This document shows, piece after piece, positions 1-28,113 of a DNA stretch of 28,113 nucleotides (its first letter is position 1; the number at the start of each line of letters is the position of its first letter). The stretch covers positions 1-28,113 of the IMG/VR virus record IMGVR_UViG_3300049732_000190; one strand, written 5' to 3'. Origin of the DNA: a virus. The notes beneath the pieces were generated by a model. That model worked only from the letters and a program-made list of their open reading frames with translations, ran no database searches and was not told the origin of the DNA. Both the position numbers and the translations under genes were made by a program.

Positions 1-86
1 CCCGTGGTCGCTTGGAGCATGATGGCCACGGCGCCCAGGATCCAATAGAGCAGCTTCGTGCTGCCATCGCCCTGCTGGGTGACCAT
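1..86 (-). CDS. Small membrane protein, N-terminal part only (holin- or spanin-like candidate)
   Basis: This gene begins 5 nt after the TAA stop of the ejection-protein gene and runs off the left edge of the window, so only 28 residues are visible. The product opens with a short polar stretch (MVTQQGDGSTK) followed by a hydrophobic run (LLYWILGAVAIMLQATT), the look of one N-terminal membrane helix. Small single-helix proteins at the end of phage structural operons are often holins, spanins or other lysis factors, but that role is inferred from position only. I preferred the ATG at 86 over the overlapping ATG at 91 because its product reads as a real protein. No strong ribosome site is visible, so it is probably translationally coupled to the gene before it. 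Confidence 0.5.
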   Translation of the reverse strand, partial: MVTQQGDGSTKLLYWILGAVAIMLQATT

Positions 87-90
87 GGCA

Positions 91-1500
91 TTACTGTGCT
101 GCCAGCTGGCCAGAGGTCTGCAAAAACCCCCGCAACGCCGCCGCACCCGTGGGCGTCAATAACGTGCCCGCATTCGCCAGCCCACGCACCACCGCACGCC
201 CTGGCTCTGTCATGAGCACAAAGGGCAAGGCCGTCATCGTCGCGGTAATCGCCGCTGCGGTTTGCGGGTCAAGCCCCAACGCGAAGCCTGTCGCCCCCCC
301 GCCAATACCTGCCACACCCCCCGAGCCATAGGATGCGCCAGGCGAGGCGCCCATACGTGGTAGCTGGGCGATCGCCGTCAAGGTCTCCCGAATATCGCCA
401 AGTTCCGCCGCATTAAACGCGCCAGCAAAGAGGTCATCCTCCCGCATGGCCTTCTCGAAACGCCTCATAATCGCGCCGGCGTCAATGCGTGGCGTGCCCT
501 GGCCCTGCACGATGCGTTGCACGTTACCTTCGATCGCGCTGGTCAAATCCTTGAGCGCTTCTTGCTTGCGATAGGTCGCATTCGCGGCCTTGAGCGCCGC
601 TGAGAGGGGGCCAGGGGTCGCTTCCACATCGCGCATAATGGCGCCGTCAATGATGCGCCGCGTTCCTTGATCGAGTCCGCCCGCGGCGGTCATCTGTTGC
701 CGAAGTTGCTTTTGCGCGAGCCAGACATCTTGGAAATCCGTGGTGGGGGCTCGCTGCGCCATGTCGAGCCACCCTTCTGCGGCATTGACAATCACCTCCG
801 AGCGTTGCTGCGGTGCCAGGCGCCTTTGTTGGTCAAGCAGCTTCCCCGCGACCTTCGCCGTTTCGTTGAGCCGCACGGGCGGGTTCACCTGCGCCACCCG
901 ATCATACAGAATATCCGCGCTGGGGCGTGGCACCAACCGTGCGGCCAGGTCATCGGCCTGTTGCACGCCCATTTCCTGCAAGCCATAGCTCACACCGGGG
1001 AGCCGCTTCGCCACGGCGGCGATGCCATGCCCGAGCCCTTTCATCGCGGCCGGCCCCACGACAGAGGCAATATCCCCCACACGGCCCGGCTCTTCCAGTC
1101 CTAGCGCCACATTGAGGCGCCTCGCCGCCACACTGCCCGCCGTCTCACCCAGCAGCGCCCCGCCCGGAATAGGCGTCATGGTGCCCAGTGCGGTGCCAGC
1201 CATCGGCAGCCCCATGCCAATCGCCTGAGTTAACACCATGCGGCCACCGGGGTCGTCTGGCGTGGAGGGCACCCCTTCAAACTCAGGAGAGGCCATCTCC
1301 GGCCGCATGGGGAATGCGGGACGTTGTAACTCCTCCGCAATGAGGGCGCGGCGGCGGGCCTGTGCGGCGTCATACGTGCCCTTGGCGCGTTCTTTGGGGG
1401 TCAGAATGTGCGTCTGAATGGCCTCGCCAATTTGGTCATCGCTGAGGCTATCAGGAAACTCGACAATTCCATGGCCAGGGACTTCGACATATTTGGGCAT
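91..1500 (-). CDS. Internal virion / ejection protein (469 aa)
   Basis: Probably an internal virion protein ejected with the DNA, comparable in position to the gp14-gp16 group of T7-like phages. It starts with a compact segment around VEVPGHGIVEFPDSLSDDQ, of the kind seen at the N-terminus of other podoviral internal proteins. Two glycine/alanine-rich hydrophobic stretches follow, at about residues 90-120 and 395-430, and could insert into a membrane. The middle is helical and rich in Gln, Arg and Ala. It begins at a TAATG overlap with the upstream gene (stop and start share one base), which fixes the start. It is the third of three consecutive helical proteins after the tail genes. A specific enzymatic role such as transglycosylase is not visible. 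I am confident it is coding and moderately confident of the class. Confidence 0.75.
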   Translation of the reverse strand: MPKYVEVPGHGIVEFPDSLSDDQIGEAIQTHILTPKERAKGTYDAAQARRRALIAEELQRPAFPMRPEMASPEFEGVPSTPDDPGGRMVLTQAIGMGLPMAGTALGTMTPIPGGALLGETAGSVAARRLNVALGLEEPGRVGDIASVVGPAAMKGLGHGIAAVAKRLPGVSYGLQEMGVQQADDLAARLVPRPSADILYDRVAQVNPPVRLNETAKVAGKLLDQQRRLAPQQRSEVIVNAAEGWLDMAQRAPTTDFQDVWLAQKQLRQQMTAAGGLDQGTRRIIDGAIMRDVEATPGPLSAALKAANATYRKQEALKDLTSAIEGNVQRIVQGQGTPRIDAGAIMRRFEKAMREDDLFAGAFNAAELGDIRETLTAIAQLPRMGASPGASYGSGGVAGIGGGATGFALGLDPQTAAAITATMTALPFVLMTEPGRAVVRGLANAGTLLTPTGAAALRGFLQTSGQLAAQ

Positions 1501-2879
1501 TAGTCGATCGCCTCGATGCGGCCAGTCTCGGGGTTGTACCGATGCGTCGCGTTCGGGCGCTCTGGCGTGGACACGTCCGGCTGCGTAAAAGTCGGCACCT
1601 GGCCATATCCACCCGTCACGAGCGCTTCTTTTCGGCGTTTCATGGCGTTTTGCAGAATTTGTCGAGCGGTGCGAAGCTTTCCACGTAACTGCTCGGGTCG
1701 ATCGGTCGCTTTCGGCGTCTCACGGGTTAAGCGTACAGACTCACTCGCGGTCACGGCTGCACCTGATCGTAACAGTGTAAGAATATTTTCGTACGAAGCC
1801 AACGCGGCCCGGAAATCGATTTCTTGCTCCGACATGCCGCCTGCTTTTTCCATGGCATAGGCTTGCATGCCACCACGGACGGGGCCAACAAACTCATCGT
1901 TGAGCTTTTGTTCAATGAAGTCGAGCGTATCTAGGCTGGACTGCATGGCGGCCAGCTCTTCGGTTTGCTGTGCTGGCGTGGCGCGCTGTCCCGCTTGGAC
2001 CGCGCCCATTTGCTGCGCCCGTTCGAGCGATTCAGCACTCACCCGATCATTCACCTGCGCCCGTTGGGCTGTAGTCAGGCGGTTAAAGGGTTGATCGAAC
2101 ATTTCCGCAGCGTAGCGCTCGGCGGGATTGCTCGACTTCGACAATGATAACTCTTGCTGCCGCAGACCGAGGTTGGCACGCGACACCGCCAGGTTGCCTG
2201 CGGAGATGCCTTCCTGTGCCCGCTGGTGTCGTTCTGTCGCGGCTTGCTGCTGTTGCGAGAGTAGCGCATTGAGGTGTTGATTCAATTTGGAGGTGTCTGC
2301 GCCGGCCGCCCCTGCCGCCTGAATCGCGGATTGCACGCTGAGAATCCGCTGCCCTACATCGCCTTCCAGTTGCACACGGCTCCAAGCCTCCTCGCCCGCT
2401 TTCTGCGCGGCCATCTTGCGCTTCTGCTCCGTCTGTTTCCCCAGTTCATCGAGATACTTCATCGCCTCTAAGGGATCTCTAAACATCCCGGCGAGTTGAT
2501 CAGGGCTCATATTCCCGAGCAATTCCAGGTTATTCGAAAAGATATCCATGACTTGCTGGCGCTGCTCATCGCCCATTTTTTGGAAGGTCGCAACTGTGTC
2601 AGGGCCAAAGATCGGTTGCCCATCCGCCGTGGTCGCACGCTGGGCATAGAGCCCAAAAAGGTGGTTGCGCGTGCCCCGGTCAGGAATGGCGGAAATCTTC
2701 ATCATGGCTTCAATGCCGCCCAAAACTTCTTGACGCTCCTGGAGCTTGGCGATGCGTTCCTCGCGCTGCCGGGCGAGCTGGAGCTGCTCATCTTCCCGCC
2801 CCGAGCGATACGCCTGCAGGCCCAGTTGAATGCCCAGGGGGATACTGCCTTGTAATCCCGACCAGAGACTTTGCGCCAT
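1500..2879 (-). CDS. Internal virion protein, coiled-coil rich (459 aa)
   Basis: The product is strongly helical and rich in Gln, Glu, Arg and Ala. A coiled-coil-like segment spans about residues 28-50 (REDEQLQLARQREERIAKLQ), and more helical blocks occur near 160-260. The N-terminus (MAQSLWSGLQGSIPLGIQLG) is short and amphipathic. This composition and its place after the tail genes match internal core or ejection proteins of podoviruses. A GGAG sits 8 nt before the ATG, the upstream gene ends 3 nt away, and the downstream gene starts within the TAATG at the stop. The function is inferred from composition and order, since no catalytic motif is recognisable. Confidence 0.75.
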   Translation of the reverse strand: MAQSLWSGLQGSIPLGIQLGLQAYRSGREDEQLQLARQREERIAKLQERQEVLGGIEAMMKISAIPDRGTRNHLFGLYAQRATTADGQPIFGPDTVATFQKMGDEQRQQVMDIFSNNLELLGNMSPDQLAGMFRDPLEAMKYLDELGKQTEQKRKMAAQKAGEEAWSRVQLEGDVGQRILSVQSAIQAAGAAGADTSKLNQHLNALLSQQQQAATERHQRAQEGISAGNLAVSRANLGLRQQELSLSKSSNPAERYAAEMFDQPFNRLTTAQRAQVNDRVSAESLERAQQMGAVQAGQRATPAQQTEELAAMQSSLDTLDFIEQKLNDEFVGPVRGGMQAYAMEKAGGMSEQEIDFRAALASYENILTLLRSGAAVTASESVRLTRETPKATDRPEQLRGKLRTARQILQNAMKRRKEALVTGGYGQVPTFTQPDVSTPERPNATHRYNPETGRIEAID

Positions 2880-2882
2880 CGC

Positions 2883-3671
2883 CTACGCTCCTGACGGGCC
2901 GAACAACCGCCGCCCAAAGGCGCCACCGGCCCCGCCAAAGAATGACCCGGCCCCGATGCCGAGGAGCTGGCCCAAAAAGCTCATAAACCCTGGTTGCTGC
3001 GCGTTGAACATATTGGCCTGAAACATCCCCTGCCGCTGCGCCCCATAGCCTTGCAGCGCCTGGGCCAAGCCTTGCAACGCTCCTGCCGTCTGGCCGCCCA
3101 AGGCGCTGGACGTGCCATAACTGCTCATCAGCCGCGCCATGAGGTTGCTTTGCTTCTGTTCGGCGGCCCCCGCCCGTGCCAGCCCCAGTTGTTCAGACAA
3201 CGCCAGTTGTCCCGTGCGGGCTCCACTGCGCAGCTCTTCCGCCCGTGAGCGCTCGGTCGCCAGCGCCTGCATGCCCGGCGTCGACGTTTCATAGCCAGGG
3301 CCGAGCTGGGAGAGCAGGCGCTCCCGCACCGATTGCTCATTTGTGGCCAGATTGCGCTCAAGCGCGGGGTCCACCGGGAGGTTGCCGGCCAGGGCATCCT
3401 CGGAACGCTTGAGGTACTTCTCCTGTAAGCTGCGCTCCCGATCACTCAGCGCTTTGGCCTGGGGATCTTCCTCGAAGCCGATAATCTTGCCCTGATCGTC
3501 CTGAATGGGCTTGATGCCACTGGCGCGATAGAGATAGGGCGCCAGGAGATTCTGCAGCCGTGTCGATTCGGCGGCCAGCGTGCGGTACTCGCGCAGCATA
3601 TCGAGCTGCATGCTTTGGAGTTCCCGCTCCTGTGACGACATTTCTGGATATTTGACCTTGGAGCCCCTCAT
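2883..3671 (-). CDS. Internal virion protein, small (262 aa)
   Basis: The N-terminal two thirds is helical and coiled-coil-like (for example RELQSMQLDMLREYRTLAAE near residues 17-36). The C-terminal part is Gln/Ala/Gly rich (about residues 185-230) and ends in a glycine-rich hydrophobic segment, FLGQLLGIGAGSFFGGAGG. A helical body with a glycine-rich membrane-active tail is common for the smallest podoviral ejection protein, the gp14-like position. The start is supported by a very strong AGGAGG at 3679-3684, 7 nt from the ATG. It follows the GNAT-like gene by 24 bp and precedes the next internal protein by 3 bp. The class is inferred; that it codes is clear. Confidence 0.78.
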   Translation of the reverse strand: MRGSKVKYPEMSSQERELQSMQLDMLREYRTLAAESTRLQNLLAPYLYRASGIKPIQDDQGKIIGFEEDPQAKALSDRERSLQEKYLKRSEDALAGNLPVDPALERNLATNEQSVRERLLSQLGPGYETSTPGMQALATERSRAEELRSGARTGQLALSEQLGLARAGAAEQKQSNLMARLMSSYGTSSALGGQTAGALQGLAQALQGYGAQRQGMFQANMFNAQQPGFMSFLGQLLGIGAGSFFGGAGGAFGRRLFGPSGA

Positions 3672-3695
3672 TAGACGGCCTCCTGGAGTTCACGC

Positions 3696-4055
3696 TTAAA
3701 CCATAAGGCGCCCGCATGCTCGCTGTACCATGTCCGCCCATGCCTTCCCTTCGGTTGCATCGATGCCAAACCGATAGGACCGCACCCCTGCCTCCCAGAG
3801 CACTCGTTCATAGGCCTCGATCAGCCGAATGGCAATAAAGATTGGCCGTGCCATCGAGATCACCAGTGGGCCGGCGATCACCGCCCCCTGTCCCGTCTGG
3901 GTGCTCAGCAGGCCCACGATCGCGTCATCGCGTATGGCCACTACGGTGGGGAAACTCAGCGGCTCATCGGCGTCCTGTGCCCTCAGAAACGCATGCGCGG
4001 CTCGGTAGTCGTGGGGCGTCATCACAAGCTGGTAGACGGTTCGGGCTGGGTACAC
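3696..4055 (-). CDS. GNAT-like acyltransferase-fold protein (119 aa, GTG start)
   Basis: The sequence resembles the short GNAT-fold proteins often found between tail and internal-virion genes in podoviruses. An N-terminal helix (YRAAHAFLRAQ) leads into a strand pair (TVVAIRDDAIVGLLSTQ), then a strand-turn (AVIAGPLVIS), a helix (IFIAIRLIEAYERVLWEAG) and a final strand (RSYRFGIDA). The classical acetyl-CoA loop is not obvious, so activity is uncertain. A longer in-frame extension to 4226 exists, but I chose the GTG at 4055: it forms a TAGTG overlap with the stop of the upstream gene and has GGAG 7 nt before it, whereas the internal ATG at 4022 has no ribosome site. It could modify a virion component or simply be structural. 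Confidence 0.65.
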   Translation of the reverse strand: MYPARTVYQLVMTPHDYRAAHAFLRAQDADEPLSFPTVVAIRDDAIVGLLSTQTGQGAVIAGPLVISMARPIFIAIRLIEAYERVLWEAGVRSYRFGIDATEGKAWADMVQRACGRLMV

Positions 4056-5107
4056 TATTCTGCTCCGTTCGGGACACCATATCCCATCACATCCAGGATC
4101 GCCCCGCCACTGGTCGCGGGGGCGGCCGACAGCTTGTATTCCACGATACGATCCGAGGGCAGCGCCAATGTGACCCAGTTGACCGCTGAAGTCTGCACGC
4201 CATTGACCGCTGAGGGTGCGGCACACACGGCAATCCCGTTGGCCACATGCGCGGCGCCGTTAGGGCGCACAAACAAGGTAAACACACCCGTCGCGTTATG
4301 GGTCAGGAGTAGCCGCGTGCTCAGCAGCACCTTGAGCGCCTGGCTCGGCACCAGGGCCGAGAGATCGACATCCGTAAAGGTCGTTTGGACCCCATCCGTC
4401 AGCACGCGGTTGGCGCTGGCCGCGTCGGAGTCGAGCTCGTACATCACCCACCCGTTGATGGTCCGAGTCCGCAGAAATTGCGTGCTGGCGTTCAGGCGTA
4501 ACGTCGTCAGATAGGCATGATGGAGATAGCCACTTGGCATCACGGGCCCCAGGGGCGAATTGGGGCCAATGGGGCTGGCAATGAGGCCAGGCGTCGAACC
4601 GTTGGTGATGTGGTAGATATGAATGAAGCTATTGGCGGAAAAGGCACTGGCCTGATCGCGCCCATTCAATACCGGCCCCGCTTGCGTGATATCCACGGTA
4701 TAGACAACGTTGTTGATATCGACGATTCCGCCTGACGTGCCCGTGCCGGCCACGATCGACATGGCCGAGAGGTCGTACTTCGTGGTGGGGGTGGTGGCGT
4801 TGTTGACCCCTTGCACGCCCTTGACCGCCGACGTACTCCCGGCCACCTGATACCAGTAGGTGAGGCCAAAGCGCTGGGCCAGCACATACCGGAGGCGTTC
4901 CAACTCCCCCGCCAGGTTCGTAGCGAGCGATTCACTGCCGACGCCACCAGGATTGGTCTGCACGCGCATCTCGGTTACATTGGCGCTGTAGTCGTCGCTA
5001 TCGGCGGGGATCTGGTGATCGATATGGTTCTGGTGATCGGCATTATATTTCGTGTGGGTGATAATTTCCCCGTCCGTGCGGGTCGTGATGCTGTAGGGAT
5101 AGGGCAT
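4055..5107 (-). CDS. Tail fibre-like / virion appendage protein (350 aa)
   Basis: The N-terminal ~90 residues contain a His/Asp-rich stretch (THTKYNADHQNHIDHQIPAD) and then a helical segment (SLATNLAGELERLRYVLAQR), a pattern seen in attachment regions of short fibre or baseplate-like phage proteins. The remainder is beta-rich, with many Thr, Ser, Val and Asn, including an RTRTINGWVMYELDS segment and a C-terminal strand-rich domain. It lies between the large tail protein and the GNAT-like gene and starts in a TAATG overlap at 5107. It may attach a fibre or itself be the appendage. No lyase or collagen-like motif is visible, so receptor specificity is unknown. Confidence 0.6.
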   Translation of the reverse strand: MPYPYSITTRTDGEIITHTKYNADHQNHIDHQIPADSDDYSANVTEMRVQTNPGGVGSESLATNLAGELERLRYVLAQRFGLTYWYQVAGSTSAVKGVQGVNNATTPTTKYDLSAMSIVAGTGTSGGIVDINNVVYTVDITQAGPVLNGRDQASAFSANSFIHIYHITNGSTPGLIASPIGPNSPLGPVMPSGYLHHAYLTTLRLNASTQFLRTRTINGWVMYELDSDAASANRVLTDGVQTTFTDVDLSALVPSQALKVLLSTRLLLTHNATGVFTLFVRPNGAAHVANGIAVCAAPSAVNGVQTSAVNWVTLALPSDRIVEYKLSAAPATSGGAILDVMGYGVPNGAE

Positions 5108-7092
5108 TAGCGCGTCCTTTCGTTGCCCGCGGTGAAACTGAGATACATCTGGGCAATGCTAAAATCCTGGCCCGGCTGATCATTCCACATTTCGACACTC
5201 ACCCGCCGCCCGCCGCCCGTGAGGCGGAAGCGCCGAATCAACACCGCGGTCCCATCCACGAGTGCCCCTTGTCCCAAGGCCCACGTGCCGAGGTAATACC
5301 CGCCAGGGTCCGCGACGACAAAGCTGCCTTGGGTCTGAGGCCGCGCATCCCACCACACGGCAATATTGACCGGCCAGCGCCCGGTGGGATTAAAGGCCAG
5401 CTCCAGGAATTGGGCGTTCTTATCGCGCACGGCCAGGGCAGGATCGGCAAAACTGAGATCGGTCCACATGGTCTGGAACCGTCCCTCATATCCGGCGCCG
5501 TCTTTCGCATTGCCCGGTTGATCGAGATGCCAGATAAATCCGGCGTTATCACCGGACATCAGCTCGTGATCCTTCCCGCTGGGGCTGAATATCGTTCCCC
5601 GCCGCAGCCAAAAGCTCTGACAGACATCCCGGTTGGACACGCGAAAGCGCGGGCGATCTGGCCGATTGACATCAAGCACGAGCCGATGCGTATTGACGCT
5701 CTCCCCTTTGAGCCGCATGGCGATATGCACCTCGCGCCGATAGGGGTAGTAAATCATGCGGGCGTAGCGCAGGGCATGACTGTCGGCAAATTCGCGGACA
5801 ATCTGATCAATCTGTGTCGCTCTGGAGAGCGATTGACTGCCAAGGTTGGTAAACTCTTGCACGGCACTCAGCAGATGCACATCACCCGTGGCGTCGAGAA
5901 AGACGACATCCCCTTCGATCATGACCTGGGTCGCCCCGTTCAGCCCGCCAAAGGCATTCGTGAGGCGTTCGACGTTCCAGTCTTCCTGGGCGATACTGGA
6001 GGTATGGACGGTATAAATCCCACGGGGATACTTCCAGACGATGAGCAGCCCGGAAAAGCTCAGCATCCCTGAGATGTATTGCCCTTCGCCGGGGAACACC
6101 TCGAGGCTCCCCGCCCCCGCCGTAGTCGACAGGAAATTTTCATGGTCGCTCGGGGTAGAGTAATACAGCCGATGCGGACTGTTGGCATTCCCGGCTGCCC
6201 AGAGCCGATTGGCATGCAACGCCCCACAGTGAGGCCAGTTGGTACCATCCCAGTCCGTGGGGCGCCCATTCGTGAGATTTGCGGTGGGTGGCTCATCGGT
6301 GCCCAGGCTCGCCTGGGCGGTCGTGTCGAAATATTCGGTATCCGTGTTGTTATTGAGCTGCACCACCAGCTTATAGGCCCCAGTGCCCGACTTGAACCGA
6401 TAAATTCGCCGCGCCGTCGTGGTCGATCCCCCGACCGCTAGGCTCTGCAGTTTAATGACCCCGCCGCCAGCCTGTGGCTGATAGACCGGATTTGAGGCGG
6501 GGCTGGGCGTCGTTTCTCCCGCGCTCGTCACAAACGTGTAGACATAAGCATAAAAGCCCTGGTCAACGTTGCCAGCGCCGACAAGCCCCGTATCAATTGC
6601 AGAACACACGGGCGGTGGGGCCAGGGGGGTGCCTCCTAGCACTTGCAGGATGCTTTCGGTGCCGCGCAACACCGCGGCCGTCGTATTCTGGACAAACAGA
6701 AAGAGCTTCTTGGGATTACCCGAGATTTCCGCGCCCCCTTCGACGAAAATGGGCGGCAGAATGCCCTGGATAAAGCCCACGCCGCTGGCTGCGGCAAAGA
6801 GGCCGTCGTTGTTGTCGATTTCCAGCTCGCCATTGGCCCCGTCGCTCACGACGATCACGCAGCGTTGAATCGTCGGCGTCGGCCACCAGTCGTGTCCCGC
6901 CTCGATAAAAGGCGCCGAAAGTGGCGTGGGACGATACTTGACCGCCCCGCCTTCTTTGCGAATCGAGCCATCATGAAACGCCACATTGAAGGCCTGCAAG
7001 AGCGTATCCGGGGGCGCTTGCCCGGACGTGTGACTGCCGATCAGTCCCCCCTCACCCAGTGGCAAACGCAACACTTGTCCACGGTAGGCCAT
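5107..7092 (-). CDS. Large tail protein, tail-tube/stabilisation type (661 aa)
   Basis: This is a beta-rich protein of about the size of podoviral tail-nozzle or tail-stabilising proteins. The early part carries LLQAFNVAFHDGSIRKEGG, resembling segments in large tail proteins that follow the adaptor. Later parts have repeated strand-like blocks (GTESILQVLGG; HCGALHANRLWAAGN; MLSFSGLLIVWKYPRG), suggestive of a propeller or jelly-roll fold. A longer reading to 7113 is open, but the ATG at 7092 makes a TAATG overlap with the adaptor gene and gives the natural N-terminus MAYRGQ. Adaptor followed by this gene is the conserved head-tail order, supporting a gp12-like or gp10-like role. The exact family name is not certain. 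Confidence 0.7.
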   Translation of the reverse strand: MAYRGQVLRLPLGEGGLIGSHTSGQAPPDTLLQAFNVAFHDGSIRKEGGAVKYRPTPLSAPFIEAGHDWWPTPTIQRCVIVVSDGANGELEIDNNDGLFAAASGVGFIQGILPPIFVEGGAEISGNPKKLFLFVQNTTAAVLRGTESILQVLGGTPLAPPPVCSAIDTGLVGAGNVDQGFYAYVYTFVTSAGETTPSPASNPVYQPQAGGGVIKLQSLAVGGSTTTARRIYRFKSGTGAYKLVVQLNNNTDTEYFDTTAQASLGTDEPPTANLTNGRPTDWDGTNWPHCGALHANRLWAAGNANSPHRLYYSTPSDHENFLSTTAGAGSLEVFPGEGQYISGMLSFSGLLIVWKYPRGIYTVHTSSIAQEDWNVERLTNAFGGLNGATQVMIEGDVVFLDATGDVHLLSAVQEFTNLGSQSLSRATQIDQIVREFADSHALRYARMIYYPYRREVHIAMRLKGESVNTHRLVLDVNRPDRPRFRVSNRDVCQSFWLRRGTIFSPSGKDHELMSGDNAGFIWHLDQPGNAKDGAGYEGRFQTMWTDLSFADPALAVRDKNAQFLELAFNPTGRWPVNIAVWWDARPQTQGSFVVADPGGYYLGTWALGQGALVDGTAVLIRRFRLTGGGRRVSVEMWNDQPGQDFSIAQMYLSFTAGNERTR

Positions 7093-8090
7093 TAGGGCTC
7101 CACTCTCCGCCACTGGGCGGGAACCTTCGGGTCGCGTGGCCGAATGGCCCCAAAGGCGCTAGTCCGGTCAAAGGCCCGTATCTGGTACTGGTTTTCATGG
7201 GCCATGGCTTCGAGTCCCGACTTCGCTGCGGCGCCGACGCCTTCTGCGCGGTCGTCGTTTTTATCCACGAGCAGCCACAGGAGCGCCCAGTCAGATAGCA
7301 CCCGCCGCCATTCCCAGGGCACGAGCGGTTCCTCGCTGGTGCCAGGACTCGTCAATAAAGTCGGCCGCCGAATGTAGTCATATTCGATCCGAAAGAATTG
7401 GTTATACAATCCCGTCGTCAAGCCATCAGCGTAGCGGTTGAAGCGAATCTTCTGCTCGGTGACGCGGGCGTAGACATCGGGCATGCCGGGCTGGACCATC
7501 GCCAAGGGCCATTCGCTTTCCAGGCGCTCGAGATCCACCTCCAGAATCTTGTAGGGGTCATCGTTCGTGTTCTTCCGAAAGCAGCGCATGGGGCTCAAGA
7601 GACGCATCACATCGGAGGCGAGGGCATATTCCAACGCCCCCGTGATATACGAGTAGGGCCCCGTGTTAAAATCCCAGGGGCTGTCCAACGTGGCCGTATT
7701 GGTATTGATCGTATGGGTGGCGATACGGTAGAAGTCGGGGTTATCCCCGATCTTGATGAACCACCCCTGGATCGGCACGACGTTTTCCCCGATGATGCCG
7801 CTGAACGTCAAGGCGGTACTGTTAAACGTGGCGGTCACAGTCGCGGGTGAGTTATGCACGCCAGGCGCCAGCAGCGGAAATACAAAGAGCACGCCAGGCG
7901 GATCTTTCTTCAGCCAGCGCCACTCTTCGCGCATGCCGGGCACCAGCTCCCCGCCCCCCGCTGCAATGCCGAGGTACGCACGGTTGAGGTAGGACAGCAC
8001 CGTGGCCTGATACTGACTGGTGCCATCCGTGGGTTCCCCAGCCCGAAAGAGCACATCAGTGATCAGGTCGGCGGTAAATTGAAGATTCAA
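7092..8090 (-). CDS. Head-tail adaptor / tail tubular A-like protein (332 aa, TTG start)
   Basis: The N-terminus (FTADLITDVLFRAGEPTDG, then SYLNRAYLGIAAGG) is typical of gp11-like adaptors that dock below the portal. The middle part contains beta strands and the C-terminal part is helical, ending in a basic tail. The start is unusual: the reading frame opens with a TGA, and the only start codon next to the ribosome site is TTG at 8090, with GGAG 9 nt upstream (8100-8103). No ATG or GTG lies between that stop and the conserved N-terminus. It follows the signal-peptide cassette and leads directly into the tail protein with a one-base overlap. Confidence 0.8.
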   Translation of the reverse strand: MNLQFTADLITDVLFRAGEPTDGTSQYQATVLSYLNRAYLGIAAGGGELVPGMREEWRWLKKDPPGVLFVFPLLAPGVHNSPATVTATFNSTALTFSGIIGENVVPIQGWFIKIGDNPDFYRIATHTINTNTATLDSPWDFNTGPYSYITGALEYALASDVMRLLSPMRCFRKNTNDDPYKILEVDLERLESEWPLAMVQPGMPDVYARVTEQKIRFNRYADGLTTGLYNQFFRIEYDYIRRPTLLTSPGTSEEPLVPWEWRRVLSDWALLWLLVDKNDDRAEGVGAAAKSGLEAMAHENQYQIRAFDRTSAFGAIRPRDPKVPAQWRRVEP

Positions 8091-8116
8091 ATGATATCAC
8101 TCCGCAGATTGGCCAC

Positions 8117-11100
8117 CTAATACCCCCCTGGCAAGCAGCCCGCGCTCATGATATTGAGCCGGCTATGCACATCCTGAGGGCTGTTGGTCACCGTATTGAG
8201 ATCGGCGCTCGTGACCAGGGTGGTGGCGCTGAACGTGGGATTTGTCCCGCTCACGGTTGCCCCCGCGGCCCCGAGCCATTTGCCGCTATTACCCGTGTCC
8301 CACAACTTTGCTGTTGTCTTGGTGCCATTCTGGTACAGGTAGAGCACTTCCGCGCCCACATCTTGCCCGTTCAGCCCTGTACCTTTTAGTGTGGTGGCAG
8401 TCGTCGGCACCCACACCCGACAGTTCCCCATGGGATTTGAGCCAGTAATTTCGTTGGTGATATTGGCATGCGTCGCGGCTGGCGTAAAGGTGCCACCCGT
8501 GGAGCCCATCACGGCGACATAATTGGCGCCCCAATCTTCGAGGTTCACTTCGTCGGTATAGAAGCCCCATACCGTAGGCGCAATCGAGAGCACATTCTGC
8601 AAGAACATCGACCGTGGGGCGGTGCCAGGTGTACTAAGGGAGCTGGCATAAATATACCCACGCTGGCTACCAAACACGGTGCATTGCTCGCAGCGCGTGT
8701 TCCGTCCAGCTCGCATATAGAAGCCATACGTGCTTGGGCTCACAATCAAATGGTCACGGTAGAGCATATCTACGGTTTGGCCGCCACCAGACTTACCCTG
8801 GGCCAGTGCGCCAAAAATGCCGCCCATAACAATGTTGCCATAGAATTGATTATTCGTGCTGGTGCTCGATGGCTCTGGCGAAAACCCATGGCCGCTATCT
8901 TCGCTGATGTTGCTTTCGGTAATCCCGCCACTACCAGGATATTCCCGAGCGCACAAGTCGCCTTGTGACACAGTGCCAGAAGGAAATCCCCCAGTCGCAT
9001 CCATATACCCACGACTATTGCAGTAATTCAGACGGGCAATCGTGCGGCTGCCGTACTTGGTCACGAGGCCATAGCGGTGAAAGTAGTAAAATTCATTCTC
9101 GATGAATTGATTGTCATGCGACGCCGTTGTGGTTGAATCGCCGTTTTGGAACAGTGACATATTGCCAAAGCGATTGCTGTGGTGTGCCAGATTCCGGTAG
9201 AAGCGCAAATTATGGGAGCTGCGGATTTCCACGGTACTAAAGCCTTCACCGCTCCCGTCGTTGTCCCGCGAGCTAAAGCGAAGCCCATTGATATGCCAGT
9301 AATTGCAACTGGTAATCCGCAAAGCAGGCGTCAAGCCGTTGGTTTTGAGCCAGGCTAGGCGTTCATTGTCCGCTTGTAAGGTAATAGGAGCACTGGCGGT
9401 CCCATTCAGCGCATTGCCACCACTGGCACAATTCAGATTGACAAAGTTGCTGCCGGTAATATTGTACGTGCCGTCTTGCAGAATCCAGGTTTCGCCAGGA
9501 CTGGGACGGGGTTCGCTGGTGCTCATCAGTCGAGATAAGGCACACGGCGACCCACTGCTACAGGTCGACCCACTGCCCCCCGTTGAGACATAAAACGCAC
9601 TGGCCGCACTGGTGGTTTGATCACCCACGGCACCAGTCGTTGAAAGACCGACACCATTCACCGCATAGACCGCGGCTTCGTAAGCCGTACCCGCACTCAA
9701 GCCCGTTACGGTGGCACTGCATGATCCACCAGCCATCGTGCCCTGGACGCTTGGGTCCGTGCCAAACGTGACCGCGTTATCATTGGTCAAGTCGTACACC
9801 ACATGACAGGCACTGATGCCCGTTTGGGCATCTGAGGCTGTCGCGGTGACGGTAAAACTCGTCTGGGTGACATTGCTAAACGCGACACTGCCGACACTGG
9901 GCGCGGTGTTATCCACCGGTGCGGCAGGTAACGCAGGCCCCGCCTCGCAGACGCCCCATTGCGCCACATCGGTGGGGCTGCTGGTCAGATTAAACGCCTG
10001 CTTATACTTCATCGTGCCGCCCGTCACCCGCTCTTGCTGGCGAAAATCACACAGCCATTGGCTCCCTGTGGCTATGGCGACAGGACTATCAAAGCATGCC
10101 TGCATGCGGCGTCGATCACCCGAGGTGGATTGCGAGAGTGCCAGATTCGCCAGGTCTGCGGTGGTGCTGAACACGCCGCTAGGCCAGGTGGCATCGTACT
10201 TATCCGCCTGTGGGCTGATGCCTAGTAACCAGGTATTCTCATCTTTCACTCGATCCAGGCTCGTCATGCGGAGATAGGCAAATACCGCCTGGTAATTGGC
10301 GATCGCCGTGTCATCTTCGGCCACGTCGACCCAAGATTGATTCGCAAGGGTTTCTTCCCCCCGCACACAGATGCGATCTGGTGTGCCATTCTTCCACACC
10401 GCGGCAATGAGCATATCCGCTGCGGGTGTCGTGCTATGCCCGGCCTTGGCCACAATGCTGGCCCGGTCCCATTGAGCGTCATCAATTGTCGGCTCATCCA
10501 CCACCTCATATAGGGCATAATTGACTGTCACCCCAGCATCGCCCCCAGGCGATACCGGATTGGCGTTAGCATCGGTGGAGCAGTACCAGCTATCGAGCAT
10601 CACTGATGGCTGAGTCAGGACATAGAGATCATTCCCACTCGTAAACGCGAAGTCTCGTTGCGCGGTGTCGTTAATCGGGACGGATGAGCCTTCATTCACC
10701 CGCTGCAGGTTTTCATCGGCACGACTGCCAATGCGCGTCCAGGTCCAGTCCGCCGCCACACCACCGTTGAAGAGAATGCTTGCCGCCGTATTACTGGGCA
10801 CTGGGCCAAACGGGGTCTTGCTCAGCCAGGCAATGCCCGTTCCTTTAGCACGGAGCCAGAGATAATTGCAGGTGGTGTCAATTTCCATGGCAAGCTGGGT
10901 CTGAAAGTCCCGCGTGCCGGAGAGCATCCCGAGATAATCACCACCATCGGCCGTGGTATCGACCACCGAAGCCCAGCTCCCAGGATCAAACACCGCATCT
11001 TCTGCGGCGGCGCAGCGATGGGACGTATCACAGACGGCCCACACGTCAACCGGTGTCGGCACATAGCGCCATTTCGCGGCATGGCTCATGGTCGGCATGA

Positions 11101-11134
11101 GGAGCAGTAAGATCCAGGCGATCAGGTAGGCCAT
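8117..11134 (-). CDS. Exported Fn3 and beta-helix protein (1005 aa)
   Basis: The protein begins with a clear Sec signal peptide (residues 1-19, MAYLIAWILLLLMPTMSHA, cleavage expected before AKW). An N-terminal domain of unknown fold covers about 20-405, an Fn3-like domain about 409-510 (DNTAPSVGSVAFSN to QTTSA), and a right-handed parallel beta-helix region runs from about 514 (FYVSTGGSGS) to about 900, with repeated Asn-rich turns such as NQFIENEFYY and NNQFYGNIVMGG. About 20 cysteines, many closely paired, suit disulfide formation outside the cytoplasm. Beta-helix proteins of this kind include tailspikes and polysaccharide lyases, but no catalytic set can be assigned. GGGGAG precedes the ATG, and the previous gene ends 3 nt before it. 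A signal peptide is unexpected for a virion spike, so this may instead be a secreted or envelope protein. Confidence 0.8.
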   Translation of the reverse strand: MAYLIAWILLLLMPTMSHAAKWRYVPTPVDVWAVCDTSHRCAAAEDAVFDPGSWASVVDTTADGGDYLGMLSGTRDFQTQLAMEIDTTCNYLWLRAKGTGIAWLSKTPFGPVPSNTAASILFNGGVAADWTWTRIGSRADENLQRVNEGSSVPINDTAQRDFAFTSGNDLYVLTQPSVMLDSWYCSTDANANPVSPGGDAGVTVNYALYEVVDEPTIDDAQWDRASIVAKAGHSTTPAADMLIAAVWKNGTPDRICVRGEETLANQSWVDVAEDDTAIANYQAVFAYLRMTSLDRVKDENTWLLGISPQADKYDATWPSGVFSTTADLANLALSQSTSGDRRRMQACFDSPVAIATGSQWLCDFRQQERVTGGTMKYKQAFNLTSSPTDVAQWGVCEAGPALPAAPVDNTAPSVGSVAFSNVTQTSFTVTATASDAQTGISACHVVYDLTNDNAVTFGTDPSVQGTMAGGSCSATVTGLSAGTAYEAAVYAVNGVGLSTTGAVGDQTTSAASAFYVSTGGSGSTCSSGSPCALSRLMSTSEPRPSPGETWILQDGTYNITGSNFVNLNCASGGNALNGTASAPITLQADNERLAWLKTNGLTPALRITSCNYWHINGLRFSSRDNDGSGEGFSTVEIRSSHNLRFYRNLAHHSNRFGNMSLFQNGDSTTTASHDNQFIENEFYYFHRYGLVTKYGSRTIARLNYCNSRGYMDATGGFPSGTVSQGDLCAREYPGSGGITESNISEDSGHGFSPEPSSTSTNNQFYGNIVMGGIFGALAQGKSGGGQTVDMLYRDHLIVSPSTYGFYMRAGRNTRCEQCTVFGSQRGYIYASSLSTPGTAPRSMFLQNVLSIAPTVWGFYTDEVNLEDWGANYVAVMGSTGGTFTPAATHANITNEITGSNPMGNCRVWVPTTATTLKGTGLNGQDVGAEVLYLYQNGTKTTAKLWDTGNSGKWLGAAGATVSGTNPTFSATTLVTSADLNTVTNSPQDVHSRLNIMSAGCLPGGY

Positions 11135-11137
11135 GTT

Positions 11138-11881
11138 CTACTCCCCTCCCACGACGATACGCACGCTTTGCCCGACGGCCGCTTTGACCGACACACCAAC
11201 ATGGTCCATTTGATACGTCGTGGCATCCCAGGAATAGTCCATCCCTACGCTCGCGGCACCCGTTTTCGTGCTCGCAATACAGGTGATGTTATTACTGGCT
11301 GTGCCGTCAGTGGTTACGCTCAACCATTCTTCGACCTGTGGACTATCCGCGGTCGGTGTGTCGCCACTGGAGCCCCGGGACAGATTGGAAATCACCAGCT
11401 CCCCCGTCGCACTGCCCACACTGATGGCTGCGGAGTTCGCATTAAAGCCCTGCGTGATCGGCGTCCCAAAGGGGTTGCCCAGGTTGACGCCTTGGAGGGT
11501 GATGCACCCAATGGCCCAGCGATGGTTTCCGCCCGTGCCTTCGACGGTATTGCTCCCCGTGGTCGGATTGGCGAGATACCAGATTTCGCTGCCGTTACTA
11601 CCGCCACCATCGCCGCCTTCGTTTTGTGCCAGCTTCGACAGGCCCACGGAGTTGTAGGTAATGCTCGTGACATCGGTCAGGCCACGCCGGCAGACACCGC
11701 AGATGAGCAGCCGATTACTCCCCGTTGCGCCTGAGTCATGCGCAAAGCTGACCGTGGTACTTTGTACCGCCCCGGTGTTGCCGGCATTCGACGTGCCCAC
11801 TTCACTGGGGGCCGCGGCAACGGCCAGCGTGGCCCAGAGGACCATCGCGCACAGGATGAGGACCGATTTAATTGATCTCAT
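11138..11881 (-). CDS. Exported beta-sandwich protein (247 aa)
   Basis: Residues 1-23 (MRSIKSVLILCAMVLWATLA...) form a typical signal peptide with a basic start, a hydrophobic core and a small-residue cleavage region before APSEVG. The mature part is beta-rich and glycine/serine-rich, with segments SNRLLICGV, SEIWYLANPTTGSN, WAIGCITLQGVN and GELVISNLS, which look like successive strands of a jelly-roll. It shares this order with the protein at 22552-23289. The frame is open further upstream (to 11992), but the ATG at 11881 gives the signal peptide and a 14-nt overlap with the previous gene. It sits second in the four-gene exported cassette. Its function is unknown. Confidence 0.72.
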   Translation of the reverse strand: MRSIKSVLILCAMVLWATLAVAAAPSEVGTSNAGNTGAVQSTTVSFAHDSGATGSNRLLICGVCRRGLTDVTSITYNSVGLSKLAQNEGGDGGGSNGSEIWYLANPTTGSNTVEGTGGNHRWAIGCITLQGVNLGNPFGTPITQGFNANSAAISVGSATGELVISNLSRGSSGDTPTADSPQVEEWLSVTTDGTASNNITCIASTKTGAASVGMDYSWDATTYQMDHVGVSVKAAVGQSVRIVVGGE

Positions 11882-12662
11882 AGTCAATACCGATCGTGCA
11901 TGTTTTGCCTGCGGTCGGCGTATTCGTGGTATCCAGCAACAGAGACTCACCTGCCACAAAGACATTAGCCGCGGTGATCGCCTTGGGAGCATAGGTGGCG
12001 CTTTCGGAGGTGCAGGTCGGATTCGTATCGGTAATGGTCAGGGCATTGCCAGCCCCATCTTTCAGCGTAAAGGTCGGCAGGGTGCCCGTGACATCACTAC
12101 ACCGACACCAGATCGCAGTCACCGTCGAGGCATGGCGGAAATGACCGAAGGGTGTGTTATCATGCGTTGCCGCGACGTCGATAATGGTGATATAGCGCTC
12201 TTTCAATGCCGGTGACACGGTGATGGTGCTTCCACTCGCGGCGGTACTCAGCCCCTTCGCCCCTATAACGCTGATATTTGTTGGCCCTGATGCCACGACA
12301 GATCCGGTATTGCCATCGATCTGCATGATGGCGTCGTCATTTTCGCCAATCAGATGCCAGTTTTGCCCAACGCCATAGCAAATATAGGTATCGCCCAGCG
12401 TCGTCGTATCACGATAGATGGCCTTCTCGTGTGGGCACGAGCCAGACGACGGAGCCCCTGCCCCATTCAGCAAAAAGCTTCCCGTCACGACCTCGGGATT
12501 GAGCAGCTCGCCATTTTCGTCCAGGCCCGCCGCCCCGCCAGGCGTGCCAATGGTGACATCTCCCCCGGTGCTGGGCGGGACATATTGCACCTGGCCCCAC
12601 AGTGGCAGGCTCGCCAGGGCCAGGATGGCCAGGAGGGCGCTGAGCAGCGCCAGACGACGCAT
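11868..12662 (-). CDS. Exported virion-like or surface protein (264 aa)
   Basis: The N-terminus (MRRLALLSALLAILALASLPLWG) is a strong Sec signal or membrane anchor. The mature region starts with a Gly/Pro-rich linker (VQYVPPSTGGDVTIG), then a segment like those of phage tail or fibre proteins (GAGAPSSGSCPHEKAIYRDT; TYICYGVGQNWHLIG), followed by strand-rich sequence and a C-terminal beta domain. Six cysteines in the mature part (SC, IC, WC, RC, TC, TC) would allow three disulfides. A GGGGGGAG lies 6 nt before the ATG, and the gene starts in a TGATG overlap. The YRDT...YICYG pattern recurs in short phage host-contact proteins, so it may be a secreted relative of a fibre domain; that is inference. 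Confidence 0.72.
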   Translation of the reverse strand: MRRLALLSALLAILALASLPLWGQVQYVPPSTGGDVTIGTPGGAAGLDENGELLNPEVVTGSFLLNGAGAPSSGSCPHEKAIYRDTTTLGDTYICYGVGQNWHLIGENDDAIMQIDGNTGSVVASGPTNISVIGAKGLSTAASGSTITVSPALKERYITIIDVAATHDNTPFGHFRHASTVTAIWCRCSDVTGTLPTFTLKDGAGNALTITDTNPTCTSESATYAPKAITAANVFVAGESLLLDTTNTPTAGKTCTIGIDYEIN

Positions 12663-13087
12663 CAGCGACTCCCCCCATGGCCTTCGAGATACGCATTGAT
12701 CGTCCCACTGGTGTACGCCGTGATGCGCACCTTGACCCAGCGCACGTTGATGGTCATCATGACCACCTGGTCCGTGGTAATGTCGGTCGCGTTGAGCTTG
12801 ATGCCGTGGGTATTATCGGCGGGCTTCGTGGTGGCGTTGCTCCCGTCGATCTCCACCGTGGCCGTGGTAATCCCCGCGACATGCACGCTCATCGTCTTGA
12901 GCCCAGAGGCGTCAATCCACTCCCCGTCTGTCGTGGCCACAGCAGAGGTGAGCATCTGGGCGCGGAGGACTGTGGTCCCATTGACGCTGATCGTCGTGGT
13001 GGCGATCGCCCCGAAGGCAGCCAGCGGCCACCACAGCACCAGCGCCAGGAGCGTGATCAGGAGCCTATCCACGGCGCGGGCGCCCAT
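12662..13087 (-). CDS. Exported small beta-rich protein (141 aa; start uncertain)
   Basis: The N-terminal region carries an obvious hydrophobic signal segment (VDRLLITLLALVLWWPLAAFGA) with cleavage expected before IATTT. The mature ~114 residues are Thr/Val-rich and strand-like (TTTISVNGTTVLRAQMLTS; TMSVHVAGITTATVEIDG; WVKVRITAYTSGTINAYLEG), resembling small phage beta-sandwich domains. Three starts fit: ATG 13093, ATG 13087 or GTG 13072. The GTG would overlap the previous stop by 8 nt and gives the shortest n-region, but none has a strong ribosome site. I use 13087. The frame is open to 13321, but that extension is arginine- and cysteine-rich shadow sequence over the real gene at 13065. First gene of the exported cassette. 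Confidence 0.65.
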   Translation of the reverse strand: MGARAVDRLLITLLALVLWWPLAAFGAIATTTISVNGTTVLRAQMLTSAVATTDGEWIDASGLKTMSVHVAGITTATVEIDGSNATTKPADNTHGIKLNATDITTDQVVMMTINVRWVKVRITAYTSGTINAYLEGHGGSR

Positions 13088-13355
13088 GTCCATCGGTGGG
13101 ATTCTGCCACCCCACGGCATGCAGACTGGCCGGCGAACACTTGCGCAGCTCTTCGTCGAACCAATCAGGGAGTTCGTCTTTTGCGATCTCATCGCCCCCC
13201 TCGCCATACACCGCCCCCCCCTGCAGCCAGACCGGCGCGGCATCAGCCCCGCACAGGCGCATGGCGTAGCGCGTGGCGACAAGTTTATTGATCGGAATGC
13301 CGCCCTCTTCGACGGCGGCAAACTCGGTGATTTTGGTTAAGGTGAATGCTGGCAT
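13065..13355 (-). CDS. Small head-region protein of unknown function (96 aa)
   Basis: I do not recognise this protein. It has a strand-helix start (AFTLTKITEFAAVEEGGIPINKL), a middle with VWLQGGAVYGEGG, and an acidic helix (DEIAKDELPDWFDEELRKC). The last ~15 residues are basic and low in structure. An AAGGAG precedes the ATG by about 10 nt. The gene lies two places after the capsid-associated protein and immediately before the exported cassette, which it overlaps. It has no signal peptide, so it marks the boundary between the cytoplasmic structural genes and the exported ones. Head completion is possible but unproven. Confidence 0.65.
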   Translation of the reverse strand: MPAFTLTKITEFAAVEEGGIPINKLVATRYAMRLCGADAAPVWLQGGAVYGEGGDEIAKDELPDWFDEELRKCSPASLHAVGWQNPTDGHGRPRRG

Positions 13356-13384
13356 TGAGCCGTGACTCCTTTATAATCAACTAT

Positions 13385-13741
13385 TTATACGCCTTCGGCT
13401 ACCCAGTCGAGCGTGATGGCTGCTGGCGCTTCGGATGTATCGCACTCCAAAAGCGGGCCTCCGGCCGCGGTGCCTTCCTCTTCGTAGGCCAGGAGTTTGT
13501 GAGCGCTCTTGTTGTAGGCGAACATATAGCTCACGGTGCGGGCGTTGTTGCCGTACACCACGAGCGAATCAATAAAGCTGTTAAAGCCAAAGCTGGTGAT
13601 CGCCGGGAGCGGGATCCCGGCCGTGGGATACGTCGGCCCCCCGCCCGCAATCGCCATGGTCCCGTAGTGCCGTTTGGTCTTGCCGAGCTTCAGGCGCTTG
13701 GTCACGGTGACCGTCACATCGCCGGCTACATAGGCTGCCAT
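13385..13741 (-). CDS. Small structural protein near capsid (118 aa)
   Basis: The product is beta-rich at both ends (YVAGDVTVTVTKRLKLGKTKR; SYMFAYNKSAHKLLAYEEEG) and ends LDWVAEGV. The frame continues upstream to 13777, but the ATG at 13741 has GGGAGG 7 nt before it and follows the previous stop by 13 nt, so it is the better start. Its position directly after the capsid and decoration-like genes suggests a minor head or head-tail connection protein. I do not recognise the family and assign no specific function. Confidence 0.68.
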   Translation of the reverse strand: MAAYVAGDVTVTVTKRLKLGKTKRHYGTMAIAGGGPTYPTAGIPLPAITSFGFNSFIDSLVVYGNNARTVSYMFAYNKSAHKLLAYEEEGTAAGGPLLECDTSEAPAAITLDWVAEGV

Positions 13742-13754
13742 GTCGTGCCCTCCC

Positions 13755-14180
13755 TTAGGCTGTGGCCACCATGGCACTCATGTTGGCGGGCTCCTCGGGA
13801 ATGACCTCCACGAGGAACACGATATCTGCCAGATCGCCGGCTCCTGTGACGTCGGTCACCTGGCAGACGGCCTCGGTGCCAGGTTCCATGATCACCGGAG
13901 GATTGCAGCGCTGATACAGGACCGCGCCCGCCGCCAACCCGCTGGGGATGGTGAGCGAGGCAATATCGCCATCGCCGCGCCCGGTATCGCTCTTGAACGT
14001 CACCCGCTTATCGACCTTCAGCACCCCCGCTGCCGCGGCGGCGTTGTGATTCAGCAAGGCCACCGCATGGATGGCATGCTTGCGAAAGCCCGGCGCCCAG
14101 GTGCCGCCTGTGACGTCGGCGGCACTGTTCAGGTCGGCGCCCTTCACCACCATGACTTCGTAGGTGTTATCCGGCCCCAT
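13755..14180 (-). CDS. Capsid-associated protein, decoration-like (141 aa)
   Basis: The gene follows the major capsid gene with 18 bp between stop and start and has an AAGGGGA ribosome site about 9 nt before the ATG. The protein has an N-terminal strand (TYEVMVVKGADLN), an Ala-rich middle (AVALLNHNAAAAAGVL), and further strands (KVDKRVTFKSD; IASLTIPSGLAAGAVLYQR; IVFLVEVIPEEP). Small beta-rich proteins directly downstream of the capsid gene are commonly decoration or head-stabilising proteins. That role rests on position and composition rather than on a motif. Confidence 0.65.
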   Translation of the reverse strand: MGPDNTYEVMVVKGADLNSAADVTGGTWAPGFRKHAIHAVALLNHNAAAAAGVLKVDKRVTFKSDTGRGDGDIASLTIPSGLAAGAVLYQRCNPPVIMEPGTEAVCQVTDVTGAGDLADIVFLVEVIPEEPANMSAMVATA

Positions 14181-14198
14181 AATCTCTATCCCCTTGAG

Positions 14199-15149
14199 TT
14201 ATAAGCTGCCCACATGGATAAGATTGGCTTCGCCAGCGTTCGCCGAATCTTCCCACGGCATGCGCACAGCGATTTGCCCATACCACGCCACCGAGTTGAA
14301 CCGGCCCGCTGCGCCCCGTGGAGGGCTGGCGTACAGCTCAGGCGTGCGGCCCTCGATCATAGCCAGGGCATTGGCGCCAAAGCACACGCCTTCCCCGAGC
14401 ACAGATCCGGTGCCGACTTTTCCCAATGCGGCCGCATGGTTGGTGCGGACAAAACGGAGGTTGTCGATCTTGCCGACTTCGCCCTGATATTTGGCCTGTG
14501 GATCGGTGTACTGATGCCAGATTTCCCAGTCCGGGTCATTCATGATGCCGCGCAGCGCCAGTTGTCGGAAAATGCCCAGATACCCGCCCCCGTCGACCTC
14601 TTCCATGTGGTAGGTGTCATACATGAGGTCGACCAGTGCGGAGGCATGGTAGACGTTCATGTTGGCGGTGGATGCCGCGCCAAAGGTGCCGTTGGTGGTA
14701 AAGTTACTCGTGGCGGCCCCGGTGATGGCATACTTGAGCTTGCCGAGCTTGGCGGCCGCAGCCGCAATGGTATCGATCGCCAGGGTCATCTGCTGGCGCA
14801 GCTTGCGCCGGATGCCCTGTTCGAGCCCGATCATGCTCATGTCGCGGCTGAACCCCGTAAACGGCACCTGGCGCCCGATTTCCCGCAGCGTCAAGGCAAT
14901 GGTGCTCATCGAGAAGGCATCTTCGGGGATGTCCTGGGTTTCCGACAAGTAGACGCTGGTCGGCTCGGCCAGGTTACTGATGCGCGGGATGGTGAGCGAT
15001 TCCCCGCGCCGGGTACCGAAGCCAGGCGTCATGTCGATATGTTCGACAAAGACGCTGTCGGCCATGGCGGCGTCAAGAATCTGGCTGGACACTTCATGGC
15101 TTTTATACGTGCCCGAGGGGGCGTCAAATTCCCATGTAAAGTTCGGCAT
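14199..15149 (-). CDS. Major capsid protein, N4-gp56-like (316 aa)
   Basis: The sequence has the pattern of the N4-gp56 family of HK97-fold capsid proteins. It has an N-terminal arm, a segment FVEHIDMTPGFGTRRGESLTIP with a conserved-looking Gly-Thr-Arg/Lys turn, then LREIGRQVPFTGFSRDM, a long helix (IRRKLRQQMTLAIDTIAAAAAKLG), and a C-terminal part with GYLGIFRQLALRGIMND, KIDNLRFVRTNHA and GSVLGEGVCFGANALAM. The length is close to what this family shows. GAGG lies 6 nt before the ATG. The scaffold gene directly upstream (15 bp gap) supports the assignment strongly. It assembles into the icosahedral shell around the scaffold. Confidence 0.9.
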   Translation of the reverse strand: MPNFTWEFDAPSGTYKSHEVSSQILDAAMADSVFVEHIDMTPGFGTRRGESLTIPRISNLAEPTSVYLSETQDIPEDAFSMSTIALTLREIGRQVPFTGFSRDMSMIGLEQGIRRKLRQQMTLAIDTIAAAAAKLGKLKYAITGAATSNFTTNGTFGAASTANMNVYHASALVDLMYDTYHMEEVDGGGYLGIFRQLALRGIMNDPDWEIWHQYTDPQAKYQGEVGKIDNLRFVRTNHAAALGKVGTGSVLGEGVCFGANALAMIEGRTPELYASPPRGAAGRFNSVAWYGQIAVRMPWEDSANAGEANLIHVGSL

Positions 15150-15164
15150 GGGTTATCCTCTCTC

Positions 15165-15977
15165 CTATTCCGCTTGCCGACCCGCCCGCTGTCGGGCCTG
15201 GCGTCGGCGTTCGATCCATTGACTCATCGTCATAGGCTGGGCGCGGGCCTGTGGCTGTTGTGGCGCCGCCGCCCGCCGTCCGCCTTCGACGGGACGTCTG
15301 GCCTGCGGTAGCGTCTCCGCGGGCGCGTCGGCTTCCCGACCACGCCGGGAGATGCGCAGCAGCTCGCCCTTGGCCTCTTTGGCCAGCTCCGCGAAGAATC
15401 CCCGCATGTCCTGGCTGTCCGCCCACTCCGGTTGTTGGAGCAATTCCCCGGCAATGGCCCGGACGAGCCGTTGCTCATCGGCCAGGTCAGGGTTGTCTTT
15501 GTAGAATCGCCCCCAGTGCTGCTCTTGCTCACGTTCGGCGCGATACCGGGAGGTGAGTTGACTCGTGGCCTCCTCGATCGCTTCACGCTTGACGCGCATG
15601 AGGGCCTCTTCCGGCGCTTCAAAGATCCGCACGCCATAGTTGTAGCTGTCGGCCTGGGGCTGTGGTGCAGCCGGTGGTCGCTCCATCTGGCGTTGCCAGC
15701 GGCGCAGCTCGCCCACTTCGCGGCCTTGCTCACTCAAGCGGCGGTTGAAATCCTGCTCGCGGCCCTCCAGGGCTGATGCAAGCTCGGGGTCCACCGTAAA
15801 GGATCGCCCATTGATCGTGATGCTGGTCCCTGCCGGCGATGCAGGGGGCAGTGGTTCCGGCTCGGGGGCCGAGCGGTCTTCGGGGATCTGCTCCGGGGGC
15901 AGCTCAGGGTCATCCCCCCCCATGCGACTCGCCATGGATGGGGGCGTCTGAGGTGTCCGGTTCCGTCCTTGGGCCAT
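15165..15977 (-). CDS. Scaffolding protein (270 aa)
   Basis: A Pro/Glu-rich N-terminus (DPELPPEQIPEDRSAPEPEP) is followed by a short strand-like ITINGRSFTVDPELASAL and a helical coiled-coil region (REQDFNRRLSEQGREVGELR). More helices rich in Glu, Arg and Gln run through residues 120-215, and the end is very basic (WIERRRQARQRAGRQ). A charged, helical protein with a basic C-terminus directly before the capsid gene is the classic scaffold profile: the basic tail binds the inside of the shell and the protein leaves before or during packaging. The start has AGGAG 8 nt upstream. It is the first gene after the internal terminator. Confidence 0.85.
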   Translation of the reverse strand: MAQGRNRTPQTPPSMASRMGGDDPELPPEQIPEDRSAPEPEPLPPASPAGTSITINGRSFTVDPELASALEGREQDFNRRLSEQGREVGELRRWQRQMERPPAAPQPQADSYNYGVRIFEAPEEALMRVKREAIEEATSQLTSRYRAEREQEQHWGRFYKDNPDLADEQRLVRAIAGELLQQPEWADSQDMRGFFAELAKEAKGELLRISRRGREADAPAETLPQARRPVEGGRRAAAPQQPQARAQPMTMSQWIERRRQARQRAGRQAE

Positions 15978-16000
15978 CGGGGTTGCTCCTCTTGGCTGTG

Positions 16001-16017
16001 CCCCCTCATGGGGGGGG
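16001..16017 (-). other. GC hairpin in leader of scaffold gene
   Basis: On the minus strand a run of C, the loop ATGA and then GGGGG form a compact hairpin (five G-C pairs, four-base loop). It lies between the terminator U-tract and the scaffold ribosome site at about 15987. It would form a 5' structure on any transcript starting or processed here, possibly stabilising it. No U-tract follows, so I do not call it a terminator. Confidence 0.35.
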
Positions 16018-16028
16018 TCCGGGCCAAC

Positions 16029-16069
16029 AAAAAAGGGCTGACAGGCCGCACACGCTGCGGTCCATCAGC
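16029..16069 (-). terminator. Rho-independent terminator upstream of scaffold/capsid
   Basis: On the minus strand GCTGA pairs with TCAGC, followed inside by GG-CC and CCGC-GCGG (one bulged A), around the loop AGCGTGT. The stem spans 16037-16069 and is followed by CC and six Ts (16029-16034). This is a textbook intrinsic terminator. It lies 25 bp after the stop of the gene at 16094 and 52 bp before the scaffold gene, so it separates the portal transcript from the capsid transcript. Confidence 0.85.
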
Positions 16070-16093
16070 GCTTGGGGTGTCCAGTGGGGCGAC

Positions 16094-16297
16094 TTACTCA
16101 ACCTCTTCGATTGTCTCCGCTTGAAAAACCAGCTCGAGGACGCCATCTTTCGGCACCCCCAGCCTCCGGGTCATCACGCCAATCTCCATCAATATGTACG
16201 CCTCAGGAATGCCCAGCGCCGCAATCAGGGCGGCGGGGGTAATCTCTTCCCGGAGCACCCGCACTACCTTGGCTTGTCGCTGGCGTGGTTCATCCAT
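16094..16297 (-). CDS. Small protein of unknown function (67 aa)
   Basis: I do not recognise this protein. It has a basic start (MDEPRQRQAKVVRVLREE), a helix (TPAALIAALGIPEAYILMEIGVM) and a strand-like acidic end (GVLELVFQAETIEEVE). Its ATG overlaps the stop of the previous gene by 8 nt, which indicates translational coupling. It is the last gene before the internal terminator. It belongs to the run of five small helical genes after the portal. Confidence 0.65.
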   Translation of the reverse strand: MDEPRQRQAKVVRVLREEITPAALIAALGIPEAYILMEIGVMTRRLGVPKDGVLELVFQAETIEEVE

Positions 16298-16478
16298 GGG
16301 TCACCCGATAGTGTTCTTTGACCTCAAAGCTCTGGATCTCGCCCCGATTCAAGTTGAGCAACACTTGCCCGGTGATGCCGCGCATCAGACTTTCCACAAT
16401 GCACTTTTTCACCTGGGAGGAGAGATGTTCCGCCAGGTATTCATCCAACGTCCGCCCGAGCGTGGCCAGTGTGGTCAT
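16290..16478 (-). CDS. Small helical protein of unknown function (62 aa)
   Basis: The protein begins MTTLATLGRTLDEYLAEHLS and continues as a helix with SQVKKCIVESLMRGITGQVLLNL, ending in a strand (EIQSFEVKEHYRV). The frame is open to 16832, but everything before 16478 is Arg/Gly-rich shadow sequence. The ATG at 16478 forms an ATGA overlap with the upstream stop at 16475, fixing the start. No function can be assigned. Confidence 0.65.
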   Translation of the reverse strand: MTTLATLGRTLDEYLAEHLSSQVKKCIVESLMRGITGQVLLNLNRGEIQSFEVKEHYRVTHG

Positions 16479-16732
16479 CCTTGCCTCGCTTGTTGTTGAT
16501 CGTCCTTCCCGAGCCGAATCAGCCGGCCGAGTTCTTTGCTCACGGTGTCCACCGCCACCAGCGTGGCCACAAGGGTGAGCGCCATCTCCAGCGTCAAACT
16601 GTTGGTCCGAAATGCGGCCATGAGCGCCTGCACCGCCGCGTCGGATTGCTTGGTCAGGTGCGGCCGGATCCGCGCCATGAGATATTCCGCCGCCTGCCCC
16701 TCCGCAATGTAGTCTCGATCCAGGTCGACCAT
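16475..16732 (-). CDS. Small helical protein of unknown function (85 aa)
   Basis: The product is almost entirely helical: DYIAEGQAAEYLMARIRPHL, then SDAAVQALMAAFRTNS, then a hydrophobic helix (LTLEMALTLVATLVAVDTV) and a charged tail (KDDQQQARQG). The hydrophobic stretch could be a buried helix or a weak membrane segment. It starts in a TAATG overlap at 16732 and ends in an ATGA overlap. Its role is unknown. Its place between portal and scaffold suggests head assembly. Confidence 0.65.
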   Translation of the reverse strand: MVDLDRDYIAEGQAAEYLMARIRPHLTKQSDAAVQALMAAFRTNSLTLEMALTLVATLVAVDTVSKELGRLIRLGKDDQQQARQG

Positions 16733-16953
16733 TACAGCTCCACCTTAAGCCCCGCGGCCGTATAGAGCGTATGGCTCCGACCTTCCGCCTTGCGCAAGTC
16801 CTCAATGATGGCGGCCTGGATGGCAATAACATTGCGCAGCGCGGTGATCAGAAACTCCCACCGCTTGTTGGGATCTTCGACGCCATGCCGCCCGTAGTTG
16901 TTGTTCCACCACACGGCCAGGTCATCATACTTTTGCTCGGTCGCTTTGCTCAT
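16732..16953 (-). CDS. Small helical protein of unknown function (73 aa)
   Basis: The N-terminal half has an aromatic, Asn-rich segment (DDLAVWWNNNYGRHG) and the C-terminal half a long amphipathic helix (WEFLITALRNVIAIQAAIIEDLRKAE). A GGAG lies 12 nt before the ATG and the previous gene ends 6 nt upstream. The next gene starts in the TAATG at its stop. I do not recognise the family. Confidence 0.65.
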   Translation of the reverse strand: MSKATEQKYDDLAVWWNNNYGRHGVEDPNKRWEFLITALRNVIAIQAAIIEDLRKAEGRSHTLYTAAGLKVEL

Positions 16954-16959
16954 AGACTA

Positions 16960-17175
16960 CTAAATCTCCGTGTAGTGGATCCCTTCGCCGCCGTGGGCGC
17001 TGATCTTCGCCACATACGAACAGCGCAGGCAACGATAGACGTTTTCGTGGGCGGTGGACGAAATGCAAATCAAATGGGCTTCCCCGTTGAACACGCAATC
17101 GGTGGCCGCCTCATGAATCACCCGGTCAAACTGCCAGCGCTCTTGCTGGCTGAGGGCACGCAACACGTCAAGCAT
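16960..17175 (-). CDS. Small Cys-containing protein (71 aa)
   Basis: The N-terminal half is helical (LDVLRALSQQERWQFDRVIHEAA). The C-terminal half has four cysteines (TDC, LIC, YRC, LRC), the last two as CLRC within NVYRCLRCSYVA, consistent with one small zinc site. The ATG at 17175 overlaps the upstream stop by 8 nt and has GGAGG 8 nt before it, which is better than the alternative ATGs at 17199 or 17196. It is paired with the CxxC protein encoded just upstream. Its function is unknown. Confidence 0.65.
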   Translation of the reverse strand: MLDVLRALSQQERWQFDRVIHEAATDCVFNGEAHLICISSTAHENVYRCLRCSYVAKISAHGGEGIHYTEI

Positions 17176-17458
17176 TGAGTCGCCCTCCGGTCGCATCAAC
17201 GGGGCTCACGACACGCAACCCATGTCTACCCATATAGCTCAGCGCGTCGTCGCGGTCAGAGGAAAACATCCAGTGCCGTGCGCCTCGCAATTTCTCCGCG
17301 AGATGGTCCTGACAGTGGGCGCAGCGGACATCGAACCACTCGGGATCCTCGCTGGCCCGAGTCACAAGGCCATCCGAGCTACTGATCACCACGACGCCTT
17401 GGCGTGGGTCATCCGACAACAACTCGCAATGTCCACACTGGCACATAGGTATGCCCAC
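17168..17458 (-). CDS. Small zinc-ribbon-like protein (96 aa, GTG start)
   Basis: Near the N-terminus is CQCGHC and near residue 46 CAHC, a spacing that could form one zinc-binding site. The rest mixes strands (GVVVISSSDGLV) and a helix (DHLAEKLRGARHW). The start is a GTG in a TAGTG overlap with the portal stop, with GGAGGAGG 6 nt before it. The in-frame ATG at 17446 would be 18 nt from that site and is less likely. It is directly downstream of portal. Its function is unknown; nucleic-acid or protein binding is possible. Confidence 0.65.
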   Translation of the reverse strand: MGIPMCQCGHCELLSDDPRQGVVVISSSDGLVTRASEDPEWFDVRCAHCQDHLAEKLRGARHWMFSSDRDDALSYMGRHGLRVVSPVDATGGRLNA

Positions 17459-19398
17459 TAATAGCCTCCTCCGGTGGGTAGGCGTTCCGCGGGCAGGTTG
17501 CCAGGCACCCCAGCCGGTGCAGGCATCACGCCTTGTGGTTGCCCCTGTCCGCCCTGCATCTGAGCCATCATTTGCAAATTCTGCTGCATCTGGGCTTGCT
17601 CCTGGGCGTCGGGCTCCAGGGTGCTGGGGTCCAGGTTGACCGACTTGAAGAGATGATTCCAGATTTTACTCGGGCTGTAGCGCTGCCAGAACGTGAGCCC
17701 CATCATAGGATTTTTACTGGCCAGCTCTAAGATCGCCATGAGCTTCTGGAAGTCACGCACCCTGGCGACAATGGCACTCAGGCCCGTGACCTTGAATTGA
17801 CACCCTGCCAGCTCGGCAAAGCGTTCCGCGGGGCTGAGACTGGCCAGGCGTAACGCGGCCTCTTGCCCGATCGCCGCGACCATGGCCTCTTCATCGAATT
17901 CATCCAGGTATTGCATGGTATTCGACCAGGTGAGGTGCAGGGCCTTGCTGATCGCCTTTTCCGCATCTTTGATCATCCCGTCAAAGAAGTTGGCGCTCTG
18001 GGCGGAGGCTTCCACCACGGCGGTGGCGGTGGTATCGCCGCCAGGCGTCTGGCCGAGGCGCACGGCATTGACCTGCGTGGCGATTTGAAACTCCTGATCG
18101 GTGAGCTGAAACGCCGTCAACGATTCGGGAGGCACCTTCCCTGTGACGACCGTTTCGACGACCTTGACGCCCGCGGGCGTGCCTTCTTTCATGACCAGTG
18201 TGTCACCGGGGGCAATCCCATCTTTCACCTGCCGTGGATCGTCCAGGAATTCTGGGTAGAGCTGCTTGACGCCCCAGACGCTGCTAATCCCCCCGTCCAG
18301 GATGAGGTTGTACAGCTCATTTTGGGCCAGGTTCAACGCGACCGCATGGTCAAAGAGCGCCTTATGCCAGACGCTGAACGGAATGCGCAGGAGAGGCCGG
18401 CTGACAAAGGGGCGCTCGCCATGCCAGTAGGGATTTGGTTCTGGCGGCCTGATCAGATATTTCCCATTCGCCATGGTGCACACAATATTGCGCTCGGTGT
18501 AGCGTCCGCGCTCATCGAGCAGATCGCCCCAGCACTCCAGTAACACTACGCGCTTGCGAAAGCTGGGGGGCTCTTGACGTTGCTGGTCCCGCTGCTGCTC
18601 GTTGGTGCGGTAGGCCTCCTCTTCGTCCTGGGCAAAATCCTCGTCAATCTGCTGTACGATCGCCGGATCGTACACCCCGGCATCCGCCATCGCTTGCACG
18701 TCGGCCAGGTCGCGCTCGACTTCGTGCATCTCGTACAACCCACGCCCGGTGGGGTCAGGCAAGTAATCCTCTGGCGCAACCAGGTCAATCACCGCTCGCC
18801 AATGGGACACTTCCCGCCGTACCAGGTTCGACACCATCTGGGCCACGATGGACCCATCAGGCATAGTCAGGTATTCATAGCCGCGTTCCGCCCGGAACAC
18901 CTGCTTGGTGTCGTCGACCCCATGCACTTTGAACACCATGAGGCTGCCCAGGAGCGCCACCGTGACGGCATCAGCCACCAACGCAGGAAAATCCTCATCG
19001 GCGTTGACGCCGTTGTTCGCGCTGTCATCGAGCACATACTGCAAGAGCTTGCGGGCCTGCTGATCGTTCAGGACGCGCTCACTGCGCAGATCGGTGGTGA
19101 ACCAGTCGCCAAAGTCGGTCAGGCCGCGCTCGATAAAGGCGCCAATCTGCTCTTTGGCCATGGCCACCTTGGGCAAGAATTCACGGCTCTGGCCCTTTTG
19201 TTTGTGGCTGAAATCCTGCTTGCCCATGAGCACATCCCAGTTGCGTTTCGTCAGGATGAGCCGTTCTTTGCGTGCTTCCTGGGCTTCCGTCTTGTACGCC
19301 TGCATCGCCATGAGCACCGTCAGACTGGCGCCCTGGACCACGGGGGCGTCGTTGGTCATCGGAGGTGCCTGGCGGCGTCGACGTCTTGCTTGAGCCAT
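17458..19398 (-). CDS. Portal protein (646 aa)
   Basis: The portal forms the ring at one capsid vertex through which DNA enters and leaves. The size and the alternating helix/strand layout match podoviral portals. The N-terminal part has ARKERLILTKRNWDVLMGK and KVAMAKEQIGAFIERGLTD; the middle has EDYLPDPTGRGLYEMHEVER and a region around RPFVSRPLLRIPFSVWHKAL before DHAVALNLAQNELYNLILDG. A stem-and-wing-like area follows (NAVRLGQTPGGDTTATAV), and the C-terminus is Gln/Met/Pro-rich and probably disordered. The frame extends to a GTG at 19413, but the ATG at 19398 shares a base with the stop of the small gene before it (TAATG) and is preferred. Confidence 0.88.
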   Translation of the reverse strand: MAQARRRRRQAPPMTNDAPVVQGASLTVLMAMQAYKTEAQEARKERLILTKRNWDVLMGKQDFSHKQKGQSREFLPKVAMAKEQIGAFIERGLTDFGDWFTTDLRSERVLNDQQARKLLQYVLDDSANNGVNADEDFPALVADAVTVALLGSLMVFKVHGVDDTKQVFRAERGYEYLTMPDGSIVAQMVSNLVRREVSHWRAVIDLVAPEDYLPDPTGRGLYEMHEVERDLADVQAMADAGVYDPAIVQQIDEDFAQDEEEAYRTNEQQRDQQRQEPPSFRKRVVLLECWGDLLDERGRYTERNIVCTMANGKYLIRPPEPNPYWHGERPFVSRPLLRIPFSVWHKALFDHAVALNLAQNELYNLILDGGISSVWGVKQLYPEFLDDPRQVKDGIAPGDTLVMKEGTPAGVKVVETVVTGKVPPESLTAFQLTDQEFQIATQVNAVRLGQTPGGDTTATAVVEASAQSANFFDGMIKDAEKAISKALHLTWSNTMQYLDEFDEEAMVAAIGQEAALRLASLSPAERFAELAGCQFKVTGLSAIVARVRDFQKLMAILELASKNPMMGLTFWQRYSPSKIWNHLFKSVNLDPSTLEPDAQEQAQMQQNLQMMAQMQGGQGQPQGVMPAPAGVPGNLPAERLPTGGGY

Positions 19399-19574
19399 TA
19401 GGCGTCTTCCCACCCCGCACGCGCGGGGTCTGTGATCCAGCCGTCGACGGGGTGTTGCGCCGGACGACGATCGTCAACAAGCTCATGGGTGGCGTCAATG
19501 ACCTGTTCGTCTGGCCGGCTCCGAAGGCGAATGCGTGTCGTCACCACATCACCCCCCCGTTCAAGCATGCCCAT
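19398..19574 (-). CDS. Short coupled protein before portal (58 aa)
   Basis: This gene is under 60 codons but well supported. The ATG at 19574 has GGAG 6 nt upstream and overlaps the stop of the preceding zinc-ribbon gene by 14 nt, and its TAA overlaps the portal ATG by one base. The protein starts MGMLERGGDVVTTRIRLRSR, has an acidic middle (DATHELVDD) and ends GWITDPARAGWEDA. I do not recognise it. It may be a head-assembly accessory or may serve mainly to couple portal translation to the upstream genes. Confidence 0.6.
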   Translation of the reverse strand: MGMLERGGDVVTTRIRLRSRPDEQVIDATHELVDDRRPAQHPVDGWITDPARAGWEDA

Positions 19575-19791
19575 ACCGCGCTCCTGGAATCACGACCGGC
19601 TTCCGCTCGGCCTCATGCAAACATTCGCCACACAAGCCAATCGTCACGGTGGCCCCCTTGAGCCGCACGCCACAGGTACGGCAGCCGGCCTCCGGGTGAT
19701 ACGGCTCCACACGCACCATCACAGGGGGTGGCTCAGGCGCTGGGGCCCAGACCTTGACCTTTTTAGGTGCGGTCGTGCGTGTTCGAGGCAT
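19561..19791 (-). CDS. Zinc-ribbon protein (76 aa)
   Basis: The C-terminal half contains CRTCG and CGEC separated by about 17 residues, a CxxC...CxxC zinc ribbon. The N-terminal half is basic and proline-rich (TTAPKKVKVWAPAPEPPP), probably a flexible arm. The frame is open to 19926, but the ATG at 19791 shares bases with the upstream stop (TGATG), so that is the start. Such ribbons bind nucleic acid or protein partners; none can be named here. Confidence 0.7.
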   Translation of the reverse strand: MPRTRTTAPKKVKVWAPAPEPPPVMVRVEPYHPEAGCRTCGVRLKGATVTIGLCGECLHEAERKPVVIPGARYGHA

Positions 19792-20006
19792 CACGCCCCC
19801 CGGGGCAAGAGCGCGCTCAGGTCCACATGCACCCGGCGATGCCGGTTGCCACAGACCGTACAACGATCGGTCGTAAAGGGCATGCGCGTCTCGATGCGTT
19901 CCAAGTTGAGCACGTCCTTGCAACACTCATTCACCCCCGCTACGTCCGGCGCGGGCTTCAGTGGGCCGGATTCAGCGTGAGGTGCCGACGCTCGCAGGTG
20001 TGACAT
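19791..20006 (-). CDS. Small Cys-rich protein (71 aa; start uncertain)
   Basis: The C-terminal part carries RCTVCGNRHRR and the middle NECCKDVLNLER, giving four cysteines that could hold one zinc ion. The ATG at 20006 has GGAG 8 nt before it, but then the gene overlaps its neighbour by 49 nt. A GTG near the middle (giving a VNECC start) would avoid the long overlap but has a poor ribosome site. It is part of a run of three adjacent Cys-rich genes. Confidence 0.55.
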   Translation of the reverse strand: MSHLRASAPHAESGPLKPAPDVAGVNECCKDVLNLERIETRMPFTTDRCTVCGNRHRRVHVDLSALLPRGA

Positions 20007-20407
20007 TTGACGATCTCCATGCCATCATAATCCACCCGCAGATCCTCGCTCGCCGCACAGCACGCTGGCAGGTTCGCGAGCCGCTCTACGGATTTATTCC
20101 ACAGGGCGGTGGCGTAGTGCTCATCTCGATCCCAACAGAAGGCCCCGCACGTCTCACAGCGCACTTCCCACACATCCGCCTGGAGTGCCGGCAAGATGCG
20201 CTGCTGAATCCGGTCGCGCTCTTTGGTATCTTCGGTGCGCGCAATCTCCGCCCGGAGCCTGGCTACGCGATCGCCACTTGTCACAGGGCTGGCGCTCAAC
20301 CCGCTCTGGAGCTCATCAAGGCGCCGTTGGTAGGCCTCCCGCACCACCTGGCGATGTGCGCTCGGCTGCGCGTGTGCTTCGCCCCCACAGGGGCATGGCA
20401 GTAACAT
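19958..20407 (-). CDS. Lar-like split zinc-ribbon protein with coiled coil (149 aa)
   Basis: The ends resemble the Lar family of restriction-alleviation/zinc-ribbon proteins: LLPCPCGGEAH at the start, and WEVRCETCGAFCWDRDEHYATAL followed by WNKS after residue 78. Between them is a charged helical insert of about 65 residues (VVREAYQRRLDEL... to ...RIQQRILPALQ) that looks like a coiled-coil hairpin. A further CHTCERRH lies near the C-terminus. The first knuckle reads CPCGG rather than the usual CPFCGG. GGAG lies 6 nt before the ATG. Lar proteins counter host type I restriction, but that role is only suggested here, because the ribbon alone is widespread. Confidence 0.6.
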   Translation of the reverse strand: MLLPCPCGGEAHAQPSAHRQVVREAYQRRLDELQSGLSASPVTSGDRVARLRAEIARTEDTKERDRIQQRILPALQADVWEVRCETCGAFCWDRDEHYATALWNKSVERLANLPACCAASEDLRVDYDGMEIVKCHTCERRHLTLNPAH

Positions 20408-20416
20408 AGGCGTCTC

Positions 20417-20839
20417 CTACGCAATCGTAAGTAGCGAAGCCCCAAAGTCAATTGTGAAGGTTTCTCCCGCGCCCACGAGGGTGATCTCTGAGCCATAGTC
20501 GAACCAGGCCATGAGCGGGTCTGATGCCGCCGTCTCATTGAAGATCACCACATAGCGAAACGGCCCGAATCCAGCCCCGGTCCCGGTGAACACAATATCC
20601 ACGGCGGTCATCGTGCCAGTCCCGCTGGTTTCGGTGTAATCGTTCTGAATGTCGGCCTCGGCATAGCCATTCTGTTCGGTAATCCCGGCCAGGTCGGCCT
20701 TGACCGCATCGGCGCTGGCGCTCGGCGTGGCATTGCTGAGATACGCCTCGAAGGTATGCCCGGCTGCGTGAAGTTGATGGACACCCTTCCCGAGCTGCTC
20801 GACGAAATCTTGAAATTTGTTGTACGTCGCCGTCGCCAT
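20417..20839 (-). CDS. Virion-like beta protein (140 aa)
   Basis: The N-terminus (YNKFQDFVEQLGKGVHQLHAA followed by FEAYLSNATPSA) is the pattern of a phage protein family commonly found near head and tail genes. The rest is strand-rich, with TMTAVDIVFTGTGAGFGPFR and an acceptor-like YVVIFNETAASDPLMAWFDYG. A GAGGG lies 9 nt upstream of the ATG. The gene stands between the repeat protein and the Lar-like gene. It is probably a minor structural protein, with its exact location in the virion unknown. Confidence 0.65.
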   Translation of the reverse strand: MATATYNKFQDFVEQLGKGVHQLHAAGHTFEAYLSNATPSASADAVKADLAGITEQNGYAEADIQNDYTETSGTGTMTAVDIVFTGTGAGFGPFRYVVIFNETAASDPLMAWFDYGSEITLVGAGETFTIDFGASLLTIA

Positions 20840-20842
20840 GTC

Positions 20843-22060
20843 CTATTTCCCTCGCTGCCACCAAGGACGCCCACGCCACCGGCGCCGCTCCGGTTCTGGT
20901 TCGCCCATCATTCCAAGCAGCCGCAACCGATGCAGACGCACGGCTGACCCTGATAAGCCCCCCTCCGGTGTTGCCTCCTCGGAATACACCAGCGTCACGG
21001 GTTGCCCCACGAGCACATAGGCGCCGGCGTCCGTCACGAGACGCCGCATGGCCAGGAGGTCGGCATCGCTCCCCGTCAGGCTATACGCCCCCGCCTGGGC
21101 TTCCAGGATGCGGATCAGCTCCAGGATGATATCCTGTCCACTCAGGCTATATGCCCCCGCCTGGGCACTCAGCACGCGCCCTAGTTTCAGTGTCGTGCTC
21201 TGTCCCGTGAGCACATAACTCCCGGCTTGCGCGGCCAGGAGGCGTGTGAGTTCCAGTAGACCATCCTGCCCGGTCAGGCTGATGGCCCCTGCCTGTGCCC
21301 CCAGGAGGCGCGTCAGTCGCAGCCCGGCCGTTGCCCCGGTGAGGGCATACGCCCCGCTCTGAGCCTCTAGGACGATGCCGCCAGGGATGGCATAGGTCAG
21401 ATTGACATCTTGCCCGGTGAGGCTATACACCCCCGACGCGAGCGTCAGGAGACGCGTCAGACGCAGGCTTGCATCGGTCCCGCTGAGGGCATAGCTCCCC
21501 GCCTGGATCTGCACGGGATAGCCACGTGCCAGGGACACGCTCTGACCGCTCAGGCTGTACGCCCCTGCTTGGGGCACCACCAACGCCGATCGCAAGAGCC
21601 CTACGGTCGCCCCGCTCAGACTGTAACTGCCTGCCTGGATCGCCGCTACGTGCCCATTCCGCAACCCCACATCCTGCCCCGTCAGGGTGTACGCGCCCGC
21701 TTGCATCTGGAGAGGATAGCCGCGGGCGAGATTCGCCGTCTGGCCGGTCAGGCTATAACTGCCGGCTTGCGCTCCCAGGGTCCGCGTGGTCCGCAGCCCC
21801 ACATCAGCCCCCACGAGGTTATAACTGCCAGCCTCTGGCACCAGCTCACGCCCATACTCCAGGGAGGTATCCTGGCCCCCGAGGCTATAGCTTCCGGCCT
21901 CTGGTGTGAGCACGCTCCCACGGCGCAGCGTCACGCTCTGCCCGGTGACGGCCACGCTCCCCGCCTCAAGGGTCAGCGTATACGCCTGGAGTCCCTTGGA
22001 TGGCCTCCACCGCCGACCAGGGCGGCGTCGAACGGGCGTCCGGCGAAAGAGCGTGGGCAT
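20843..22060 (-). CDS. Fifteen-fold 22-residue repeat protein (405 aa)
   Basis: Residues 32-365 consist of fifteen consecutive 22-residue units with the consensus QAGSYSLTGQDVxLxxxRxLxA. Repeat 9 carries a four-residue insertion. Each unit reads as two short strands (YSLTG and VxLxxxRxL), which predicts a regular beta-solenoid or fibre. The N-terminus is strongly basic (FRRTPVRRRPGRRWRPSK), and so is the C-terminus (ERRRWRGRPWWQR), as if to bind nucleic acid or acidic surfaces. The start is supported by GAGGA about 10 nt upstream. Relatives with this AGSYxLTG motif occur in other phage structural clusters, without an agreed function. It could be a head fibre or appendage shaft. Confidence 0.75.
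   Translation of the reverse strand: MPTLFRRTPVRRRPGRRWRPSKGLQAYTLTLEAGSVAVTGQSVTLRRGSVLTPEAGSYSLGGQDTSLEYGRELVPEAGSYNLVGADVGLRTTRTLGAQAGSYSLTGQTANLARGYPLQMQAGAYTLTGQDVGLRNGHVAAIQAGSYSLSGATVGLLRSALVVPQAGAYSLSGQSVSLARGYPVQIQAGSYALSGTDASLRLTRLLTLASGVYSLTGQDVNLTYAIPGGIVLEAQSGAYALTGATAGLRLTRLLGAQAGAISLTGQDGLLELTRLLAAQAGSYVLTGQSTTLKLGRVLSAQAGAYSLSGQDIILELIRILEAQAGAYSLTGSDADLLAMRRLVTDAGAYVLVGQPVTLVYSEEATPEGGLSGSAVRLHRLRLLGMMGEPEPERRRWRGRPWWQRGK
20966..21967 (-). repeat. Tandem 66-bp coding repeats (15 units)
   Basis: The coding region of the repeat protein holds fifteen imperfect 66-bp units in frame, one of them lengthened by 12 bp. The best conserved part of each unit encodes AGSYSLTGQ; the variable part encodes the second strand. 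The units are diverged at nucleotide level, so the array is old or under selection for protein shape rather than freshly duplicated. Confidence 0.8.
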
Positions 22061-22063
22061 CGG

Positions 22064-22546
22064 CTACTCTTCCTCCAGCCAGAAGGTGCCCTGCGCGGTC
22101 ATATCATCCGCTAGGGTGGTCTGCATGCGCACAATCAGCCCCTCGCCCTGCTTGGCCTTGGGCGCAAAGCGCTCATCGGGCGCCCACCACTCAAAGGGAC
22201 TATTGCGGTTGATCCAGCCAAACTCCATCAGGGTCACAGCCGTGCCGGTGGTCGTCGCCACCGTGGTGCCGTTCACTTCAGCCGTACACCCCGCCGCGAC
22301 ATCTGCCGAATCCATCGGCGCCGGCGTCGTGGCCGTGCCGTTGCTACTGGTCACGGTCGCGGGGAGGCGTAAGACAGAGAAGCGAAGCCCTTCCTCTTCG
22401 GCGTCCTTGACCTCGCTGATTTGACTCAACATAAAGCCCCGCAGCTTAACGGGCTTATCATCGGCGGGCAGCACCTCCAACCAATCCGTATCGCCACCCG
22501 CGGCCGTCACGGTGGCACTAAACGAGACAGTATAGATGCGCCCCAT
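22064..22546 (-). CDS. Virion-like beta-sandwich protein (160 aa)
   Basis: The protein begins MGRIYTVSFSATVTAAGGDTDWLE, contains LRGFMLSQISEVKDAEEEGLRFS, and ends with a strand pair (GEGLIVRMQTTLADDMTAQG). The pattern, including the FEWWAPDERF segment near residue 118, resembles small structural proteins found in many environmental tailed phages. GGAGG is 8 nt before the ATG. It is followed 3 bp later by the repeat protein, so the two are probably made together. A capsid or tail decoration role is inferred. Confidence 0.68.
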   Translation of the reverse strand: MGRIYTVSFSATVTAAGGDTDWLEVLPADDKPVKLRGFMLSQISEVKDAEEEGLRFSVLRLPATVTSSNGTATTPAPMDSADVAAGCTAEVNGTTVATTTGTAVTLMEFGWINRNSPFEWWAPDERFAPKAKQGEGLIVRMQTTLADDMTAQGTFWLEEE

Positions 22547-22551
22547 CTCCC

Positions 22552-23289
22552 CTACCTCCGCGCAAAGAAGCGATACGGCCGACGTCGTGCCGGCCTCGAG
22601 GTCGCTGCTGCGCTCGCGGCTTTAAAGCTCGCAACACCTGTGAACCATGTTCGAGGCGCAGCGCCAGTACCAGCGACTTTAGTACCATTACAGGTTACAC
22701 TAGCCGTCGATGAGACAATTTTGTAGCCCAGATTATACGCTTGGCCGGTGCTATTTGATTCATTCTCAGCGGCTTGCGTAAACCCATCACCTGTGTCTGT
22801 CGCCATGGCATAGGTATCGCCTGTATGACTATGACTGAAAAAGATAATTTCATCAGCTTGGGATAGGGTGCCTGTGACAACGCTAGAGGTATAACCATTT
22901 TGATCAGTAAACGCCCCTGTATTGGTGACTGACACATCACGTTGACTGCTTGTGACTGCGCCGCTGACTTCGGTTAACGCCAGGTCAATATCTGCTGAAG
23001 TGCCAGGAGGATTACAAGTAACTTGTGTACTACCAGCACCGCAATTCGGAAAACTATGAAGATAAATCTCGCTATCGGCGTCACCGTTGATAAAATATCC
23101 AGTAGTGCTATAGCTACTCCACGTACCATTGACCGGATCACTGATGGTCGGTTCGCCAGAGCCGCCACCGTTAAAAATAGCGCTATGCAGCACAAGCAAA
23201 TTCCCTGCGCTGACAGTACGGGTTACGCTCGCGCTGTTAGCGCCACCCGCTCTGGTAGCTACAGTTGTGCCAACGACATCCTGTGCCAC
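22552..23289 (-). CDS. Jelly-roll-like protein with basic tail (245 aa, GTG start)
   Basis: The body is beta-rich (SAGNLLVLHSAIFNGGG; SEIYLHSFPNCGAG; IDLALTEVSGAV; DEIIFFSHSHTGD; TWFTGVASFKAA) in the same strand order as the exported protein at 11138-11881, but without a signal peptide. The last ~15 residues are strongly basic (RPARRRPYRFFARR). The start is a GTG in a TAGTG overlap with the upstream gene, preceded by GGTGAG. The DNA from here to about 23640 is visibly more AT-rich than its surroundings, which suggests acquisition from elsewhere. Its function is unknown; a virion-surface domain is the best guess. Confidence 0.65.
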   Translation of the reverse strand: MAQDVVGTTVATRAGGANSASVTRTVSAGNLLVLHSAIFNGGGSGEPTISDPVNGTWSSYSTTGYFINGDADSEIYLHSFPNCGAGSTQVTCNPPGTSADIDLALTEVSGAVTSSQRDVSVTNTGAFTDQNGYTSSVVTGTLSQADEIIFFSHSHTGDTYAMATDTGDGFTQAAENESNSTGQAYNLGYKIVSSTASVTCNGTKVAGTGAAPRTWFTGVASFKAASAAATSRPARRRPYRFFARR

Positions 23290-23672
23290 TAACTCACCGT
23301 GACGTATTCGCCATTCAGGCCAATAGACTTAGTGGCATTCGTATTCAACCGACCACGAATGAACACATGCCGCGCATATGGTTGCCCTTCGAGGTCTTGC
23401 CAGTAGGCTTGAATAAATGGCAATTCGCCATTCTTTGTTCGTGAGCCACCCACGATTTCCGCGTGATAATTATCGTATGTGGTAAAATCATTGGACTCTG
23501 AAACATGAATTTCCAGGGAACAAAAGAAATCAGGATCATTCCATTGTGCGTCGGTCACAGTGAGCTGAATACGAAACGACATCAGATCGGTGATTTCAGC
23601 GGTCGGAGACATAAACTCACCAGCCTGCATGGATTGACGCGCTTTGATGGTAATCGTCCGCGTGGTAGGCAT
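23289..23672 (-). CDS. Beta-sandwich virion-like protein (127 aa)
   Basis: The sequence alternates strands (TRTITIKARQSM; SFRIQLTVTDAQWND; CSLEIHVSESNDF; RHVFIRGRLNTNA) in the manner of a small Ig-like or jelly-roll domain. It starts in a TGATG overlap with the preceding 45-codon gene and ends in TAGTG with the next. The DNA is relatively AT-rich. It is most likely a small structural or appendage protein, judging from composition and neighbours. Confidence 0.65.
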   Translation of the reverse strand: MPTTRTITIKARQSMQAGEFMSPTAEITDLMSFRIQLTVTDAQWNDPDFFCSLEIHVSESNDFTTYDNYHAEIVGGSRTKNGELPFIQAYWQDLEGQPYARHVFIRGRLNTNATKSIGLNGEYVTVS

Positions 23673-23809
23673 CAGTCAAGTACCTCAACGGTGACATCCA
23701 TCGGCAGATGCCGCACAGGAGATTTTATCCCCAGCAGCCGCTGGTAGGCATCCATCGCCGCGGCCATATGCTTGATAAAGTCCTGGTTGATCGTGTCAAT
23801 CTCGCTCAT
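23672..23809 (-). CDS. Short helical protein (45 aa)
   Basis: This small gene is supported by perfect tiling: its ATG forms an ATGA overlap with the stop of the upstream gene, and its TGA overlaps the next ATG. The product begins MSEIDTINQDFIKHMAAAMD, an acidic amphipathic helix, then AYQRLLGIKSPVRHLPM, and ends DVTVEVLD. It may be a small oligomeric accessory or a linker peptide between structural proteins. I do not recognise a family. Confidence 0.6.
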   Translation of the reverse strand: MSEIDTINQDFIKHMAAAMDAYQRLLGIKSPVRHLPMDVTVEVLD

Positions 23810-24099
23810 CCGATCACCGCCACCTGAACGCCTTGCGGGGGATGGATGAACACCGGTGCGGGAATGTTGACCGTTGGCCCCAGGGCCAGAGCTCCCAGCG
23901 GTTGCCCATTCACATCGATGAGCTGCACGCTGCTCTGATAATCCCCTGGCGTCGTGACGCCCAAGAAATCCGCAAAGAGCGCCGTCAACGGGGCATCCTG
24001 GGACAGCGGCCCAAACGCTACCCGAAAGTGATCTTCAGCCGGTGTTCCCGGTGCCACTTCGACCGCCGGCGCGAGCCACGACACACGATAATTCGGCAT
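23806..24099 (-). CDS. Small beta-rich protein (97 aa)
   Basis: The product has strands at YRVSWLAPAVEVAPG, SSVQLIDVNGQPLGALALG and VFIHPPQGVQVAVIG, with a Pro/Thr-rich turn region between. The frame runs to 24180, but the ATG at 24099 has GGGGAGG 5 nt before it and comes directly after the previous gene's stop. The upstream extension is a shadow of the neighbouring gene. The function is unknown; it is likely a minor structural protein in this block. Confidence 0.65.
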   Translation of the reverse strand: MPNYRVSWLAPAVEVAPGTPAEDHFRVAFGPLSQDAPLTALFADFLGVTTPGDYQSSVQLIDVNGQPLGALALGPTVNIPAPVFIHPPQGVQVAVIG

Positions 24100-24100
24100 G

Positions 24101-24337
24101 CTAGCCTCCCCTCCGTCTCGATTTCGCCCCCGCCGCCCGATAGCACACGAGGCACATATCCCGCTCCTGAATCGGGTCATACGCGAAGCTACTGGCCCAG
24201 TGCCCGCAATCCCGCAGCCGCTCCTGGGGCTTCTGTTCGTCTGCGACCAAGCCCCAGTCGACCGATACCACGGGGTAGCGTGGGCGCTGGCGCTCGACGT
24301 ACCAGGCTTGCAGGCGGTCCCACCACTGGCGCACCAT
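24101..24337 (-). CDS. Small Cys/Trp protein, zinc-binding candidate (78 aa)
   Basis: The N-terminus is aromatic and basic (MVRQWWDRLQAWYVERQRPR). A later part has DCGHWASSF and CLVCYRAAG, so three cysteines and a histidine could form a zinc site. The end is basic (AKSRRRGG). An in-frame GTG at 24340 exists, but the ATG at 24337 makes a TGATG overlap with the upstream gene and has GAGG 7 nt before it. The function is unknown. Confidence 0.62.
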   Translation of the reverse strand: MVRQWWDRLQAWYVERQRPRYPVVSVDWGLVADEQKPQERLRDCGHWASSFAYDPIQERDMCLVCYRAAGAKSRRRGG

Positions 24338-24696
24338 CACAGCACCTCTTGCACAAACAGGCCCATTTGCACTTCGCCCGTGATATTCCCCACGAGCACA
24401 CAGCGCAGCCGCTGATTCTGACTGACGGGAATTTTACTCAAGAGCGGCCAGTCGTCATTCCGGTTGGCATCCGTGGCGGCAAAGCGTCGGCGCTGGGAAT
24501 TGATGTTGGTGTCGTTGGCGGCATTGCGGAGCTGCAGGTCGTATACCACCGCGACGCTGGCACTCCCCGTGACGCCGACGAGATAGTAGCCGCCTTTGAT
24601 CGCGCTGAGTTCCCCACTATCCACGAGCACATCCCCGTTACTGGGGTTGGTGAGGATCGTGCCGCTATACCATTTGCCAATCAGCGCCGTGGTCAT
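24337..24696 (-). CDS. Small beta-rich protein next to terminase (119 aa)
   Basis: The sequence starts MTTALIGKWYSGTILTNPS and shows a strand-rich core (YYLVGVTGSASVAVVYDLQLRN) with a later RLRCVLVGNITGEVQMGLFV. Its start overlaps the terminase stop as ATGA, so it is made from the same message. Such small beta proteins next to terminase in environmental phages are usually virion-associated. No specific family is assigned. Confidence 0.65.
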   Translation of the reverse strand: MTTALIGKWYSGTILTNPSNGDVLVDSGELSAIKGGYYLVGVTGSASVAVVYDLQLRNAANDTNINSQRRRFAATDANRNDDWPLLSKIPVSQNQRLRCVLVGNITGEVQMGLFVQEVL

Positions 24697-26228
24697 CGCG
24701 CCACCCCATAGCCGGCCGCCTTCACCTGTACGGGTGCGGTGCCCTGTGGCCGCATGGCTTTCACCGGCGCCTCCGCTGTCACCCAGTAGGAGAGGCAGTC
24801 ACTGGTATGCGTCCGACGGCTGTAGGGGTCTTTCTGGTTGTAGGTCTTCTTGAGCCCGCCCCGGGGATCCGCCAAGACTTGCTCCAGATCGGTAATCAGC
24901 TCCTGGCACTGGGGCGACACGATCACATGCGTGGCCCCGGTTTCATCCCGCAAGGCTAGATTCATGGCGTTCACCCGGTCCACCTCTAAGGGATTGGCGG
25001 CGGGCACTTTCATGCGTAACCGGGCGCTGTATGCTTGCATGAGCTTCAGCAGCATCGTATAACTCGACTTCGGCGCGTCCTGGGTCAGATGCGAGCGATT
25101 GCCCCCGTTTGCATCGCCATAAATCCAGATCTCGTGTGGGTGGCGAGGGTAGCGCTGGCGGAAGGCATCCACCTGGTCTTCGATCACCCCTTCATCGAGC
25201 ACGATCTCATCGTACACGCGGAACAGGTTGCCATCCCGTTGCCCCAGCACCGTACAGAAGGGGCTCACGTTGAAATCCCAGCACCAGCAGAGCGGTTTAT
25301 AGGGCGAGAGGGGTGGCTGCTCCCGCACATGGATGGCTCGGGCAAAGTTCCCATACGCCACCGCTCCGCTGATGCCAGGGATCAGTTCCCCATTCAGCCG
25401 AATGCGGCGGGCCAGCGAGCCCAAGGGATAGCGGGCTTCCAGCCGGGCGATTTCTTCGCCACTGATAAAGGGATTATCGTAGATGCTGGCATTAAACAAC
25501 CCCACGTCGGTTTTGCGGCCTTCGAGAATGGGCGCGATAATTTCCGAGTACACCCAGGAGATCGTCTCGACATGCCCCTCGGGTGGCAGCAAGGTCGCGG
25601 TGGCAAACACCCGCAGCCGACGCCCGGCCCCCACGCGAATGGTGGCTTCCTCGTAGTGCTTCTTGGGTGGGGGCTCATCGAAGGAAATAAAGTCCAATCC
25701 CGCGCCCGCGCTCTTGCTGGCCAGCGCCTCACAGCTCTTATACACCGCGACCGACCCACTCTTGAGCCGCAGCTCCTGATCGCCTGGCCGCCATTCCGCA
25801 ATCTCTCTGGCCGGGATGAAGGGCTCGGGCTGTCCCGGCTTGGTGTGCCCGTTGTCGAACAGGGCCGGCTGCAGCACGTCCCGAATCACGTTGCCATCCA
25901 GGCCAAAGATCCAGCCACTGGTGGCGCGGTCTCGTACCTCCAGACTGGTGCCATCGGGGAGCGTGCTATAGGCGCTGTGAATGGGCTCGATGCCTTCGCG
26001 CAAGAGCTTTGCCGTACACCAGCTATTGATCGCCGTCTTGCCCCAGCGATTCGAGCCCACGGCCCAATTCTCCCACTTGCCGCTGATCTCGGGGTGCAAC
26101 ACGCTGTCGGCAAAGGGGCGCTGTTTCACCGTGGGCTGGAAGTGCCGCATGGGGTCGCTGGCCTGGCGTTGAGCCAGAGTGAGACTGGCGATGCGCTGAA
26201 AGAGGGCAATCTCGTCAGGGGTGGGCAT
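24693..26228 (-). CDS. terL: Terminase large subunit (511 aa)
   Basis: This is the packaging motor ATPase and nuclease. Walker A is GSNRWGKT (residues 58-65). Walker B is LDFISFDE (178-185), with the catalytic Glu at the end. A coupling motif follows as FATATLLPP (near 208-216). The nuclease half shows the expected acidic residues: D318 in WDFNV, D372 in YGDANGG and D477 in TSDCLSY. The length is normal for the family. The frame is open to 26321, but the ATG at 26228 has GAGG 9 nt before it and overlaps the zinc-ribbon gene by 14 nt. It works with the small subunit encoded just upstream and docks on the portal. Confidence 0.95.
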   Translation of the reverse strand: MPTPDEIALFQRIASLTLAQRQASDPMRHFQPTVKQRPFADSVLHPEISGKWENWAVGSNRWGKTAINSWCTAKLLREGIEPIHSAYSTLPDGTSLEVRDRATSGWIFGLDGNVIRDVLQPALFDNGHTKPGQPEPFIPAREIAEWRPGDQELRLKSGSVAVYKSCEALASKSAGAGLDFISFDEPPPKKHYEEATIRVGAGRRLRVFATATLLPPEGHVETISWVYSEIIAPILEGRKTDVGLFNASIYDNPFISGEEIARLEARYPLGSLARRIRLNGELIPGISGAVAYGNFARAIHVREQPPLSPYKPLCWCWDFNVSPFCTVLGQRDGNLFRVYDEIVLDEGVIEDQVDAFRQRYPRHPHEIWIYGDANGGNRSHLTQDAPKSSYTMLLKLMQAYSARLRMKVPAANPLEVDRVNAMNLALRDETGATHVIVSPQCQELITDLEQVLADPRGGLKKTYNQKDPYSRRTHTSDCLSYWVTAEAPVKAMRPQGTAPVQVKAAGYGVAR

Positions 26229-26373
26229 GCGGTTTGACCTCTTGGGCGTGACAGGCGCTGCAGAGATACCACGTCGGCACCTTGACCGCTTCGGGCTCGT
26301 GGTAGGGCAGCTCACGCCCACAGATACAGCAGCGCACGGTGGTCGTGTCGTCTGACTTTTCTGCCGTCGCCAT
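26215..26373 (-). CDS. Short zinc-ribbon protein between terminase genes (52 aa)
   Basis: The protein has RCCICGREL near residue 14 and LCSACHAQEV near residue 37, a compact CxxC...CxxC zinc ribbon with a 20-residue spacer. Its ATG overlaps the small-terminase stop as TGATG, and its end overlaps the large-terminase start by 14 nt, so it is fully embedded in the packaging operon. It could bind DNA ends, help the terminase, or act as an HNH-like remnant, but no HNH histidines are visible. The small size explains why it is easily missed. Confidence 0.65.
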   Translation of the reverse strand: MATAEKSDDTTTVRCCICGRELPYHEPEAVKVPTWYLCSACHAQEVKPHAHP

Positions 26374-26777
26374 CACGCGGCACTCCCCGGTAGAAGCTGC
26401 AAGGCGTCGTCCTGGCGCCCGGTGCTGAGCGCGTCCAAAAAGGCGGACAATTCCAGGTCACTCATCATAATAATGGCCTGGATATGCGTCTGGGTAATGT
26501 TGAGGTCGATGGTTTCTTTCGGCTTGCCCCAGAGGTGCTCGGCGAAAAACTTCTCCATGTGGGGCGCGTCGCCGGCCTTGAGACGAACCTTCAGAGCCGC
26601 TAGATACTCGGGGTCCAGCAGGTGAATCGAGGCGAGTTCCTTGATGGGCGTGACTTCGAGGGTGGCGCGATGCTTGGCGCCCTTGGGCTTGCCAGGATTG
26701 CCAGCCGCAAACCGACCGTTAGCGGTCCGATTTGCGTCGGATTTAAACCGTATTCGTGCGGGTTTTTGCGCAGCCAA
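26373..26777 (-). CDS. terS: Terminase small subunit (134 aa, TTG start)
   Basis: The N-terminal part (GRFAAGNPGKPKGAKHRATLE) is the basic, Gly/Pro-rich arm typical of small terminases of this group. A helical region follows (DPEYLAALKVRLKAGDAPHMEKFFAEHLWGK in outline), and the C-terminal part has ETIDLNITQTHIQAIIM. It recognises packaging DNA and stimulates the large subunit. No ATG or GTG occurs in frame; the only usable start is TTG at 26777, with GGTGG about 6 nt before it. It is the first gene of the late minus-strand operon, immediately downstream of the divergent region. Confidence 0.8.
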   Translation of the reverse strand: MAAQKPARIRFKSDANRTANGRFAAGNPGKPKGAKHRATLEVTPIKELASIHLLDPEYLAALKVRLKAGDAPHMEKFFAEHLWGKPKETIDLNITQTHIQAIIMMSDLELSAFLDALSTGRQDDALQLLPGSAA

Positions 26778-26786
26778 GATGCACCA

Positions 26787-26801
26787 CCGCCATGGTGGCG
26801 G
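26787..26801 (-). other. Hairpin in leader of small terminase
   Basis: A perfect 6-bp stem (CCGCCA/TGGCGG) with a 3-base loop lies 10-24 nt before the TTG start of the small terminase. It touches the only candidate ribosome site (GGTGG at 26784-26788). With a weak start codon and a partly hidden site, translation may be deliberately low. This is inference from structure only. Confidence 0.35.
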
Positions 26802-26811
26802 CGTTCTGTCC

Positions 26812-26919
26812 CTACTTTATCAGACACTTATACCATATGCAAGATAATACCGTAAATTTCTTTATTCCCCCCTTGCGCACCTGGTGATGACGCCGGCACC
26901 ACGCATCAGCCGACCTCAT
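26812..26919 (-). CDS. Possible 35-codon ORF upstream of small terminase
   Basis: An ATG at 26919 with AGGA 8 nt upstream opens a frame beginning MRSADAWCRRHHQVRKGG and ending at a TAG at 26812. The product is basic with Cys and His residues. The ribosome site is good, but the candidate promoter at 26827-26856 lies inside it, and nothing else supports it. It could be a leader peptide or chance. Confidence 0.25.
   Translation of the reverse strand: MRSADAWCRRHHQVRKGGIKKFTVLSCIWYKCLIK
26827..26856 (-). promoter_or_regulatory. Candidate promoter for packaging/late operon
   Basis: On the minus strand TTTACG (26856-26851) and TATAAG (26832-26827) are separated by 18 bp and resemble -35 and -10 boxes (4/6 and 5/6 matches). 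Transcription would begin near 26820, giving a leader of about 43 nt before the TTG of small terminase. Confidence 0.4.
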
Positions 26920-26932
26920 ACACCATTTCCTT

Positions 26933-26952
26933 ATGTTTTGTCATGTATTGTC
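26933..26952. promoter_or_regulatory. Tandem 10-bp direct repeat, operator candidate
   Basis: ATGTTTTGTC is followed directly by ATGTATTGTC, two copies with one mismatch, spaced exactly one helical turn. This layout suits a ribbon-helix-helix repressor binding as adjacent dimers on one DNA face. A candidate RHH gene lies about 150 bp away. The binding is an inference. Confidence 0.4.
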
Positions 26953-26986
26953 ATAGAACAATTCCACTTCTGGATATATCCCATAC

Positions 26987-27015
26987 ATTATATGTGCAAT
27001 ATATTTTTCGTTCGA
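26987..27015 (-). promoter_or_regulatory. Second candidate leftward promoter
   Basis: A perfect TATAAT (26992-26987 on the minus strand) has a weak -35 (TCGAAC, 27015-27010) 17 bp upstream. If used, the transcript would cross the tandem repeat and the small ORF before reaching the terminase genes. Confidence 0.35.
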
Positions 27016-27028
27016 CTCATAATTCCCC

Positions 27029-27057
27029 TTGACTTGGTTCCCTGACTGCCACATATT
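27029..27057 (+). promoter_or_regulatory. Candidate rightward promoter
   Basis: TTGACT (27029-27034, 5/6 match) and CATATT (27052-27057, 4/6) are 17 bp apart on the plus strand. A start near 27064 would give a leader of about 35 nt before the RHH-like gene. TATTAG at 27054 with 19-bp spacing is an alternative -10. Confidence 0.45.
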
Positions 27058-27098
27058 AGGGTAGTCATCAGCTTAAATCATAGCACTAAAGGGGATCG

Positions 27099-27305
27099 AT
27101 GGCCATGTTTGACAATAAGTTGCTGAACATTCCGGTTGACAAACGCACCCATCAAATTCTCCGAGTGCTGGCCGCAGGCAGAGGCCTGAAATTGCGAGAG
27201 ATACTCGAAGAATTTGCCAAACCGTATGAATATCTCCTGGCGCCGTTCGAAAAGCCAAACGGCCATAAATCAGTACTGCCGTCCCACGACCAGGACGGCA
27301 AGTAG
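27099..27305 (+). CDS. Small ribbon-helix-helix-like regulator (68 aa)
   Basis: The protein opens with a short strand (LLNIPVD) followed by two helices (KRTHQILRVLAAGRG and LKLREILEEFAKPYEYLL), the order of an RHH DNA-binding unit of the Arc/CopG/antitoxin type. The last ~18 residues are polar and probably flexible. AAAGGGG precedes the ATG at 27099 closely; the second ATG at 27105, about 10 nt from it, is an equally possible start. It is the first rightward gene, next to the divergent promoters and a tandem repeat, which suits a regulator of the early/late switch. It could also be an orphan antitoxin-like protein. No toxin gene is evident next to it. Confidence 0.65.
   Translation: MAMFDNKLLNIPVDKRTHQILRVLAAGRGLKLREILEEFAKPYEYLLAPFEKPNGHKSVLPSHDQDGK
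27277..27300 (+). other. Perfect 8-bp hairpin at the end of the RHH-like gene
   Basis: TGCCGTCC and GGACGGCA form a perfect 8-bp stem around an 8-base loop (CACGACCA), overlapping the last codons of the gene. No T-run follows, so it is not a standard terminator. It might be an mRNA end-stabilising or Rho-assisted structure. Confidence 0.4.
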
Positions 27306-27329
27306 GCTCCTGACACGTTGCGGTGAATT

Positions 27330-27623
27330 GTGCCCAACACACATCACGACTATTGCCCGATATTGCACGGACCTGACAAATGCCCAAACTCGTGCGCGTG
27401 CCCGCAAGGCTATGTGTACCTAGGGCGCCAGGCGTGGATTGTCGGCCTGGGGATGTCAGGAGCCCAAAACCATCATATCGGTGCACAGGCGTGGCGTCTA
27501 TATGCCCCACGTCAGGCAGGGGCCCCATCAGCGTCTGGCGGCGTTTACGGGCCTCACAGCACCAGCGCTGGCCTGGTGGAGGGGCATTCTCTCATGTGTA
27601 AGATGGCGATGGGTAGGCCATGA
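27330..27623 (+). CDS. Doubtful Cys-rich ORF between regulator and helicase (97 aa)
   Basis: The stretch 27306-27619 has open frames in all three plus-strand phases and no clear winner. I list this frame because its TGA overlaps the helicase ATG as ATGA, matching the tiling elsewhere. The product has an N-terminal cluster of five cysteines (DYCPILHGPDKCPNSCACP) that could bind a metal, but the rest is low in structure. It begins with GTG and has no good ribosome site. The frame-1 reading near 27500 (QRLAAFTGLTAPALAWWRG) also looks partly protein-like, so a different gene or a frameshift is possible. Confidence 0.3.
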   Translation: MPNTHHDYCPILHGPDKCPNSCACPQGYVYLGRQAWIVGLGMSGAQNHHIGAQAWRLYAPRQAGAPSASGGVYGPHSTSAGLVEGHSLMCKMAMGRP

Positions 27624-28113
27624 CGACGATTGCCCTCCGACCGTATCAATTGGAAGCCATCGAAGCAGCCGAGAAAGTGCTGGCGCAAGGCCATCATCCG
27701 GTGCTGGCGTTGCCCACCGGGGCAGGTAAAAGCCTGGTGCTGGCAGAGATCGCCCGGCGCCATGATGGGCGTGTGTTGGTGGCCACGCATCGGCAGGAAC
27801 TGCTGCAGCAGAATATCCGCGCCTTGGCGCAGCTCTCCGGCCTGGAGTCGGCCGGCATCTATTCGGCCGGCCTGGAGCGACGGGAGGCGGAGGCACGGGT
27901 GGTGTTCGGCGGTATCCAATCGATCTATCGCCACATGGAGCGCCTGCAGGCGTGGCGACCGTTCTCCCTGGTCATCGTCGATGAATGCCATCTGGTGCCG
28001 CCCAAGAGCGCCAACGGGGCCATGTATGCCCAGGTCTTCGCCGCCTGCCCAGAGGCTCCACGAGTGGGGTTGAGTGCCACACCCTACCGCTTGGAAGGCG
28101 GACAGGTCTGGGG
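27620..28113 (+). CDS. SF2 DEAD/DEAH helicase, N-terminal part
   Basis: The gene runs off the right edge; 164 residues are visible. Motifs occur in order: an RPYQ segment (7-10) before a helix, Walker A PTGAGKS (32-38), motif Ia VATHRQEL (54-61), Ib FGGIQS (96-101), Walker B DECH (121-124) and motif III SAT (152-154). This is the first RecA-like domain of a superfamily 2 helicase, close to the phage and bacterial types with a DECH box used in replication, repair or recombination. The ATG at 27620 overlaps the previous frame's TGA. It is transcribed away from the structural genes, so it likely opens the replication region. Confidence 0.9.
   Translation, partial: MTTIALRPYQLEAIEAAEKVLAQGHHPVLALPTGAGKSLVLAEIARRHDGRVLVATHRQELLQQNIRALAQLSGLESAGIYSAGLERREAEARVVFGGIQSIYRHMERLQAWRPFSLVIVDECHLVPPKSANGAMYAQVFAACPEAPRVGLSATPYRLEGGQVW

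Follow-up and report, generated by a model that had tools for sequence, protein, structure and literature searches.

The usual assumption is that tailed phages synthesise their virion proteins and put them together in the cytoplasm. Phage proteins with a signal-peptide N-terminus (hereafter, tag) that are encoded near or within structural regions include lambda Lom and Bor and the Cor proteins of phi80 and N15; these are tagged like the four proteins described here (SP1-SP4), but are single envelope proteins for lysogens and not fibre-type runs. The exported endolysins (fOg44 Lys44, P1 Lyz and phage 21 R21) likewise have a Sec signal on an ordinary phage late protein, and excerpts of PMC6116005 state that, the signal aside, an exported form may be very close to its canonical counterpart. 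Unlike these lysis enzymes, SP1-SP4 matched no lytic family at E 0.01 (PHROGs, Pfam and NCBIfam), and they occur four in a row in a head-tail slot.

The best fold matches of mature SP1 were XepA of PBSX (Z 11.0) and YomS of SPbeta (Z 10.3), neither a proven virion part. Both differ from SP1 in being lytic-cassette members, with 12-15% identity to it in the fold alignment; XepA is reported as exported and missing from mature particles, and the accessible part of PMC6834076 makes no mention of a classical tag on either protein. The jelly-roll proteins of phage cement, necks and turrets resemble the modelled SP1 in general fold, and the relatives of SP1 also sit among head genes; no tag was noted on the cement, neck or turret proteins, and their Z scores (7.2-8.2 for 7dou, 8fwg, 8h89, 8qpg and 9hz8) lie amid those of unrelated proteins. 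Engineered T7::PhoE has a signal peptide on a virion protein, as here, but according to excerpts of PMC5157022 it is man-made, involves the capsid protein and retains the tag instead of using it for export. Pantoea WceF, in the accessible text of PMC7949094, carries an export signal on a beta-helix protein that resembles tailspikes; in contrast to SP4 it is bacterial, has a Tat signal and belongs to an exopolysaccharide operon, and the putative beta-helix link of SP4 comes from sequence relatives. Among the open-licence papers in ranked search listings, we found none reporting that fibre or decoration proteins of tailed phages naturally bear signal peptides; the available parts of PMC3517404, PMC3606486, PMC5384007 and PMC8951688 describe none, and the last describes an endolysin bearing a signal peptide.

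Four adjacent tagged genes in a late gene run

The window analysed here is a 28,113-nt stretch of viral DNA in which 34 genes were called. N-termini were evaluated with a home-made scorer based on n-region charge, the hydrophobic core and the residues at -3/-1. Exactly four of the 34 genes scored as Sec/signal-peptidase-I type, and they are the same four adjacent genes that a preliminary description had picked out; the chance that four positives among 34 genes are all consecutive is 0.0007. All four are on the minus strand. SP1 (141 aa, 12662..13087, ATG at 13087) has a predicted signal peptide of ~26 aa (13010..13087, site placed by eye, score 7.88) followed by a putative jelly-roll domain. 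In SP2 (264 aa, 11868..12662, ATG at 12662), the tag of ~23 aa (12594..12662, score 8.68) precedes GQVQYVPP, and alignment with the sister phage L010 indicated that the cut may fall one residue further in (...LWG/QVQ). SP3 (247 aa, 11138..11881) was called from the ATG at 11881, the mechanical ORF start (11992) being well within SP2, and its tag spans ~22 aa (11816..11881, score 8.79). The largest protein, SP4 (1005 aa, 8117..11134, ATG at 11134), has a tag of ~19 aa (11078..11134, score 7.04). Two n-regions are exceptional, that of SP4 in lacking a basic residue and that of SP1 in having an Asp. No lipoprotein (signal peptidase II) Cys was found at +1, which is A, Q, A and A in SP1-SP4, and no further membrane segment was detected in any of them (maximum 19-residue mean hydropathy past residue 40, 0.84-1.18).

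The scorer passed nine of nine signal peptides typed from recall, and few controls: 34 of 6000 trials in which the N-termini of the 30 remaining genes were shuffled, 63 of 8000 with shuffled mature SP1-SP4, and five of 138 non-gene ORFs of the window. None of 307 homologs of the other 30 genes passed at 6.8 when the start was fixed by alignment, these homologs being mutually related. Specificity drops once any early start is permitted; such scans flagged extra ORFs, several on the opposite strand, and an orf_22552 homolog scored 6.85 from an internal start. A 242-aa gene of L020, scoring 7.42 from an internal start, was judged a false positive.

The cassette lies between the major capsid protein gene (14199..15149, minus strand; phrog_1357, E 3e-12) with its followers and the gene for an SU10-type adaptor (7092..8090, minus strand; PF24175, E 4e-7). 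It is preceded by orf_13065 (13065..13355, minus strand), which is conserved in relatives and overlaps SP1 by 23 bp; the spacings within the cassette are -1, -14 and +3 bp, and the adaptor gene follows at +26. A scan of the minus strand over 7000-15300, restricted to the sigma-70 consensus, gave no promoter-like site, and one weak terminator-like site was found within SP4; both numbers are at or under the shuffle level.

The mature parts of SP1, SP2, SP3 and SP4 contain 0, 6, 4 and 20 Cys, respectively (30 in 1567 residues), compared with 59 in 6978 for the other 30 window genes and 21 in 5322 for 18 hand-picked structural-type genes. The earlier statement that three of the four mature parts are Cys-rich thus holds, SP1 being the one with none. 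Across four phages, 14 tagged proteins had 172 Cys in 8009 residues versus 22 in 3035 for 17 untagged proteins of the slot; besides SP1, an 874-aa protein of phage L005 (0.47%) and a 407-aa protein of the distant relative G009 (1.05%) are low in Cys. An untagged SP3 homolog in L099 (2187-2894, 32% identity over 141 aa) also holds 4 Cys, counted by eye, which speaks against tying Cys richness to export and makes the Cys counts weaker evidence that disulfides are required.

Tagged genes and start sites in related phages

The early scans for tagged genes considered starts in the first 45-60 codons only and leave out the first tagged gene of G009. A rescan of 103 loci accepted the matched strand only, a start linked to the preceding gene, at least 100 aa and a score of at least 7.0, a cut-off that excludes SP4 of L010 (6.83). 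Besides the phage of the window itself, L010, L005 and L098 had tagged starts, and the rescan also gave a 104-aa ORF in L087 and a 167-aa ORF in L100.

L010 has tagged genes at all four SP places, with tag sequences turned over. Between L010 and the window, 8 of 21 tag residues are identical in SP1 versus 94 of 115 in the mature part, 6 of 18 versus 115 of 242 in SP2, and 6 of 19 versus 345 of 928 in SP4, where tag turnover barely outpaces that of the mature part. Kinship of the third tagged L010 gene with SP3 was not detectable. In G009, SP1 is untagged and four other consecutive tagged proteins occupy the same slot, and L005 has two tagged genes between the portal and a tail-fibre gene. The presence of four tagged genes in this slot in L010, and of four others in G009, bears out the suggestion that the group is more than one chance acquisition, and the relatives suggest that tags were added more than once. 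Relatives among deposited phages were few (one weak match for the portal, one match for SP1, none for SP2 or SP4, three weak ones for the tail protein). A viral scan with the G009 adaptor matched only itself, and a prophage search of genome contigs with the capsid and adaptor alignments gave no relative.

Hydrophobic N-termini could also arise from annotation, if the true starts lie downstream of them. Window SP1 and SP3 fit such an artefact in having no clear ribosome-binding site, both overlapping the preceding gene. Against this, SP2 and SP4 have strong sites, conservation in SP1 and SP2 reaches the presumed cut, and GGAGG lies upstream of the tagged SP1 start in L010. Misplaced starts are unlikely because L010 has tagged genes, of different sequence, at all four places; the downstream-start explanation, named in advance as one of two results that would overturn the signal-peptide reading, is extremely improbable.

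Alternatively, the tags may be retained, the proteins never being exported and the N-terminal stretch remaining part of the virion, where it would serve as a membrane or lipid anchor. T7 engineered with the PhoE signal peptide on its capsid protein stays infectious, with reported phospholipid binding (excerpts of PMC5157022), so such a tag need not block assembly. Three features count against retention here: the residue at -1 is small in all 14 tagged proteins examined (sites placed by eye; the L010 SP2 tag has 19 residues), the tag type is kept while its sequence turns over, and the Cys content agrees with export. Retention is accordingly unlikely, and predicted Sec export is the plain reading of a kept tag type with a turned-over tag sequence. 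Based on these sequence features, SP1-SP4 are very probably exported.

Mature domains of the tagged proteins

The mature domain of SP1 is similar to a jelly-roll protein that occurs without a tag in the same slot of relatives, before the adaptor gene (hhalign probability 89.8, E 1.8e-6), and direct untagged homologs were found in L098 (E 3e-12) and an Octadecabacter phage. Its predicted model is of middling confidence (pLDDT 71.7). The link to XepA and YomS is a fold match only; searching PDB sequences with the alignment of SP1 listed neither of them at E 5. The best PDB matches with the SP4, SP2, SP3 and SP1 alignments (E 0.006-0.074) were judged chance. SP2 had no family match at E 0.01. For SP3, orf_22552 had been proposed by eye as an untagged paralog and was ruled out (hhalign probability 0.4).

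Fibre or beta-helix families matched none of SP1-SP3, and SP4 gave only a fibronectin type III (fn3) domain (residues 413-499, 9638..9898, minus strand; PF00041, E 2e-7). The C-terminal half of SP4 (residues 508-1005, 8120..9613, minus strand) is 36% identical to an L005 beta-helix protein that exceeds the Beta_helix cut-off, and the L010 ortholog of SP4 falls just under it (25.6 versus 25.9 bits); the predicted structure of SP4 was unusable (pLDDT 32.8). In G009, a tail-fibre N-terminal match lies ten residues past the tag of the 407-aa protein (phrog_1980 positions 6-73, E 6e-7), and the mature N-terminus of an L005 tagged protein shares 47% identity with a Microcystis phage protein that has no tag. 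The mature parts of SP1-SP4 are thus probably of virion fibre or decoration type, best shown for SP1 and less for SP3, since SP2 has no family and SP4 only fn3.

The cassette might instead consist of host secretory genes captured singly as unrelated passengers. Beta-helix and fn3 domains are frequent in secreted bacterial proteins, and the G+C content over 8001-11000 (SP4) is 0.56-0.575 versus ~0.60 in the flanks. However, untagged phage homologs are known for SP1 and SP3, the sigma-70 scan gave no promoter-like site for the genes, and the same slot is occupied in L010 and G009. That several mature domains are of virion fibre or decoration type favours re-routed virion-type proteins, and independent capture is very improbable.

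Possible route and roles of the putatively exported set

The preliminary description had offered three roles and preferred none: altering the envelope or surface, acting on extracellular polysaccharide, or joining virions after lysis. The tag features favour the Sec export that it presupposed and several mature domains are of fibre or decoration type, but no catalytic family was matched to give the polysaccharide role support, fn3 being what SP4 offers. Our own account, to which we give a little less than an even chance, is that SP1-SP4 are late proteins derived in part from phage fibre- or decoration-type modules that gained cleavable Sec signal peptides, and that they are exported, possibly to dock or to coat surfaces.

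Given the overlapping or abutting genes in a late run, SP1-SP4 would be made together with the head and tail proteins. The host Sec system would then export them and signal peptidase I would cut the tag, as the conserved tag features imply, and the Cys-rich SP2-SP4 may form disulfides in the periplasm. At lysis they would meet the progeny, and their likeliest use might be to dock as fibres or decoration on completed particles, or to coat surfaces in the vicinity. An Arg-rich C-terminal tail was considered as a docking signal, and its pattern occurred in six of 995 ORFs. Joining virions after lysis is conceivable but less likely than not.

We give similar, limited credence to a set that stays off the virions and acts instead on the envelope, the receptor or exopolysaccharide. 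Here the fibre-type binding modules would be effectors in the periplasm, at the surface or in the medium, blocking receptors against superinfection, binding or cutting exopolysaccharide, or helping lysis. The fn3 domain of SP4 and the relationship of its C-terminal half to a beta-helix protein are consistent with such roles, as are two precedents: the top SP1 fold match XepA, described as exported and not in mature particles (PMC6834076), and WceF, which acts on exopolysaccharide (PMC7949094). Against them, the genes are placed among head and tail genes, no catalytic family was matched, and the G009 tail-fibre N-terminal domain and SP1-type proteins of a structural slot would be surprising components of a pure effector. 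Such effectors, kept apart from the virions throughout, are conceivable at clearly less than even chances.

More generally, and as a rather doubtful extension of docking, some tailed phages could be built in two compartments, with head and tail made in the cytoplasm and a mostly Cys-rich, fibre-type set that would be Sec-exported, disulfide-bonded in the periplasm and docked at or after lysis, its tags having been gained repeatedly. Two branches of a single phage group have a tagged, partly fibre-type run in the head-tail slot, and a further phage has a pair of tagged genes. Either part of some virions is completed outside the cytoplasm, or phages reuse fibre modules as secreted effectors, and either outcome would alter the annotation of such genes.

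Four predicted signal-peptide genes in the late gene run

The window is a virus record of 28,113 bases whose late genes lie on the minus strand, starting with the terminase region and followed by the portal (phrog_1216) and capsid protein (phrog_1357) genes. Behind the capsid gene come orf_13755, orf_13385, orf_13065, SP1-SP4, an SU10-type adaptor (PF24175) and a tail protein gene with phrog_511 and phrog_376 matches (terL, SP1-SP4 and similar names are labels coined for this analysis). The window terL had no match in a PHROGs search at E 0.01, and its homolog in the sister phage, L010, matched phrog_2. SP4 is 100% identical in three further records (L002, L003 and L004). The G+C content is 0.56-0.575 over SP4 (8001-11000) and ~0.60 around it; SP4 may have joined the cassette last. 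At 27620-28113 on the plus strand, an open-ended ORF (MTTIALRPYQLEAIEAAEKV...) has helicase-like motifs GAGKS and DECH by eye.

The preliminary description had claimed four adjacent signal-peptide genes, and our home-made scorer agreed, selecting SP1-SP4 and none else among the 34 window genes, which were called by hand. To pass, an N-terminus needs an n-region that is not negatively charged, a hydrophobic core free of charged residues, and small residues at -3/-1; the score and limits were chosen during inspection of the data. All nine positive-control signal peptides passed. Among the negative controls, shuffling trials with the N-termini of the other window genes gave 34 passes in 6000, those with mature SP1-4 gave 63 in 8000, and 5 of 138 non-gene window ORFs passed; additional ORFs were flagged when any early start was permitted. 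None of 307 homologs of the other 30 window genes (distinct but related sequences, starts set by alignment) passed at 6.8. By analogy with T7::PhoE, an engineered T7 that sets a precedent for a kept, lipid-collecting tag (passages of PMC5157022), the hydrophobic segment could possibly be retained and collect lipid, but this agrees less well with the cleavage residues.

Tag conservation and untagged homologs

L010 (L010 and L011 are two identical-looking records) has a capsid protein 62% identical to that of the window and is syntenic across the compared stretch. Tagged genes occupy all four places of its cassette (scores 8.5, 7.94, 8.16 and 6.83), and GGAGG precedes the tagged SP1 start; throughout, gene starts were assigned by comparison only, as most of the sequence set is metagenomic. 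Between the two phages, identical residues number 8/21 in the tag and 94/115 in the mature part of SP1, 6/18 and 115/242 for SP2, and 6/19 and 345/928 for SP4. The tag-versus-mature contrast is strong in SP1 and slight in SP4. The mature SP2 start, GQVQYVPP, is fixed despite unequal tag length; SP2 itself matched no family at E 0.01. The third L010 gene is tagged as well; it had no detectable kinship with SP3 and matched a tail-fibre family weakly (phrog_24898, E 0.0036). An extra tagged gene of the L010 phage (L100:7560-8063, 167 aa) lies well apart from the late cassette.

Relatives encode an untagged protein of ~80-141 residues (two cut by the record start) at or near the slot flanked by the orf_13065 homolog and the adaptor gene. 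Eleven of these aligned to mature SP1 at 12-28% identity, a profile of seven matched SP1 (probability 89.8, E 1.8e-6), and the complete ones start close to the mature SP1 start. Searches with single sequences also matched SP1 to two untagged proteins, one in L098 (36% identity across 97 residues; E 3e-12 in a search of 34 proteins) and the other gp15 of Octadecabacter Antarctic DB virus 2 (collection search, E 1e-5). The untagged SP3 homolog in L099 (32% over 141 residues; four cysteines by our own count) starts behind the tag position. In some relatives the slot is filled by untagged fibre-like or glycine-rich genes, with a Gly_rich_2 match just below cut-off in L018. Leaving out the window's phage and L010, none of 20 loci had an adaptor-adjacent gene scoring 6.8 (two reached 5.57 and 5.33), with some ORFs short or doubtful and some records starting inside the slot.

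Mature SP1 was modelled with 12 relatives using AlphaFold2 (pLDDT 71.7, pTM 0.64). Among 995 chains aligned, the best fold matches were the Bacillus prophage proteins XepA (Z 11.0, 2.4 A, 95 residues) and YomS (Z 10.3, 2.4 A, 94 residues); phage cement, neck, turret and capsid jelly rolls had Z 7.2-8.2, interspersed with unrelated proteins at an equal level. The model also had 15 matches at E <= 0.001 to predicted viral proteins, nearly all uncharacterised phage proteins. In passages of PMC6834076, the authors describe XepA as exported and missing from mature particles, and consider capsid binding as well.

Tagged genes in other phages

G009 (records L098 and L111) is distant from the window (capsid 44%, portal 32%, adaptor 29%). 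Its SP1-like protein (L098:17245-17619, by eye) and a closer SP1 homolog are both untagged; four tagged genes come next, ahead of the adaptor, encoding 830, 743, 550 and 407 residues with 24, 20, 20 and 4 cysteines. Two small ORFs possibly separate the second gene from the third, and an 87-aa ORF may follow the last. The 743-residue gene starts with TTG, and its product exceeds the cut-off for Beta_helix. For the 550-residue gene there are two candidate starts: one gives a 31-residue tag; the other, which has the better ribosome-binding site, gives a 14-residue tag that the scorer rejects. Ten residues behind its tag, the 407-residue protein shows a match to phrog_1980, a tail-fibre family (family positions 6-73, E 6e-7).

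L005 has little in common with the window except SP4 and orf_20417, and carries two consecutive tagged genes, with a portal gene on one side and a tail-fibre gene (phrog_8469) on the other. One encodes a beta-helix protein with 36% identity to the C-terminal half of SP4; it passes the scorer solely when read from a GTG located 19 codons inside the ORF. The other encodes an 874-residue protein whose residues 24-147 share 47% identity with a Microcystis phage protein (E 2e-17 in the collection search, 6e-26 in a search of two proteins). The Microcystis phage protein has no tag and starts MTIYLKQST where the mature part of the tagged protein starts.

MW202444, a complete deposited phage from a spring, encodes a late protein of 1253 residues with a tag and, behind it, one of 124 aa whose internal start is tag-like (L116:36356-40476); both carry hypothetical annotations. 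With alternative starts and a lower limit allowed, the scorer flagged 6 of 55 scanned genes in MW202444; in MW202627, a podovirus of that spring, it flagged 2 of 40. A 341-aa MW202627 protein (L117:1-1026), related to the end of the G009 550-aa protein, has a lipoprotein-signal-like N-terminus by eye (MRKLRWLLLMAVAACQ). A looser scan flagged, in L067, L074, L075, L078, L079 and L091, small tagged ORFs opposite the late-gene strand, some of which look by eye like genuine secreted proteins.

Mature SP1-SP4 contain 30 cysteines in 1567 residues, versus 59 in 6978 for the other 30 window genes (p 0.0005) and 21 in 5322 for 18 hand-chosen structural-type genes. Fourteen tagged proteins of four phages (the L010 SP2 tag taken one residue too short) have 172 in 8009, versus 22 in 3035 for 17 untagged slot proteins (Fisher p 6e-8, under an assumption of independent residues that fails). 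Exceptions are SP1, with none in the window or L010, the 874-residue L005 (0.47%) and 407-residue G009 (1.05%) proteins, and the L099 homolog of SP3, which has its four cysteines although untagged.

Several fibre-like phage proteins have Arg-rich C-terminal tails: RRRRR at L012:5092-6045 and L018:8543-9922 and, by eye, RRHRQ in the tagged L005 beta-helix protein (L005:9947-14500) and RRPYRFFARR in orf_22552 (window 22552-23289). A pattern search matched 6 of 995 ORFs, some of other kinds. Such tails could be docking signals.

Proposed re-routing through Sec

Judged from sequence, the tag type is conserved, precedes domains used untagged by other phages, and recurs as gene runs in one slot. The simplest account is a re-routing of fibre- or decoration-type proteins through Sec. 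Lysins offer a known parallel: according to passages of PMC6116005, exported endolysins can closely resemble canonical ones except in the secretion signal. The untagged homologs argue that tags were gained several times; alternatively, the untagged forms may have lost theirs. For the putatively re-routed proteins, docking on virions after lysis would fit where the genes lie and the fibre-type domain at the N-terminus of the G009 protein, and the fn3 domain and beta-helix kinship of SP4 would fit proteins acting at the host surface or on exopolysaccharide.
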